Origin: Cytophaga hutchinsonii ATCC 33406
GTDB taxonomy: Bacteria > Bacteroidota > Bacteroidia > Cytophagales > Cytophagaceae
NCBI RefSeq assembly: GCF_000014145.1
Contig: NC_008255.1
Span: 1 to 64,000, forward strand
Reading direction: 5' to 3'
DNA: 64,000 bases
The position numbers were made by a program, and so were the translations under genes. Every line of letters begins with the position of its first letter. The first letter of the stretch is position 1. Under the pieces are notes generated by a model. It saw only the letters and a program-made list of their open reading frames with translations. It did not search any database and was not told where the DNA came from. Shown in pieces: positions 1 through 64,000 of the stretch.

Positions 1-110
1 CAAATGGTGTACCAGTGAACCGTGGGTTTAGATATAACTACGGATATTATGAAAACGAAGCAGCTGCAAAAGAGAAAAATTTCTTTCAGAAAATAGTAGA
101 GAAGTTATGA
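1..110 (+). CDS. Polysaccharide co-polymerase / tyrosine autokinase, C-terminal end (partial)
   Basis: An open frame enters from the left edge and ends at TGA 108-110. It encodes about 35 residues, with a YNYGYYENE stretch and an ending FFQKIVEKL. A short tyrosine-rich tail is typical of Wzc/CapB-type kinases, which phosphorylate themselves there while controlling capsule or exopolysaccharide chain export at the inner membrane. The stop overlaps the next start by four bases (ATGA), and that next gene is the matching type of phosphatase. This context supports the call more than the short fragment does. Confidence 0.6.
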   Translation, partial: NGVPVNRGFRYNYGYYENEAAAKEKNFFQKIVEKL

Positions 111-850
111 GTTTTCTAAAATCATTATTCAGCAAGCCGCAGCATGCAACGGAAGACTGGCTCTTTGTTGATATGCATTCGCACCTGATACCGGGCATTG
201 ATGATGGTTCAAAAAGCATGGAAGAATCTTTATCATTGATTCAGGAATTTAAAAAATTAGGTTATAAAAAAATCATTACCACCCCGCACATCATGGGGGA
301 TTTTTTTAAAAATTCGAAAGAAACAATATTCCCGGGGCTAATTGAATTAAGAGCAAGTATAGCAGAAGCCGGCATTGATATTGAAATAGAAGCCGCAGCA
401 GAATATTATTTAGACGAATGGTTTATAGAAAAACTGGAACGGAATGAACCGCTGCTAAAGTTAGGGGGCAATTATGTTCTGTTTGAAACTTCTTACATGA
501 ACAGGCCGACACAACTTCATCAGGCAATTTTTTTAATGCGTTCATTGGGTTATATACCTGTGTTGGCACACCCTGAAAGATATACGTATTTATATGAGGA
601 TTTCAAACTGTTTAAAGAAATCTATGAGATGGATGTGCTGTTTCAGATTAATTTAAATTCGTTGGCTGGTTACTATTCTAAAACAGCTAAACTATATGCT
701 GAAAAATTAATTGATAACAACATGGTAGATTTTGTTGGCACCGATTGCCACGGACAAAGACATATAGATGTACTGGCGAAAGTTAAAGTGTCAAACTATT
801 ATCAAAAGCTTCAAAAATTAAGTATTTTAAATAACACATTGATTTCATGA
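107..850 (+). CDS. CpsB/CapC/YwqE-type tyrosine-protein phosphatase (PHP fold)
   Basis: The 247-residue protein begins its domain with DMHSHLIPGIDDGS (residues 22-35), the metal-binding opening of PHP-fold phosphatases that remove phosphate from capsule tyrosine kinases. Further metal ligands are visible in TTPHIM (about 58-63), AHPERY (about 154) and GTDCHG (about 210). Length fits the CpsB/YwqE family. There is no signal peptide, so it should act in the cytoplasm. It overlaps the kinase tail upstream and the epimerase downstream by four bases each, so the three are probably translationally coupled and serve surface polysaccharide assembly. The function is confident; the exact polymer is unknown. 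Confidence 0.9.
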   Translation: MSFLKSLFSKPQHATEDWLFVDMHSHLIPGIDDGSKSMEESLSLIQEFKKLGYKKIITTPHIMGDFFKNSKETIFPGLIELRASIAEAGIDIEIEAAAEYYLDEWFIEKLERNEPLLKLGGNYVLFETSYMNRPTQLHQAIFLMRSLGYIPVLAHPERYTYLYEDFKLFKEIYEMDVLFQINLNSLAGYYSKTAKLYAEKLIDNNMVDFVGTDCHGQRHIDVLAKVKVSNYYQKLQKLSILNNTLIS

Positions 851-1815
851 TTCTCGTAACGGGTGCAAATGGTTTGGTAGGAAGTTTTCTTTGTAACGAA
901 TTAGCAGGGAAAGGGTATCGTGTAAAAGCGTTGGTTCGTGAAAAGTCAGATACATCTTTATTGAAAGCAGTTGCAGGAAGCATTGAACTTGTTTATGGAG
1001 ATATTACGGATGCGGGCTCTTTAGTGGATGCCATGGAAGATGTAATGTGTGTGGTGCATACGGCGGCTGTTATATCTTTTTGGAATAAAAAAAATAAAGA
1101 AATGTATCAGACAAATGTAGTCGGTACAAGAAATGTTGTGGATGTTGCACTCGAAAAAGGTGTAAAAAAAATGATTCATATCAGTTCCATTGCAGCGATA
1201 GGAAGAAAGGCAACAGATACACGCATCGATGAAAAAAACAATTGGGAAGAATCTGCTGTAAATACGGCATACGCAGTAACCAAACACCAGGCAGAACTTG
1301 AGATCTTCCGGGCTGTTGAAGAAGGGCTGCATGCTGTGATTATTAACCCATCGGTTATATTAGGTCCGGGTTTAAAAGGTACAAGCAGTGTACGTTTGTT
1401 TGAGTATGTTCAGCAAAAAGGCAAATTCTATACGGATGGCGACTTAAACTATGTAGATGTACGGGACGTGGTTGAAAGCATTGAATATTTCATTTCGCAT
1501 GAAACGCCGGCCGGAGAGCGCTACATTCTTAACGGAGGAACGGTTAGCTTTAAAACATTTTTTGAAAAGATAGCAGAGATGCTGCATACAAATCCTCCGT
1601 CCGTGAAGGCTTCAGACTGGATGAAGCAGATTGTGTGGAGAGTAGAGGCAATCAAAGCCTTTATTACAGGCAAGGAACCATTAATAACCAAAAGCACCGC
1701 CAGAACAGCAACAAATAAATTTGAATACAGTGCAGATAAAATCATGCAGCTCAGCCAAAGATCATTCAGGCCTTTGCAGGATACCATTTACTGGACCTGT
1801 AAACAGCTTTTTTAG
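847..1815 (+). CDS. NAD(P)-dependent epimerase/reductase, extended SDR family
   Basis: The 322-residue protein starts with a Rossmann nucleotide loop TGANGLVG (residues 5-12) and has the catalytic YAVTK (about 142-146), with the upstream serine in HISSIAAIG. These mark an extended short-chain dehydrogenase, close in pattern to dihydroflavonol reductase-like and sugar epimerase proteins. Substrate cannot be read from the sequence. Four-base overlap with the phosphatase suggests a role in sugar nucleotide or polysaccharide metabolism, but that is inference. No terminator hairpin is obvious in the 139-bp gap after it. Confidence 0.8.
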   Translation: MILVTGANGLVGSFLCNELAGKGYRVKALVREKSDTSLLKAVAGSIELVYGDITDAGSLVDAMEDVMCVVHTAAVISFWNKKNKEMYQTNVVGTRNVVDVALEKGVKKMIHISSIAAIGRKATDTRIDEKNNWEESAVNTAYAVTKHQAELEIFRAVEEGLHAVIINPSVILGPGLKGTSSVRLFEYVQQKGKFYTDGDLNYVDVRDVVESIEYFISHETPAGERYILNGGTVSFKTFFEKIAEMLHTNPPSVKASDWMKQIVWRVEAIKAFITGKEPLITKSTARTATNKFEYSADKIMQLSQRSFRPLQDTIYWTCKQLF

Positions 1816-1954
1816 CCGTTTTGTCCATGCTTTTAGCCCAAAATTCAAATTTTTATGCATGTTTATAACTAAATCATACAGGTATAAATGAATTAATTTT
1901 TAATTTTTTAGCTTTAAGTATAATCACAGCGTATATACATAAAATTGTGAGACT

Positions 1955-3355
1955 ATGGCCAGACAAAATAAACGACAATCAGATGATCGGGAATTGGCCA
2001 GAAAATTTGAGGAACTTCTGAAAGAAGGAACTCCTGGCTTTTTTGACGTAAGTGTTTACGAAAGCATCATCCAATACTATCTAGAAGGAACAAAATTCAG
2101 AAAAGCACACAGAACATGTGATATTGCTATGGAGCAGCATCCGTATTCTGTAGAAATTATGTTGCTTAAGGTTCAGGTATTAATGCAGATGACACAATTT
2201 GAAGAAGCATTAGAGATACTTGACAGAGCACAGCTATATCAACCCAACGATACCGACATTCAATTGCTGCGTGCCAATATCATGGCTCAGCAGGATGATT
2301 TTGAAGGGGCAATTGAATTGCTTGAAGAGATACTTACGCTTGCCGAAGAGAAAGATGAAATACATTACCACATGGGTGTAATTTATCAGGATATGGGTAA
2401 CTTTGAAGAATCAATCAATCACCTGAAGGAGGCAATTATGCTGAACTCTCAGCACGAAGATGCCATCTATGAATTGTCCTATAGCCTGGAAGTACTTGAC
2501 CGCCTGGAAGAGAGTATAGACTTCTTTAAACAGTTAATTGAAAAAGATCCGTATTCACATTTTGCATGGTTCTGCCTCGGGGTATCGTATTTCAAGCAAG
2601 GTAAGCTGGATGAGGCACTGGATGCATATGAATTTGTAATAGCGATTAACGATAAGTACTCTTCCGCGTATTACAACATCGGGGAATGTTATGTGTACAA
2701 AAATGAATATGAGAAAGCGCTTGAGTATTTCTTCCAGACCATGGATATGGAAGATAAAACGGCAGATGTTTTTTACAACATAGGTTTTTGTTACGAGCAT
2801 TTGGGCATGCACCCGAAAGCCATTGAGTTTTACCGCAAAGCATCCAAAGCCGATGCGTACTTCCATGAAGCATACTATGGAATAGGCAAGTGCCTGGAAG
2901 CACAGGATAAATCCTACGAATCCATTCATTTCTTCAAAAGAGCGTTAAAGCTGGATGAAGCCAATGCTGAATACTGGCTTGCAAAAGCGAATGCGGAATA
3001 TAAAACGGGCAACATCATTTCGAGTCTGGAAGCATTTGAAGAAGCCTGTGTATTAGAGCCTTCCAATCCGGAAGTATGGAAAAACTGGTCGTTTGTACAC
3101 TATGAAAGTGGTGATATGGACAAGGCAATCGATTTAATCAATGCCGGGATTGATGAAATGCCTGGTAACGCAGATTTATATTATCGTGCTGTAGCATACC
3201 TGATTACAGCAGGAAGGTATAAAGAGGCATTTAATTATCTGGAAAATGCATTAACTTTAAACTTCGATAGCCATACGGTGTTGTTTGAATTTTTCCCTAA
3301 ATTGGAAACTCAAAAGGCATTATTCAGAATTATAGATCAATACAGAAATAAATAA
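1955..3355 (+). CDS. Tetratricopeptide repeat protein
   Basis: This 466-residue protein consists almost entirely of TPR helices. The 34-residue spacing of patterns such as AIELLEEIL, YHMGVIYQDMGNFEESI and YYNIGECYVYKNEYEKALEYF is visible from about residue 60 to 440. It has no signal peptide or membrane segment and is acidic, so it is probably a cytoplasmic scaffold. TPR proteins bind partner proteins; none is identifiable here. It is followed after one base by phosphosulfolactate synthase, so the two are very likely co-transcribed. A role in that pathway is only suggested by position. Confidence 0.8.
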   Translation: MARQNKRQSDDRELARKFEELLKEGTPGFFDVSVYESIIQYYLEGTKFRKAHRTCDIAMEQHPYSVEIMLLKVQVLMQMTQFEEALEILDRAQLYQPNDTDIQLLRANIMAQQDDFEGAIELLEEILTLAEEKDEIHYHMGVIYQDMGNFEESINHLKEAIMLNSQHEDAIYELSYSLEVLDRLEESIDFFKQLIEKDPYSHFAWFCLGVSYFKQGKLDEALDAYEFVIAINDKYSSAYYNIGECYVYKNEYEKALEYFFQTMDMEDKTADVFYNIGFCYEHLGMHPKAIEFYRKASKADAYFHEAYYGIGKCLEAQDKSYESIHFFKRALKLDEANAEYWLAKANAEYKTGNIISSLEAFEEACVLEPSNPEVWKNWSFVHYESGDMDKAIDLINAGIDEMPGNADLYYRAVAYLITAGRYKEAFNYLENALTLNFDSHTVLFEFFPKLETQKALFRIIDQYRNK

Positions 3356-3356
3356 A

Positions 3357-4127
3357 ATGTACCAAAATTTTACCCTTTCTAAGGTTCCTGAGAGAACAAC
3401 TAAGCCACGCGAGTCTGGTTTTACAATGGTGATGGATAAAGGCTTAAGTTGCCGGGAAGTAGAAGACATGCTTTCTGTCTCCAGTAACTATATTGATATC
3501 GTAAAACTTGGTTGGGCAACCTCATTTGTAACACCGACATTAAAAGAAAAATTAGCATTATATAAATCAGCAGGTATTCCATGCTATTTAGGAGGCACCT
3601 TATTTGAAGCATTTATTGTAAGAGATCAGTTTGATGATTACAGAAAATTGCTTGATAAATATGATTTAGGTTATGCAGAAGTATCTGACGGATCTATTGA
3701 ATTGGGACACGCTGAAAAATGCGAATACATTGCCAAGCTTGCCAAGCAGGTGACTGTATTATCAGAAGTGGGCTCTAAGGATGCAGAAAAAATTATTCCG
3801 CCATCTAAGTGGATCAAACTGATGAATACAGAGCTGGAAGCTGGTGCATGGAAAGTAATCGGTGAAGCTCGTGAAGCGGGCAACGTAGGTCTTTTCCGTT
3901 CCACAGGTGAAGTTCGTTCGGGTTTGGTGGAGGATATTTTAAGTGCAGTGCCGGTTGAAAAGATTATCTGGGAAGCGCCTCAGAAAGAACAGCAGGTGTT
4001 TTTTGTAAAACTGTGCGGTGCAAATGTAAACTTAGGAAACATTGCTCCCAATGAATTGATCCCGCTTGAAACGGTTCGTTTAGGATTGAGAAGCGATACG
4101 TTTCATCACTTTATTGATAAGCTATAA
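3357..4127 (+). CDS. comA: Phosphosulfolactate synthase (ComA family)
   Basis: The 256-residue protein matches the ComA family, which adds sulfite to phosphoenolpyruvate to give phosphosulfolactate. Family-like segments are KPRESGFTMVMDKG near the start, YIDIVKLGWATS (about 46-57), GGTLFEAF (about 80-87), EVSDGSIEL (about 110-118) and WIKLMNTELEAGAWKVIGEAR. In archaea the product leads to coenzyme M. In Bacteroidota that glide, sulfonated lipids (capnoids) are known, so a route toward cysteate or sulfonolipid is a reasonable inference. It sits one base after the TPR gene and nine bases before the DedA gene. Confidence 0.85.
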   Translation: MYQNFTLSKVPERTTKPRESGFTMVMDKGLSCREVEDMLSVSSNYIDIVKLGWATSFVTPTLKEKLALYKSAGIPCYLGGTLFEAFIVRDQFDDYRKLLDKYDLGYAEVSDGSIELGHAEKCEYIAKLAKQVTVLSEVGSKDAEKIIPPSKWIKLMNTELEAGAWKVIGEAREAGNVGLFRSTGEVRSGLVEDILSAVPVEKIIWEAPQKEQQVFFVKLCGANVNLGNIAPNELIPLETVRLGLRSDTFHHFIDKL

Positions 4128-4136
4128 GCAGGTACC

Positions 4137-4793
4137 ATGATTGAATTCTTAAAACTTGCTGCCGACTGGTTTCTGCATTTGGATGCACATTTAGGCGAAT
4201 TGGTTTCTAACTACGGTACCTTAGTATATCTGATCCTCTTTCTTGTAATTTTTACAGAAACAGGTTTGGTTGTAATGCCGTTTCTTCCGGGTGATTCGTT
4301 ACTGTTTGCTGCAGGCATGCTGGCATCTTTAGGCGACCTGAATCCATGGCTGCTAATTATATTACTGATCATTGCAGCGATTCTGGGAGATACGGTAAAT
4401 TACCACATTGGCAAATATATCGGGCCGAAAGTATTTACCGATGCAGTGCCTACAAACTTTTTCATGCGTTTATTGAAAAAGGAACACCTTGAAAAGGCTC
4501 AGGCGTTTTACGAAAAACATGGCGGCAAAACCATTATCATGGCACGCTTTGTTCCCATTGTTCGTACGTTTGCACCCTTCGTTGCCGGGGTGAGCAAGAT
4601 GAATTATTCCCGCTTTATTACATACAATATTGTAGGAGGCGTCATCTGGGTTACCGGATTAACATTAGCCGGATATTATTTAGCAGAATTTGAATTCGTC
4701 AGAAAAAACTTTGAAAAAGTGATTTTTGCAATCATTCTTATTTCTGTACTGCCAATCGTAGTAGAATTCTTCCGGAACAAAAAAGCAGCATAA
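4137..4793 (+). CDS. DedA/VTT-domain membrane protein
   Basis: The 218-residue integral membrane protein shows the DedA pattern: VIFTETGLVVMPFLPGDS (about 38-56), a glycine- and proline-rich re-entrant stretch, then ARFVPIVRTFAPFVAGVSKM (about 141-160) and hydrophobic spans at each end. DedA proteins move or scramble lipids such as undecaprenyl phosphate or phosphatidylethanolamine and need acidic and arginine residues in these motifs, which are present. It is the last gene before a strong hairpin terminator, closing the unit begun by the TPR gene. Confidence 0.88.
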   Translation: MIEFLKLAADWFLHLDAHLGELVSNYGTLVYLILFLVIFTETGLVVMPFLPGDSLLFAAGMLASLGDLNPWLLIILLIIAAILGDTVNYHIGKYIGPKVFTDAVPTNFFMRLLKKEHLEKAQAFYEKHGGKTIIMARFVPIVRTFAPFVAGVSKMNYSRFITYNIVGGVIWVTGLTLAGYYLAEFEFVRKNFEKVIFAIILISVLPIVVEFFRNKKAA

Positions 4794-4811
4794 AAACACA
4801 CATACAATGAC

Positions 4812-4843
4812 AAGCCCTTTCGAAACGTAGAAAGGGCTTTTTC
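4812..4843 (+). terminator. Intrinsic terminator after the DedA gene
   Basis: A 10-bp stem (AAGCCCTTTC with GAAAGGGCTT) and an 8-base loop are followed by a T-run. It lies 18 bases after the DedA stop and 27 bases before aroE, so aroE is probably transcribed from its own promoter. Confidence 0.85.
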
Positions 4844-4869
4844 ATTTATATAAAACCGCAAGCAACAAT

Positions 4870-5610
4870 ATGAAGACATACGGTTTAATTGGATTTCGCT
4901 TATCACATTCTTTTTCAAAAAAATACTTTACTGAAAAATTTCTAAAGGAAGGAATTGAAGATTGCGTATACGAAAATTTTCAATTAGATACGGTAAAGGA
5001 ATTTTCAGCACTGCTTCGTACAGACGCCAACCTGAAAGGGTTCAACGTTACCATTCCATATAAAGAAGAAATCATTCCTTTCCTGAATGACCTGGATGCT
5101 GCAGCAAAAGAAATCGGTGCGGTTAATGTCATTAAGATTCAGGAAGACGGGACACTGATCGGATACAATTCGGATTATTACGGTTTTAAAACATCACTCG
5201 AAACATTTATCCCGAAGGAAGTGTCTCATAAAGCGCTTGTATTAGGTACCGGCGGTGCCGCTAAAGCGGTTGTAACAGCGCTTAATCATTTAGGCATACC
5301 ATATCAGTACGTTTCACGCAATAAGTCGGCACAAAGCCTCAGCTACGAAGAACTGGATCAAAATGTCATGCAGGAATATACACTTGTAGTGAATACATCC
5401 CCATTGGGCATGTATCCGGAGGTTGATTCTTTCCCGGCAATTCCATATGAATTTTTGGATAGCAGGCATTACCTGTACGACCTGGTATATAATCCGGAAG
5501 AAACCCTGTTTATGAAAAAAGGAATTGCCCGGGGCGCACACGTGATGAATGGTTTGCCCATGCTGATCGGGCAGGCAGAAAAAGCCTGGGAGATCTGGAA
5601 CTCAAAGTAA
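4870..5610 (+). CDS. aroE: Shikimate dehydrogenase
   Basis: AroE reduces 3-dehydroshikimate to shikimate with NADPH in aromatic amino acid synthesis. The 246-residue protein carries the substrate-binding GFRLSHSFSKKYF near the start, NVTIPYKEE with the catalytic lysine (about residue 65), NSDYYG with the paired aspartate (about 102), the nucleotide loop GTGGAAKA (about 127) and GLPMLIGQA near the end. All key residues are present and length is normal, slightly short. It is a single gene between two terminators. Confidence 0.95.
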   Translation: MKTYGLIGFRLSHSFSKKYFTEKFLKEGIEDCVYENFQLDTVKEFSALLRTDANLKGFNVTIPYKEEIIPFLNDLDAAAKEIGAVNVIKIQEDGTLIGYNSDYYGFKTSLETFIPKEVSHKALVLGTGGAAKAVVTALNHLGIPYQYVSRNKSAQSLSYEELDQNVMQEYTLVVNTSPLGMYPEVDSFPAIPYEFLDSRHYLYDLVYNPEETLFMKKGIARGAHVMNGLPMLIGQAEKAWEIWNSK

Positions 5611-5633
5611 AAAATGAGAATGGATTTAAAATA

Positions 5634-5666
5634 AAAATGTCCCTGCTATTTAGCAGGGACATTTTT
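5634..5666. terminator. Bidirectional intrinsic terminator between aroE and the barrel gene
   Basis: A hairpin with 14-bp A/T-flanked arms (core GTCCCTGCTA with TAGCAGGGAC) has A-run and T-run flanks, so it can stop aroE on the plus strand and the convergent barrel gene on the minus strand. Confidence 0.85.
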
Positions 5667-5689
5667 ATTAAATGTTGTATTGGTTAATA

Positions 5690-6469
5690 CTAGAAAATGA
5701 AACCTAAACGAAGACCAGCTGTTAAGCTTGGCGCTAAGTTGAATGTACCACCTGTAGATTTAGTTTCAACAGTATTTGTTGCACCACCGCCAGCAGGAGT
5801 AGTTTCATCTTTTGTTTTGCCTTCTTTAGAAGCTACAAAGCCCCATCCGAATTCAGCACCAAGGTATACTTTTTCTACAAAGTAGTAGTCAGCACCTGAA
5901 ACGGCACGTAATCCGAAACCGAAAGAAGCGTTATCACCTGCAGTATTGAAACCTTTTGTCTGTCTTTTTTGACCATCAACAAATGTGTTACCATCTGAAT
6001 TTTCCCATTTAGTAGAAGCACCGACTTTCTGGAATAAAAGATCAGCACCTACGTATGTAGAAAGACGGCCTGTACCTGTAAAGTGTTTTTCAAGACCAGC
6101 GTTTAAATCAAATCGAGAATAAGCATCTCTTGCAAAACCTTCTCCAGAACCTGGATTAGCTTCATAGTATCTGTTTTTTTCAGCAGTTTGTGTAAAGCCA
6201 AATCCAATACGCAATGCAACTTGATCCTGTAAGAAATAACGGAATTTTAATTGTGGACTAACACCACCAAATGCGCTGTTTTGCAAACTTGTTGGGTTAG
6301 CACCAATACCGCCAGCAAGAAAGCCGATTTCAGCAAGTACATCACCAGCACCCGGCTTGTAAGCTCTTGTTACAGGAACAGTTGTTGTTGTAGTAACAGT
6401 TGTTTCCTGTTGTGCATTTGCCGCTAATGTGAACGCTAAAAGCGAAGCAATAGTAATAATTTTTTTCAT
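5690..6469 (-). CDS. Outer membrane beta-barrel protein
   Basis: The 259-residue protein opens with a clear signal peptide (MKKIITIASLLAFTLAANAQ, cut before Q) followed by a threonine-rich linker. The rest shows alternating-residue amphipathic strands separated by Gly/Asn/Asp turns, for example LKFRYFLQDQVALRIGFGF, and ends with aromatic and hydrophobic residues (RLGFIF), as in small OmpW/OmpA-like or OprD-like eight-strand barrels. It is monocistronic, converges on aroE and faces uvrB divergently. Its ligand, if any, is unknown. The predicted barrel is confident, the exact family is not. Confidence 0.8.
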   Translation of the reverse strand: MKKIITIASLLAFTLAANAQQETTVTTTTTVPVTRAYKPGAGDVLAEIGFLAGGIGANPTSLQNSAFGGVSPQLKFRYFLQDQVALRIGFGFTQTAEKNRYYEANPGSGEGFARDAYSRFDLNAGLEKHFTGTGRLSTYVGADLLFQKVGASTKWENSDGNTFVDGQKRQTKGFNTAGDNASFGFGLRAVSGADYYFVEKVYLGAEFGWGFVASKEGKTKDETTPAGGGATNTVETKSTGGTFNLAPSLTAGLRLGFIF

Positions 6470-6683
6470 AGTTTTTAAAATTGGTTAATTAAAAATTATA
6501 CGATTTAAGCCGTCAAGTTATAGAACTAAAATCATTTATACAAAAAACAGGGAAAGAAACATAAAACAAAGATCTGCGTATATATACCCCCATTTTTTAA
6601 CGCATACCCGTATTAAAAAACGTATTTATTTTAAACTATATTCGATAACTTACTGTTTCTATTATTTAACAACGTAACATACT

Positions 6684-8705
6684 GTGGCTTTCAATCTGAC
6701 TTCAAAATACGAACCGACAGGCGACCAGCCCGCTGCTATCAAACAGCTTGTTGAAGGTGTGGAACGCAACGATCCCGCCCAGGTATTATTAGGCGTTACA
6801 GGATCCGGTAAAACATTTACCATGGCCAATGTGATTCAGCAGACACAAAAACCAACACTTGTATTAAGTCATAATAAAACACTGGCTGCACAATTGTATG
6901 GTGAGTTCAAACAGTTTTTTCCGGAGAATTTAGTTGAATATTTTATTTCGTACTACGATTACTATCAGCCGGAAGCATTCATGCCTACTTCGGGTTTGTA
7001 TATCGAAAAAGATTTAGCGATCAACCAGGAAATAGAAAAACTCCGCTTAAGCGCAACGTCTTCGTTGATGTCAGGGCGGAGAGATATTATTGTTGTTGCG
7101 TCTGTATCCTGCATCTACGGTATCGGTAATCCCGAAGAATTCAGAAAAAGTATTGTTGTATTGCATAAAGGGCAACAGATAAACAGAAATAAACTGTTGT
7201 ATTCCTTTGTTGAAATTTTATATAACCGAACCACGCGCGACTTTACACGCGGCACATTCCGTGTAACCGGCGATACCGTTGACGTATATCCGGCGTATGC
7301 AGATATCGCATACCGCATACAGATGTGGGGCGATGAAGTGGAGTCTATTCAGATGATTGAACCGGAAACAGGTAAGCGGATCAGCGAACAAAAAAGTTTA
7401 ACCTTATTTCCGGCCAACTTATTTGTTACAGGCAAAGACTCGCTGAACAATGCCATTCATCACATTCAGGATGACTTGATGAAACAGGTGCAGCTGTTTG
7501 AAATGGAGAAGCGGTATGGAGAAGCAAAACGGATACAGGAACGGACAGAATTTGATATTGAGATGATGCGCGAACTGGGTTATTGCTCCGGCATCGAAAA
7601 TTATTCCAGGTATTTTGATGGCAGGATGCCTGGCCAGCGTCCATTCTGCCTGATCGATTATTTCCCCGATGATTTTTTACTCGTTGTAGATGAAAGCCAC
7701 GTTACCATACCGCAGATCCGTGCCATGTTTGGCGGGGACCGCGCGCGTAAAACAAACCTGGTAGAATACGGTTTCCGTTTACCATCAGCTATGGATAACC
7801 GTCCGCTTACGTTTGATGAATTTGAATCCATAAACACACAGGCAATCTATGTGAGCGCAACGCCGGCTGATTATGAGTTGCAGCGCTCTGAAGGCGCGGT
7901 CGTGGAACAGATCATCCGGCCTACAGGATTGCTGGACCCGCAAATATTTATTAAACCAACGGTAAACCAGATCGATGATCTGCTGGACGAAATCCAGGAG
8001 CGGATTGAAATGGGCGACCGTATTCTGGTCACAACGTTAACAAAACGTATGGCAGAAGAATTAACAAAATTTCTGGACGGTGTTGGAGTGCGCACCCGTT
8101 ACATACATTCAGAAGTGAAGACACTGGATCGGGTAGAAATATTGCGTGAGTTACGCCTGGGTGTTTTTGATGTATTGGTTGGCGTGAACTTGTTACGGGA
8201 AGGCCTTGATTTACCGGAGGTTTCATTGGTCGCCATCATGGACGCAGATAAAGAAGGGTTTTTACGGAACGTGCGTTCGCTGGTTCAGACAATCGGCCGT
8301 GCTGCCCGGAACAGCAACGGCAAAGTAATCATGTATGCAGATAAAATTACAGCATCCATGCAGCAGGCCATAGATGAGACAAGCCGGAGACGTGCAACGC
8401 AGCTTGCCTACAACGAATTGCATGGCATTACACCGATCACAGTCAACAAATCCAAGGATGAAATTATGGGTCAGACAAAAGTGGCTGATTCAAATAAATT
8501 CAACAAGCAATATATTGAACCGGAAGGCGAACCTTCGTTAGCAGCCGATCCGGTAGTGGCTATGTTGAATAAAACAGAGCTCACGAAGATGATCGACAGA
8601 GCCAAGAAAGATATGGACAAAGCTGCGAAAGATCTTGACTTCGTAGAAGCAGCCCGCTACAGGGATGAAATGTTTGCCCTGCAGAAAATAATTGATTCAA
8701 AATAG
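6684..8705 (+). CDS. uvrB: Excinuclease ABC subunit B
   Basis: UvrB is the helicase-like damage-verifying subunit of nucleotide excision repair, working with UvrA and UvrC. The 673-residue protein has Walker A GVTGSGKT (about 38-45), the DNA-wrapping hairpin YYDYYQPEAFMPTSGLYIEKD region (about 92-112), DESHVTIPQIRAMFGGD (about 337-353), helicase motifs V-VI (GVNLLREGLDLPEV, QTIGRAARN) and a C-terminal UVR domain that binds UvrC. The start is GTG at 6684, giving MAFNLTSKYEPTGDQPAA, the usual N-terminus. It is divergent from the barrel gene, with 214 bp between. Confidence 0.97.
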   Translation: MAFNLTSKYEPTGDQPAAIKQLVEGVERNDPAQVLLGVTGSGKTFTMANVIQQTQKPTLVLSHNKTLAAQLYGEFKQFFPENLVEYFISYYDYYQPEAFMPTSGLYIEKDLAINQEIEKLRLSATSSLMSGRRDIIVVASVSCIYGIGNPEEFRKSIVVLHKGQQINRNKLLYSFVEILYNRTTRDFTRGTFRVTGDTVDVYPAYADIAYRIQMWGDEVESIQMIEPETGKRISEQKSLTLFPANLFVTGKDSLNNAIHHIQDDLMKQVQLFEMEKRYGEAKRIQERTEFDIEMMRELGYCSGIENYSRYFDGRMPGQRPFCLIDYFPDDFLLVVDESHVTIPQIRAMFGGDRARKTNLVEYGFRLPSAMDNRPLTFDEFESINTQAIYVSATPADYELQRSEGAVVEQIIRPTGLLDPQIFIKPTVNQIDDLLDEIQERIEMGDRILVTTLTKRMAEELTKFLDGVGVRTRYIHSEVKTLDRVEILRELRLGVFDVLVGVNLLREGLDLPEVSLVAIMDADKEGFLRNVRSLVQTIGRAARNSNGKVIMYADKITASMQQAIDETSRRRATQLAYNELHGITPITVNKSKDEIMGQTKVADSNKFNKQYIEPEGEPSLAADPVVAMLNKTELTKMIDRAKKDMDKAAKDLDFVEAARYRDEMFALQKIIDSK

Positions 8706-8708
8706 TCT

Positions 8709-8764
8709 GTACGCCGACATGAATTTTAAGCCGTGGTTCGGTAACTACTTCCGCCGCGGCGTAC
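8709..8764. repeat. Separated inverted repeat after uvrB
   Basis: GTACGCCG (8709-8716) is repeated in inverse (8757-8764) just after the uvrB stop. The 40-base loop and lack of a T-run make it a poor terminator. It may be an RNA fold at the uvrB 3' end or chance. The rest of the 219-bp spacer to the exonuclease gene shows nothing else I recognise. Confidence 0.3.
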
Positions 8765-8924
8765 GCTTGTTTTCTACGCTTTGCGCCATGGTTTGGTACG
8801 TTTAAGTGTCTGTATTTAATTTATAAGAATGAATCATACCTCACGTAAACTACCAGCCATTAATAGTCTGTGGCAAACAGAACATTACACTAAACCATTT
8901 GGTCTCTGGATACGCTTTTAAGTT

Positions 8925-9476
8925 ATGAATTTTACCGCACTGGATTTTGAAACAGCAAACACGCATAAAACAAGTATTTGTGCCGTTGGCATGGCTATTG
9001 TTGAAGACGGGAAAGTGGTTAAAACAATTTCCAAATTAATTAAACCTGTACCTGATTTTTATAGTTACTGGAATGTGCAGATCCATGGCATTACACCTGA
9101 CATGACGGCTGACGCACCCTATTTCATTGATGTGTGGCAGGAATTAAAACAATACATCGATTACTCAACACTTGTGGCACACAATGCAGCTTTTGATGTG
9201 GGCGCATTGAGAAGTATACTAACCACACACGAAGTCTCCTTTCCTAAAACAGATTATTTCTGTTCGTGTTCAGTAAGCCGCAAGGTATTCAAAGAAATTG
9301 AAAATCATAAACTGTCAACCGTATGCCGGCACATTGATGTGCCGCTGAATCACCACGAAGCAGAGAGCGATGCAATCGGCGCGGCGCAGATTATTATTAA
9401 AGCCGGTGAACGCCTGGGCGCTAATTCGATTGAAGAGCTGATGGCTATGCTGAAGATGAAACTGAAGGTGTTTTGA
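8925..9476 (+). CDS. DnaQ-like DEDDh 3'-5' exonuclease
   Basis: The 183-residue protein is a single exonuclease domain of the DnaQ/epsilon type. All catalytic positions are visible: D7 and E9 in LDFETA, HNAAFD (about 86-91) and the HHEAESD motif (about 143-149) carrying the final His and Asp. It lacks any C-terminal polymerase-binding extension, so it may be a stand-alone proofreading-like or repair nuclease on DNA or RNA ends. Neighbours do not specify a pathway. Confidence 0.85.
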   Translation: MNFTALDFETANTHKTSICAVGMAIVEDGKVVKTISKLIKPVPDFYSYWNVQIHGITPDMTADAPYFIDVWQELKQYIDYSTLVAHNAAFDVGALRSILTTHEVSFPKTDYFCSCSVSRKVFKEIENHKLSTVCRHIDVPLNHHEAESDAIGAAQIIIKAGERLGANSIEELMAMLKMKLKVF

Positions 9477-9548
9477 TTTATACCATCTGTAAAGTTTTAA
9501 ACCTCGATATGGCAATAGCTGTACAAAGGTTTTGGAGATTGATTTTTT

Positions 9549-9845
9549 ATGAACGAATCATATATAGATATGAACCTGGATAAATTATTAGAAGCAGTAC
9601 ATTCGAAAGAAACTTTTTCCCAATTTGTCAAAGCATTAAAAGAAGACAAAATGGATGAAGATGCAAAGGAAAAAAATAAACCATCATCGCCCTATGCATC
9701 CGGAGCTAATGGTTGGGAGAATGGAGAAATCTCTGCATTTTTAAATGCTGTAGAAAGATATGGCAAAGACAGTAATTCAATAAGCGAAGAACCATCCTGG
9801 AAAAATTTTGCTCTTCTATTGTATGCAGGCAAATTTTATGAATAA
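9549..9845 (+). CDS. Small acidic hypothetical protein, resembles DUF7660
   Basis: The 98-residue soluble protein has a predicted helix with SKETFSQFVKALKEDK (about 20-35), a central W..G.I..FLNAVERY segment and the ending SWKNFALLLYAGKFYE. The spacing of 'FxxFVxxL' and the final 'W..FA..L..A..YE' resembles what I recall of DUF7660, a family of unknown role sometimes seen near immunity genes. No signal peptide. It follows the exonuclease by 72 bases and ends just before a terminator. Real coding is likely; the family call is from memory and uncertain. Confidence 0.55.
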   Translation: MNESYIDMNLDKLLEAVHSKETFSQFVKALKEDKMDEDAKEKNKPSSPYASGANGWENGEISAFLNAVERYGKDSNSISEEPSWKNFALLLYAGKFYE

Positions 9846-9885
9846 TCACAACTCTTATACTATTCGGGATTGCATGGCATAAACA

Positions 9886-9922
9886 AAGAGGGCTTTGTGA
9901 TTCATATCACAAAGCCCTCTTC
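9886..9922. terminator. Bidirectional intrinsic terminator
   Basis: A 13-bp stem (GAGGGCTTTGTGA with its complement, loop TTCATA) lies between two convergent genes. It can serve the small DUF gene and the minus-strand hydroxylase. Confidence 0.8.
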
Positions 9923-9941
9923 CAATTAAATCTCTCAGAGA

Positions 9942-10571
9942 TTATTTTTTTATCGTTCCAAACACATAATCCCAAAGCTGGGAAGATACTCCAAAGATCT
10001 GTGTATTGTCTTTGTAATGATGAATGGCATGGTTTAACCACAAGTGCTTGAAGAAATTCTTAGGCGGGTTATAAGCATGTACAATAAAATGAACAAAGAT
10101 GTATGCACAATAGCCAGTAATAAAGCCGGGAAGAAAACCGAATACTTTTGTATTCATCATGGCATAGAAAATACCGAAGAAGACGATTGCAAGCAAAAAG
10201 CTCATGATCGGCGGCATGGCCAAACGGTCTTTGTCTTTTGGATATTCGTGGTGTAAACCATGAAGTGCATATTGAACCTTACGTTTGAATTCGTTGGTAG
10301 GCTTCATATGAAATAAATATCTGTGTGCGATGTATTCCAATAACGTAAAGGAGAAAAATCCGGAGATGAATAATCCGATCACAAACATTGGCGTTAACTG
10401 CGTATAATCGGTATAAACAAAAGCTACGTACAATAAGCCGGCAGCAATGGTCATTAAAATAGTAATCGGAACCGAAATATGCGTACGGGTTAAACGCTCA
10501 AGAATCGGGTTATCAAACACCTTTTTTGTTCCGCTATTTTTTGGTTTGATTTTTTCAGCTTGCTGATCCAT
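9942..10571 (-). CDS. Sterol desaturase / fatty acid hydroxylase family protein
   Basis: The 209-residue membrane protein has four hydrophobic spans and the histidine clusters of the di-iron hydroxylase family: HRYLFH (about 84-89), HGLHHEYP (about 107-114), HFIVHAY and HLWLNHAIHHYKD (about 176-188). Such enzymes insert a hydroxyl group into fatty acids, sphingoid-type lipids or carotenoids using O2. The short length is like bacterial fatty acid 2-hydroxylase or carotenoid hydroxylase. A role in hydroxylated sphingo- or sulfonolipids is plausible here, but is inference. A TAnnTTTG promoter lies just upstream. Confidence 0.82.
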   Translation of the reverse strand: MDQQAEKIKPKNSGTKKVFDNPILERLTRTHISVPITILMTIAAGLLYVAFVYTDYTQLTPMFVIGLFISGFFSFTLLEYIAHRYLFHMKPTNEFKRKVQYALHGLHHEYPKDKDRLAMPPIMSFLLAIVFFGIFYAMMNTKVFGFLPGFITGYCAYIFVHFIVHAYNPPKNFFKHLWLNHAIHHYKDNTQIFGVSSQLWDYVFGTIKK

Positions 10572-10587
10572 ATTAATTAATTTTATG

Positions 10588-10619
10588 CAAATTTAGATTA
10601 GTATTAAAACTCAAACAAG
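10588..10619 (-). promoter_or_regulatory. Bacteroidota-type promoter of the hydroxylase gene
   Basis: On the minus strand a perfect -7 box TAAATTTG (10595-10588) is preceded after 20 bases by CTTG (10619-10616), one base from the TTTG -33 consensus. The gene start lies 16 bases downstream of the -7 box, leaving a very short leader. Confidence 0.55.
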
Positions 10620-10630
10620 TATACGGGAGT

Positions 10631-11770
10631 TTATTTAACAAAAGAATGAGATTTATCAAGCACCTGCTGGTAATATTCCAAATATTTAGGTACTATATGA
10701 TTGGAATCGAACTCTTTAGCTCTTTCCAGTGCATTTTTTCTGAATTCCTGTAAATTGGCATTATCCAATATGAAAATGGCATTTTTGGCCATTTCCTTCA
10801 CATCACCCACATTGCTTAAAAAACCCGTTTTCCCTTGAATGTTCAATTCCGGCAATCCGCCGGCATTTGATGAAATAACCGGAACTTCACAAGCCATTGC
10901 TTCCAGTGCGGCTAAACCGAAACTTTCTTTTTCAGAAGGCATAATAAAGAGATCGGCTACAGATAGCACTTCTTCCACGGCGTCCAGTTTTCCTAAAAAG
11001 CGCACATCGTTGCAAATGCCAAGCTCTCTGCACATACCTTCAATAAGAACCCGCTCGGGGCCATCACCTACAAGCAGTAATTTAGAAGGAACGGTTTGGC
11101 GCACAATATTGAAAACAGATACAACATCTTCCACGCGCTTTACCTTTCGGAAGTTGGATGTATGTACGATCAGTTTCTCATCATTCGGGCAAATGGCTTT
11201 TTTAAAATGGTCTTTCTTCTGTTTTCTGAATCTTGAAACATCAATAAAGTTTGGTATTGCTTCAATCTCTCTGTGTATGTCAAAATGCTCGAACGTATCT
11301 TTTTTAAGATCTTCCGAAACGGCTGTAACGCCGTCTGACTGGTTTATGCAAAACGCTACTACCGGCGCAAACGACGGGTCTTTACCTACTAACGTAATAT
11401 CTGTACCGTGCAGTGTTGTAATAATGGGAATATAAATACCTTGGGTTTTAAGAATTTCGCGCGCCATAAAAGCTGCCGAAGCGTGGGGGATCGCGTAGTG
11501 TACATGCAGCAGATCCAGTTTTTCGTGCTTTACAACATCTACAATCTTGCTTGCAAGAATTACTTCGTACGGTGCAAATTCAAATAACGGGTATGATTTA
11601 ACGGTTACTTCGTGATAGAAAATATTCTCATGAAAAAAATCCAATCTGTGTGGTTGAGAATATGTAATAAAATGAATCGGGTTACCAAGTTCAGCCAACG
11701 CTTTCCCTAATTCTGTTGCTACAACACCACTCCCCCCAAACGTTGGGTAACAAACAATACCTATTTTCAT
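10631..11770 (-). CDS. bshA: N-acetyl-alpha-D-glucosaminyl L-malate synthase (bacillithiol, step 1)
   Basis: The 379-residue GT4-family glycosyltransferase joins GlcNAc from UDP-GlcNAc to L-malate, the first step of bacillithiol synthesis. The N-terminus MKIGIVCYPTFGGSGVVATE and HVHYAIPHASAAFMAR (about 95-110) are characteristic of BshA. The C-terminal half has the GT-B donor site SEKESFGLAALEAMACEVPV with the EX7E pattern. Length is normal. It is a separate minus-strand gene between the hydroxylase and the GH3 fusion. The call is confident from the motif pattern; other bsh genes are not in the window. Confidence 0.92.
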   Translation of the reverse strand: MKIGIVCYPTFGGSGVVATELGKALAELGNPIHFITYSQPHRLDFFHENIFYHEVTVKSYPLFEFAPYEVILASKIVDVVKHEKLDLLHVHYAIPHASAAFMAREILKTQGIYIPIITTLHGTDITLVGKDPSFAPVVAFCINQSDGVTAVSEDLKKDTFEHFDIHREIEAIPNFIDVSRFRKQKKDHFKKAICPNDEKLIVHTSNFRKVKRVEDVVSVFNIVRQTVPSKLLLVGDGPERVLIEGMCRELGICNDVRFLGKLDAVEEVLSVADLFIMPSEKESFGLAALEAMACEVPVISSNAGGLPELNIQGKTGFLSNVGDVKEMAKNAIFILDNANLQEFRKNALERAKEFDSNHIVPKYLEYYQQVLDKSHSFVK

Positions 11771-11918
11771 GAACGCGTGATTTTTTTAAATGGCAGAAAT
11801 GTCAATTTCTACGTTAAATAACAATTAATACAGCCAAATAATTCATAATAATCGGACAATGGCAGAAAATAGGCAGTATTTAATTCATATATAACAATCC
11901 CTTAATACAGAAAAATCT

Positions 11919-14894
11919 TTATTGTTCTCTGAAATTAAGAAGGGATTTATAGATAACCGTTTGAATTTGAGTCCGAATACTTTCCTTTATAAGCTTAGTG
12001 TTGTTCGCATCCGGGTATACCCGGTTTGAAAGGAAAATATAAACTAATTCCTGTTCAGGGTCAACCCAGGCACAGGTACCCGTAAATCCGGTATGGCCAT
12101 AGGTGGAAGCAGAAACTAAATAAGAACATGGTCCGCCGCTGCTTGCCTGGGGTTTATCCCAACCTAAGCCACGTCTGTTTTTTGTTGATTGGGTTTTGCT
12201 GAATAATTCGATCGTTTCAGGCAGTAAAAAGCGATAACCGCCATAATAGCCAAGCTGAAGATTCATCTGCATCAGTGTTGCCAGATCTTCGGCATTGCAG
12301 AAAATACCTGCATGCCCGCCAATGCCCCCTAATAAAGCCGCACCCGGATCATGCACCGTACCCACAACCAGTGATTTTCTGAAATACTTATCCTGTTCGG
12401 TTGGTGTGATCCGCGAAGCCGGTACACCATTTTCCAGCGGATTATAATAGAAGTTCTGCAGACCTAACGGATCATAGAAGTTCTGTTTTAAAAACTCTTC
12501 CATCGGCTGTCCCAGCTGGCTTTCAGCCAAACGCTTCATGATATAAAAACCAAGATCACTATACACATAGGAATAAGGCAATTTCTTTTTCCCTTGTTTG
12601 GGATGTGCCATTAACGATGACTGCACGGTCCATTTCCACAAGGAATCTTCAATACCCGCTATGCTGTAAAGCCCCGGTATAACCATGTTCGGGAAGCTGT
12701 CGCTTTTAATGGTGCTGTAATATTTTTTACTGAAGTTTGAACTATCCATTGTTTTTCGCCAGTGCGGCAAAAATGGCTGAAGGCCTGCCTGGTGCGTTAG
12801 AATATCCCGAATGATCAGGTCTTCTTTATTCGTGCCGATCAGGTCGGGCAGGTACACAGAAATTTTATAGTTCAATTTTATCAGGCCGCGCTCTTCTAAG
12901 AACATAATGGCCTGTAATGTTCCTGCAACTTTACTTATAGAAGCAATATCATACAAGGTAGTGGATGTTACCGGATTCTTTTTGTCATAGGTGTAATAAC
13001 CAAATGATTTATTATAAATCACAGCGCCTTTTTTAGCGACCAATACCTGACAGCCCGGCATAGCGCCTTCTGTGATGGCGTGCATTACAATTGTATCTAT
13101 TTTACTTAGTGTTTTGCTGTCCATACGTAAATTCTCCGGCAAGTCATACCGCATACGCATGCAATTATATGAAACAGGAAGTCCGGTATTCAATTTTAAA
13201 TTTCCACCGGCGGTTACCGGCAACCGTCCGTTTACCTGAATCGCACCGAATAACAATTGCGGCACCAGGCGCTGTGTGTACGCATTGTCTTCGTTGGCAC
13301 AAACCAGCACTTTCGAATCTGAAAAATATTTTAACGCATACGGAATACCAAACACCACAACCGTAACATTGGGATGTGCGGCCTGTAATTGCTGTATAAA
13401 TGTTTTGGTAGCAGTACTTATTCCATAGTTTTTAGAGTTATAAGAATTTACCTGATGTACACCAACAATAACCGCTTCATATTTTTTCAGTTTAGTTACC
13501 AAAGAAACCAGAGCCGTGTCGCTGCCCGATTTTTCTATGGAGTAGTGATCAAAAGCAGCATAGTTACTAAGGGTTTGCTGAAAAATATTTTCAGAACCAT
13601 GAAATGAAATACTTACAGACGCAAAAGAAGTTGTATCTGCCAGTACAAATGGAAGAATGTTGTTTTTATTCCGGGCAACAGTAAGTGACTGTTTATATAA
13701 GTTATTTAAAAGAGCCTTTGCAGAGGCGTTGTTCAGATCCTGATATAGATTTTCTGTTTCTATTTTTTTGAAATGATTTAGTCCGGCCCAATATTTAGCC
13801 AACAATATTTTTTTTACGCGTGCATGAATTTCTTCTTTTGTTATATCCTTATCATTAATTGCTTTTACTATTTTCTTTATGGCTAAGGGAACATTTTCAG
13901 CATATAACAGGATATCATTTCCCGCAAGCAGGGCCTTTACATCAACTTCTCCCGGTTTATACAGATTGCTGACTCCTTTCATATTAAGCGCATCTGTAAA
14001 GATGAGCCCCCTGAAGCCCATATCATTCCGTAACAGATCCGTAACAATTGGTTTGGACAACGTTGCCGGTTTGTTTGTATTGTCTAAAGAAGGTACATTC
14101 ATGTGAGCAACAATAATGCTTCCAACACCTGAATCGATCAGCTGTCTGAAAGGATACAGCTCTGTGTCATTCAATTCCTGAACATTTTTATTAACAACCG
14201 GTAAAGAGAAATGTGAATCGGTATCTGTATTTCCGTGGCCCGGAAAATGTTTTGCATTTGCCATCACATGCACAGACTGCATTCCTTTCATATAGGCGAT
14301 TGCTTTCTGGCTTACATTGATTTTATCTTCACCAAACGAGCGCACGCCAATTACCGGATTGTTTGCATTGCTGTTAACATCAACAACAGGTGCAAAATTT
14401 ATATGTACGCCAAGCCGTTTACATTGTTTGCCGATTTCAACGCCCATGTTAAAAATAGCTGCATTATCCTGAATAGCACCCAGCGTCATTTGTTTGGGAA
14501 AATTCATGGTGCTGTCCAGCCGCATGCCCAACCCCCATTCCGCATCCATGGCAACAAACAGCGGCACGTTACTTACCGATTGATATCTGTTGGTTAACTG
14601 GGCCTGCCTTACCGGACCGCCCTGAAAAAAAATCACACCGCCAATACCATTATTTTTTATAAGTTGTTCAATTTCCAGTGCATGGGCTTCAGGTTTATTT
14701 GAATACGCAGCAACCATAAACAGTTGCCCCAGTGCCTGTTCATCAGTGAGTGTAGACATAACGCTGTCTGCCCATGCTTCTGCAAGGGTATCTTTGAACG
14801 GTTCGGGCTTTTCCCAGGTAGCCGCGCCAGCAACAAAAAACAATATAAGTGAAAGCAGTATACCTGCTTGTAATAAAATCTTTTTACGCATCAA
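11919..14894 (-). CDS. Exported fusion of GH3 beta-N-acetylhexosaminidase-like and beta-lactamase-fold domains
   Basis: The 991-residue protein has an N-terminal signal/membrane segment (about 7-24). Residues about 35-370 are a glycoside hydrolase family 3 domain with KHFPGHGNTDTDSH (about 214-227), the NagZ signature, and the nucleophile aspartate in IFTDALNMKG (about 300). A GH3 C-terminal-like domain follows to about 590. Residues about 600-985 form a serine beta-lactamase/esterase domain with SISK (about 651), YSD (about 776) and HTG (about 931). This pairing is known in Bacteroidota and suggests periplasmic muropeptide turnover or recycling, an inference from the two domains. Confidence 0.88.
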   Translation of the reverse strand: MMRKKILLQAGILLSLILFFVAGAATWEKPEPFKDTLAEAWADSVMSTLTDEQALGQLFMVAAYSNKPEAHALEIEQLIKNNGIGGVIFFQGGPVRQAQLTNRYQSVSNVPLFVAMDAEWGLGMRLDSTMNFPKQMTLGAIQDNAAIFNMGVEIGKQCKRLGVHINFAPVVDVNSNANNPVIGVRSFGEDKINVSQKAIAYMKGMQSVHVMANAKHFPGHGNTDTDSHFSLPVVNKNVQELNDTELYPFRQLIDSGVGSIIVAHMNVPSLDNTNKPATLSKPIVTDLLRNDMGFRGLIFTDALNMKGVSNLYKPGEVDVKALLAGNDILLYAENVPLAIKKIVKAINDKDITKEEIHARVKKILLAKYWAGLNHFKKIETENLYQDLNNASAKALLNNLYKQSLTVARNKNNILPFVLADTTSFASVSISFHGSENIFQQTLSNYAAFDHYSIEKSGSDTALVSLVTKLKKYEAVIVGVHQVNSYNSKNYGISTATKTFIQQLQAAHPNVTVVVFGIPYALKYFSDSKVLVCANEDNAYTQRLVPQLLFGAIQVNGRLPVTAGGNLKLNTGLPVSYNCMRMRYDLPENLRMDSKTLSKIDTIVMHAITEGAMPGCQVLVAKKGAVIYNKSFGYYTYDKKNPVTSTTLYDIASISKVAGTLQAIMFLEERGLIKLNYKISVYLPDLIGTNKEDLIIRDILTHQAGLQPFLPHWRKTMDSSNFSKKYYSTIKSDSFPNMVIPGLYSIAGIEDSLWKWTVQSSLMAHPKQGKKKLPYSYVYSDLGFYIMKRLAESQLGQPMEEFLKQNFYDPLGLQNFYYNPLENGVPASRITPTEQDKYFRKSLVVGTVHDPGAALLGGIGGHAGIFCNAEDLATLMQMNLQLGYYGGYRFLLPETIELFSKTQSTKNRRGLGWDKPQASSGGPCSYLVSASTYGHTGFTGTCAWVDPEQELVYIFLSNRVYPDANNTKLIKESIRTQIQTVIYKSLLNFREQ

Positions 14895-15167
14895 TCAACA
14901 ATATAGAAATACCCCTGTTTTTTGTAAATCTTTGATTCACTAAATGATAGTATCTTATTTATGTGTACAATTTACGTCATTCATTGTAATGTTACCAATT
15001 TGGTGGATAACCTGTGGGTAGTACCAGTAAAATGTGAAGTAATTTAGAGGAAACAATACAAATGCAGGAACGTATTAGTTCTGATTACAATAATAAAGCC
15101 ATTGTTTAAAACCGAAAACAAAACTTTGTTGTTATCAGAAAAGAGTACGCTTTTGCGTTTTCATACT

Positions 15168-17000
15168 ATGTCAGATATCATACGTTTATTACCCGATAAT
15201 ATTGCGAACCAGATTGCAGCAGGGGAAGTTGTTCAGCGGCCGGCCTCCGTTGTAAAGGAATTGCTGGAAAACTCTGTGGATGCAGGAAGTACAAATATAC
15301 AGCTGATTGTAAAAGATGCTGGGAAGCAATTGATTCAGGTGATTGATAATGGGAAAGGTATGAGCGATGGAGATGCGCGCCTGTGTTTTGAGCGTCATGC
15401 AACATCTAAGATCCGCAGTGCAGACGACCTGTTTGCAATCCGCACCTTTGGTTTCAGAGGTGAAGCGATGGCTTCCATTGCTTCGGTTGCCCAGGTAGAA
15501 ATGAAAACAAAACTGCCGGGAAATGAATTGGGTACGCTAATCCGTATTGAAGGATCTGCTATACTTGTTCATGAACAGACGGCACATCCGCAGGGTACTT
15601 CAATTTCAGTAAAAAATCTTTTTTATAACGTTCCGGCGCGCCGGAACTTCTTAAAATCAAATTCTGTGGAAATGCGCCACATTATGGATGAATTTGTGCG
15701 TGTTGCCTTAGCACATCCGGAAGTAGCATTTTCATTTTACCACAACGATTTGGAATTATTTAACGTACCTGAAGAGACACTCAGCAAAAGAGCGGTTTCT
15801 TTATTGGGCGGAAGTTATAGAGAACAATTAATTCCGTGTAAAGAAGAAACAGATTTCGTTTCTATATCCGGCTATATCGGCAAACCGGAGAGTGCGCGTA
15901 AAACACGGGGAGATCAGTATTTCTTTGTCAATAACCGGTATATACGGAGCAATTATCTGCATCACGCAGTTATGCATGCATTTGAAGAGCTTATTCCTAC
16001 AGATGCATTTCCGTTTTATCTTTTATTTATTGAAATAGATCCGGCACATATTGACGTAAATGTGCATCCGACAAAAACGGAGATCAAATTCGATGATGAA
16101 AAAACAGTTTATGCAATCATTAAAGCCTGCGTAAAACGTTCGCTGGGTACGCATAATATTATGCCATCATTGGATTTCGATTTCAATGTAAACGTTTCAG
16201 GATTCACAGGGATGGGGCTTTCAGACAGTTCGGGACGCGAATCGAACACAAATTTCACACCAAAATCATTTTCAACATCAGATAGTATTCAACGGTCAAA
16301 TCAATCAAACTGGGAACGCATGTATAGTGGGTTAGAGAATAATAGAGAAGAAGTATATCAGGAATCGATTAAAATGGTCAGTGCTATTAACGGAACGGAA
16401 GATTTAAAACAGTTAAGTAAAGAACAGCTGTACACAGAGAATACCTCAACATTTCAGCTGCATCAGAAATATATTGTAACACAGGTTAAGTCCGGCGTGT
16501 TATTGGTAGATCAGCAGGCAGCACACGAACGTATTTTATTTGAAAAATACATCGGCATGCTGCAGAACCGTTTCGGAAGTTCACAGCAGTTCCTGTTTCC
16601 GCAGACACTTGAATTAAGCGCGGCAGATTTTGCAATGGTTGTTGAAATGGAAGAAGATATCCGCAAGCTTGGATTTGTATTTAACGTATTCAGCAATACA
16701 ACGATCGTAGTAAACGGCGTGCCTTCGGATGTTAAAAGCGGCAATGAAAAAAATCTGTTTGAAGGCCTGATTGAACAGTTCAAACAAAACAGAACAGATT
16801 TGAAAATTGACCGTCAGGAAAACCTGGCACGTTCATTGGCCAAGCGTTCTGCTATCCGTGCGGGTAATAAATTATCATTAATGGAAATGAACTCCATTAT
16901 AGATCAGCTTTTTGCATGCAAGTCCCCGAATTATGCGCCGGACGGCAATCTTACCGTTGTAATGCTGGATATGGATAAGATCGGCAGATTATTTATGTAA
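15168..17000 (+). CDS. mutL: DNA mismatch repair protein MutL
   Basis: MutL links mismatch recognition to strand incision. I place the start at ATG 15168 ([20 protein letters not shown]), since family proteins begin there; an in-frame extension to 15102 is not conserved-looking. The GHKL ATPase motifs are [21 protein letters not shown] and [11 protein letters not shown]. The C-terminal domain has [12 protein letters not shown] (about 448-459), matching the endonuclease motif DQHA-x2-E-x4-E except for Q in place of H, so this MutL probably nicks DNA itself. It heads a run of closely spaced genes reaching dut. Confidence 0.95.
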
Positions 17001-17017
17001 TTCGTTAACTTGAAGGT

Positions 17018-17812
17018 ATGAATCAATTAACTCCATTCGTTCAAAGACTTTTGATCATCAATGTGGTCTTGTTTGCGCTGTCGTATATATTCGATAACCA
17101 GCTGCATCTGTATCATTATCTGATTCTCCATGGTGTATATGCCGAAGGTTTTGCTGCTTACCAGATTGTGACGAATATATTCATGCATGCAGATTTCAGA
17201 CATTTGTTCGGGAATATGCTGGGCCTGTATTTTTTCGGACCGTTGCTGGAGCATTTTCTCGGATTTAAAAAATTCCTGATTTTATATTTTGTATGCGGAG
17301 TTGGTGCAGGATTGTTATACTGGGGAATAAATGCATATCAGGTGCGTCTGGTGCGTGAAGATGCTATTGCCTTTTTAAATAGCCCGAATCCCGATTCATT
17401 TAATCAGTTTGTAGATAAACACAATTCGCACGAATATAATAATCAGCTTAATTTAATTGATGCCTATGCCGAACACCCTGAAGATCCGGAATTACAGCAG
17501 CAAACCAAACACCAGGTGGTGCAGGTAGTGTATGATGTAACGAATTTCGGATTGCTTGGTGCTTCAGGCGCTATCTTCGGTATATTAATGGCTTTTGCCT
17601 TATTGTTTCCCAATACAGAATTAATGCTGTTGTTTTTACCCGTACCCATAAAAGCCAAGTATCTGGTTGGCGTATATGCCGCCATTGAAATATATTCCTT
17701 ATATGCAAATCGCCCGAATGACAATGTTGCGCATTTTGTTCATATAGCGGGTATGATCTTCGCATTTATTCTTATCAGGTATTGGAAGACTAACAGAAAT
17801 TCATTTTATTAG
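17018..17812 (+). CDS. Rhomboid family intramembrane serine protease (first copy)
   Basis: The 264-residue protein has six or more membrane spans. The catalytic serine is in GASGAIFG (about 181-188) and the histidine in AHFVHIAGM (about 238-246); HADFRHLFGNMLGLYFFG (about 54-71) supplies the oxyanion-side residues. An unusual soluble loop of about 65 residues (roughly 115-175), rich in charged residues, interrupts the membrane core. It cleaves substrates inside the inner membrane, unidentified here. It is 18 bases after mutL and 8 before a second rhomboid gene. Confidence 0.9.
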   Translation: MNQLTPFVQRLLIINVVLFALSYIFDNQLHLYHYLILHGVYAEGFAAYQIVTNIFMHADFRHLFGNMLGLYFFGPLLEHFLGFKKFLILYFVCGVGAGLLYWGINAYQVRLVREDAIAFLNSPNPDSFNQFVDKHNSHEYNNQLNLIDAYAEHPEDPELQQQTKHQVVQVVYDVTNFGLLGASGAIFGILMAFALLFPNTELMLLFLPVPIKAKYLVGVYAAIEIYSLYANRPNDNVAHFVHIAGMIFAFILIRYWKTNRNSFY

Positions 17813-17819
17813 TAGTAAT

Positions 17820-18701
17820 ATGAGTTTAGTGAAAGACATACAAGATCAATTCAGGATGCAGGATAATGCATTGGTAAAAATTATCCTGATAAATGTAATT
17901 GTATATGTTGTCGATTGCCTGATCTGGGTTGTAGCGGAATTATCTAAAACAGATTGGTTTGCTGTTGTTCAGTCCTATCAAGGCGTCCCGCCGCAGCTGC
18001 AGGAAGTTTTATACAAACCCTGGACACTCATCACCTATGCTTTTTCACACGACACGCCAAATCCGTTTCACATTTTTTTTAACATGCTGGGCTTGTATTG
18101 GTTTGGCGGTTTAATCCGGGAATATGTCGGCGGCAGGAGATTGATCAGCCTGTATTTTATCGGCGCATTGGTTGGTGTTGCCTTATATCTTATTTGTTAC
18201 AACTATATTCCGTTTTATATGGAACGTGCACAGCCAAGATTCTTAATTGGCGCGAGTGCAAGCGTGCTGGCAGCCGTTGTGGGTGCGGCAACACTGCTGC
18301 CAAACTATAGATTTCATTTAATATTTATCGGTCCGGTTAAAATCGTTTATATAGCTGCTTTTTATGTACTCATTTCAATAATAGGTTCGGTACAGGGAAA
18401 TGCCGGCGGAAACATTGCGCATTTAGGAGGCGCGTTTGCAGGATTTATATTTATTACCTGTTTGAAAAGAGGGACAGACCTGGGAAGACCGATCAACGCA
18501 ACGTTTGATTTTTTCAGCCGCCTGTTTTCAAAACGTAAAAATGTACACATGACATTCTTTAATTCATCTACCCCCTTAGATGTAAACTATACACCGAATC
18601 AACAGGAGATTGATACAATCCTCGACAAAATCTCGCGTTCAGGATATGAAAGTTTAACAAAAGAAGAGAAACAAAAACTTTTCAAAGCAAGCCAGAAATA
18701 A
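17820..18701 (+). CDS. Rhomboid family intramembrane serine protease (second copy)
   Basis: A 293-residue rhomboid with HIFFNMLGLYWFG (about 80-92), GASASV (about 144-149) and IAHLGGAFAGF (about 199-209). The serine motif reads GASA rather than the usual GxSG, although serine and histidine are both present, so activity is probable but not certain. A C-terminal soluble tail of about 75 residues (from about 220) ends in helical KEEKQKLFKASQK; similar tails occur in Bacteroidota rhomboids. It follows the first copy by eight bases and overlaps the next start by one base (TAATG). Confidence 0.87.
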   Translation: MSLVKDIQDQFRMQDNALVKIILINVIVYVVDCLIWVVAELSKTDWFAVVQSYQGVPPQLQEVLYKPWTLITYAFSHDTPNPFHIFFNMLGLYWFGGLIREYVGGRRLISLYFIGALVGVALYLICYNYIPFYMERAQPRFLIGASASVLAAVVGAATLLPNYRFHLIFIGPVKIVYIAAFYVLISIIGSVQGNAGGNIAHLGGAFAGFIFITCLKRGTDLGRPINATFDFFSRLFSKRKNVHMTFFNSSTPLDVNYTPNQQEIDTILDKISRSGYESLTKEEKQKLFKASQK

Positions 18702-19486
18702 TGAGCGATAATTTATCTCTGCTAGTCGTTCGTGAAGACGCTGGTATTCTTATTATAACAGTAAACCGTCCTGATAAATTAAATTCCTTAAATAGAGCCG
18801 TGCTGCAGGCAATCGATGAACAAATCGAATACGCTTATACATCTCCATCCGTTAAGGGAATTATTATTACAGGATCCGGGGAGAAAGCATTTGCAGCCGG
18901 AGCTGACATCAGCGAATTCTCTTCGTTACAGCCGCACGAAGCACAATTGCTTTCGAAAGAAGGTCAGTTAATATTTGAAAAAATTGACATGTTAACCAAA
19001 CCTGTCATTGCTGCCGTAAATGGTTTTGCATTAGGCGGCGGGTTTGAGCTTGCATTGGCATGCCACATTCGCATGGCTTCTGAAAATGCCTTATTCGGAT
19101 TACCTGAAGCTACGCTGGGCCTGTTGCCCGGTTATGGAGGCACACAGCGCTTGCCGCAAATAATCGGTAAAGGACGTGCAATAGAAGTGATGCTTTCCGC
19201 TGATAAGATTCCTGCTCCGAAAGCACTGGAATGGGGAATCGTAAATGCGGTTACTACACAGGCAGCCCTTATCCCTTCTGCAATCGCGCTACTTAATAAA
19301 TTCTTTTCAAAGGCACCAACATCTATTGCAGAAGTGCTGCGCTGTACACACCTTTCAATGGAAACTTCCGGAACAGCCTTTGATCAGGAAGCGAAATCAT
19401 TTGGACGTTGCGCCGGTACGCAGGATTTTAAAGAAGGCGTACAGGCATTCCTGGAAAAACGCCCCGCTACATTTACCGGAAAATAA
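18701..19486 (+). CDS. Enoyl-CoA hydratase/isomerase family protein
   Basis: The 261-residue crotonase-fold protein shows the CoA-binding AFAAGADISEF (about 62-72), the oxyanion GGGFELALACHIRMA (about 111-125) and the catalytic region GLPEATLGLLPGYGGTQRL (about 131-149). Both glutamates expected of a true hydratase seem present (in GFEL/ISEF-adjacent and PEATLG positions). It likely hydrates trans-2-enoyl-CoA in fatty acid or amino acid breakdown. Its position between a rhomboid protease and a flippase gives no pathway clue. Confidence 0.88.
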   Translation: MSDNLSLLVVREDAGILIITVNRPDKLNSLNRAVLQAIDEQIEYAYTSPSVKGIIITGSGEKAFAAGADISEFSSLQPHEAQLLSKEGQLIFEKIDMLTKPVIAAVNGFALGGGFELALACHIRMASENALFGLPEATLGLLPGYGGTQRLPQIIGKGRAIEVMLSADKIPAPKALEWGIVNAVTTQAALIPSAIALLNKFFSKAPTSIAEVLRCTHLSMETSGTAFDQEAKSFGRCAGTQDFKEGVQAFLEKRPATFTGK

Positions 19487-19488
19487 AT

Positions 19489-21009
19489 ATGTCTTTGCTC
19501 AAAAAATTAGCTGGACAAACGGCGTTGTATGGTCTCAGCAGTATGATCGGCAGAGCCATCAATTTTTTATTGGTTCCTGTCTACACCGCATTATTGCTGC
19601 CTGCTGAATATGGTATTGTTACTGAATTGTATGCATATGCTGCATTCTTTAATATTCTGTATTTGTTGGGCATGGAAACCACATACTTTCGTTTCGCAAA
19701 TAAAGAAGGCGCTGATGAACCGCATATTTTCAATCATGTAAATACACAGGTTCTTTTCGGAAGTTTTATCATTTCTGCAATTATTTTTTTAGCAACACCT
19801 GCGATAGCCGCACATTTAAGTAGTGGGAATGCACAAAAAACAGCCGCTGATTTCTCTGCATATATTTATTATGTTGTATTGATCCTGTTTACGGATGCGG
19901 CATTGTCTATTGCATTTGCACGCTTGAGAATGAAAAATAAAGCATTCTGGTTCGCTTCTGTAAAGCTTATGAACATTGGCGTTACGGTATTGCTGAATGT
20001 TATTCTATTATGGGGAATTCCGTTGTTGCTCGTTTCAGATTCAGTTTCACAATCAACAAAAGAATTTATCTTAAACTGGTATGACCCGGACGATTTAGTT
20101 TCTTATATTTTCCTGTCAAACCTGATCGCCAATTTGTTACAGCTGCCATTTTTACTGAAGGCGTTTACAGGTTTTAAATTTGTATGGGATAAATATCTGT
20201 ACAAGCCCATGCTGGTGTATGCGCTGCCGCTGATGGTAATGGGTATGGCAGGTATGATCAATGAAATGCTTGACAGGCTGATTCTGCGGGAATTATTGCC
20301 TGATGATTTCTATCCGGGCAGCAGCAAACTACATGCCCTTGGCGTATATGGAGCGTGTTACAAGCTATCGATGTTTATGACACTTGCTATTCAGGCGTTT
20401 CGATATGCAGCAGAGCCATTCTTTTTTAGCAGGGCTTCCGATAAAAACTCTCCGCAACTCTTTGCAGATATTATGAAGTGGTTTGTATTGGTGTGTCTGC
20501 TGATCCTCATCGTTGTTTCGCTCAATCTGGAGTGGATAAAACACTTTCTCAATGAAAGATATTGGGAAGGCCTGGGTATTGTGCCTGTTCTGCTGCTTGC
20601 AAATTTGTTTTTAGGTGTATACTACAACCTGGCGATCTGGTTTAAGCTTACAGATAAAACGTACTGGGGTATTTACATAAGCTTGTTTGGCGCAACTGTT
20701 ACCATCGCAGGGAACATCGTTTTAATACCCGTGCTGGGTTATATGGGCGCCGCTTATGTTACGTTGTTTTGTTATGCGTCTATGGCAATCTGCAGTTATG
20801 TGCTGGGAAATAAATATTATCCAATTCCATATCAAACAGTAAAAATAGTAATATGGATCATTTCAGCAGCAGCATTAATTTGTCTGTTACGTTATGTTCA
20901 GGTAGCAGAAAGTATGATTAATTTGTTGATTAACAATCTCATTATACTGATTTGGCTGGGAGTAATCTTCCTCATAGAAAAACGCACAAATCGTTCAAAA
21001 GCGTCATAA
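19489..21009 (+). CDS. Polysaccharide flippase, MOP superfamily (Wzx-like)
   Basis: The 506-residue protein has about 14 hydrophobic spans from the N-terminal [21 protein letters not shown] onward. This opening helix and the overall layout are typical of Bacteroidota oligosaccharide/lipid flippases that turn lipid-linked sugars across the inner membrane. The start lies two bases after the hydratase stop. No neighbouring glycosyltransferases are present, so its substrate, perhaps a cell-wall or surface sugar, is open. MurJ-like activity cannot be excluded. Confidence 0.85.
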
Positions 21010-21017
21010 TTTTTTTG

Positions 21018-21025
21018 TAAATTTG
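21018..21025 (+). promoter_or_regulatory. -7 promoter box upstream of dut
   Basis: TAAATTTG matches the Bacteroidota -7 consensus TAnnTTTG exactly and lies 24 bases before the chosen dut start. No clear TTTG is visible at -33, so the promoter may be weak. It suggests dut can be transcribed separately from the flippase. Confidence 0.4.
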
Positions 21026-21049
21026 AAAAGATGCCTCAATAAAGCGAAT

Positions 21050-21487
21050 ATGACAACATCCGTTAAAATAGTAAATAAATCCAATAATGCCTTGCCTGCT
21101 TATCAAACAGCACAAGCTGCTGGTATGGATCTGAGTGCATATATTACCGAAGCAATTGTATTACAGCCTTTGCAGCGTCAGTTAGTTCCTACAGGCTTGT
21201 TCATTGAATTGCCGGAACATACAGAAGCGCAGATAAGACCCAGAAGCGGGTTAGCTTTTAAGCATGGCATCACTGTATTGAACAGCCCTGGAACAATTGA
21301 TGCAGACTATCGCGGAGAAATTAAAGTACTGCTGGTAAACCTTTCAAATGAAGCCTTCACCATTCAATCGGGTGAGCGGATTGCCCAAATAGTTATCGCT
21401 AAAGTAGAACACGCTCATTTTGTAGAAGTTGAAGAGCTGTCGGATTCTTTACGTGCTGCTGCGGGGTTTGGCAGCACAGGGAAATAA
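21050..21487 (+). CDS. dut: Deoxyuridine 5'-triphosphate nucleotidohydrolase
   Basis: dUTPase splits dUTP to dUMP and pyrophosphate, keeping uracil out of DNA and feeding thymidylate synthesis. All five motifs are visible in the 145-residue protein: [14 protein letters not shown], the [14 protein letters not shown] uridine pocket, ERIAQIV and the C-terminal FGSTGK arm. I start at ATG 21050 ([13 protein letters not shown]); the frame extends upstream to a TTG but that part is not family-like and would overlap the -7 box. Active form is a homotrimer. Confidence 0.95.
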
Positions 21488-21574
21488 TTCAAAGAGGGTA
21501 ACTAAAATATAATTCGGACGTATTTTCTTAACGAACATAAAAATTAGCTTTTTAACGATTAAAATAATTACAGC

Positions 21575-22576
21575 ATGAAAATTATTATTCCAATGGCGGG
21601 CATGGGTAAAAGAATGCGCCCACACACACTTACAGTTCCTAAACCTTTAGTGCCGATTGCAGGTAAAGCAATTGTACACAGATTGGTAGAAGATATCGCG
21701 AAAGTTTGTGGTGAGAAAATTGAAGAGGTTGCTTTCATCATTGGTGATTTTGGTAAAGAAACAGAAAAGCGTTTAATAAAAATTGCTGAATCTGTTGGTG
21801 CTAAAGGTTCCATCTATTACCAACGTGAAGCATTAGGTACGGCGCATGCAATTTATTGTGCAAAAGAATCGTTAGGAGGTAAAGTAGTAGTAGCATTTGC
21901 AGATACATTGTTTAAAGCAGATTTTACACTTGATACGTCCAACGAAGGAATCATTTGGGTGCAGAAAGTAGAAGATCCAAAACCATTTGGTGTTGTTAAG
22001 TTAAACGATAAAAATGAAATCACCGATTTCGTTGAGAAGCCAGAACATTTTGTTTCTGATTTAGCAATCATTGGCATCTATTATTTCCAGGATGGTGAAA
22101 ACCTGAAAAAGGAATTGCAATATGTAATTGATAATGATATTAAGGATAAAGGTGAATACCAATTGACTTCTGCATTAGAAAATATGAAAAACAAAGGGAT
22201 TAAATTTCTTCCTGGTAAAGTAACAGATTGGCTGGATTGTGGTAACAAAGATTCTACAGTAGATACGAATTCCAGATATTTAGAATATATCAAAGATCAA
22301 AACTTAGTAGCGCCGACAGTTAAGCTTGTTAATTCAGTTATTATTCAGCCTTCTTATGTAGGTGAAAATGTTGAATTGACAAATTCAATCGTTGGTCCGT
22401 ATGCATCCATTGGTAATGGAACAAAAATTACAAATACAGTTATAAACCGCTCAATCGTACAGGAGAATGCAGTAATTACCAATGCAACGATTTCAAACTC
22501 TATGTTTGGAAATTCAGCTCAATACAAAGGTAAAGCATTAGACTTAAGTGTAGGCGACTTCAATGTTATCGCATAA
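21575..22576 (+). CDS. Sugar-1-phosphate nucleotidyltransferase with left-handed beta-helix tail
   Basis: The 333-residue protein opens with the nucleotide-binding signature PMAGMGKRMRPHTLTVPKPL (residues 6-25), which makes NDP-sugars from sugar-1-phosphates. Other active-site parts are REALGTAHA, FADTLF, FVEKPE and GEYQLT. The C-terminal quarter has hexapeptide-like repeats (SVIIQPSYVGENVELTNSIVG and so on) typical of glucose-1-phosphate thymidylyl- or GlmU-type proteins, without an obvious acetyltransferase site. It heads a run of four overlapping genes. Specific substrate cannot be read. Confidence 0.85.
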   Translation: MKIIIPMAGMGKRMRPHTLTVPKPLVPIAGKAIVHRLVEDIAKVCGEKIEEVAFIIGDFGKETEKRLIKIAESVGAKGSIYYQREALGTAHAIYCAKESLGGKVVVAFADTLFKADFTLDTSNEGIIWVQKVEDPKPFGVVKLNDKNEITDFVEKPEHFVSDLAIIGIYYFQDGENLKKELQYVIDNDIKDKGEYQLTSALENMKNKGIKFLPGKVTDWLDCGNKDSTVDTNSRYLEYIKDQNLVAPTVKLVNSVIIQPSYVGENVELTNSIVGPYASIGNGTKITNTVINRSIVQENAVITNATISNSMFGNSAQYKGKALDLSVGDFNVIA

Positions 22577-22580
22577 CTCA

Positions 22581-24344
22581 ATGAGTTTAAACAGACACAT
22601 TTTAAAAACAATTCTTTTTGCAATTCTCATGCCGGTGCTTTCAGTACCGGCATTGGCGCAAAAAAGCCCTAAGGCAAAAAAAGTAAAGGCAGACAAGACT
22701 ACTTATAGTCCGAAGGTTCTTTCTGAGCAGGATCGTATTTATTTCGAAGCATATTTTATCGAAGGAATGCGTTATTATTTGATCGGGCAAACAAAAGTTG
22801 CCTTGTCATTTTTTGACAAAGCGTATTCGTTGGATCAGACGAATGGTGGCTTAAATTACCAGCTTTCAAAAGTTAATTACAGTTTATCAAACAATGCACG
22901 TGCATTGTTAAATGCGCAGACGGCAGTAAAGGCTGATTCTAAAAATCAGGAATATCTTATTCAGCTTGCAAAGGTTTATGAAGTTCAATCAAATTTTGAA
23001 GAAGCCAATAAAGTCTATAAAAAATTAACCACGGATTTCCCGAATAACGAACCATACTACTACCAGATAGGCGCAAATCAGATTCAGCTTAAACAGTATG
23101 ATGAAGCAATTAAAACATATAGCAAAGTAGAATCTATTTTTGGCAGAAGCTTTGAGTTGACCAGACAGAAACAACAGCTTTATGTAAAACAGGGTAAAGT
23201 TGACCTGGCAATAAAAGAAGGTCAGGTGCTTATTGATTCCGATCCGTCAAATCTGCAATACCAGGTTGACCAGGCTGAATTTTATTATTATATCGATCAG
23301 GTGCCGAATGCACTGGCGATTATTGATAAGGTTTTAAAACAAGACAAAGATCAGGTGCAGGCGCACGTGTTACTGGCCGATATTTATAAATCTAAAAACG
23401 AAATGGACAAGGCGTTTGTAGAATATAAATATTTACTGGCTCGCCCGAATGTTGCCGGCGAAACAAAAAAGCAAATTGTTCAGGAAGCATTAACCAATGC
23501 AACAACAGATGCTGCAAAGGCGCAATTGCTGGAACTTACTACCATTTACGTTACAACAAACCCTTCAGACAATGTTGCCTTAACAAGTCAGGGAGATGCT
23601 TTATTCGTCAACAATAAAAAAGAAGAAGCGCGAAAATATTATTCAAAGTCTGCACAGCTTGACGGCAATAATTATAATCTCTGGCTGCAGATACTGACAT
23701 TGGATTTTGAGTTTAAGGAATACGATACACTTGTTGCGCATAGTGCAACAGCAATAGACTTCTTTCCTAATCAGTCAAACTTATGGTATTTCAGAGGACT
23801 TGCTTTCTTTAATCTGAAAAGATATCCCCAATCGATTGAAGCGTTAGAAGAGACCAGAAATTTATCCGGAACAAATCAGGCACTGAAAATGCAATCGCTT
23901 TTATTGCTTGCAGATGCGTACAATGAAACGAAGGAATATGTTAAGTCTGACGCTGCTTACGATGAAGTATTGAAGTACGATAAAAATAACGATCATGCGT
24001 TAAACAACTATAGCTACTATCTTTCTCTGAGGAAAGAAAAATTAGAACTGGCTAAAAGCATGTCAGAAAAAGTTGTGAACCGAAATCCAACGGAAGCAAA
24101 CTTTATTGATACATATGCCTGGGTGTTGTATCAGATGAAAGATTATCAGGGCGCAAAAGTGCAGTTAGAAAAAGCAGTTGCGGCAGGCTCTACAAACGGA
24201 ACAATTCTGGAACATTATGGTGATGTATTGTTTCAATTGGGAGATAAAAAAGGCGCATTGGAAAATTGGAAAAAAGCGAAAGCTGCGGGTGATGCATCTG
24301 CATTGATTGATAAAAAAATTGCCGACGGCAAGTTGTATGAATAA
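22581..24344 (+). CDS. Exported tetratricopeptide repeat protein
   Basis: From ATG 22581 the protein has 587 residues with a signal peptide (MSLNRHILKTILFAILMPVL, cut after ALAQ). An upstream in-frame ATG at 22563 lies inside the previous gene and would spoil the signal. About 14 TPR-like units follow, for example YLIQLAKVYEVQSNFEEANKVY and HALNNYSYYLSLRKEKLELA. It is probably periplasmic or lipid-associated on the outer membrane side and works as a scaffold. In Bacteroidota it sits in this same order before the DUF4292 and EnvC-like genes, suggesting a shared envelope role. Confidence 0.85.
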   Translation: MSLNRHILKTILFAILMPVLSVPALAQKSPKAKKVKADKTTYSPKVLSEQDRIYFEAYFIEGMRYYLIGQTKVALSFFDKAYSLDQTNGGLNYQLSKVNYSLSNNARALLNAQTAVKADSKNQEYLIQLAKVYEVQSNFEEANKVYKKLTTDFPNNEPYYYQIGANQIQLKQYDEAIKTYSKVESIFGRSFELTRQKQQLYVKQGKVDLAIKEGQVLIDSDPSNLQYQVDQAEFYYYIDQVPNALAIIDKVLKQDKDQVQAHVLLADIYKSKNEMDKAFVEYKYLLARPNVAGETKKQIVQEALTNATTDAAKAQLLELTTIYVTTNPSDNVALTSQGDALFVNNKKEEARKYYSKSAQLDGNNYNLWLQILTLDFEFKEYDTLVAHSATAIDFFPNQSNLWYFRGLAFFNLKRYPQSIEALEETRNLSGTNQALKMQSLLLLADAYNETKEYVKSDAAYDEVLKYDKNNDHALNNYSYYLSLRKEKLELAKSMSEKVVNRNPTEANFIDTYAWVLYQMKDYQGAKVQLEKAVAAGSTNGTILEHYGDVLFQLGDKKGALENWKKAKAAGDASALIDKKIADGKLYE

Positions 24345-25101
24345 AATAATTGCACTGGTTTTAATAAGTTCTTTCTCATTTATTTCTTGTAAAAAAACAG
24401 CTGTTGTAAGTCAGCAACCGGCAACTGAGGTTAAAAAGGCAGTTGTTGATTTCCATCCGGTAAGCACGGACTTTATATACCTTTCAACAAAAACAAAACT
24501 TGAATATGTTGACGGAAACAGCAGCGATCAATTTGCGTTGTCTTTGCGCGTAAGAAAAGATAGTGTTATATGGCTATCTATTGGCAAAGCAGGTGTTGAA
24601 GGTGTTCGTGGGTTATTAAGACCGGATTCGGTTTTTGTTTTAGATAAATTAAAAAATGATTCGTATAGTTACGATGTTACCTATTTGCAGAATCTGATTC
24701 AGTCAAACTTATCATACAGCAATATTCAGAATTTGGTGTTAGGTGATTTGGTTTTTCCATATGAACCTGCAGATGAAGTAAATAAAAATGAAACACATTT
24801 TGTTCTGAATCAGAAAAAAGAAAATCTGCTTATCGAGAGTGTTATTCGGATAGATAATATGAAAGTAGAAAGGACAACGATTGTTGATTCGGTTGCGCAT
24901 TCTAAAACAGTCGTTGCATACAGTAATTTCGTGTATGCCGACTCAATACTGGTTCCCGCTGTATGCTCTATGGATATTTCTTTTGCCAGTAATAATAAAC
25001 CCATTGAAAGGAAGATTGTGTTAACACATTCTAAAATTGAATTTCCAACCAAGCCATTAAATTTTCCATTTAATGTTCCAAAAAAATTCAATGAAAAATA
25101 A
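24337..25101 (+). CDS. DUF4292 lipoprotein (LolA/LolB-like fold expected)
   Basis: Starting at ATG 24337 (overlapping the TPR gene by eight bases) the 254-residue protein has a lipoprotein signal with lipobox FISC (Cys about 18). The body has long beta-strand-like segments such as TKLEYVDGNSSDQFALSLRVRKDSVIWLSI and matches DUF4292, a Bacteroidota family I recall as related to outer membrane lipoprotein carriers. The exact function is unknown. It is followed by the EnvC-like gene with an 11-base overlap, so the two are translationally coupled. Confidence 0.8.
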   Translation: MNKIIALVLISSFSFISCKKTAVVSQQPATEVKKAVVDFHPVSTDFIYLSTKTKLEYVDGNSSDQFALSLRVRKDSVIWLSIGKAGVEGVRGLLRPDSVFVLDKLKNDSYSYDVTYLQNLIQSNLSYSNIQNLVLGDLVFPYEPADEVNKNETHFVLNQKKENLLIESVIRIDNMKVERTTIVDSVAHSKTVVAYSNFVYADSILVPAVCSMDISFASNNKPIERKIVLTHSKIEFPTKPLNFPFNVPKKFNEK

Positions 25102-26311
25102 GCTTAAATATATTGCCGTAGTTGGGTTACTTTTTATTGTAATCACGTCTACGCTTGCTCAAAAGAAAAGCCGTAAGGAGCTTGAAAAAGAGCGCGAGCG
25201 GAATCTGAAGAAAATAAAAGAAACAACAAAAGTACTGGAAGAAACGAAGCAGCAAAAAAATGCTACGTTAAGCCAGCTTACCTTGTTGAATCAGGAAATT
25301 GAAGAGCGCGAAGTAGTCATAAATTCAATGTCTACGGAAGTGAGTTTGCTGGAGCGGGAAATAAAGGAACAGGAGATGATTATCCGTGCGCTGGAAGAAG
25401 ATATAAAAGGATTGAAAGAAGAGTATGCACAGTTAATATACCTTGGTTACAAGCACCTGAACGGCTACGACAAACTCATTCATATTTTATCAGCCGATAA
25501 CATTGCACAGATGCTTCGCCGCAACAGCTATTTCAAGCAGTATGCACATGCACGTACGTATCAATTAGAAGAAATCGAAAGTGTAGCTAAAGCGTTAAAA
25601 ACGTATGAGCGTATGTTGGCGGGCAAGCAGGAAGAAAAAACCGGTTTATTGCAAGCCAAAACGATTGAAACAAAAAATTTAACGAATACAAAAAATCAAC
25701 AGAGTACAGTTCTGCGTCAATTGTCATCAAAAGAAAAAGAACTGAAAAAAGATCTGGATGAATCTCAAAAATCAGTTGATAAACTTCAAAAGCTAATCAC
25801 CGATTTAATTGCTGCCGAACGAAAAAAAGCATTGGATAAAGCCAAAAGTTCCAGTTCAACGGCTAATAAGGCAACGATCGAAAAAAATGTAAAGCTATCA
25901 AGCAATTTTGAAGGCAATATGGGGCAATTACCCTGGCCGGTTCAGAATGGAAGAGTTTCCAATCATTTTGGCCGTCAGGCACACCCGGTACTCAAAGGCG
26001 TTTTCGTAGATAATTTAGGCGTAGATATTTTAACGGTTCAAAATGAGCAGGTTAAAGCTGTTTTTGGAGGGAAGGTCATTACTGTGGCAGAAGTACCGGG
26101 CATGCACAAAATTGTTATGGTGCAGCATGGGGAATATTTTACGGTATATGCCAAATTAAGAGATGTCAGTGTTTCAACAGGTGAAGAAATCACAGTAAAA
26201 CAAGTGATTGGCTCTGTTTATACCGGTAAAGATGGTGAAAGTGAGCTACAGTTTCAGATCTGGAAAAACGAAACCAAATTAAATCCTGAAATCTGGCTCA
26301 GAAAGCGATAA
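25091..26311 (+). CDS. EnvC-like murein hydrolase activator with degenerate LytM domain
   Basis: From ATG 25091 the 406-residue protein has a signal peptide ([20 protein letters not shown], cut after LAQ), a long charged coiled coil (about 25-255) and a C-terminal M23/LytM domain (about 285-405). The zinc ligands of active M23 peptidases are lost: VDNLGVDI replaces HxGxD, YAKL replaces YxHL, and LQFQIW replaces LHFEIW. This is the pattern of EnvC-type proteins, which do not cut peptidoglycan but switch on amidases during cell division. The start overlaps the DUF4292 gene. Confidence 0.88.
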
Positions 26312-26361
26312 TTCCTGTCGCTAATTGCGCCGTATCTTTTCCCTTTCCTGTTAAATTTTCC

Positions 26362-26369
26362 TATCTTTG
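26362..26369 (+). promoter_or_regulatory. -7 promoter box upstream of tatA
   Basis: TATCTTTG matches TAnnTTTG exactly, 28 bases before the tatA start. A T-rich stretch stands at the -33 position without a clear TTTG. Confidence 0.5.
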
Positions 26370-26397
26370 TGGAGTATACGAAATTACTCTAACAATC

Positions 26398-26613
26398 ATG
26401 ATGTTAACTATTTGTAAAATGCTATTTCTGCAAGGAATAGGCATGCCGGAGATTATATTAATCTTATTGCTTGTTGTCTTTCTTTTTGGGGCTAAAAAAA
26501 TTCCTGATTTGGCTCGTGGCTTAGGTCGTGGTATCCGTGAATTTAAGGATGCAAGTAAAGAAGTGAAAAAGGAAATTGAAGACGGTCTTAAAGACGACAC
26601 AAAAAACGCATAA
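26398..26613 (+). CDS. tatA: Twin-arginine translocase subunit TatA/TatE
   Basis: The 71-residue protein has one N-terminal membrane helix ([20 protein letters not shown]), the conserved [21 protein letters not shown] hinge and amphipathic helix, and a charged lysine/glutamate tail. TatA oligomers form the pathway for folded proteins across the inner membrane. The first ten residues are longer than usual, and translation could instead begin at ATG 26401 or 26443. tatC is not in the window. gatA follows three bases after the stop. Confidence 0.9.
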
Positions 26614-26616
26614 GAA

Positions 26617-28047
26617 TTGAAACGTTATAATTCACTTCAAGAGGTTCGGAAAGATCTTTCCGAAGGCAAAATTACATGCCGTTCCCTTACTGAATACTAC
26701 TTAAAAAATATTGAAGCCAAAGCCCATCTGAACGCATACGTTGAAGTATACGCACAGGAAGCGCTTGCTACTGCAGATATTGTAGATGCAAAGATCAAAG
26801 CCGGAACAGCTGGTAAATTAGCCGGTATGGTTGTAGGCTTGAAAGACGTGCTTTGTCATAAAAATCACGGATTGCAGGCTTCAAGTAATATATTAAAAGG
26901 TTTTGTTTCTCAATTCAACGGCACAGCTGTTGAACGTGTGATTCAGGAAGATGCTATTATTATCGGCCGCCAAAGCTGTGATGAATTCGCAATGGGTTCC
27001 TCCAATGAAAACTCTGCTTTTGGTCCGGTGAAAAATGACGCGGACAATACGCGTGTACCGGGCGGTTCTTCCGGCGGTTCAGCAGTTGGCGTACAGGCGG
27101 ATACCTGTTTGATTTCACTTGGTTCAGATACGGGCGGTTCTGTAAGACAACCGGCCGCATTCTGCGACATCATTGGGTTCAAACCTTCATACTCCAGAAT
27201 TTCAAGATACGGATTGATCGCGTATGCTTCTTCGTTTGATTCTATCGGAATCATGGCAAGAAGCATTGAAGATACCGCATTGATGCTTGAAGTGATTGCA
27301 GGACAGGATGATTTTGACAGCACGGTTTCTTCAAAACCAGTTCCTTCATATTCAACGGAATTGGGCTTCTCAGGAAAAGCAAAAATCTGCTACCTGAAAG
27401 AAGCAGTAGAATCAGAAGGTGTAGCAAAAGAAATCCGCGAAGCCACACAAAAGAAAATAGACCAGCTTAAAAAAGACGGCCACACCGTTGAAGCAGTTGA
27501 GTTTCCGTTATTAGACTACATTCTTCCGACGTATTATATTTTAACAACTGCAGAAGCCAGTTCAAATCTTTCCCGGTTTGATGGCGTGAAGTATGGATAT
27601 AGAAGTGAAAACGGAACTGATCTGGAGTCGATGTACAAGAAGACCCGTTCAGAAGGTTTTGGTAAAGAAGTAAAAAAACGGATTATGCTTGGTACGTTTG
27701 TATTGAGCGCAGGTTTTTATGATGCCTACTATACTAAAGCGCAGAAGGTTCGTCGTTTAATAAGAGAATATACCGAGAAGATCTTATCCGAATACGATTT
27801 CATGTTGTTGCCAACAACAACAACAACGGCATTCAAAATCGGAGATCATCAAAGTGATCCATTAGCCATGTACCTGGCAGACATCTTTACGGTGCATGCA
27901 AACCTTGCAGGTATTCCGGCCATTTCCATACCGAATGGAAAAGACGCAGCCGGTTTAGCAATTGGTATACAACTGATGGGACGTGAATTTGAAGAAGCAA
28001 AATTATTGGCCTTCTCAAACTACTTATTAAAACAGAATGAAAATTAG
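26617..28047 (+). CDS. gatA: Aspartyl/glutamyl-tRNA amidotransferase subunit A
   Basis: GatA releases ammonia from glutamine for converting Glu-tRNA(Gln) or Asp-tRNA(Asn) to the amide forms. The 476-residue protein has the amidase triad: lysine in VVGLKDV (about 76), serine in [11 protein letters not shown] (about 150) and the nucleophile serine in [12 protein letters not shown] (about 175). The start appears to be TTG at 26617, giving [18 protein letters not shown], and there is no better ATG nearby. It lies three bases after tatA and overlaps the lytic transglycosylase by 11 bases. Confidence 0.93.
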
Positions 28048-29524
28048 AATCACTTCAGCATATACAGGTTTAGCAGTATTATTCTCCATTCTTTTCATGG
28101 GAGCCAGTCCTGTGTGTGCTCAAACAGATTCTATAAATAATAAAGTGTTTGCAGACACTACTTCAATTGTTACATCAGGCGATTCTACCATTATTGAAGC
28201 AGAGATTATAGATGAAACAGTCCCTAAACAGGCTGCACAATCTTCTGTTGACCAGGTGATCGAGCAACGTTTAAAAGTGCTGCAAAACAAAGTTCCTCTT
28301 GTTTACAATGCAAAAATAAAAGGGTTCATCGATTATTTTTCTGTTCGTAATGCACGTTACGCTATGATCATGGAGCGCAGAAAACGCATCTATTTCCCTA
28401 TGTTTGAAGAGATCTTAAAATCTCAGGGTGTGCCGGAAGAAATAAAGTATCTGGCAATTGTTGAATCCGGATTGAATGCGAAAGCGGTTTCACCTGCGGG
28501 TGCAGCTGGCCTTTGGCAATTCATGACCTTTACAGGAAAAGAATTTGGACTGAAACAGGATGACTTGCTGGACGAACGTCTTGATCCGGAAAAAGCTACT
28601 GTAGCTGCATGCCGTTATCTGACAGTTCTGTATAATACATTTAAAGATTGGGAACTTGCGCTGGCGTCTTACAATTGCGGACCGGGTAATGTGCGACGTG
28701 CCATTCGTAAATCCGGTTATAAGGAAACCTTCTGGCAGATCTATGATTACCTGCCTAAAGAAACCAGAAGTTATGTGCCGCAGTTTGTTGCGTTAACATA
28801 CATTATGAATCACATGGGAGACCACGGCATTGTTGCTGATTCAATTGAATACCCGATTGCTTTTGATACCATATTTGTGAATCAATATTTTGATATGTTC
28901 ACGTTTAGTGATGTATTGAATATTTGTACAGACGATATGCGTAAACTGAATCCTGCACTTAAAAAAGGCGTTTTGTCAGGCGCATATCCATATAAGATCC
29001 GTGTGCCGGTAGATAAAATGGCTCAGTTTTATTTAAACAGAATTGATATTCTGGATGCGTGCAGCAAGGAAGTACCACGTGAAAATGTAAGCAGCTCTCC
29101 TGTACGTGCCGTCACTAGCAGCAGCTCATCTTCGTCCGGCGCGCCGGCTTCTACACAAAAGGTTTATTATACCGTTAAGAATGGAGATGCATTAGGTACG
29201 ATTGCCAGTAAATATCATGTTACGGTAACCGATATAAAACGCTGGAATAAATTATCATCAAGCACCATTCGCGTGGGGCAGCGATTGATTATCTATAAAA
29301 AAGTTTCGGCAACAGCGTCCAGAATATCAACTTCAGATACGGTAAAATCACCGGCTGCATCAACGGTACCCAAGTCTGCGCCAAGTGTATATTATGTAAA
29401 GAATGGAGATTCGCTTTGGACCATCTCTCAAAAATTCCCGGGACTCACCGTTGAGAAAATTAAAAAGCTGAATGGATTGACGTCCAATAGTATTAAAGTT
29501 GGGCAGAAACTAATTTTAAATTAA
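28037..29524 (+). CDS. Membrane-bound lytic murein transglycosylase with two LysM domains (MltD-like)
   Basis: The 495-residue exported protein has a signal peptide (about 1-28), a family 1 lytic transglycosylase domain (about 110-300) with the catalytic glutamate in [21 protein letters not shown] (about residue 142) and the [16 protein letters not shown] segment, then a serine-rich linker and two LysM modules (about 376-420 and 452-495) that hold peptidoglycan. It cuts glycan strands to anhydro-muropeptides in the periplasm. The start overlaps gatA. Confidence 0.92.
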
Positions 29525-29575
29525 AATATACTTTTATACGCTTCTTTTTTTACACGCTATAAATAATCAAGTATT

Positions 29576-31849
29576 ATGTCAATAAGTAAGGAAGACGCTT
29601 TAAACTATCATACACAGGGTAAACCTGGTAAAATAGAAGTTGTGCCCACAAAGGCATTAAGCACACAACTTGATTTAGCTCTGGCATATTCTCCCGGCGT
29701 AGCAGAACCCTGTAAAGAGATTGCTGCAAATAAAGAAGATGCATACAAATATACAGCCAAGGGTAATCTGGTTGCAGTAATATCAAATGGTACAGCTGTA
29801 CTGGGCTTGGGCAACATCGGCCCGGATGCTTCTAAGCCTGTAATGGAAGGTAAAGGCGTATTGTTTAAGAAATTTGCCGGTATAGATGTTTTTGATCTGG
29901 AAGTAAATTGCGAAGATCCGGAACAGTTCATTAAAATTGTTGAATCGCTGGAGCCCACGTTTGGCGGAGTAAATCTGGAAGACATAAAAGCTCCTGAGTG
30001 TTTTATTATTGAACAGGAACTGCGGAAGCGCATGAACATTCCGGTAATGCACGATGATCAGCATGGCACAGCTATTATTTCTTCAGCCGCTTTATTAAAT
30101 GCACTTGAAGTAGTAGGTAAAAAGGCAGAAGACGTTAACGTTGTTGTAAGCGGTGCAGGGGCTGCAGCTATTTCCTGCACGCGTTTGTATAAACATCTTG
30201 GTGTGCGTTCAGAGAATATTGTAATGTGCGACATTAATGGTGTGTTGCGGAAAGATCGCACAGATCTGGATGTGTCACAGCTTGAATTTGCTACCGGCCG
30301 TGATTTGTATACGCTTGCAGATGCCATGCCCGGAGCGGATGTATTTATTGGACTGTCTGCCGGCAACATATTAAAGCCGGAAGTGTTAGCAACCATGGCA
30401 AAGGATCCGATTGTTTTTGCATTGGCTAATCCTACCCCTGAAATAGATTATCATTTAGCACTGAATACAAGGCCTGACGTGATCATGGCGACAGGCAGAT
30501 CGGATTATCCGAACCAGGTAAATAACGTACTTGGGTTCCCGTATATTTTCAGAGGAGCGCTGGATGTACGTGCAACGGAAATAAACGAAGCAATGAAACT
30601 GGCAGCCGTATATGCTATCGCAAAACTTGCAAAGGAAGTTGTTCCGGATACGGTAAACAAATCTTATGGAGACAATAAGATTACGTTTGGGAAAAATTAT
30701 TTAATTCCAAAGCCATTAGATCCGAGGTTAATAACCACAATATCTCCGGCTGTAGCCAGAGCTGCCATGGAAAGCGGAGTTGCAAAAAAGGATATTGAAG
30801 ACTGGGGGGCATATGAAGTTGAATTATTACAACGGATAGGTATTGACCAGCGCCTGATGTCACGCATTATCACACAAGCAAAACAGGAACCTAAACGGGT
30901 TGTGTTTGCAGAAGCGGATAATCTGAAAATCTTAAAAGCAGCGCAAATTATTTCCGATGAAGGTATCGCATTTCCTATTTTATTAGGCAATGCAGAAAAG
31001 ATAAAAGAATTGCTGATTGAAAATGCACTTGTAATTAAAGACTTTTTAATCGTTGATCCTTTTGAAGAAAAAGAAAAACGTTCCCTTTACGGAAACCTGC
31101 TACACAATAAAAGAAAGCGTAAAGGTATAACGGCTGAAATTGGCAGAAAATTAATGCGTAACCGTAATTACTACGGCGCGATGATGGTTGAGACCGGTGA
31201 AGCAGATGCGTTTATTTCAGGATTGACGCAGGAGTATGGCGAAACCATAAAACCGGCACTCCAGGTAATCGGTGTAGAAGAAGGCATTAAGCGGGTTGCC
31301 GGAATGTATATTCTGAGCAACAGAAAAGGGGTTTATTTTTTCTCCGATACCACGGTTAACATGGACCCAACCGCCGAAGAGCTTGTAGATATTATTGGTG
31401 TAACAGCCAGAGGTGTAAAATTCTTTAATTTTGAGCCAAGAATTGCCATGCTGTCGTATTCCAATTTTGGATCCAATGAAGGGGCTGTACCAACCAAAGT
31501 TGCATTGGCAACACGGCTGGCAAAAGAAAAATATCCGGACCTGATCATAGACGGTGACATCCAGGCAAACGTCGCAGTTGATACAGCGTTGCAGGAAGAA
31601 ATGTATCCGTTTAGTGCATTGGCAAAAGACGGTGCAAACACATTTATATTTCCTGCATTAACATCCGGAAATATTGCGTATAAATTATTGCAGGAAATTG
31701 GCGGAATGGAAGCCATTGGTCCGTTATTGATGGGCATGGCCAAGCCTGTACATATATTGCAATTAGGTTCATCGGTCAGAGAGATTGTAAACATGGTAGC
31801 TATTGCTGTTGTAGATGCGCAATCACAAAACAGTAAAATTAATTTATGA
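29576..31849 (+). CDS. maeB: NADP-dependent malic enzyme with phosphotransacetylase-like tail
   Basis: Malic enzyme turns malate into pyruvate and CO2. Residues about 1-410 of this 757-residue protein form the malic domain, with [21 protein letters not shown] and the NAD(P) loop [11 protein letters not shown]. Residues about 430-757 resemble phosphate acetyltransferase ([34 protein letters not shown]), a tail known in MaeB-type enzymes to bind acetyl-CoA and regulate the malic domain. Its last four bases overlap ruvA. Confidence 0.93.
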
Positions 31850-32445
31850 TTGCCTACATAGAAGGAAAATTAGCACACAAAGACCCTACGTTTGTAGTCG
31901 TAGATGTTCAGGGAATCGGATATCACATACGGGTTTCATTACATACTTTTTCCCAGCTGAAGGATTTAGAACGTGTAAAAATACACACCTTTTTACATAT
32001 CAAAGAAGATGCGCATACACTATTCGGTTTTGCAGATTTAATGGAAAAGGAGATGTTCTTACATCTTACATCCATTAGCGGCATTGGTCCCGGAACAGCA
32101 CTGGTTGTATTGTCTTCCATGAACCCCATAGAATTAAAAGAAGCAATTGCGCGGGAAGATGTGAAAACGATTCAATCTGTTAAAGGTATCGGTTTAAAAA
32201 CAGCACAGCGTGTAATTCTGGAACTGAAGGATAAGATGAAAAAGGATGCCCTTTTAGCCGGTTCAGATTCAAAACAGAATTTTTCAGTATCGCACAATAG
32301 TATCCGTTCTGAGGCGTTAACAGCATTGATTACGCTAGGATTTACAAAAACTGTGGCTGAAAAGAACCTGGATCTTATTTTAAAAGGCAACTCAAATTCA
32401 TTTACGCTTGAAGATTTGATCAAGCAAGCTTTAAAAATGTCTTAA
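31846..32445 (+). CDS. ruvA: Holliday junction DNA helicase subunit RuvA
   Basis: RuvA binds four-way junctions and recruits the RuvB motor. The 199-residue protein has the N-terminal OB-type domain ([20 protein letters not shown]), helix-hairpin-helix motifs in SISGIGPGTALVVLS (about 77-91) and SVKGIGLKTAQRVI (about 112-125), and a C-terminal RuvB-binding helix bundle. Length is normal. The start overlaps the maeB stop in ATGA. It is followed nine bases later by sprA. Confidence 0.95.
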   Translation: MIAYIEGKLAHKDPTFVVVDVQGIGYHIRVSLHTFSQLKDLERVKIHTFLHIKEDAHTLFGFADLMEKEMFLHLTSISGIGPGTALVVLSSMNPIELKEAIAREDVKTIQSVKGIGLKTAQRVILELKDKMKKDALLAGSDSKQNFSVSHNSIRSEALTALITLGFTKTVAEKNLDLILKGNSNSFTLEDLIKQALKMS

Positions 32446-32454
32446 TACCCCTCT

Positions 32455-35400
32455 GTGAACTCAAGGAAAAAATTCATACTACCGTTATTCGGAGTTTCCC
32501 TATTTTTTGTCTTTTGGGCTGCATTTTCCAGCACCCGAGATGGCTCGTATTATTCATTCAAAAAAATATTTACCCCTGACGATAGTACGAAGAGAATAAA
32601 AACAAGAAGGCCTACGTATCAGAGTGAGGACCGTGTGGGAGATCAATACAATAATCCTACAAATAAATCTCCGCTTGAACTTCAAAATCCGGATAACATC
32701 ACGGAAGAAGTAGAAATAGATACGGCAACAGGCAATTATATTGTGCGTGAAAAAATCGGTGATATGGAATACCGTACGCAAACATACCTGACTTTTGAAG
32801 AATATTACAAATACAAAAACAAACAGTTGCTGCGGGATTACTGGCAGAGTAAAGGTAAAACAGATCCCAATGATCCGATGGCAACCCCTCCGCAAAAACC
32901 GGGGCAGCCATTTGGCTTTACAAAACACATAAAAGGACTTGAAGGTCCTTTTGGCAGTAACTATGTAGACATCCGTCCGAGTGGTTTGGTGACACTTGAC
33001 TTTGCAGGCCGTTGGCAGCGGGTGAATAACCCGGCTTTGCCGATTAAACAGCAACGGAATGGTTTGTTTGATTTTGATCAGCAGATCAGTATGAATGTGA
33101 TCGGTAAAATTGGTGAGAAGCTGAAACTGACCGTGAACTGGGATACCAAGGCCGCTTTTGAATTTCAAAACAGTGTTAAGATTCAATACACGGCATTTGA
33201 AGAAGATATTATTCAGGCAATCGAAGTTGGCCGGATCAATATGCCTCTGAATTCCTCTTTAATGACAGGCCCTCAGAATTTGTTCGGTTTAAAAACCAAA
33301 TTGCAATTCGGCAGATTGTCTGTAACAGCAGTAGCAGCAAGACAGGATGGTAAATTAGATGAAATCAAAATAGGCGGCGGCGGCCAGGGGCGCACCTTTG
33401 AAATTAAAGGTGATGCATACGAGCCCTACAGACACTTTTTCCTTGGACAGTTTTTTAGAGAAAATTATGAAAGATCCCTTAAATCAAGTCCGACAATATT
33501 ATCAAACGTACAGATAAAACGGGTTGAAGTATACGTTACAAACAGAAACAATACAACAGCTAATTTACGGAATGTAGTAGGTTATCTGGATTTGGGAGAG
33601 AACGATTCGCTTTATCGTAAAAACCTGACTAAAAACGTTCCTACCGATGCTCCTTTTAATGAAATTAATAATTTATATCCGGCCATTAACGGATTCAGAT
33701 CCATTGAAACACTCTCTGCAGATGTAGCCACCCTTAATGCAGCCTGCGGATGTACATTTCAGGATGGTACCGATTATACCTATCTGAAAAGTGCACGTAA
33801 GCTTGCCCCAACCGAATTTACCTTTCATCCGGACTTAGGCTATATCACTCTGCAATCAAGGTTAACAGAAGATGTTGCATTATTGGTTGCCTATCAATAT
33901 ACGTATGACGGAAAGGAATATACCGTCGGAGAACTTTCAGATGAATATGCCAACCTTCCGGAAAATCAATTGGTATTTGCCAAAATGATTAAACCGCCAT
34001 TGGTTAAAACTCGACTGCCTACGTGGGATCTGATGATGAAAAATATTTATCAGATTGGAGTAACTCAAATACAACGGGATAATTTTCAGTTCAGAATCAT
34101 TTATAAAGATGATGCAACGGGTGCAGATATTCCAAACCTTCAGGAAGGGACCAATACCAAAGGTGTTCCCTTACTTCAGCTGAGTGGAATGGATTTATTA
34201 AACCCGAACAATGATCAGGCGCCTGATGGTAACTTTGACTATGTAGAAGGATTAACGATCGATTCAAAAAATGGCCGGATCATATTCCCGGTACTCGAAC
34301 CTTTTGGTTCTAATCTTGAAAAGTATTTTCTGCCAACCGAGCAGGCGCTGAAATCGAAGTATGTATTTTCGGAGTTGTATGACTCCACATTTTCAGATGC
34401 CCAGCAAATTGCAAGCAAAGACAAATACTTTTTCAAAGGAAGGTATACAGCTGGTACGGCAAGTGAAATCATATTGCCGGGGATTAACGTTTCTCAGGGA
34501 TCGGTTGTTGTAATTGCAGGTAGTACAACATTGGTTGAAGGCGTTGATTATACAGTAGATTATAACTTAGGAAGAATTAAAATTTTAAATGACGGCGTAC
34601 TGGCTTCCGGGCAGGAAATACGGATACGTTTTGAAAAGCAGGATCTGTTTAATTTCAGAAGGAAATCCTTTATGGGAACACGGCTGGATTATAAAGTCAA
34701 TGAAAATATTTTAATAGGCGGTACGTTCCTGCATTCTAATGAAGCACCTAACATTACGCGTGTGAATATTGGAGACGAACCCGCATCCAATACAATCTGG
34801 GGCGTAGATGCAAACATCAAGCAGGATTCCAGAATGCTTACACGTGCAGTAGATTTATTACCTGTTGTAGCTACTAAAGCTCCATCAAATATTAATTTTC
34901 AGGGAGAGTTTGCACAGTTCATACCGGGCTACAATAAAATCATTGATAAGAATGGCGGCGGCGAAGGCGGTATTGCATTTATAGATGATTTTGAAGGAGC
35001 TAAAACACCGTACGATTTAACACGTTCTCCCATGACGTGGCGTATAGCATCAACACCACAGCGTATAGACAGTGCGAGAAGCAATACGCTGGCATACTCT
35101 TATAAAAGAGCGAAGCTTGCCTGGTACAACATTGACAATATTTTCTACCGTTCTAATAATGGGCTTCCCGGATATCTCAGCTATGAGAACATAACCAATC
35201 ACTTTGAACGAAACATTACCATACAGGAACTGTTTCCGAACCAGGATCTCAATGTTGCTGTTACCAATATTCCAACGCTGGACCTGGCATACTATCCGAG
35301 AGAAAGAGGTTCTTATAACTACAACCCGGTATTAACAACAGACGGGCGGTTGGTAGACTCTACCAAGAACTGGGCGGGTATGACCAAGGATCTTAAAAAT

Positions 35401-38400
35401 GATGTAGATTTTGATAATGCAAACATTCAGTACATCGAGTTCTGGTTGCTGAGTCCATACATGGAATCAAACGGCCGTAACCTTATTGACGGGGTTCCGA
35501 TGGATGAGACAAATACAGGTACGCTTTATTTCAATTTAGGAAGTATATCAGAAGATGTGCTTAAAGATAACCTGCAATCATTTGAAAACGGTTTGCCAAC
35601 AAATGATGCACTAATAGCATCAAATACAGATACAACACTGTGGGGGCTTGTGAGTAACCAGCAGTTTATTACAAATGCGTTTGATAACTCAAGCGGTTCA
35701 AGAGAAAAACAGGATATCGGTCTGGATGGGTTGAATGATGCACAGGAAGTAAATTTTTTCAGCGGCTATTTGAATGATGTTAATAATTTATCGGCATTAA
35801 CTCCGCAAGCGTATGCGAACTTAACGAGTGATGTAAGTGCAGATAACTTCGGCTATTATTTAGGAGGCGACCTGGATGCCAGTGAGGTGTCAATATTAGG
35901 CAGGTATAAAAATTATAACCGTACACAAAACAACTCACCGGTAAACAGCGGTGCTGCTATAACCCCTGCTAATACTACCTATCCCGACAATGAAGATTTA
36001 AATGCCGACAATACGCTCAACACCCTTGAAGAGTATTATGAGTATAAAGTAAGTATTGCAAAAGATAAATTTAAAGTAGGTGAAAATTATATTGTAAGCT
36101 CCAGAAATTACACGGTTGAATACGTAGGAGGAGCAAAGGAAACCGTAACCTGGTATCAGTTCAGAATTCCGATCCGCACACCGGACTCTATTGTAGGAGA
36201 TATTCAGGGCTATAAATCCATTAAATGGATGCGTACCTATGTTACAGATTTCAAATCTCCGGTAGTGCTTCGTATGGCACAGTTTCAGCTGGCAGCCAAT
36301 CAATGGAGAACGTACCAGTTGGAAGATAAAGAAACTGGCGCCGCTGTCGGAGGCAAACCAGACTTGTCTGTATTAGATCTGTCTGTTGTAAATATTGAAG
36401 AGAATAGTGACCCAACCGACAATACAACCCCCTACGTTTTACCGCCGGGCTTTAACAGGGATTACGATGCTACTTCAGTCACCACACGAAGAAACAATGA
36501 GCAATCGCTCCGCTTGTGTATCGATGATTTAGCAGATGGGTATACAAAGTCTGCGTATAAAAATGTCAACGTAAACCTGATGAATTACAAACAGCTTAAC
36601 ATGTTTGTGCATGCAGAAACCACGAAAGATATTGCAGCTTATAACGGAAACGCATATGCGATTTTGAGATTAGGTACAGATTATACGAATAACTATTACG
36701 AAATTCAGGTGCCGCTGCGCTTCACGGATCCGATTGGTACCAGAGACCCCAATGAGGTATGGAGAAGTGAAAATGAAATCAATGTTAATATAAGTGATCT
36801 GGTTGCAACAAAAGTTGCGCGTAATAGTGCAGGCGCTTCCATGCAGCAATCGTTTACACAAACGATGGCAAATGGACAGATACTTTCAATCGTTGGCAAT
36901 CCGGATTTGTCTGCTGTTGTAACCATCATGATTGGGGTTAGGAATCCGCGTGGCGGCTACACGAGCCCAATGTCGTTTTGTATCTGGGCAGATGAACTGC
37001 GCACTTCCGGCTTTGTCAGCCACAGCTCGTATGCGTATGCTGCCAAGCTGAATATGAAGCTGGCCGATCTGGGTATGTTTAATTCTTCTATCCGGTATAC
37101 ATCTGCCGGTTTTGGTTCGCTTGATCAAAAAACATCTGAACGGGAACGTGCAAACACACTTGAGTATGGATTGAATACGTCTCTGAATATGGAAAAATTT
37201 ATTCCGGGCAAAACAGGAATAAAACTGCCTATGTATGTAGGCTATAACCGAAAGACTATTACACCCGTATATGATCCGCTCAATCCGGATGTGGATCTCC
37301 AGCAATCGGTCAATGGACAGGCCGATCCCAAGGCATATAAAAAATTAATTATTGATGAAACAACCAATAAGGCCATAAACTTTCAAAACATACAGAAGGT
37401 AAAAGTAAACCCGGCGGCTAAAAAACATGTATACGATGTTGAAAATTTAACACTGAGTTTGGGCTTCTCTGAATTGAAGCGAACCAGCTTTGATATTAAA
37501 GAATACAGATCTACTAACTATACAGGTTCATTAGGTTATTCCTACACAAATAACTCTAAAAGTTATACGCCTTTTAAATCAATGACTGCCACAAAAGGTA
37601 TTCTGACACCACTAATAAAGGATTTCAATTTTACACTGCTGCCAAGTCAATTTACATTCAGAGGGGCGTTAGATCGAAAAATTACCAAATCGCAGTATTA
37701 CGAATCCGGGCCGACAACTCCTGCACAAAAAGCATTGTATGAAAAATATTTCACGTTCACGAGAAATTATACAATGATGTGGAACTTTACCAAATCAATA
37801 ACCGGTACCTATAACGCGAATGCATACGCATTGATTGATGAACCCAACAGGGAACCGGGTGATCAGGCATACAAAGATACAATTGCAGCAAATTTAATGA
37901 AGTTTGGGCGTTTGAAAAGATACGACCAAACCATGGGCCTTCAATATAAGCTGCCGTTAGATAAGATTAAGGCGCTTAACTGGACAACCATGGATTATAC
38001 CTACAAAGCAGGCTACAACTGGGAAGCGGGTTCACTTGCCCTAAGGGATTCACTTGGAGCAAATGTAATGCAGAATAAAAGTGACAATCAGATCAATGGC
38101 AAAATTGATCTGGACAAACTTTACAGCAAGTCAAAGTTTTTAACAGAAATGAAAAAACCTAAACCGGCGCCGAAAAAACCTGACCCCAAAGATACCATAC
38201 CGCCACCGCCAAACCGTGCATTGCTGAAGGCTGCTTTCCAGACATTGATGGCAATTAAAAATGCCAACATAACGTATTCCAATCAACAGACCACAAACAT
38301 TGGCGGCTTCTTGCCAACACCGCATTACTTTGGTGTAGCTGATGTACCGCAGGGAGGAGAAATGCTTCCGTTTGTATTGGGTTCTCAGGATGCATCATTC

Positions 38401-39597
38401 AGAGAAACAGCCGCAAGTAACGGATGGATTTCGAAATCAAGAAGTTTGAATAGTTTATTCACGCAGCAGCAAACACAAAACATTACCGTAAAAATAAACG
38501 CAGAGATTACGAGAGATCTGAAAATAGCATTCGAATCCAAATACTCCTATTCGAGGCTGTATGCAGAACGGTATAGATATAATGACACACTGCAAAGGTA
38601 CATTTCTGAAAACCCATCGCTGAGTGGTAATTATTCAATTTCAACAATTACAATTTTAACATCCTTTGATAAACATGTGAGTGGTTCACTCGACCCGAAC
38701 TCTTCAGCAAATTTTGAAAAATTCAAATCGTACCGTCAAATAATGATTGACCGACTGGATGGACAACCGGGCGATTATGAACAAAATTCTCAGTCTGTTT
38801 TGATTCCCGCTTTTCTGGCCGCTTACATGGGACAGGATCCGAACAAAAGCGACCTGAATGGGTTCCCGAAAATTCCATTACCCGGCTGGCAAATTGATTA
38901 TTCAGGATTGGCAAAAGCTAAAATGTTTAAAAAGAAGTTCCAGTCAATAACCTTTTCGCATAAATATTCAAGCCAGTATTTAGTTGGAAGTTATACTTCT
39001 CAGAACGTTTATAATTACAACTACATAAATCCCGGAAGTGATTTTTACAGTCCTACACGCATTCCGGATTCGATAAATTCAAGCGGGCAGCTTGTTCCGA
39101 TTTATGTTATCAACGGTATTTCTGTGAATGAAGCATTTGCACCATTTATAGGGTTTAATGCCCGTACAAAAAATAAGATTACGTATAAATTATCTTACAG
39201 CCGTACCCGCACGTTAAATATGTCGCTTACCAACGCGCAGTTAACAGAAAGTCTGAATAATTCGTGGCAGATAGGGATTGGATTTGCGCGTTCAAATGTA
39301 CCTATTCCAGGATTTTTAACCGGGGGACAAAAACTAAATCTGAAAAATGAATTAAATATTCAGGTAAACTTTACGCTCAATGATATGATAACTTATCAAC
39401 GTAAATTCGAAGAAAATACTACCGTTACGGCAGGTAATACCAATATACAATTCAAGCCAACCATTAGCTATAATATTTCGCAGCGGGTTACCATGATGTT
39501 TTATTTTGAACGGACCATTAACAGTCCTAAAATTTCATCTTCATACAGACGCGCTACAACAGCTATTGGTATTCAACTCAGATTTACATTATCTTAA
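32455..39597 (+). CDS. sprA: SprA, outer membrane translocon of the type 9 secretion system
   Basis: The 2380-residue protein has an N-terminal export segment (FILPLFGVSLFFVFWAAFS) and long beta-rich stretches throughout, with repeated Tyr/Asn-rich strands and a final barrel strand pattern ending in IQLRFTLS. Size, the early FGFTKHIKGLEGPFGSNYVD segment and the ruvA-sprA-gcvH order identify SprA, which forms a giant 36-strand barrel for secretion of cargo and of gliding adhesins. The start appears to be GTG 32455, nine bases after ruvA. A proline-lysine-rich loop (KKPKPAPKKPDPKD) occurs about residues 1902-1915. Confidence 0.92.
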   Translation: MNSRKKFILPLFGVSLFFVFWAAFSSTRDGSYYSFKKIFTPDDSTKRIKTRRPTYQSEDRVGDQYNNPTNKSPLELQNPDNITEEVEIDTATGNYIVREKIGDMEYRTQTYLTFEEYYKYKNKQLLRDYWQSKGKTDPNDPMATPPQKPGQPFGFTKHIKGLEGPFGSNYVDIRPSGLVTLDFAGRWQRVNNPALPIKQQRNGLFDFDQQISMNVIGKIGEKLKLTVNWDTKAAFEFQNSVKIQYTAFEEDIIQAIEVGRINMPLNSSLMTGPQNLFGLKTKLQFGRLSVTAVAARQDGKLDEIKIGGGGQGRTFEIKGDAYEPYRHFFLGQFFRENYERSLKSSPTILSNVQIKRVEVYVTNRNNTTANLRNVVGYLDLGENDSLYRKNLTKNVPTDAPFNEINNLYPAINGFRSIETLSADVATLNAACGCTFQDGTDYTYLKSARKLAPTEFTFHPDLGYITLQSRLTEDVALLVAYQYTYDGKEYTVGELSDEYANLPENQLVFAKMIKPPLVKTRLPTWDLMMKNIYQIGVTQIQRDNFQFRIIYKDDATGADIPNLQEGTNTKGVPLLQLSGMDLLNPNNDQAPDGNFDYVEGLTIDSKNGRIIFPVLEPFGSNLEKYFLPTEQALKSKYVFSELYDSTFSDAQQIASKDKYFFKGRYTAGTASEIILPGINVSQGSVVVIAGSTTLVEGVDYTVDYNLGRIKILNDGVLASGQEIRIRFEKQDLFNFRRKSFMGTRLDYKVNENILIGGTFLHSNEAPNITRVNIGDEPASNTIWGVDANIKQDSRMLTRAVDLLPVVATKAPSNINFQGEFAQFIPGYNKIIDKNGGGEGGIAFIDDFEGAKTPYDLTRSPMTWRIASTPQRIDSARSNTLAYSYKRAKLAWYNIDNIFYRSNNGLPGYLSYENITNHFERNITIQELFPNQDLNVAVTNIPTLDLAYYPRERGSYNYNPVLTTDGRLVDSTKNWAGMTKDLKNDVDFDNANIQYIEFWLLSPYMESNGRNLIDGVPMDETNTGTLYFNLGSISEDVLKDNLQSFENGLPTNDALIASNTDTTLWGLVSNQQFITNAFDNSSGSREKQDIGLDGLNDAQEVNFFSGYLNDVNNLSALTPQAYANLTSDVSADNFGYYLGGDLDASEVSILGRYKNYNRTQNNSPVNSGAAITPANTTYPDNEDLNADNTLNTLEEYYEYKVSIAKDKFKVGENYIVSSRNYTVEYVGGAKETVTWYQFRIPIRTPDSIVGDIQGYKSIKWMRTYVTDFKSPVVLRMAQFQLAANQWRTYQLEDKETGAAVGGKPDLSVLDLSVVNIEENSDPTDNTTPYVLPPGFNRDYDATSVTTRRNNEQSLRLCIDDLADGYTKSAYKNVNVNLMNYKQLNMFVHAETTKDIAAYNGNAYAILRLGTDYTNNYYEIQVPLRFTDPIGTRDPNEVWRSENEINVNISDLVATKVARNSAGASMQQSFTQTMANGQILSIVGNPDLSAVVTIMIGVRNPRGGYTSPMSFCIWADELRTSGFVSHSSYAYAAKLNMKLADLGMFNSSIRYTSAGFGSLDQKTSERERANTLEYGLNTSLNMEKFIPGKTGIKLPMYVGYNRKTITPVYDPLNPDVDLQQSVNGQADPKAYKKLIIDETTNKAINFQNIQKVKVNPAAKKHVYDVENLTLSLGFSELKRTSFDIKEYRSTNYTGSLGYSYTNNSKSYTPFKSMTATKGILTPLIKDFNFTLLPSQFTFRGALDRKITKSQYYESGPTTPAQKALYEKYFTFTRNYTMMWNFTKSITGTYNANAYALIDEPNREPGDQAYKDTIAANLMKFGRLKRYDQTMGLQYKLPLDKIKALNWTTMDYTYKAGYNWEAGSLALRDSLGANVMQNKSDNQINGKIDLDKLYSKSKFLTEMKKPKPAPKKPDPKDTIPPPPNRALLKAAFQTLMAIKNANITYSNQQTTNIGGFLPTPHYFGVADVPQGGEMLPFVLGSQDASFRETAASNGWISKSRSLNSLFTQQQTQNITVKINAEITRDLKIAFESKYSYSRLYAERYRYNDTLQRYISENPSLSGNYSISTITILTSFDKHVSGSLDPNSSANFEKFKSYRQIMIDRLDGQPGDYEQNSQSVLIPAFLAAYMGQDPNKSDLNGFPKIPLPGWQIDYSGLAKAKMFKKKFQSITFSHKYSSQYLVGSYTSQNVYNYNYINPGSDFYSPTRIPDSINSSGQLVPIYVINGISVNEAFAPFIGFNARTKNKITYKLSYSRTRTLNMSLTNAQLTESLNNSWQIGIGFARSNVPIPGFLTGGQKLNLKNELNIQVNFTLNDMITYQRKFEENTTVTAGNTNIQFKPTISYNISQRVTMMFYFERTINSPKISSSYRRATTAIGIQLRFTLS

Positions 39598-39607
39598 ATG
39601 AGACGGT

Positions 39608-39638
39608 TTTGTTTCTCTTTAAAAAGAATGTATTTTTG
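39608..39638 (+). promoter_or_regulatory. Consensus Bacteroidota promoter of gcvH
   Basis: TTTG (39608-39611) and TATTTTTG (39631-39638) match both -33 and -7 boxes exactly with a 19-base spacer. gcvH starts 20 bases after the -7 box. This is the clearest promoter in the window. Confidence 0.75.
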
Positions 39639-39657
39639 GTTATTAAATATTTGAACT

Positions 39658-40038
39658 ATGAACTTTCCTTCTGAATTAAAATACAGCAAAGATCACGAAT
39701 GGGTTCGTGTAGAAGGCCAGACAGCTTATGTTGGCATTACTGATTTTGCGCAAAAAGAATTAGGTGATATTGTTTACCTGGATGTAACATCTGTTGGACA
39801 AACGATTGATAAAGAAGCAATCTTCGGAACAATTGAAGCAGTAAAAACAGTTTCAGATTTATTTATGCCGGTTAGCGGGGAAGTATTAGAATTCAATGCT
39901 GAATTGGAATCTGCGCCTGAATTAGTTAATTCAGATCCATATGGTAAAGGCTGGATCGTGAAGGTTACGTTAGCGAATGCTTCAGACCTGGATGCTTTAT
40001 TAGATGCAGCCGCCTATACAACACTGGTTGGTGCTTAA
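39658..40038 (+). CDS. gcvH: Glycine cleavage system H protein
   Basis: GcvH carries the lipoyl arm that shuttles the aminomethyl group between the P, T and L proteins. The 126-residue protein begins [16 protein letters not shown], has the lipoylation lysine in [18 protein letters not shown] (about residue 62) and the usual [13 protein letters not shown] near the end. Other gcv genes are absent here, so its position reflects the conserved Bacteroidota order after sprA. A consensus promoter precedes it, so it is expressed apart from sprA. Confidence 0.96.
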
Positions 40039-40426
40039 CACAAATCACATACGATTCCTCAGAATATACGGCCCTGCTGTAGTCTGGGGAATTTTTATTT
40101 TAATCGCGACCTTAACACCCGGAAGGTCGCTTCCTTCCAGCTCACTGTTTCGGTTTGATAAACTGATTCACGTTATTATTTTTGGCGTATTTGCCTGGCT
40201 TGTTTTAAGAGCGTTGTATTTATCCGGACGCTTGACTCCAGAAAACAGTTTTCGTATATATATACTCGTTGCAAGCGTAACAATCGTTTTCGGAATTGCT
40301 ATAGAATTAATGCAGCAGCTTATTCCTGACAGAGGTGCAGACATAAACGATGTGATTGCAAATACTACAGGAATCATTCTGGCGCAGTTGATTTTTTATT
40401 TTACTCATCGGAAAAAACAAGTATGA
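40004..40426 (+). CDS. VanZ-like membrane protein
   Basis: The 140-residue frame has four hydrophobic spans and the VanZ pattern: [52 protein letters not shown]. VanZ-like proteins are of uncertain function; some affect glycopeptide tolerance. The ATG at 40004 overlaps gcvH by 35 bases; GTG 40031 (MLNTNHIRF...) would overlap by only eight and may be the real start. The last four bases overlap the M28 peptidase gene. Confidence 0.8.
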
Positions 40427-41685
40427 ACATACGGACACTGGCTGCATATATGGTGTTTCAATGCGTATTTCTGATTTCATGGAGTCAGGATCTTAAGCGT
40501 GTGCAAAAAACAATCACAACATTAACGTCAAAAACATATCATGGACGCGGTGCTGCCAGCAATGGCGATGGATTAGCCGCTGCATACCTGGAAAAACAAT
40601 ATAAAGAAACAGGTTTAAAACCAGTCGACACGAACTTCTTGCAGCCATTCACCTATGCAATAAATACGTTTCCGGGCAAAATGAAATTGAAATCGAACCT
40701 GGGTGTTTTTAAACCGGGGATAGATTATATTGTCAAATCAACGAGCGGTCCAGGCAAAGGTACATGCGATGTGTATCTGGTCGACACATTGATTTTTACA
40801 GATGATGGTAAATTAAAAGAATTTCTTCAGCTGGATGTGACTGCATTGGTAGTGGTATATCCGAAAAAATATTTTAAAGAGTTTACCGCTTCAACCCCCG
40901 ATTTATTAAAGCAGCTGTATTCAGCAGCAGCCATCATTGAATTGCAGGATAAGAAACTGACCATGGCATTGGCAGATCAATCGTTTGGAACACCCGTGTT
41001 TGAAGTTTTAACAACGTCGTTTTCTCCCGATATAAAAACCATTTCATTTGAAATTGAAAATGAACTGATCAAAAAGCATCAGGCAAATAATGTTATCGGC
41101 ATGATAGAAGGGCGCTCTAAAAAGGATTCCTTTATTGTACTTACAGCACATTATGATCACCTGGGAACGCTTGGCAGGAAGGCTTATTTTCCTGGTGCCA
41201 ATGATAATGCAAGTGGTGTAAGTATGTTGCTGGAGTTTGCGCATTATTACATGGAAAACCCGCCGGAATATTCCATGCTGTTTATTGCTTTTGCCGGTGA
41301 AGAGTCCGGTTTACTTGGCTCGTCGTATTTTGTAGCGCATCCATTGGTTCCATTAGCCGGCATTCATTTCCTGATTAATCTGGATCTGTTGGGAACAGGG
41401 GATGATGGCATTATGGTTGTAAACGGAAGTGTATTTAAACCCGCTTACAACAGACTTATAGCCATCAATGAAGAGAAAAAGCTGTTGCCTGCTATTAAGA
41501 TGCGTGGCGAGGCAGCTAATTCCGATCACTATCCATTTTATAAAAAAGGTGTTCCGTGTTTTTTTATTTACACCTTGGGCGGAGTCGCAGCTTACCATGA
41601 TGTACAGGATGTTGCAAAGACATTGCCGCTGACGAAGTATAGGGAAGTGTTTCAGCTGATTGTTTTGTTCAACGGTGAAAAATGA
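40423..41685 (+). CDS. Exported M28 family zinc peptidase
   Basis: The 420-residue protein has a signal peptide (about 1-21). The M28 domain (about 215-415) shows the two-zinc ligands: AHYDHLG (about 243-249), PGANDNASG (about 257-265), GEESGLLGS (about 290-298), NLDLLG (about 320) and a final YHDVQD histidine (about 395). Such enzymes trim N-terminal amino acids or peptides in the periplasm. It is the last chromosomal gene before the integrated element, with an AT-rich spacer and terminator after it. Confidence 0.9.
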   Translation: MNIRTLAAYMVFQCVFLISWSQDLKRVQKTITTLTSKTYHGRGAASNGDGLAAAYLEKQYKETGLKPVDTNFLQPFTYAINTFPGKMKLKSNLGVFKPGIDYIVKSTSGPGKGTCDVYLVDTLIFTDDGKLKEFLQLDVTALVVVYPKKYFKEFTASTPDLLKQLYSAAAIIELQDKKLTMALADQSFGTPVFEVLTTSFSPDIKTISFEIENELIKKHQANNVIGMIEGRSKKDSFIVLTAHYDHLGTLGRKAYFPGANDNASGVSMLLEFAHYYMENPPEYSMLFIAFAGEESGLLGSSYFVAHPLVPLAGIHFLINLDLLGTGDDGIMVVNGSVFKPAYNRLIAINEEKKLLPAIKMRGEAANSDHYPFYKKGVPCFFIYTLGGVAAYHDVQDVAKTLPLTKYREVFQLIVLFNGEK

Positions 41686-41835
41686 CACGTTAGATTTGAC
41701 TGTATAAAAATAATATTAAAAATTTTTGTATTTAGAAACAGGCAACGACAATACAATACACTATATATGATGTGATATTCCGGCGATAAAAATCCCAATG
41801 GAATATTTCAGCCACGGTTCAATTTTCAATAAATA

Positions 41836-41867
41836 AAAAAGGTTACTAATTGCTTAGTAACCTTTTT
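41836..41867. terminator. Hairpin abutting attL, probably the original tRNA-Asn terminator
   Basis: A hairpin (GGTTACTAA, loop TTGC, TTAGTAACC) has A-run and T-run flanks, so it works in both directions. It ends one base before the left copy of the tRNA 3' end. Before insertion this hairpin would have stood directly downstream of the minus-strand tRNA-Asn, which explains its position. Confidence 0.75.
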
Positions 41868-41879
41868 GCTCCCCCTCTT
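41868..41879. repeat. attL: left copy of the 12-bp tRNA-end repeat
   Basis: GCTCCCCCTCTT is identical to 63361-63372 and corresponds to the discriminator base, 3' acceptor strand and first T-stem bases of tRNA-Asn on the minus strand. A further TCGAACCAA occurs a few bases inside both ends at slightly different spacing (41891 and 63377), perhaps a relic of the original tRNA likeness of the att site. Confidence 0.8.
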
Positions 41880-42372
41880 ATCGAAATATCGAACCAATTC
41901 ATTAAAGATTTAGAGAAATTGTATTGGTTGTCAGTAGATTATCAATAATCTATTTATAGAATTTTACAATTCTATAAATTTTTACTGTATAAATCATTTT
42001 GATAAAAATGTCTATTGGAATAGTTTAATTTATATTACCTAAAAATGCAAAAAAGGTAATACAACCTCATTTTAATTCAATTGTTAGTAAAAGTAAAGCT
42101 GTTTTTGATTTGTTTTTCTTGGAAAAGGATAGATATTTGAAAATCAGCTAATTTTTGAATGTGTTAAAACCCCCATATTTTTTGCATTCGATTATTTAAG
42201 CACAGTATATTAATAACATGTTAACCAGTTATAGTTAATGGAATAAAATTCTTTATCCAGCAGCAGATCATGACTCGTGTTTTAAGGTCATTGCGGAAAC
42301 ATAGTAAACATTAAAATTTTCTGGAGAAGGCATTATTTAGACACAGCAATATTTTGACTTTATTTTAAAATT
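41880..42372. other. Left-end spacer with two adjacent palindromes, no gene seen
   Basis: This 493-bp A/T-rich stretch holds no credible ORF longer than about 25 codons. It contains a perfect 8-bp-arm palindrome at 41935-41952 (TAGATTAT, CA, ATAATCTA) directly joined to a 12-bp-arm hairpin at 41952-41979 (loop TTAC). They lie 56-100 bases inside attL and could be recombinase or regulator sites. In the circular form the first 23 codons here would extend the integrase. Confidence 0.5.
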
Positions 42373-44673
42373 ATGACACAAATAGATTACAAAAAAGCAT
42401 TTTCAAAGTTAAGTCACATTAAAGCATTATCTCATGATCAAAAATTTGATCAAATTGTTCAAAATTTAATCACTCTTGCTTTAAATCAAAAGGTAGAGGA
42501 AAATCCAAAAAATGAAGCACAAGTAGCGGCTAGAATTAATGACATTTATGGAATGTCTATAAGGCTTCCAATAATTTTATCAAATATCGATAAACTACTT
42601 TCATTAGGTGAAATAACAAAAGATCCATTATCAAAACAACTACATGTCACGCCAGTTATTTCAAATAAATTAAAACAACGACTTGAAGTTGCATCTCAAT
42701 TAGAGAATAGAGTAAAAATTGGGTGGTATAATGAATTGAAAGCTTTCAATCCTGATATCTCAGATGAAACATTAAATACTCTTTGGGAATGTTTAGAATC
42801 ATATTTATGTAATGTTTTTGAACAGCATGGTATACAAACACTACATTTACTAAATCCCAATGCGAAAATTGAAGAAGACGATCAGAAAAGTTTGACAGAT
42901 ATAATTGAAAATATTATAAAAGAAAACAATGATTCATTATCAAAAGAAATTTTAATTGCTTCAATTAATCAATTCATAACAAACGCAGACGAAACTCGAA
43001 CAAATTTTATTTCCCAACTAGCTGATTCGACCTTCACAAGCTTTGCTTTAACATCGGATGCAGAAACTGTAAATTTTTTAAATGAGCGATATAATAATCT
43101 ACAACTATTTCTAGACACAAATTTTATTTTCGGAATTTTAGATTTGCATAAAAATAGTGAAGATGCTTCAGCTAGAGAAATTCTAGAGGAGGTTAAAAAA
43201 AATAGGTTACCTTTTAGACTCGCTTACCACCCCGAAACCTTAGCCGAATTTAAAAGAGCTTTTGATGCAAGAGCTCTACACATTAGGGCATCAAAATGGA
43301 CTAGAGAAACTAGTAGAGTTGCAATAACTGTTGATGGATTAAGTCCATTAGAAGAACTATTTCACAAACAAAATATAGATAATGAAATTGATACCTCTGT
43401 ATTTTTGGACAAATATGATCATGTTGACATTATTCTTAAAGACCTAGGCTTAATAGAATATACACCACAAGCTTTTACAAGTGATGAGGAATATGTAGAT
43501 ATTGAAAGTGACATTGAAAAATATCAAATATTTTATGATCCATTAACTAATAGAAAGCCCAAATCTTATCTTGGATTCAAACATGATGTTGTTGTAATAA
43601 GAGAAGTGCGTAGGCTTAATCCTAGAAAAACAAAATTTTTAGAAAGTCATGCATTTTTTATAAGCTCAGATTATATACTCGCAAAATTTGAAAAAAAGCA
43701 TTATAGAAGAAATTGGGAAATAAATTATGTTGTTAGTCCGAGTGTCTTTTTACAATTAATTAGACCATTTATTGAAAATGATTACTCTTCAAATAAACGC
43801 TTTATTGATACTTTTTCTATTCCAGAATTGCGTGCTTTTGAAATTGATTATTCATCAACACGTTCAAAAGCTCTTCAAATTTTAAACGATAATTATCATG
43901 ATACCTCTTTTGAAACAAAGGTGAAAATTTTAAGAGATCAAGTGATCTTAGAAAAATTAAAAAAGGCAAATGACGATTTCTCAGTTCAACTTGAAATAAT
44001 AGAAAATCAAATTTCAATAGAAAATCAAATTCTCACAAAGCAGAAAGAAGAAGCTTTAAATGATATTCAAAAAATACAAAAAGAAAAGGATAGAATTGAA
44101 GAAGATAAGTACAAAGTAGAAGTTGAGAAAGAGACTGCTTTGACAGAAATTGAAATTAAGAATACTGAACTAAAAGTTAAATCAGAAGAATTAATTGTAT
44201 TAAAGAACACTCATGCTATTTTAGAACTTAAACAACAATTAGAATATAAACAACAATTGCTTTCAATAACAGAAAGAAATATTGAATCTTATGATAAAAG
44301 ACATCCTCCTATAGCTGCTATAATTGAAAAAAAGTTGAAAAATCATAGATTCTATTGGGTATTATCACCTGTTTTATTTTTTGCTTTTGTTATTTTCCTT
44401 ATTTATAAATTATCTTGGGAAATCATGGAACCTTACACTTATATTTTTTCGATGATAGCTGCATTGGCGGGGTATTTATATTTTGCTATAAATGGAGATA
44501 GTTTTGACCCGAGAAAATATTTTAAATATTACAACAAAGGAATCACTTCTAAAATATATAGTGAATTTGATTTCAATATTGCAGACCTTGAATTGCAAAA
44601 GGAAACAAAAAAATCTTTAGAAGATGAAATAATAGGACTTAAAGCTGAAATTCAAAAAAAACAAATCCCCTAA
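42373..44673 (+). CDS. Membrane-anchored PIN-like nuclease with coiled coil
   Basis: The 766-residue protein has a helical N-terminal part (about 1-235) and then a PIN-like nuclease core. The expected acidic residues are visible: LFLDTNFIF (D about 248), HPETLAEF (E about 290), FKHDVVVIREV (D about 400) and FFISSDYILAKF (D about 433). A long coiled coil runs about 540-640, followed by two membrane helices (about 660-680 and 688-710) and a charged C-terminal tail. PIN domains cut RNA, often as toxins. A membrane-tethered PIN nuclease at the head of a defence-like region suggests an abortive-infection effector; this is inference. I do not recognise a named system. Confidence 0.6.
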   Translation: MTQIDYKKAFSKLSHIKALSHDQKFDQIVQNLITLALNQKVEENPKNEAQVAARINDIYGMSIRLPIILSNIDKLLSLGEITKDPLSKQLHVTPVISNKLKQRLEVASQLENRVKIGWYNELKAFNPDISDETLNTLWECLESYLCNVFEQHGIQTLHLLNPNAKIEEDDQKSLTDIIENIIKENNDSLSKEILIASINQFITNADETRTNFISQLADSTFTSFALTSDAETVNFLNERYNNLQLFLDTNFIFGILDLHKNSEDASAREILEEVKKNRLPFRLAYHPETLAEFKRAFDARALHIRASKWTRETSRVAITVDGLSPLEELFHKQNIDNEIDTSVFLDKYDHVDIILKDLGLIEYTPQAFTSDEEYVDIESDIEKYQIFYDPLTNRKPKSYLGFKHDVVVIREVRRLNPRKTKFLESHAFFISSDYILAKFEKKHYRRNWEINYVVSPSVFLQLIRPFIENDYSSNKRFIDTFSIPELRAFEIDYSSTRSKALQILNDNYHDTSFETKVKILRDQVILEKLKKANDDFSVQLEIIENQISIENQILTKQKEEALNDIQKIQKEKDRIEEDKYKVEVEKETALTEIEIKNTELKVKSEELIVLKNTHAILELKQQLEYKQQLLSITERNIESYDKRHPPIAAIIEKKLKNHRFYWVLSPVLFFAFVIFLIYKLSWEIMEPYTYIFSMIAALAGYLYFAINGDSFDPRKYFKYYNKGITSKIYSEFDFNIADLELQKETKKSLEDEIIGLKAEIQKKQIP

Positions 44674-44722
44674 AAACAGATAGTGATTTACGCAATTTTG
44701 AAACTTCGATACGTCACAACGG

Positions 44723-44787
44723 ATGTCTTATATTCAAGACATGGTTTCAGAATGTTGAGGAAGCAACAAACATTCAATTACTAGTAA
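44723..44787. promoter_or_regulatory. Two small palindromes upstream of the XRE-ImmA gene
   Basis: ATGTCTT-ATATTC-AAGACAT (44723-44742) and the 10-bp palindrome TTACTAGTAA (44778-44787) lie 60-124 bases before the XRE-ImmA start. They are candidate operators for that XRE protein, a common autoregulatory set-up. No binding evidence exists. Confidence 0.35.
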
Positions 44788-44846
44788 AGTTGTTAATGTT
44801 GTATTAGGCAAACACTCTGCTCTTATTAATTATAGTAAAACATAAT

Positions 44847-45980
44847 ATGCCAATAGATAGAGTATCATTAGGAAATAAATTAAGTCGCTGTAGGCAAAAC
44901 CTAGATCTCGAATTGTCTGATGTGTCTAAAAAGATTGGATTGCCTTTAGAACGTTTAGATCAAATTGAGAAAGGCATTAAAGAGCCCACAGGAGATGAGA
45001 TCTTAATTTTTGCAGATTTTTATAGGCAGGATTATAAATACTTTATTAGCAATGAGAGATTATCAGCGTCTGAACAGGTTGAAATACTATATCGCAAATT
45101 TGGTGATATTTTTTCAAAAGAAGATAGGTGGGCGATCCAAGAGTTTATTTTTTTATGCGAAAATGAACAAGACATTTTAAATTATTTAGATTTTAATAAA
45201 TTAAATTTCATTGCTCCTAAGTACTCTCACGTATATAAATCACAAGGCACTGAAACTGCTGAAAAACTTAGGCATTTTTTGGGATATAAAAATGAGGAAT
45301 TGTATTCTGATTTATATTCTGAGTTTAGAAAAATTGGACTTCATGTTTTTCGAAGAAAATTAAACAATTCGCAAATATCAGGTTTGTTTATTAAACATCC
45401 CGTTGCTGGGAAATGTATTCTTGTAAATTATGATGATGATACTTACAGACAGAATTTTACTCTCTGTCATGAAGTTTGTCATGCTTTATTAGATGATGAA
45501 CATGAAATTAATATATCTTTTAAATCTGAAAATGATTATAGAGAAATTAGAGCCAATACTTTTGCAGGTAGTTTTTTGATTCCTCTGAGCTATATCGAAA
45601 AGTTTAAATTATTAACATGGACTGAGGAATTGGTATTGAAGATTGCTATACAATTAAAGGTTAATATTCAAACCTTGCTAATTGTATTGAAATCCAACAA
45701 TTGTATTAATCAAAATTTATACGATAAGTTCATTAAGCTTAAAATTTCAAGAAAGGATAAAGATGACTATGAATTGAAAGGTGTTTCACCAGCTATCCTT
45801 TCATCAAAGAAACTTTTATTGGAAAGAGGTTTATCAATGTTTTATGTTAAAAAATGCCATGAAGCATATGTAAATGGGCATATTTCATCTGGAAAGCTAG
45901 CCGCAAACCTGCTCGTTGATGAATCAGAGCTACCTTTTATTTTAGACTTGTTTAAACTGAAACTAAATTATGAACATTGA
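44847..45980 (+). CDS. XRE helix-turn-helix / ImmA-IrrE (M78) metallopeptidase
   Basis: The 377-residue protein starts with an XRE-type HTH (about 7-65: LGNKLSRCRQNLDLELSDVS) and continues with an ImmA/IrrE zinc peptidase domain with FTLCHEVCHALLDDEHEI, where HEVCH (about 208-212) is the HExxH motif. ImmA-type peptidases cut repressors and free mobile elements or stress genes. Here HTH and peptidase are one protein. It overlaps the small PIN gene by 11 bases, so the pair is probably a toxin-antitoxin or regulator-effector unit. Confidence 0.85.
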   Translation: MPIDRVSLGNKLSRCRQNLDLELSDVSKKIGLPLERLDQIEKGIKEPTGDEILIFADFYRQDYKYFISNERLSASEQVEILYRKFGDIFSKEDRWAIQEFIFLCENEQDILNYLDFNKLNFIAPKYSHVYKSQGTETAEKLRHFLGYKNEELYSDLYSEFRKIGLHVFRRKLNNSQISGLFIKHPVAGKCILVNYDDDTYRQNFTLCHEVCHALLDDEHEINISFKSENDYREIRANTFAGSFLIPLSYIEKFKLLTWTEELVLKIAIQLKVNIQTLLIVLKSNNCINQNLYDKFIKLKISRKDKDDYELKGVSPAILSSKKLLLERGLSMFYVKKCHEAYVNGHISSGKLAANLLVDESELPFILDLFKLKLNYEH

Positions 45981-46545
45981 TATTACAGAGTTTCAAAAAA
46001 TTAACGTTATTGATTCATGTGCAATTGATAATCTTCTTTCATCGGAAACACTATACCGTGCTGCAAAATCTTCTAATTGTAGTTTTTGCTATACAAAATT
46101 TGTTGAATACGAAGTGCTATTTAAGGCTAGAAGAACAATAAATGAAAAGTCTAAAAAACTTCAAGAAAAGCTTAAAGATGAAACGAAAGCTAATAGATTT
46201 GAGTGTCATAATTTAAGCATCGATGATTTGCAAGAAGTAGAAATACTAAAACAAAGGAAACGATTAAGTGTTGGAGAATTATCAAGTATTGCATTCGCTA
46301 AAAAGATTAACCAAAGTTTCATGACTGATGACTTAGGAGCAAGAAAACTAGGGAGTTTGATTTTAGGAACTAAAAGAGTGCAAACTACACCACACTTGAT
46401 TGGTTGGCTATTTTATATTCGGGAATTAACTGACAGTGATTTTTCGATAATTGTTTCGGAGCATAAAGAGTATGAAAGGCCATTGAGCAAATATTTTGAG
46501 GAAGCTTATCATGAGAGTTTAAGAATAAAGAGTATGAATAAATAA
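45970..46545 (+). CDS. PIN-domain protein, probable toxin partner of XRE-ImmA
   Basis: The 191-residue protein carries PIN-like acidic positions: INVIDSCAIDNLL (D15), the KFVEYEVLFK helix (E about 46), LSVGELSSIAFAKK (E about 104) and FMTDDLGARKLG (D about 118-119). These would bind Mg2+/Mn2+ for RNA cleavage. Its start overlaps the XRE-ImmA gene by 11 bases, the arrangement typical of translationally coupled toxin-antitoxin pairs. The last codons are part of a 25-bp perfect inverted repeat. Target RNA is unknown. Confidence 0.75.
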   Translation: MNIDITEFQKINVIDSCAIDNLLSSETLYRAAKSSNCSFCYTKFVEYEVLFKARRTINEKSKKLQEKLKDETKANRFECHNLSIDDLQEVEILKQRKRLSVGELSSIAFAKKINQSFMTDDLGARKLGSLILGTKRVQTTPHLIGWLFYIRELTDSDFSIIVSEHKEYERPLSKYFEEAYHESLRIKSMNK

Positions 46546-46581
46546 TATGCGTAGTTATATTATTTATTCATACTCTTTATT
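46524..46581. terminator. Perfect 25-bp inverted repeat overlapping the PIN gene stop
   Basis: Arms 46524-46548 and 46557-46581 are perfect complements around the loop GCGTAGTT. The left arm includes the last seven codons and the stop of the PIN gene. The stem is long but A/T-rich and followed by only a short T-rich stretch, so it could be a terminator, an mRNA-stabilising 3' hairpin or a protein-binding site. Confidence 0.6.
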
Positions 46582-46659
46582 AGTAAGAATAAGTTCTTTT
46601 TCTGCTGGAGTTGAAATTCTGTTATAAATAATACATACAAAACATTATACCAATTTAAA

Positions 46660-47610
46660 GTGATCCACGCTAAAAACGTACAAGGACAAAAAATTAAAGT
46701 TTCTTTTTCAGGAGAAAAGGCAAAGTGCATTGATTGTGGACAAGATGTACGTGGACATAAAGGGAGAATGAAAATACCATACTGGCAGCATTTAAATAAA
46801 AAGGACTGCGATGCTTGGTTTGAACCAATTACCAGATGGCATATTGATTGGCAGAATAAATTTCCAAAAGAATTTCAAGAAGTAAGTTTAATAGATCCTA
46901 ACACAAAAGAATTTCATAGAGCTGATGTTAGAACAAATTCTGGATTAGTCATAGAGGTCCAACATTCTCCCATAAAACCCGATGAGATTGAGCAAAGAGA
47001 AAATTTTTATGGAAAAAATAAATTATTGTGGATTTTAAATGGTGAAAGTCTATTAAAGCATTGTAGACTAAATTATCGCTATGAAAAAAAGGAAATGTCA
47101 TTATCGTTTGAAATACCTCATTACTTAGATAAATCCCCTGAATTTAATTTTCAAGCTTTCAATGAGTATTTTTTGAAAAGTCAAGCATTAAATAAAATTA
47201 GAATCCATCCTGATTTATTAGATTTTGAAAATCAGAATGGAAATTATTTTTTATTTCATTTCAATAATAGCGTGTCATTTGAATCTATAAAATATGAACT
47301 AATTTATGATGCCAGAAAAATTTTAAATATTTTATTGAATGAAAAATTTCATGAAGATTACTTGAACGAGTTTAAAATTAATTATACAGACATACCGCAA
47401 GACAGATTTAGAAACATTAATCTTATAAAAAAATATTGGAGACCTTTTATTGATTTGATGAAACACCCTGTTTTTATTGACAATCTGGAAGGTATTGAAA
47501 CTGACAAGATATATTTTTATCAGAAAAATGAAATTATTGATAAAGATGAATTTATTAAGAATATTGAAAAAAGCTGGTTGGCTGGTTATAATAAGAAGCA
47601 TTTATTATAA
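46660..47610 (+). CDS. CoiA-like nuclease domain protein
   Basis: The 316-residue protein has a zinc-ribbon-like N-terminus (KCIDCGQDVRGHKGR, about 20-34) followed by a nuclease domain with WHIDWQNKF, HRADVRTNSGLVIEVQHSPI (about 88-107). The D...ExQ pattern is the PD-(D/E)XK core of the CoiA family, first known from competence. There are no other competence genes here, so a defence or DNA-processing role in this operon is more likely (inference). The start is GTG 46660. It precedes the MBL gene by 27 bases and may start the long operon to 56270. Confidence 0.7.
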   Translation: MIHAKNVQGQKIKVSFSGEKAKCIDCGQDVRGHKGRMKIPYWQHLNKKDCDAWFEPITRWHIDWQNKFPKEFQEVSLIDPNTKEFHRADVRTNSGLVIEVQHSPIKPDEIEQRENFYGKNKLLWILNGESLLKHCRLNYRYEKKEMSLSFEIPHYLDKSPEFNFQAFNEYFLKSQALNKIRIHPDLLDFENQNGNYFLFHFNNSVSFESIKYELIYDARKILNILLNEKFHEDYLNEFKINYTDIPQDRFRNINLIKKYWRPFIDLMKHPVFIDNLEGIETDKIYFYQKNEIIDKDEFIKNIEKSWLAGYNKKHLL

Positions 47611-47637
47611 CCAGTCTTTTATAATTTTAATGACAAT

Positions 47638-48705
47638 ATGAAGATAAAATTTTTAAAAGCATTCAATGGTGATTCCATTTTAATTTCGTTTGCAGAAGAT
47701 GGCAAATCAAGAAACATTCTAATTGACGGAGGGATGCCAGCAACTTACGTTCGGAAAGGTAAAAATGGAAAACCCGAATATGGAGAACTCAAATCCACTA
47801 TTGACGCAATTCGAGAACGTGATGAAAAAATTGATCTTCTTATTCTTACTCATGTTGATAATGATCATATTGGAGGTTTGTTAAAATGGTTTGAAAAAGA
47901 CCAGGATGCTTATAAACTAATCGGACGAATTTGGTTTAACTCAGGCAAGCTTATTTCGGAATTTTTTAACCAAAAAGAAAATGAAGAAAATTTTGTAAAG
48001 ATAAACCCAGATGAAAGTACTCTAACTAGTATTAGAGGAGGAGTGACGTTTGAGGATTACATTGAGACGAGGGGAATTTGGGATAGAAGAATAGTAATTG
48101 CTTTAGAATATTTTGAGTATTTAGGTATTAATTTTAAAATTTTATCACCAAGTTCAGACAAATTAAAATTATTACTTGGTAAATGGGAGAAAGAAGCTCC
48201 TAAGTCTTTATACACGTCACCCGAAAAAAATGACTATGAACTTACACTTAACCAACATATTGAAAATGATAAATTCGAGGAAGATACCACTATTCACAAT
48301 GGTAGTTCAATTGCTTTTATAATAACATTCGAAAATAAAAACTTTGTTTTTTTAGCTGACGCACATCCTACAATTGTAGCTAACTCATTAAAAGAACTAG
48401 GATATTCAAACGAAAAACCATTAAAAGCTGAATTGGTTAAAATTTCGCATCATGGCAGTAAGGCAAATAATAGTATTGAAATGCTAAAATTAATTACAAC
48501 TAATAAGTATTTAATTAGCACCAATGGTGACAAAGATGCTCATCCGAATAAACAGTTGCTAGCAAGGCTTGCTTCGATAAATGATAGTTGTGAAGTGTAT
48601 TTTAATTATCCTGGACAAATCGAAAAAATATTCAAGCCTGAAGATCGAGCAGATTTTCCTAATTTTAAACCAGTTAACATGGAAGATAACGAATTTACAT
48701 TTTAA
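47638..48705 (+). CDS. Metallo-beta-lactamase-fold hydrolase (ComEC-type), part of ABC-3C-like system
   Basis: The 355-residue protein has the MBL metal site LTHVDNDHIGG (HxDxDH, about 71-76), with IDGG upstream, FLADAH (about 240-245) and ISHHGSKANN (about 269-278) further on. ComEC/Rec2-like MBL proteins act as nucleases or phosphodiesterases, so nucleic acid cleavage is the likely effector activity. No signal peptide or membrane span is seen, unlike ComEC. Only four bases separate its stop from the protease gene. MBL plus trypsin-like protease also occurs in type 1 Avs systems. Confidence 0.8.
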   Translation: MKIKFLKAFNGDSILISFAEDGKSRNILIDGGMPATYVRKGKNGKPEYGELKSTIDAIRERDEKIDLLILTHVDNDHIGGLLKWFEKDQDAYKLIGRIWFNSGKLISEFFNQKENEENFVKINPDESTLTSIRGGVTFEDYIETRGIWDRRIVIALEYFEYLGINFKILSPSSDKLKLLLGKWEKEAPKSLYTSPEKNDYELTLNQHIENDKFEEDTTIHNGSSIAFIITFENKNFVFLADAHPTIVANSLKELGYSNEKPLKAELVKISHHGSKANNSIEMLKLITTNKYLISTNGDKDAHPNKQLLARLASINDSCEVYFNYPGQIEKIFKPEDRADFPNFKPVNMEDNEFTF

Positions 48706-48709
48706 ATAA

Positions 48710-49999
48710 ATGGCGAGACTAGATTTATTACCCAAATATATAGTAAGGGTCGAAGGAGCTAGTGGCTGCTTGTTCCAGCCAATAAATGATGAATATAGCT
48801 GCGTTCTAACAGCAAAGCATGTTATTGATGGTAATAATTCACCATCAATAATCCGCCAGGCTTTTGATGAAAATGGTGCGTTAGTAAATGAAACATTAGA
48901 AATTATTGGGACTCCATTTTTACATTCTAACGAACACAAGGATGCCGCAATTATAAAGATTAAGAAAGTAGAAGGAATTGATTCTTTACTACGAGACGAT
49001 TTATCATCTGAAAACAGAGATGGATATTATTTGTGTGGACATCCAGAGTCTAGAAGAACTCAAAATGATAGTTTTAGACTTGATGAAATTAGCATTCTAC
49101 AACCCAAGGAAAATAATTATAGAGAAGCTAAAAGTAAACAACCTATTATTTATAATGAGGTAACTGGACAATCTGGAGGGGGTATTTTAAAAACACATGA
49201 ATCTTGCATTTTGATTTCAGGTATCCAATCAAGAATGGTAGCAGAAGATGAAAGAGAAACATTGGGAAGATTAGCATTAATGCCTTTATCATTCTTTGAT
49301 GAAATCGTAGAGCAAAATCCAAAAGAATTATCTGCATTATTTCCGCCATACATTGCTTCATTCAAAAGATTAGTTGATGAAATATTCCCGCTTTCAGGAA
49401 TTCAGGTTGCTGATCAGAAAAAAAAATTAATTCAAAATGAATTAAAGGTAATTGCAAAAAATCTTTGTGATGATTTTACTCCTCAATTATTAATTGATTT
49501 GTATAAAGATTCTTTACTTGTTTCTGGAACAGATAAAAGTGTAATTAATCATAGTGAGTTATGGGTTTCATTTTTAGAATTACTTTCAATAAATCAATTA
49601 CATAGTGAGCAAAAAATTACATTAGATTTATTAAAGCAAATTCATAAATCTAAAAAATTATACTTTACAGATTCGAAAGAATGGATTTCCAAATTAGAAG
49701 ACATATATAGGTCTGATTTATCGGAAATAGAAAAAGGAGGTCTTGTTGTTGTTGGTTCTACAATCGACAAAAAACCTACAACAGTAGAAATTGATAAAGG
49801 GTATATAGGTAATATTTGTACAGTTCCAAGTAGTGAAATGAATATTAGTAATACTGTCAGCGACCCTTTTAATGATTTATCGATAGTTCATATTTACAAA
49901 TTTCAAAAGCATGTAATTGATAATTATAAAGCATTTACCTCAATCACATCAGCCAATTCACTTAAAACAATAAAAGAAGTTACAAATGGAGTTATTTAG
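48710..49999 (+). CDS. Trypsin-like serine protease with C-terminal domain, ABC-3C-like effector
   Basis: Residues about 1-200 of this 429-residue protein form a chymotrypsin-fold protease with a complete triad: H37 in LTAKHVIDG, D78 in HKDAAIIKI and S155 in TGQSGGGIL. There is no signal peptide, so it should act inside the cell. The remaining 230 residues are a separate helical-to-mixed domain, probably the part that docks with the middle component. It overlaps the middle component gene by 14 bases. A cytoplasmic protease coupled to an ATPase sensor suggests activation on phage infection. Substrate unknown. Confidence 0.82.
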   Translation: MARLDLLPKYIVRVEGASGCLFQPINDEYSCVLTAKHVIDGNNSPSIIRQAFDENGALVNETLEIIGTPFLHSNEHKDAAIIKIKKVEGIDSLLRDDLSSENRDGYYLCGHPESRRTQNDSFRLDEISILQPKENNYREAKSKQPIIYNEVTGQSGGGILKTHESCILISGIQSRMVAEDERETLGRLALMPLSFFDEIVEQNPKELSALFPPYIASFKRLVDEIFPLSGIQVADQKKKLIQNELKVIAKNLCDDFTPQLLIDLYKDSLLVSGTDKSVINHSELWVSFLELLSINQLHSEQKITLDLLKQIHKSKKLYFTDSKEWISKLEDIYRSDLSEIEKGGLVVVGSTIDKKPTTVEIDKGYIGNICTVPSSEMNISNTVSDPFNDLSIVHIYKFQKHVIDNYKAFTSITSANSLKTIKEVTNGVI

Positions 50000-50528
50000 C
50001 GAAATAGAAGATGTAATAGTAGAAGAAATAAAAAAAGTCTTTGAATTGGATTATTTTTCAATTGGTACAGTTCAATTTGGAGGGATTATAATTGTTTGCA
50101 TGGTTAAATTCAAAGATGAAACTAAATTAAATAGCCAATGGAAAGAATTCAACAGCTACTTAACAGCTAAATTCATACCTACAGTAAAAGATGATTATTC
50201 AAAATGGAATTTTTATGTATTTTATTTTTCAAATAATATAGTTAATAAGTCCCTGAAATATGAAATTGAAAATAACAAATTTAGCAGTAGGAAAATTGTA
50301 ATTGATAATTGCGAATCAATTACTGCAACAGAAATAAATAATGTGATATCAGAACACATTACAAACGACAAAATTCAAATTAATGTTGAAAATAAAGAAA
50401 TATCAACATTTAACAAGAATGCTTCTCTAGCAAATATTTTAGATAAGTTAAGCTTAAGTAAAAAAAATGATGAAGATATGCAAAATGCATTGGGTCAAAT
50501 AGAAAATATTTTTAAAGATGAAATTTAA
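49986..50528 (+). CDS. Small adaptor protein, probable ABC-3C middle component
   Basis: The 180-residue protein is not recognisable by motif. It has an alpha/beta pattern (IGTVQFGGIIIVCMVKF; DYSKWNFYVFYFSNNIV) and an acidic C-terminal helix. Its size and its position between an effector and a Rad50-like ATPase, overlapping both genes (14 bases upstream, 11 bases downstream), match the 'middle component' of ABC three-component systems, which is thought to bridge ATPase and effector. The call rests on context. Confidence 0.6.
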   Translation: MELFSEIEDVIVEEIKKVFELDYFSIGTVQFGGIIIVCMVKFKDETKLNSQWKEFNSYLTAKFIPTVKDDYSKWNFYVFYFSNNIVNKSLKYEIENNKFSSRKIVIDNCESITATEINNVISEHITNDKIQINVENKEISTFNKNASLANILDKLSLSKKNDEDMQNALGQIENIFKDEI

Positions 50529-53500
50529 AAAAGTTGAAATACAAGCATTTCGTGCATACGATAAAGTACATGATGGAACATTTGATTTTACCCGTGAAGA
50601 TGGTAAGAATGCTGATTTTATTTCATTATACGCTCCTAATGGATTTGGTAAAACATCGTTTTATGATGCAGTTGAATATGGTATAACAAATAACATTGAT
50701 CGTTTCTTAAGAAAAGGAAACGGAAAAGATACATTTAATTCCGTTAAGTCTGAAAGAAGCATTAGGTCAAATAATAAGAGACAATATTTTTTAAGAAATA
50801 ATAATTCAGATGATGATCTTCCATCATTTATAAAATTATACACTGTAGCTGAAGCATATCCAATTGAAACTAACATAGAGAAACCTAAAAGTAAAGCAGG
50901 TTATGATTACAAATTTGATCCAAGCGCAACTATAAATAAAGAATTTAAAACAGTCATTTTATCACAGGAATGGATTGATGCTTTTTTAAAAGAAGATAAA
51001 CCAGAAGATAGATATGAGAGATTTATCGAATATTTTGGAGATAAAAATATTGATGAATATTATAATAAATTAATAAGCCTAATTGCTTTAAATAATAAGA
51101 ATATAGAAGCGCTTACGAAAGTGTTAAGCGGTATACAACTAGAGTTAAAGTTTGGGGGAGACAAAGATATTCTCAAAAAGGTGAATGAAACAATTATTTC
51201 ACTTAACAAAGTAGGGGAAAATTTAAAAGAGATTGATGAATCTTATTCAGAAACTGACGCTCTTAATCTTTCAAATAAAATATCCGAAAGAAAAGTTGAT
51301 TTAGATTTTGAAATCAAAAAGGCAACCGAACACATGAAGTACTTAGATATTTTCTATGTAGGCAATGAAGAGGTTGCAGGACTGGCTAAATATTTTGAAT
51401 CAAAAATAAAAATTGAGCAAGTTGATAATCAATACAAAGAAAATCTCTCTATTCTTGAAAAATTTGATAAAAAACAAAAATGCGTTAACGAAATTGATTC
51501 GATTAAATCACAAAACAATGAAATAGGAACTAAAAAACAAAATCTTGAATCATTACAAAAAGACTTAAAAGAGTATGAAAAAATTGCTCAAGAAATTGCA
51601 TCTGGAAAAGAAAAAAGTGAATTATTAAAAAAAGAATTATCAGCCCTAACGCTAAATATAGATGCCCTTAATGAAAAGGAAAGCGAAAATAGATCCAAAC
51701 AAAGTTCTTTACAAAATCAAATTTTAGAGTTAGAAAAAAGTATTTCAGAAATTCCAAAACTTTCAGAAGACTATAATAATTATAATCTAAAACTTAAAGA
51801 ATCTCAAACAAAACTTGATAAAGTTGAACCTGAAATCAAAAGTTTAGAACAAAAGAAAAGTTTATTAGAAATATCAATAAATAATTTACAGAAATCTATT
51901 CAAGAGATAAATGCTGGTACATATCCATCTATTTCGGATGAATTGTATTCTAACAATGCGGAAATCATTGAGGCACTTATCGGAATTGAAAAGTCAATAA
52001 CTATAGAACATGAAAATCTACATGCAATTAATTCTAATATACAAACAAGCGAAAATTTTAAAAAAGAAATTGAACAGTTCATTTCAAAGGGATCTGAAAT
52101 AGTACATAAAAGTCAAACCAGCTCTTGCCCATTATGTGAGCAACAATATGAATCTTTTAGTGTATTAGCTTCGAAAATATCTAATAACAGCCTCCTGTCA
52201 AATATTCTTTCTGGCTTATTAAAGGATAGAGATGATAAAAACAAGAATATTGCTCAGTTGAATGAGTCATTAAAATCGAATAGGCAACAGCTCGTGGCCG
52301 AAATCACTAAGAAACTAGAAGAAACAGAAATAGAACGTGCAAAATTATTAGAAAATTTTAAAAAATATATTGATTTTAAATCCGAAATTATCAAAGAAAT
52401 AGAATTATATAATAAACCTCTGAATGACCTAGATTTAAAATTAAATGAAAAGACGTTTGAAGTTTTCGAAAAAGAATCCAAAGATACTCTAGAAGAGCTA
52501 AAATCAGAATTGACTTCATGCATCAGAAGAGATGAAGAATTAAAAAAATCTGTTATTGACGAATCATTAAATTTAGATATTAAAAAAATTAAATCTTCCC
52601 ACAATTTAACGAAACTAGATAGGCTTAGTAAAGAACCTATTTATTTAAAGATCGTTGAGTATTTTAAAATAAATTATCCTGAAGCAATAATCGCCGATAA
52701 ACCATTATCTGACGAAATAATATTGATAACACATAATTTAGAATCGAATGTTGACAGAGAAATAAAGTTGAACGAAGAAATTGCAGATCTCAATATTATA
52801 CTAAAAGCATTTACAGTTGAGGGTGTTCAAAAAAACAATGAACTAATAAGCGAAACCAAAAATATATACGTTAAAATAATAAATTCATTTGAGCAAGAAG
52901 TTCGATCAAAGTTGAATATTGAATTAAATGGGCACACAATTGATTCATTTTCTAATTTTTTAGATAGTAATAAAAACAACAGTAAGGATAAAATTGTCAA
53001 ACATGAATTGATAATAAAAGACTATGATCTACTATCTCAATTCAAAGAAAACGTTACTCCATTTTTGAAATACGAGAAAGCGAAAGTTAAAGAGAAGGAT
53101 ACTAAAGATAGAATTCAGTTTTTAAAAACTAAAATATCTAGTGAATTAGAAAAGGAATTGCAAAATGTGTCTGAATATTTGACTCAACAAATAGATTCAT
53201 TCTTTTATGAAGGCTTGATAAATGAATTGTACAGAAAAATAGATCCACATCCTGATTATAAGACAGTAACCTTTAGATGTGATTTTTCGGACACAAAGCC
53301 AAAATTGAATGTTTGTGTTTATCAGGAAAATGAAGATGAGTTAATAATTCCAAATCTTTACTTTAGTACCGCGCAATTAAATATATTAAGTTTAAGTATA
53401 TTTTTGGCAAAGGCATTAAATGCTAAAGATGATAAGGGAAAACCATTTGACTGCATTTTTATTGATGATCCAATTCAATCAATGGATAGCATCAACATTC

Positions 53501-53673
53501 TTTCTACAATCGACTTAATAAGAAGTATTGTTGTAAACCATAAAAAACAAATAATACTTTCTACGCATGACGAAAATTTTCATAATCTTTTGAAGAAAAA
53601 AATGCCAACAAATTTATTCAATTCTAAATTTATGGAACTTGAAAGTTTTGGTAAGGTAAAAAATGATATTTAA
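50518..53673 (+). CDS. Rad50/SMC-like ABC ATPase with zinc hook, sensor of ABC-3C-like system
   Basis: The 1051-residue protein has ABC ATPase halves at both ends and a long coiled coil between. Walker A is APNGFGKTSF (about 38-47), the Q-loop lies in VILSQEWIDAF (about 146-156), signature-like FSTAQLNILSLS (about 948-959), Walker B FIDDPIQSMD (about 980-989) and the H-loop LSTHDENF (about 1014-1021). A CPLC (about 537-540) midway in the coil is a Rad50-type zinc hook for dimerising. The signature reads STAQ instead of SGGQ. It probably senses DNA or nucleoprotein and licenses the effectors. Confidence 0.85.
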   Translation: MKFKKVEIQAFRAYDKVHDGTFDFTREDGKNADFISLYAPNGFGKTSFYDAVEYGITNNIDRFLRKGNGKDTFNSVKSERSIRSNNKRQYFLRNNNSDDDLPSFIKLYTVAEAYPIETNIEKPKSKAGYDYKFDPSATINKEFKTVILSQEWIDAFLKEDKPEDRYERFIEYFGDKNIDEYYNKLISLIALNNKNIEALTKVLSGIQLELKFGGDKDILKKVNETIISLNKVGENLKEIDESYSETDALNLSNKISERKVDLDFEIKKATEHMKYLDIFYVGNEEVAGLAKYFESKIKIEQVDNQYKENLSILEKFDKKQKCVNEIDSIKSQNNEIGTKKQNLESLQKDLKEYEKIAQEIASGKEKSELLKKELSALTLNIDALNEKESENRSKQSSLQNQILELEKSISEIPKLSEDYNNYNLKLKESQTKLDKVEPEIKSLEQKKSLLEISINNLQKSIQEINAGTYPSISDELYSNNAEIIEALIGIEKSITIEHENLHAINSNIQTSENFKKEIEQFISKGSEIVHKSQTSSCPLCEQQYESFSVLASKISNNSLLSNILSGLLKDRDDKNKNIAQLNESLKSNRQQLVAEITKKLEETEIERAKLLENFKKYIDFKSEIIKEIELYNKPLNDLDLKLNEKTFEVFEKESKDTLEELKSELTSCIRRDEELKKSVIDESLNLDIKKIKSSHNLTKLDRLSKEPIYLKIVEYFKINYPEAIIADKPLSDEIILITHNLESNVDREIKLNEEIADLNIILKAFTVEGVQKNNELISETKNIYVKIINSFEQEVRSKLNIELNGHTIDSFSNFLDSNKNNSKDKIVKHELIIKDYDLLSQFKENVTPFLKYEKAKVKEKDTKDRIQFLKTKISSELEKELQNVSEYLTQQIDSFFYEGLINELYRKIDPHPDYKTVTFRCDFSDTKPKLNVCVYQENEDELIIPNLYFSTAQLNILSLSIFLAKALNAKDDKGKPFDCIFIDDPIQSMDSINILSTIDLIRSIVVNHKKQIILSTHDENFHNLLKKKMPTNLFNSKFMELESFGKVKNDI

Positions 53674-53688
53674 TACGTAATAAACAAT

Positions 53689-54609
53689 ATGGAATATATT
53701 TCTACCTCAGCACTTGCAAATGAGATTGATATCAATGCTAGTGAATTATTTGAAAAACTAAAGTCACTTGGATGGATAGAAAGAAAAAACGACAAGTGGA
53801 TACTTACTAATCTTGGCGAACAAAAAGGCGGACAAACAAGAAGTAATCCTAAATTCGGAGAATATATCGTTTGGCCAGAAAATATTTCTATCAGCAATGG
53901 AGAACAAAAGGATAAAGCAAAACTTATTAACGCAACAGCAATTGGGAAGCACTTTTCTATTTCATCCCAAAGACTTAATCTGATTCTCTCAGAATTAGGT
54001 TTGATAGAAAAAGATATTGCAGCAGGCTGGGAAATAACTAAACTTGGGAAAAGTATTGGTGGTAGACAGTTTGAGCATGAAACATCAGGAGCTAATTATG
54101 TATTATGGCCTGAAGGTATTTTGCAATACAAAAGGCTTTTAGAAGTATTTAAAGAAAGTTTGCCAGAACAACCAATACTTCAAAAGGAAATTCATATCTC
54201 AACTTCACAAATCGAAACACCAACTATCAATAAAGATAATTTTAGAGAAAAGTTTGAAGCGAAGCATCGAACTATTGACGGGCATTATGTTCGAAGTAAA
54301 GCTGAAATGTTAATTGATAATTGGCTTTACCAATATGGACTTATTCATGCTTATGAAAGAAAGCTTCCAATAGATGAAGATGTTTATTGCGACTTTTATA
54401 TCCCTTCAGGTAACGGTAGGCCGCAGGCTGTTTATATAGAATTTTGGGGGCTTGAGAATGATCCAAAGTATACTGCTCGTAAAAACAAAAAAATAGAAAT
54501 ATATAAAAAAGAAGGCCTTTCGCTAATAGAATTAACTGACGCTGATTTACAAAATATAGACGATATTTTGGCGAAAAAACTTAGACAATTCAAAGTGCCA
54601 ATTGGGTAG
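53689..54609 (+). CDS. Tandem winged-helix DNA-binding protein with Vsr-like PD-(D/E)XK nuclease
   Basis: The 306-residue protein has two related segments (about 3-66 and 80-144), each a short helical wHTH ending in a 'G-x-Y-x-x-WPE-x-I' signature (GEYIVWPENI; ANYVLWPEGI), a clear internal duplication. A Vsr-like nuclease follows (about 190-300) with catalytic-type E206 in SKAEMLID, D about 234 in CDFYIP and E about 250 in YIEFWGL. It should bind and cut DNA. It comes 15 bases after the ATPase gene and may be a fifth component of that operon or a separate restriction gene. Confidence 0.68.
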   Translation: MEYISTSALANEIDINASELFEKLKSLGWIERKNDKWILTNLGEQKGGQTRSNPKFGEYIVWPENISISNGEQKDKAKLINATAIGKHFSISSQRLNLILSELGLIEKDIAAGWEITKLGKSIGGRQFEHETSGANYVLWPEGILQYKRLLEVFKESLPEQPILQKEIHISTSQIETPTINKDNFREKFEAKHRTIDGHYVRSKAEMLIDNWLYQYGLIHAYERKLPIDEDVYCDFYIPSGNGRPQAVYIEFWGLENDPKYTARKNKKIEIYKKEGLSLIELTDADLQNIDDILAKKLRQFKVPIG

Positions 54610-54626
54610 AAATATAAATTTACCAA

Positions 54627-55631
54627 GTGAATTTGAAAATCGATAAGACAATGGATCGTAAAAAAAAGCATGGAAGTTTTATATTGACGAACGAGTTTAC
54701 ATTGGAAGAATTTCTTGCAGTAGCTCTTTTGCCAAACTCTGAAAAGGAATATTATCCAGTTAGTCACTTCCCAACCGATAAACATTTGGAAGATTATTTG
54801 GCAACCATTGAGTCAAGATCAGAAAAAGAAGTTCGGGATTTATTAAGACATTTTTTACCTAAGAATTCAACTTACGGAAAGGATAACTATTACCGTAAGT
54901 ATTATATTCAGCGAGAGGAAAGTGAATCAATAACTTTAGAACAGCAAGTGGAAACAAACAATTATAGAATTGAAGATACCGAATATTATAGGCGGCTAAT
55001 TTTTTCTATATTTCCCCATGAACATGTTTGGGAGGGTTTGACTTGGACTTTAGACCTTTTACCGCATTCACCCAATGAAGCAATTAGAGTAATAGACGCT
55101 TATTTTTTAGCTAACTGTCAATTTTTACCAGACGATTTAATGACTGGAATCAGTGACTGTACTACTATTCTAAGGGCTAGGTATTTTGATAAGGAACATC
55201 CAAGAGAAATTTTTTTAAATCTGTTGCCTAAAGAGTTTGAGCAATTAGTTGCAGGACTGTATTCTGAGATGAAGTACTTAACCAGGCTAACTAAAACTAC
55301 ACGAGATGGAGGTGTTGATATTTTTGCTTCTAAAGATGAGCCTGGTAAGAAAGAGAAACTCGTAATTCAATGCAAACGTTACACTCCAAAGATTACCTTA
55401 GACGAAGTTAAAGTATTGCATTCAACGACTTTGAGTACTAAATCTACTAAAGGCGTATTTGTTACAAGTTCTGAATATACTAGAGATGCAAAAAAGTTTT
55501 CCGAGGATAATCCTTCAGTTGAACTAATAGACTATAAACAATTAATTAAACTTTTGAACAAACATTATGGCCCATATTGGACAAGCAAAATTAGCCGTAT
55601 TCTTAACAATCAAAAAATCAGAATTAAATAA
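54627..55631 (+). CDS. Mrr-type restriction endonuclease
   Basis: The C-terminal half of this 334-residue protein is an Mrr catalytic domain: LPKEFEQLVAGLYSEM (about 205-220), TTRDGGVDIFAS (about 224-235) with the metal-binding aspartate, then VIQCKRYTPK (about 246-255) and GVFVTSSEYT. These form the PD-(D/Q)XK site that cuts DNA, often modified DNA. The N-terminal half is unrecognised and may be the specificity part. Start is GTG 54627 or ATG 54651, 17 bases after the Vsr-like nuclease gene. No methyltransferase is present, in keeping with a modification-dependent enzyme. Confidence 0.78.
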   Translation: MNLKIDKTMDRKKKHGSFILTNEFTLEEFLAVALLPNSEKEYYPVSHFPTDKHLEDYLATIESRSEKEVRDLLRHFLPKNSTYGKDNYYRKYYIQREESESITLEQQVETNNYRIEDTEYYRRLIFSIFPHEHVWEGLTWTLDLLPHSPNEAIRVIDAYFLANCQFLPDDLMTGISDCTTILRARYFDKEHPREIFLNLLPKEFEQLVAGLYSEMKYLTRLTKTTRDGGVDIFASKDEPGKKEKLVIQCKRYTPKITLDEVKVLHSTTLSTKSTKGVFVTSSEYTRDAKKFSEDNPSVELIDYKQLIKLLNKHYGPYWTSKISRILNNQKIRIK

Positions 55632-55649
55632 TAAAACGATTAAACAACT

Positions 55650-56270
55650 ATGCGTTCAAAAAGTGAAATCTTATTGGCGATTAAACAACAGTTAGAATTT
55701 GTTAAAGATAATCTTCACGATTTAAAAAATAATCCCAATGATGCTAAAATTAAAAGGCAGTCATTCGCAAATCTTATCACATGGGGCAGAACTGTTACTT
55801 TTGTTATACAAAATCTTAAAAGTGTTGTCGGTGAAGATAAATTTAATACTTGGTATCAGCCTTTTCAAGATGAGATGAAAAATGATCAATTATTAAATAT
55901 GTTTAAAGATGCGAGGAATAATTTAGAAAAGCAGGGCAAGCTTCATACGTCATCGATAGGTTTACGAAATTTTTCTTTTGATACAAGTATGCTCAATAAT
56001 TTCCAACCACCACCTAATAACAAAGGTTTTTTTATAGGCGATCAATTTGGGGGGAGTGGATGGATTATTGAATTGCCAGACGGAAGCACAGAAAAAATAT
56101 ATGTTGATATGGCTGATATACAGACATGGACTATTGAAATTTCATTCTCTAATCATGCAGTCATGCATTTAGGGCAAACAGTAACAGACACAAGCATAGA
56201 AAATTGTTCTTCATTATATTATGATTATTTAAAAGGTTTAGTCGAGAAAACTACATTAGAATTTAAATAG
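55650..56270 (+). CDS. Unknown protein at the end of the defence operon
   Basis: The 206-residue protein is not recognised. The N-terminal half is helical (EILLAIKQQLEFVKDNLHDLK; LITWGRTVTFVIQNL; KDARNNLEKQGKL) and the C-terminal half is beta-rich (GWIIELPDGSTEKIYVD). The RNxxxK-like end of the helical part faintly recalls HEPN-type RNases but lacks a clear RxxxxH. It follows the Mrr gene by 18 bases and is the last gene of the same-strand run, so it may be an immunity, adaptor or effector protein. Confidence 0.5.
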   Translation: MRSKSEILLAIKQQLEFVKDNLHDLKNNPNDAKIKRQSFANLITWGRTVTFVIQNLKSVVGEDKFNTWYQPFQDEMKNDQLLNMFKDARNNLEKQGKLHTSSIGLRNFSFDTSMLNNFQPPPNNKGFFIGDQFGGSGWIIELPDGSTEKIYVDMADIQTWTIEISFSNHAVMHLGQTVTDTSIENCSSLYYDYLKGLVEKTTLEFK

Positions 56271-56691
56271 TTATTAAAATATATATATATACATTTTCCT
56301 TATTCAGAAACAAACTATACGTGTTATGAATTGAGTGACAAATAGAAAATAAATCCTGAAAAATTTTTACAATTACATTTCAATACATTGATCACAATGT
56401 TTGAAGGAGTTTTTTTTCAAAATTTCATTGGTTGAAAATTTTTTCATAAAAATTTAGATAAAAATTGTGCATGCCTATTATGCTCGTTGCAGAGCCTCTA
56501 GCGAGCAATATTGATTTATTGGTATCAAATTTCAAATTTGGAAAATTTGGGTAAAAATTTGTGAAGGGGTACTTCAAATAATGTAAGACCTAGATTTAGA
56601 CCCTTAAATAAGATACGCATGTACATTAAATAGAGCCATAATTTAAGGGCTTATTTTTATACTTTCTCACTTTGCCATGGTTTAATTCATA
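56271..56691. other. Non-coding A/T-rich region with repeated AAATTT blocks
   Basis: No long ORF is present. The stretch 56400-56570 carries many AAATTT/AAAATTTT blocks, a TGCTCG...CGAGCA hairpin (56481-56507), and a wide inverted pair CCCTTAAAT / ATTTAAGGG (56601-56609, 56641-56649). A 27-codon ORF starting at ATG 56471 (ending SNFKFGKFG) covers part of it. The region separates the defence operon from the maintenance genes and may hold a promoter or an origin-like site; none is proven. Confidence 0.4.
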
Positions 56692-57063
56692 ATGCAAAGT
56701 CACAAAAAATACGAGAAGAAATATTTTCAGATTCGAGTAATTGGTCAGAATGATACTGGAAAATCTGAGTTGAAAACTCTTCACTTATTGGCAGTAGATT
56801 ACGCACAAGCAATGAGCTTGGCGAGATGGCATCTTCATTTCGAATATCAATGTTTTCAAGCATTCTTATTGCAGTATCGCTTTTTGAAGATTGCCTTATT
56901 TCAATACTATAGTCAATTACAAGGTTATGAGATCAGCAGATTTCATGTGATCGCTTGTCTTTATGTATTCAAGATGGATAATAGATTTGATGAAGATGTT
57001 TCATTGCTTATTCTGGCTGAAGCTCGCAAGCTTATTGTAAATTATCTAAGAAATAAAAAATAA
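56692..57063 (+). CDS. Hypothetical protein of the element
   Basis: The 123-residue basic protein is mostly helical with a Lys-rich start (QSHKKYEKKYFQIRVIG) and hydrophobic-aromatic middle (LLQYRFLKIALFQYYSQL). No family is recognised. It has its own upstream region of 420 bp and stops 25 bases before the convergent XRE gene, with no obvious terminator. Coding is supported by length and composition only. Confidence 0.45.
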   Translation: MQSHKKYEKKYFQIRVIGQNDTGKSELKTLHLLAVDYAQAMSLARWHLHFEYQCFQAFLLQYRFLKIALFQYYSQLQGYEISRFHVIACLYVFKMDNRFDEDVSLLILAEARKLIVNYLRNKK

Positions 57064-57087
57064 TTGGGCAGAAGAGTACAAGCAAAA

Positions 57088-57312
57088 TTACTCCTTGATT
57101 CCTTTAAAGAAATCAGTCATGGATATTTGAAGGTATACACATATTTTCTTAAGTGTACTTACGGAGAAATCTCTTTTTCCAGTTTCAATTCTACCAAAGT
57201 GTATTCCCGTATCATTGAATGCATTCTCCTGAGTTAAATTGGCTTTTTCTCTAAGTTCTTTAACTCGTTGAGCTAATTTTCTTAAAAGTTTTGGATTTCC
57301 TTCTGTGCCCAT
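57088..57312 (-). CDS. XRE-family helix-turn-helix regulator
   Basis: The 74-residue protein is a single HTH domain: LRKLAQRVKELREKANLTQENAF followed by GIHFGRIETGKRDFSVSTLKKICVYLQIS. These match the five-helix Cro/C1 fold, with a slightly odd recognition helix (FNDTGIHFGRIETG). Such proteins repress their own and neighbouring promoters. It is divergent from the lipoprotein gene, and palindromes lie between the two, so it probably regulates that interval. Confidence 0.85.
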   Translation of the reverse strand: MGTEGNPKLLRKLAQRVKELREKANLTQENAFNDTGIHFGRIETGKRDFSVSTLKKICVYLQISMTDFFKGIKE

Positions 57313-57359
57313 GACCGAAAGGTCGGGACGTTGACCTATATAATTAATTACCGTACGGT
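57313..57359. promoter_or_regulatory. Operator-like palindromes between the XRE gene and the lipoprotein gene
   Basis: GACCGAAAGGTC (57313-57324) and the perfect 10-bp ACCGTACGGT (57350-57359) lie just upstream of the XRE start and share the ACCG/CGGT half. They are candidate operators for the XRE protein. No promoter consensus is exact nearby. Confidence 0.4.
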
Positions 57360-57445
57360 CATTTTGTAAAGTATTTTTACTAATTTGGTAAGCGAATAAG
57401 GCGGAAACCGAAAAGCCCTGAAAGAGTAGGTAAGGTTAAATTTTA

Positions 57446-57958
57446 ATGTTTATGCACAGAATTACTTTAGTTCTTTTATTAATGCTTCTTACTTTTTCAT
57501 GTAAAAAGAAAGAAGATCCACAGCCTTCAACACCAAGTGGAACTGGAGGCACAGGTGGTACAACAACAACCAAAACAATTCAATTTTACCAGGCTTATAT
57601 TCCAAGTGGAACAAATGGAAAAGTTAATTACTTCTTCTTTGCAAAAGATCCAGATGCGTTGGTTGCACATGGTACTTTGAACGGGTCTGTTCGACCTTCA
57701 AATTCAACTTCAGCTTGCTATGATCCTGCTTCTTATACTGTAATGAGTAATTTGATATATGGTAGCCGATATCACTACCAGATTAAAAGTGGTAATGCAG
57801 CATCATCTACAGTAATAATTGATGGCTACTTCACCATATCAGCAGCTGGTACTGTAACATTAGAACAAGTGCAACCAACAAGTGGGCCACGTATGGTATA
57901 TGAGGAATGCGGTGCAACAAAAGGATCTTTTACAGTCTATTGTCAGTATAAAAACTAA
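57446..57958 (+). CDS. Small exported lipoprotein of unknown function
   Basis: The 170-residue frame has a lipoprotein signal ending in lipobox TFSC (Cys about 19; ATG at 57452, MHRITLVLLLML, may be the true start) and a Ser/Gly/Thr linker (PSTPSGTGGTGGTTTT). The mature part is beta-rich with two conserved-looking cysteines late on (SACYDPA, EECGATKG). No family is recognised. It carries a terminator 13 bases after the stop. Cargo on a mobile element, perhaps surface exclusion, is speculative. Confidence 0.65.
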   Translation: MFMHRITLVLLLMLLTFSCKKKEDPQPSTPSGTGGTGGTTTTKTIQFYQAYIPSGTNGKVNYFFFAKDPDALVAHGTLNGSVRPSNSTSACYDPASYTVMSNLIYGSRYHYQIKSGNAASSTVIIDGYFTISAAGTVTLEQVQPTSGPRMVYEECGATKGSFTVYCQYKN

Positions 57959-57970
57959 TAAACTAATTAG

Positions 57971-57996
57971 AAAGGCGATCTACGGATCGCCTTTTT
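57971..57996 (+). terminator. Intrinsic terminator after the lipoprotein gene
   Basis: A 10-bp stem (AAAGGCGATC, loop TACG, GATCGCCTTT) is followed by TT and more T-rich sequence. Confidence 0.8.
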
Positions 57997-58074
57997 GTTT
58001 TGATAATAAAACACATAAACATTTATTGAAATTATACTTTTACAATGAACCTGCTTTATTGAAATAAAAGACCT

Positions 58075-58476
58075 ATGAAATTTATCATTAAATTAATACT
58101 GATAGTAAGCTGCCTTGTAATTGCAAATGGATTTGTATGTAATAACAAGCCAACAGGTATGCTTGATTTGATAAAGACTAGGATTGAACTCTACTACGAT
58201 CAGGAAAGAAAAGAATTGCAGATTAAGGTTGAAGGGAAAGAACAAATTGAATTAGTACAGATTTATGCAGGTGAAAAATTACTTGTGGAATTTGACAATC
58301 AGCAAATCCCTCCTTGGGATTCTATTATTCGATTGAAGATGGGTTGTCCTTTACCTTGTAAGTTTTGTTATATCATACAAACAAATGATGGAATGAGGCA
58401 CAATATGAAAAGCAAGAAAACTGATTTGAATGAAAACGGGTCTTTCTGTGAGATTGGATCCCCAAAAAAGAATTAA
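58075..58476 (+). CDS. Small exported protein of unknown function
   Basis: The 133-residue protein has a hydrophobic N-terminal segment (FIIKLILIVSCLVIANGF). The C-residue at about 13 and the following sequence do not form a convincing lipobox, so it is probably cleaved or anchored. The mature part has an acidic-basic beta pattern and a cluster of cysteines (MGCPLPCKFCYI, about 97-108; FCEIG near the end) that may form disulfides or bind metal. No family is recognised. A terminator follows. Confidence 0.6.
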   Translation: MKFIIKLILIVSCLVIANGFVCNNKPTGMLDLIKTRIELYYDQERKELQIKVEGKEQIELVQIYAGEKLLVEFDNQQIPPWDSIIRLKMGCPLPCKFCYIIQTNDGMRHNMKSKKTDLNENGSFCEIGSPKKN

Positions 58477-58479
58477 ACG

Positions 58480-58512
58480 AAACCCAAGACAAAAGCACCT
58501 TGGGTTTTTTAT
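58480..58512. terminator. Intrinsic terminator shared by convergent genes
   Basis: A 9-bp stem (AAACCCAAG with CTTGGGTTT, 10-base loop) is followed by a T-run on the plus strand. The minus-strand gene ends 16 bases away and could use the same hairpin less well. Confidence 0.75.
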
Positions 58513-58527
58513 TCACTATCTCTGGAT

Positions 58528-60120
58528 TCAATATATGCTTATAGCAGATGTTTCTGAAGTATTTCCCGAAAGAGCAACATTTACGCCTTCTTTATTAATT
58601 TCCGAAATGATTGTTGCCTGCACTTCCTTTTGTAAATCCTCTGAAGAAAGAATAGAATCATGTATACTAACAAAAACCTCTTTAGGATATTTTTCTGTTA
58701 AAATACCAAGTACTCTTCTAGTGATTATATCCGTTTCCAGGATCTGCATTCGTTTAGCTAAGGTTGCATGATTTTCTTTTTTTATGTCACAAAGAATTGA
58801 ATATACATTCGGGAATTCGCTTACAAACAGTTGCAGCAGCGGTGTTTTCCTGATCATCCAGCCTCTGGGAATTTTACAGTAGAAGATATAATGGAAGAAA
58901 TCAGTTTTAAATGTTTTTCTCAGATCTTCATTTTTTGGATCAAGGTTCATTTTCAACATCAAGTAATCATAGATCATACCTTCTTCACATAGATTAATAT
59001 AGCTGGAAACATCAGGCGATGAATCAATATCAATTCCTTTATCTCTTAACTCCTGCATCAATACAATAGCAAACAGTAACGGTTGACTATTCTTGATATC
59101 TGATTCTTTCAATAACTTTCCATTTACCATTAATCCTTTTTTGATTTCTTTTCTAAGAGAGCTGATATTGTGGAATATCCTGGTTTCTCTTTCTTTAAAG
59201 AAGTAATCTTGTTGTTCAATTTTCTGGATAGAAAGCATGTCTGATTTAAACTGATTCCAGGTGTATTTTATTTCTTCCTTATCTGTAAGGTCAATCTGAT
59301 AAAGGGAAAGATTCTTTTCAACCTGGGATAAAGCTGTACCCACATAAGAATACAAATAAGAGGAAGTAGAAGAAGATAAGAAATAAGAAGATGATCTAGT
59401 ATATTTATAAACAGAACACTTTTTAAACTCTATATTAGCTGTATCCACATAAGAATATACAGTAGAAGGATAGTAGTAGTTAGAACAATAAGGAGTAGGA
59501 TAATAAATAACTAAAGAAGAAAGATCATCTGAAAGAATATACTCTGGATAAGAGAAATCCCAGCAAGATGTATCTATAAGAGATATGTCGTATGATGATG
59601 CTATTTTGCTCTTACTGGTTAAAACCTGATTTACTATGTCTAATTCCAACTTGAATAATAGATTATATAAATGAGTTAATAGCTTATCTTTAGTAGAATA
59701 GTAATTAAGTCTCATCTTGTTTGAGAACTTTGTATCATCGCTCATGATTTGCCTGAAGATTTCATTTCTATATTTTTCGGTTAGTCTATAACCATAACAT
59801 TTGCCATTGCCTTTATTTTTTCCTGTATGGTGGTGGTAGATTCCGTCACATTCAATGATGCCAAGTTCAGTAGTGAGAATATTAAGTATAGGTTTAACAT
59901 ATCTCTTGCCAAGAATCTTACGGAGCATCTTAGATGACAATGGTATAAATGAATCTTTGCCGAGTGATTTATCCAGGAACCTGGAAACATACAATTCATG
60001 TATAATATACAAGAACTTGTCGATGTGGTGGGAGATCATTTCTTCCCGACCAATAGAAGTAAGTACCATTGGGAAACTGCAAAGGGAAGAGGGGATATAG
60101 AAGTATACCGCTTTTTTCAT
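58528..60120 (-). CDS. Large basic protein, possible replication or partition protein
   Basis: The 530-residue protein is not recognised by motif. Residues about 40-130 look like a winged helix (SSKMLRKILGKRYVKPILNI, TTELGIIECDGIYHH, YGYRLTEKY), and a helical N-to-C layout without catalytic motifs follows. A Ser/Tyr-rich, low-complexity middle (about 195-270) contains repeated YSYVGTA / YSYVDTA. Immediately upstream are two direct and one inverted copy of an 11-bp repeat, the arrangement expected of iterons bound by a Rep protein. The call of replication initiator is inference from this context; a DNA-binding regulator is an alternative. Confidence 0.5.
   Translation of the reverse strand: MKKAVYFYIPSSLCSFPMVLTSIGREEMISHHIDKFLYIIHELYVSRFLDKSLGKDSFIPLSSKMLRKILGKRYVKPILNILTTELGIIECDGIYHHHTGKNKGNGKCYGYRLTEKYRNEIFRQIMSDDTKFSNKMRLNYYSTKDKLLTHLYNLLFKLELDIVNQVLTSKSKIASSYDISLIDTSCWDFSYPEYILSDDLSSLVIYYPTPYCSNYYYPSTVYSYVDTANIEFKKCSVYKYTRSSSYFLSSSTSSYLYSYVGTALSQVEKNLSLYQIDLTDKEEIKYTWNQFKSDMLSIQKIEQQDYFFKERETRIFHNISSLRKEIKKGLMVNGKLLKESDIKNSQPLLFAIVLMQELRDKGIDIDSSPDVSSYINLCEEGMIYDYLMLKMNLDPKNEDLRKTFKTDFFHYIFYCKIPRGWMIRKTPLLQLFVSEFPNVYSILCDIKKENHATLAKRMQILETDIITRRVLGILTEKYPKEVFVSIHDSILSSEDLQKEVQATIISEINKEGVNVALSGNTSETSAISIY
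59327..59354. repeat. Repeat copy A inside the 530-residue gene
   Basis: These 28 bases are identical to 60294-60321 upstream of the gene, and a diverged form stands at 59436-59460. On the gene's strand copy A encodes YSYVGTALS. Confidence 0.75.
59436..59460. repeat. Repeat copy B inside the 530-residue gene
   Basis: A diverged copy of the same element (AGCTGTATCCACATAAGAAT core, one change from copies A and C), encoding YSYVDTA on the minus strand. It is followed by GTAGAAGGA as in copy C. Confidence 0.6.
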
Positions 60121-60122
60121 GT

Positions 60123-60210
60123 CTGTTAATCTTTTAGTTTTTCCTGTTAATCTTAGTTTAGTCTCTTAGAGGAAGCAAGGCAAGATTAACAGATCAGAAT
60201 CCTTGCTTCC
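60123..60210. repeat. Iteron-like repeats and hairpin before the 530-residue gene
   Basis: CTGTTAATCTT occurs at 60123-60133 and 60144-60154 (21 bases apart, two helical turns) and inverted at 60182-60192. The inverted copy lies in the loop of GGAAGCAAGG (60171-60180) and its complement (60201-60210). The first copy is two bases upstream of the minus-strand start codon. This is consistent with a replication origin or an autoregulatory operator. Confidence 0.55.
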
Positions 60211-60293
60211 ATTGTATAAGAGGTATATTAAAAACAATAATGGTTTGCTTTCAAAGAATCAAGGAATCAAAGAAATATTTTTTTTCAATATGT

Positions 60294-60321
60294 GATAAAG
60301 CTGTACCCACATAAGAATACA
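60294..60321. repeat. Repeat copy C upstream of the 530-residue gene
   Basis: Exact copy of 59327-59354, with similarity continuing for about 40 bases (AGTAGAAGAAG pattern). Here it is outside any complete ORF, about 175 bases upstream of the gene start, as if part of the coding region was duplicated. Confidence 0.7.
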
Positions 60322-60431
60322 TAGAGAAAGTAGAAGAAGAGGATAATAAAGTAGAAGGAACTAATATTATAAAAACAAATAGAAATTCAATTGCTGTGTA
60401 AGATTAAGTCCTCTCGAATAAGACCTTCAAA

Positions 60432-60445
60432 TTTCAATATTGAAA
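60432..60445. promoter_or_regulatory. 14-bp perfect palindrome upstream of the resolvase gene
   Basis: TTTCAATATTGAAA lies 80 bases before the resolvase start. It could be a resolvase crossover-type dyad or a regulator site. The remaining 60211-60524 interval shows only the repeat copy C and A/T-rich sequence. Confidence 0.35.
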
Positions 60446-60524
60446 GGGTGTAATTAGAGGAAAGTGTATAAGAATAAGTTTTAACATAAATTTATACTTA
60501 ACGGACACTTAGACTTTATAAAAT

Positions 60525-61148
60525 ATGAAGACAAAAGTAATATGTCTGGTTCGTGTGAGTACACAAGACCAGGATTACCAAAGACAGATTTCTGATTTGA
60601 CAAAATACAGTCAGGCCAGAGATTTTGTAATTGTAGATTTTATCTCTGAAAAAGTTTCAGGCACAAAACGAAATGAAGAACGAAACGGGATTCAAGAACT
60701 TTTAAAAAGGGCCAGAAAGAAAGAATTTCAAAAAGTAATTGTTCAGGAGATTTCAAGGTTAGGAAGAAATCCATTTCAGGTTCAACGTGTGATTGAAGAA
60801 TTGGCAGAGCTTTCTATTTCAGTTGTGGTTCAAAACATGAACCTTGAGACTTTGGATGAAGGTGGAAATAGAAACGGATTTATAGATTTGATGCTAAGCA
60901 CAGCAGTTCATTTTAGTTCAATTGAGAGAAGTTGGATTGTAAATCGAATTCGTTCAGGACAAAAGAACAGTAAGAAAAAAATTGGACGTCCATTCAATAC
61001 ATTTGAGAGTAAGGAAGCTGTATTGAAAAAATATGCAGCAGTTGTAAGAGATTTGAAAAGTGGAATCTCAATAAGAAAGGTGGCAAAGTTGAATGATTTA
61101 TCAACTCCAACTATTCAACGAGTAAAAAAGCTGATGCAGGAATTGTAG
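60525..61148 (+). CDS. Small serine recombinase (resolvase/invertase)
   Basis: The 207-residue protein has the catalytic serine S12 in CLVRVSTQDQDYQRQ, the arginine region EISRLGRNPFQVQRV (about 75-89), ERSWIVNRIRSGQ (about 134-146) and a C-terminal HTH (KSGISIRKVAKLNDLSTPTI). Length is that of resolvases and DNA invertases. It may resolve multimers, invert DNA or help the large recombinase as a directionality aid; the sequence alone cannot say. It is followed by a 555-bp spacer. Confidence 0.88.
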   Translation: MKTKVICLVRVSTQDQDYQRQISDLTKYSQARDFVIVDFISEKVSGTKRNEERNGIQELLKRARKKEFQKVIVQEISRLGRNPFQVQRVIEELAELSISVVVQNMNLETLDEGGNRNGFIDLMLSTAVHFSSIERSWIVNRIRSGQKNSKKKIGRPFNTFESKEAVLKKYAAVVRDLKSGISIRKVAKLNDLSTPTIQRVKKLMQEL

Positions 61149-61703
61149 TAGTGTTGAGGGGTACAAGGTAGAGAAGTTTTTGTTCATTATCTGTCACACG
61201 AAAAAATGCACCGAATGTGTAATGCAGATATAATTGAATTTGACTTCTCATGTCTCTTATGAAAATAATAATTGAAATAAAGAATTGACAAATTATAGAT
61301 TTGCAACTTTGAAATGAGTTATTCGTTTATAACTAAAACAGCATGACTAATACGAAGACTTTGAAGTATAGGTTACATTTAGTTTACTGAATAAATAAAA
61401 ATGAATAAATAAAAATAAAATAAAAAAAACCAGTCAGACGAATCCAACTGGTGAGTGATGAAAAAGAAATTTCGACCCTTCTTTTTTATTGGTAATACTA
61501 AAATAGAACAATAAGGTTTCATAATCAAGAAACTTTTTCTATTTGTTCCCGCCCAATAGATCTCATCCACTCATCTAGGTAAATCAGGCTACAACAGGAA
61601 GTATAAAATTCCTGAACAGAAAAACTATGTCTTTTCTTCATTAGAAAATAAAGAAGAAAAGCAGAGATGGAAGAATATTGTCTAATAATCTATTTGTGAT
61701 ATC
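61149..61703. other. Non-coding spacer with a promoter-like site and minus-strand hairpin
   Basis: No convincing gene is visible in these 555 bp. ATTG (61271-61274) and TAGATTTG (61296-61303), 21 bases apart, resemble a plus-strand promoter. A 6-bp stem with A-run at 61422-61452 would act as a weak terminator on the minus strand, although no minus-strand gene can be supported. CAGGAA...TTCCTG forms a short dyad near 61599-61618. The segment 61380-61430 is a low-complexity ATAAATAAAA stretch. Confidence 0.4.
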
Positions 61704-61841
61704 ATGGTAACAGTAAGTATGTGTAGGAAGAAATTGAAAGGAGATAAGAACTTTTCTGATGAACAGGTTTTGCAACTAATATCTTTTTTATATCATCTAG
61801 CTCAATTGGAGTTGGATGAATTTTATTTCAAGAGTCACTAA
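61704..61841 (+). CDS. Small 45-residue protein upstream of the integrase
   Basis: ATG 61704 to TAA 61839-61841 encodes 45 residues, with FSDEQVLQLISFLYHLAQLE as an amphipathic helix pair and a basic start (CRKKLKGDK). It overlaps the longer frame of the integrase gene and ends 13 bases before the chosen integrase ATG, so they may be co-translated. Small helical proteins of this pattern are, as I recall, common beside recombinases in Bacteroidota elements; function unknown, perhaps a directionality or regulatory factor. Confidence 0.6.
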   Translation: MVTVSMCRKKLKGDKNFSDEQVLQLISFLYHLAQLELDEFYFKSH

Positions 61842-61854
61842 AAAAAACACATAT

Positions 61855-63396
61855 ATGAAAAAAGCGGTAATTTATTCTCGGGTATCAACTGATGAGCAGG
61901 CACAATTAGGTTACAGTCTAAGGGATCAGGAACGATGTTTAAGATTATTTTGTGAGAAAAATGACTTAGAAGTTGTGCATCATTATCAAGACGATCATAG
62001 TGCAAAGGATTTTAATAGACCACAGTTTCAGCAATTCTTAAGAGATGTAAAAAGTAAAAGAATCAAGGTTGACTATTTTGTTTGCCTGAAACAGGATCGG
62101 TTTTCAAGAGATACAAGATTAGCATTGAATTCAGTTCATGATCTAGAGAAACTTGGTGTGACAGTTAAATATGTAGAAAATAATTTAGACCTTTCAATTG
62201 CAGAAAACATTATACCTTACTTGCTAAATTTTGGAATAGCTGAATTGGAGAATAAAAGGTTAAGCGAAAGAACAAAGAAGGGTATGCGCCAAGCTAAACG
62301 TGAAGGGCGTTGGGTTGGTACACCCCCAAGAGGTTACAAATCTATACCCGATTCTACAGGAAAAAAAATATTGACACCGAATCAATATTCAACGTTAATT
62401 ATAGAAGCATTTACAGAGTTTGCTCAAGGGAATCATTCTACAGAATCATTAAGGAAGGTCTTATATGCACGTGGTCTAAAAGTATCAGAGAATCAATTTC
62501 CAAATATCCTTAAAAATCCTATTTATTGTGGGAAGATAAGAATCGATGAGTGGAAAGAAGAGAAAGAAGAAATTGTCATCGGAATTCATGAGCCTTTGAT
62601 AAGTGTGGAGCTATTCGAAAAAGTACAGCGTATATTAAACGGAACTTCTACACCTAACAAACCTCATAAAAAACTTGATCCTGAACTTCCATTGCGGCCC
62701 TTTTTAAAATGCAGTTGTGGCAGTAATTTGACAGGGAGTAGGTCAAGGAGTAGAAATGGCAATTATCATTATTACTACCACTGCCAAAATGGTTGTTCTG
62801 TAAGATTTCCTGCTAAGGTTGCAAATAAAAAATTCGAAACGTTTCTTTCAATGTTTTCTTTTTCTGAAGATGTTATTCTTTTGTATAAAGAAGTATTAAA
62901 AGACGAATTCTCAAAACAAGTAAAAGAAAGGTTGGAATTGAGTGCAGCTGATGCGGCACTCAAATTAAAAACCCAAAATCTTCTTGATAATGCAGATGAA
63001 AAATATATCGCGAATGAGCTTGATAATACCACTTATCAAAGAGTAAAAGAAAAGTATCAGAAAATACTGGATACAATTACAAATAAAGAGCTCGATTCTA
63101 AAGTTGTTAAGTCTGAATTTGAAAAATATTTAAAAGGAGTAACCCTCTTGGATTCATTAGATGTTAAGTATAAAGAAGGAACGATAGAGTTTAAAAACGC
63201 TCTTCTTGGTTCGATATTCATGGGCAAATTAGAATTTTCCGAAAACGAGTATCGAACCACTCAAATTAATAGTGTTGTCGAAAATTTGCTTTTGAATTTC
63301 AATGAATTAGCAAGCTATAAAAAAGAAAAAGCCACTACGAATAGTGGCTTTTTACAGCAGGCTCCCCCTCTTGGGCTCGAACCAAGGACCCCATGA
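61855..63396 (+). CDS. Large serine recombinase (site-specific integrase)
   Basis: From ATG 61855 (MKKAVIYSRVSTDEQAQLGY) the protein has 513 residues: a resolvase catalytic domain with nucleophile S11 and QDRFSRDTRLAL, a recombinase domain (KRLSERTKKGMRQAKREGRW, RGYKSI), a zinc ribbon (LKCSCGSNL ... YHCQNGCSVRF) and a coiled coil. ATG 61816 is an earlier but less likely start. The last 12 codons read through the right att repeat and the antisense of tRNA-Asn, ending at TGA 63394-63396. A terminator hairpin lies inside the frame before that stop. It probably inserted the element. Confidence 0.9.
   Translation: MKKAVIYSRVSTDEQAQLGYSLRDQERCLRLFCEKNDLEVVHHYQDDHSAKDFNRPQFQQFLRDVKSKRIKVDYFVCLKQDRFSRDTRLALNSVHDLEKLGVTVKYVENNLDLSIAENIIPYLLNFGIAELENKRLSERTKKGMRQAKREGRWVGTPPRGYKSIPDSTGKKILTPNQYSTLIIEAFTEFAQGNHSTESLRKVLYARGLKVSENQFPNILKNPIYCGKIRIDEWKEEKEEIVIGIHEPLISVELFEKVQRILNGTSTPNKPHKKLDPELPLRPFLKCSCGSNLTGSRSRSRNGNYHYYYHCQNGCSVRFPAKVANKKFETFLSMFSFSEDVILLYKEVLKDEFSKQVKERLELSAADAALKLKTQNLLDNADEKYIANELDNTTYQRVKEKYQKILDTITNKELDSKVVKSEFEKYLKGVTLLDSLDVKYKEGTIEFKNALLGSIFMGKLEFSENEYRTTQINSVVENLLLNFNELASYKKEKATTNSGFLQQAPPLGLEPRTP
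63326..63353 (+). terminator. Intrinsic terminator inside the integrase frame
   Basis: A stem of 12 bp (AAAAAGCCACTA, loop CGAA, TAGTGGCTTTTT) has A and T flanks, so it can act in both directions. It stands eight bases before attR, inside the integrase reading frame, and replaces the original terminator that stayed at the left end (41836-41867) for tRNA-Asn. Confidence 0.75.
63361..63372. repeat. attR: right copy of the 12-bp tRNA-end repeat
   Basis: GCTCCCCCTCTT is identical to the left copy at 41868-41879. Bases 63362-63372 are the 3' end of the intact tRNA-Asn gene, so integration keeps the tRNA functional. Confidence 0.8.
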
Positions 63397-63435
63397 TTAA
63401 CAGTCATGTGCTCTAACCAGCTGAGCTAAGGAGGA
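63362..63435 (-). tRNA. tRNA-Asn (GTT anticodon)
   Basis: The 74-base gene folds into a standard cloverleaf: acceptor TCCTCCT with AGGGGGA, D-stem GCTC/GAGC, anticodon stem CATGA/TCATG with loop CTGTTAA (anticodon GTT), T-stem CTTGG/CCAAG with loop TTCGAGC, discriminator G. CCA is not encoded. Upstream on the minus strand a TAATATTG box, one base off the -7 consensus, with GTTG about 22 bases before it, may be the promoter. The 3' end is the integration site of the element. Confidence 0.95.
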
Positions 63436-63714
63436 GTGTCTCCGAATTGGGAATGCAATATTAAGCGTTTGTTTTGTATTATGCAACTCTCATTCTGAAA
63501 TTTTTTACATCTTATTCATACTGAGTGAAATTAAATTATAAATAGCTTTAATATGCGCTTATATACATGAAAAACTCAGGTGCAGGCATGATATGCACAT
63601 ATAATTTCGCTGAAAAATAAAAGGGGAACTAAATGCGTTTAAAATAAGTAATAAAGAGGATTTTCCTCTTACAATGTATTAATTTAGCACACGTAAAATA
63701 ATTGTATTACAACT

Positions 63715-64000
63715 ATGAGTTTGAAGAAACTAGGAATGTTAGCGGTAGTGTCTTCTATCTTTGGAGGCATTGTAGCTTTAGTCGGCTACCAGTATTTTGT
63801 CAAAAAGAATGAATTTACGTCCATTGAATCGATGCAGCGCGCATCCTTTGCAAATTTTTCAGATACATCTGCTATCGCAGTGCCTGCGGGTCTCAATTTT
63901 ATTCATGCCGCAGAATTGACTACACCGGCAGTAGTGCATATAAAAACAACGTATATGCCTGAAACTACACGCCCTAAAACGCGTGATGAAGAATTGTTCC
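63715..64000 (+). CDS. HtrA/Deg-type serine protease, N-terminal part (runs off the window)
   Basis: ATG 63715 begins a frame of at least 95 residues that continues past the right edge. The N-terminus has a signal-anchor (LGMLAVVSSIFGGIVALVGY, about 6-25), then a linker and FIHAAELTTPAVVHIKTTY, which is the first strand of Deg/HtrA trypsin-like proteases of Bacteroidota. The catalytic residues and PDZ domains would be outside the window. Such proteases degrade or refold damaged envelope proteins. A TAATTTAG sequence (63680-63687), one base off the -7 consensus, may be its promoter. Confidence 0.75.
   Translation, partial: MSLKKLGMLAVVSSIFGGIVALVGYQYFVKKNEFTSIESMQRASFANFSDTSAIAVPAGLNFIHAAELTTPAVVHIKTTYMPETTRPKTRDEELF

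Follow-up and report, generated by a model that had tools for sequence, protein, structure and literature searches.

An attachment site inside a serine integrase gene of Bacteroidota tRNA islands and the likely loss of a conserved C-terminal tail on integration

Phage Mx8 encodes a tyrosine recombinase that targets a tRNA gene. According to the accessible part of one report, its attP is situated within the coding part of int, and on integration the gene acquires a new 3' end, which alters the specificity of Int without inactivating it (PMC6070905). Suicidal integrases of the SSV type likewise have their site within the integrase gene, which is broken upon integration; these split enzymes are called exclusively archaeal in the excerpted source (PMC8371274). 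In mycobacteriophage BPs, the available sections of PMC4557955 place attP inside a gene whose C-terminus is shortened by integration, such that prophage and viral forms differ. Islands of the Islander set carry an intact tRNA at one end, a tRNA 3' fragment at the other and an integrase inside (PMC4383910, in extract), and a Riemerella island at a tRNA-Arg gene carries a tyrosine integrase (PMC6764341, in extract). In the open-licence literature searched, neither an attP inside the gene nor tRNA targeting is described for serine integrases, nor is the family reported here; the accessible portions of the Integrase-On-Demand paper (PMC12884075), a review of IMEs (PMC5704250) and the Riemerella report (PMC6764341) hold no counter-example. 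The one-directionality of serine integrases is a central question, both for biology and for genome-engineering tools.

We analyzed a 64,000-nt stretch of Cytophaga hutchinsonii ATCC 33406 (NC_008255.1, positions 1 to 64,000, forward strand; hereafter the window). It contains a 21.5-kb island within a tRNA-Asn gene, with the integrase (Int) gene at the right end. The relevant features are as follows.

41835 to 41867, minus strand: putative original terminator of the tRNA, displaced to the left end by integration (-15.6 kcal/mol, z -5.33; same place as the terminator of the empty site in locus L252).
41868 to 41879, plus strand: attL core, identical to 63361-63372; probable crossover dinucleotide GC at 41868-41869, placed from relatives.
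41868 to 41948, plus strand: separated 3' end of int at the left island end, with 26 codons starting at the core (APPLIEISNQFIKDLEKLYWLSVDYQ) plus stop; conserved in 19 elements, with signs of selection as protein.
61704 to 61841, plus strand: family-conserved ORF of 45 aa immediately ahead of int.
61855 to 63396, plus strand: integrated form of int, a large serine recombinase of 513 aa (PF00239 and PF07508; serine integrases in the PDB by sequence).
63320 to 63353, minus strand: hairpin within the reading frame of int, flanked by A and T tracts, putative replacement terminator of tRNA-Asn (fold z, polarity and covariation).
63360 to 63435, minus strand: tRNA-Asn (GTT), the integration target (ARAGORN; empty site in L252).
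63361 to 63372, plus strand: attR core, the last codons common to both Int forms (APPL); probable crossover GC at 63361-63362.
63373 to 63396, plus strand: C-terminus of the integrated form, codons GLEPRTP plus stop, antisense from tRNA-Asn; variable in relatives.

The organization is that of a tRNA-gene genomic island, with an intact tRNA at one end, a tRNA 3' fragment at the other and an empty site in a relative. This empty site, in a genome of the same genus (L252), consists of the peptidase gene, the terminator and tRNA-Asn, with no insert. Within the window, the 12-bp core GCTCCCCCTCTT occurs on the plus strand only at 41868-41879 and 63361-63372 and does not occur on the minus strand. 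A second locus of the genus (L251, genome G002, about 883-1600, minus orientation) has a tRNA-Asn 3' fragment and several hundred bases between the peptidase gene and the intact tRNA. The fragment adjoins a terminator identical in sequence to the displaced one of the window, and the intervening DNA may stem from an insertion at this site that is small or has decayed.

The ORF at 61855-63396 matches PF00239 (3.5e-27) followed by PF07508 (1.7e-11), the domain order of large serine recombinases. The A118 and TP901-1 integrases are among its PDB sequence matches, and the best Foldseek match is a serine integrase complex (E value of 1.8e-19), with low TM-scores of 0.2 to 0.4 for this multi-domain protein. 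Across 56 sequences, R9, V10, S11, R82, F83, S84, R85, C286 and C311 are invariant. We take the Ser and Arg residues to be catalytic and the cysteines to form the zinc ribbon, and presume that the long helices of the predicted model (residues 339-386 and 392-435) are the coiled coil. The start of int was set at 61855, because relatives begin with the same MKxAxIYxRVS and position 61816 falls within the small upstream ORF. From there, the frame stays open across the hairpin (63331-63348) and the core (63361-63372) into tRNA-Asn, where it ends in QQAPPLGLEPRTP and a TGA stop. When the island ends are joined at the core, the same frame reads QQAPPL-IEISNQFIKDLEKLYWLSVDYQ up to a stop at 41946-41948; judged from the sequence, this stranded 3' end (41868-41948) is joined to int only in the circle. 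Both courses of the frame had been predicted originally, namely across attR to an end antisense in tRNA-Asn and, in the circle, into the left end up to a TAA at 41946-41948. The frame reading, the ARAGORN tRNA call and the joined ends bear them out. The exchanged C-terminus comes after the catalytic and DNA-binding domains, both of which remain in the integrated ORF.

A search of 148 relatives gave 41 matches at E values up to 0.001, many of them in the catalytic domain only. Because eight of the ten best matches listed reach position 500 or beyond only in part, the loci themselves were inspected. The best 80 of 555 relatives were taken from a scan of species genomes, and a viral scan added three close ones. 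The resulting set holds 90 Int sequences, defined as ORFs over 400 aa and including the window; it leaves out L038 and L089 (duplicates of L002 and L004) as well as L006, L011 and L061 (broken or short ORFs). Near-copies are present among the loci (L071-L073 with L076; L054, L059, L062, L084 and L112). In 79 of the 90, the T-loop of an antisense tRNA lies exactly 124 nt past the same Arg codon, window included. An antisense tRNA was called near the ORF end in 73, with the T-loop exactly at 124 nt in 68 of these; 11 sequences without a called tRNA but with a T-loop at 124 nt were added by hand and then verified. The 73 called tRNAs comprise 19 anticodons, from Asn, Arg, Leu, Met, Glu, Lys, Pro, Gln, His and Ala tRNAs. 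The other 11 sequences include L078 (anchored at 114 nt in this count, its own reference placing the T-loop at 124), four with shifted spacing (L012, L044, L093 and L098), two at contig ends (L009 and L096), two with a different C-terminus (L005 and L110) and two with a full tail and no tRNA (L040 and L048).

At most two of the 90 end before the hairpin, namely L005 and L110, whose C-terminus differs and whose inspected sequence shows no att hairpin. The objection raised along with the original prediction, that related recombinases might stop ahead of the hairpin, therefore applies to these two at most and not to the other relatives. L093, L098, L012 and L106 terminate just inside the tRNA. 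The observation made in the window is thus correct and is a family-wide property. The family profile is matched at E values up to 1e-30 by 130 of 395 sampled genomes of the class. An antisense tRNA at the ORF end is also found in 4 of 73 more distant viral large serine recombinase (LSR) ORFs, in mixed frames, versus 72 of 89 in the family (window left out); the overlap alone is therefore not unique to the family. The distant phage LSRs with this overlap are on viral contigs (L121, L123, L128 and L136). A second LSR of the genome to which the window belongs (L299, 1555-3210), 25% identical, ends in tRNA-Leu(CAA) in the GxEP frame (VPRVGIEP...). Close relatives were not found among phages and plasmids: 751 phage and 2,663 plasmid records match, all below 60% identity, and the best among the matches listed come from other phyla.

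Reading the left ends in frame through the core revealed a conserved tail, [QE][FIL]S[NK].[FL]..DL..[LI], shared by 19 elements, of which two are weaker. For this comparison, upstream DNA was obtained for 33 relatives and lengthened for 11. A profile of the residues after the core gives 18 tail sites, window included, each of which shares 4 to 13 nt with the end of its own tRNA, starting at the crossover dinucleotide. A further site, 76 kb upstream in L051, scores 15.4 with a core of 4 nt. Tail sites are present in 17 of the 33 elements with at least 28 kb of upstream DNA (window included, L089 left out); among the 48 for which the upstream DNA spans at most about 10 kb, two have such a site, L059 and L101. 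The profile search found no site in the other 16 of the 33, which have 28 to 90 kb upstream; these may be larger islands, run into contig ends, have lost the tail or have none. The profile was trained on the sites that it finds. When each element and its close copies were removed in turn, 17 of the 18 sites still ranked first in their own upstream DNA, and that of L068 ranked sixth. Plus- and minus-strand hits number 18 and 0 at a score of 18, 18 and 1 at 16, and 20 and 5 at 14. Since the best minus-strand control hit reaches 16.4, above the score of L051, the tail of this element rests on its 4-nt core. A scan for exact cores recovered the sites of the window and L100 and missed most others.

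Mean pairwise identity of the tails at codon positions 1, 2 and 3 equals 0.57, 0.76 and 0.43 for codons 5 to 18, and 0.48, 0.66 and 0.38 for codons 11 to 18. Single-base codon differences comprise 300 synonymous and 458 nonsynonymous ones, a ratio of 0.66 versus 0.24 for random changes, counted in related sequences whose pairs are non-independent. The codon-position pattern and the synonymous excess point to selection on the tail as a protein, which indicates that the segment lost on integration is kept by selection on its amino acid sequence. From the crossover codon, the tail measures 21 to 42 residues in 18 elements; the C-terminus of the integrated state ranges from 11 to at least 100 residues across relatives. 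The GxEP tail of the integrated form was also considered as a selected peptide and rejected, given this spread in length and a frame that is set by the crossover at the tRNA end. Because the integrated C-terminus is so variable, integration looks like the loss of a tail rather than the gain of a second functional one. A chance open frame was rejected in view of the conserved tail and the 124-nt spacing in 79 of 90 sequences.

Four uninterrupted Int-plus-tail ORFs were found in public genomes (L040, L048, G219 and G399). G399 has a tandem array at tRNA-Met, in which the uninterrupted ORF is the distal copy and the proximal copy ends in the tRNA; in G219, another Int of the family lies 52 kb downstream on the same strand, as in a tandem. 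Together with the conservation of the tail at the left end, such ORFs suggest that the circle encodes a full-length Int. The originally predicted difference of the recombinase gene between the two states is supported, the circular tail being a C-terminus conserved in 19 elements, with conservation that follows codon phase. L067, L068 and L070 carry upstream remnants in which an Int end runs into a tail. More than one tail site precedes a single Int in the L071, L075, G399 and G211 regions, reflecting either remnants or islands in tandem at a single tRNA. The tail resembles a short helix: it opens with S-N, and its hydrophobic residues recur at intervals of 4 and 3. In the predicted model of L040, the tail region (residues 481-526) has a low mean pLDDT of 39-54, with only two alignment rows carrying the tail.

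The stretch common to both ends begins with GT in 17 relatives, antisense of the tRNA 3' end, and this GT sits in the Val codon that precedes both tails; the window has GC (Ala). The crossover is probably this dinucleotide at the tRNA 3' end, and we infer that the longer repeat beyond it reflects similar half-sites. A crossover anywhere within the 12-bp repeat was rejected, as the 17 relatives always share just GT and two or more following bases. If recombination always takes place at the end of the tRNA, the integrated tail falls into the GxEP frame automatically.

The hairpin inside the int frame has a z of -4.65 on the tRNA strand; on the int strand it folds at -15.2 kcal/mol and is followed by five T. 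In the window it is bidirectional, with U-tracts both ways. Polarity and covariation were assessed in the 79 sequences chosen for their T-loop at 124 nt. At least five A in the 8 nt 5' of the hairpin, a U-tract toward the tRNA, occur in 69 of them, versus at least five T in the 8 nt 3' of it, in the int direction, in four, the window among them. The A-tract is absent in 10 of 79 according to the hairpin finder, which took an inner stem in some. The hairpin center is nearly fixed (within two positions in 76/79), and none of 395 codon-shuffled sequences reach the real median stem score. Among 62 non-redundant sequences, 85% of the 11 stem positions pair, compared with 54% after codon shuffling, and the stem covaries, with G-C, A-T, C-G and T-A swapping for one another. 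In view of its polarity and covariation, the best reading of the hairpin is as a terminator that replaces the tRNA's own. A stable hairpin with a U-tract toward the tRNA, as in an intrinsic terminator, is seen in 69 of 79 sequences and in the fold of the window. The best explanation is that the island would have displaced the tRNA terminator by about 21 kb and provides, antisense to int codons, a substitute for it. A terminator hairpin inside the frame had been predicted originally; the hairpin is indeed there, and its U-tract points toward the tRNA in most members and toward int in few. As a terminator of the int mRNA it was marked down on that count.

In 76 of the 83 loci examined, int is preceded by a small ORF; a single profile, constructed from 21 of these ORFs, matches 68 of the 76. 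The 45-aa ORF of the window (61704-61841) has no Pfam match above the cut-off; it is a candidate directionality factor or regulator, and a candidate partner of Int. Four genes at 47638-53673 (plus strand) match the PADLOC models LmuA (hydrolase and protease types), LmuC and LmuB and may form a Lamassu-like defense system aboard the island. Further matches, to RmrA-like, CoiA nuclease, PDC-S69 and Mrr restriction models, lie at 44847-45980, 46660-47610 and 53689-55631, so that the island looks like a carrier of defense cargo. Near the integrase end are a 530-aa ORF without a Pfam or NCBIfam match (58528-60120, minus strand) and a small serine resolvase (60525-61148, plus strand; PF00239), whose best NCBIfam match, the Mpi invertase model, is below the cut-off.

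Taken as a whole, these data are best explained, with good though not full confidence, by an attP inside int, a conserved tail that is exchanged for tRNA-antisense codons and a replacement terminator. The large serine recombinase would insert the island at the 3' end of the tRNA gene by means of an attP inside int itself, about 20 to 40 codons ahead of the true stop. In the circle, int would continue through the hairpin and attP into the conserved, probably helical tail, making a full-length enzyme possible. Integration would cut int at the tRNA end and move the tail codons to the far end of the island; their replacement would be the antisense of the tRNA T-arm (GxEP...), which bears no sign of selection as protein. 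On the other strand, the same int 3' codons would provide a terminator substituting for the tRNA's own, now at the far end.

What the exchange does is a more tentative matter. Control of direction or stability, as originally proposed, is plausible. In a circle that has just arrived, the tail could favor attP x attB integration or stabilize the enzyme, and its loss could help to hold the element in place until aided excision, a role to which we give somewhat less than an even chance. The same guarded estimate applies to a one-shot switch, in which full-length Int made from the circle integrates the element, and integration, by removing the tail, disables or redirects the enzyme. Close to an even chance, if just short of it, is compaction without control: the tail would be part of the working Int, which is dispensable after integration, so that its truncation regulates nothing. 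The same sequence facts fit this explanation, as does the varying length of the integrated tail. Against it, the elements must excise at some time, and the position of attP inside the gene is fixed across 19 anticodons, which invites a role; neither point is decisive.

Other explanations are far less probable. If the circular tail were a degradation tag, Int would be short-lived in the circle and stabilized by integration; the precedent is BPs, where attP lies in the repressor gene and the longer viral form has a C-terminal tag, according to the accessible part of PMC4557955. The conserved residues, however, are internal to the tail, and the tail varies both in its final residues and in its length (21 to 42 residues), unlike an end tag, leaving this idea unlikely. 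Slightly less likely again is that the hairpin terminates the int mRNA in frame, yielding a non-stop mRNA and a protein without either tail: the five T and the fold of the window hairpin on the int side would allow it, but a T-tract on that side is found in only 4 of 79 sequences, versus 69 of 79 on the tRNA side, and the tail beyond is conserved. Least probable of all, the conservation after the core might be that of attP half-site DNA bound by Int, with the peptide as a by-product. Several elements do share DNA words in the first codons after the core, such as TCGAACCATTTT; yet conservation tracks codon phase there and further out, synonymous differences are enriched, and the frames stay open for 20 or more codons.

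Under the preferred reading, an attP inside int with exchange of a conserved tail, nature would offer one enzyme in two forms, each tied to a state of the DNA and distinguished from the other by a short tail only, making the role of the tail directly testable. Conserved genes would join the range of serine-integrase sites, given the apparent use of 19 tRNA anticodons. Where recombinases are annotated with GFEPATSS- or GLEPRTP-like ends, they become explicable as integrated forms read into tRNA genes, the true int gene ends then lying tens of kilobases away. The hairpin suggests a way for an island to repair the termination of the tRNA that it occupies. If true, some 100 bp would serve as protein code, attachment site and tRNA terminator in a widespread Bacteroidota family.

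Compared with known systems, the Int of the window is like those of phiC31, Bxb1, A118 and TP901-1 in its large-serine-integrase domain order and fold, as judged from Foldseek and sequence matches. To our knowledge, none of these four has an attP in its own coding sequence or targets tRNA genes. The island resembles those of Islander, as far as the extract goes, in its intact tRNA, opposite 3' fragment and internal integrase; the Islander set has a tyrosine integrase, whereas the window Int is a serine recombinase. SSV-type enzymes, from the excerpts, are tyrosine recombinases whose catalytic part is separated, whereas the window Int exchanges a short C-terminal tail and keeps its catalytic domain whole. 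Unlike the window element, BPs alters its repressor and not its integrase, in the sections at hand. In the available text on these systems, the nearest precedent is phage Mx8, with which the window Int shares an attP within the reading frame and a new 3' end after integration. Unlike Mx8, the window Int belongs to a serine recombinase family that targets 19 anticodons and carries, antisense in the same codons, a putative tRNA terminator.
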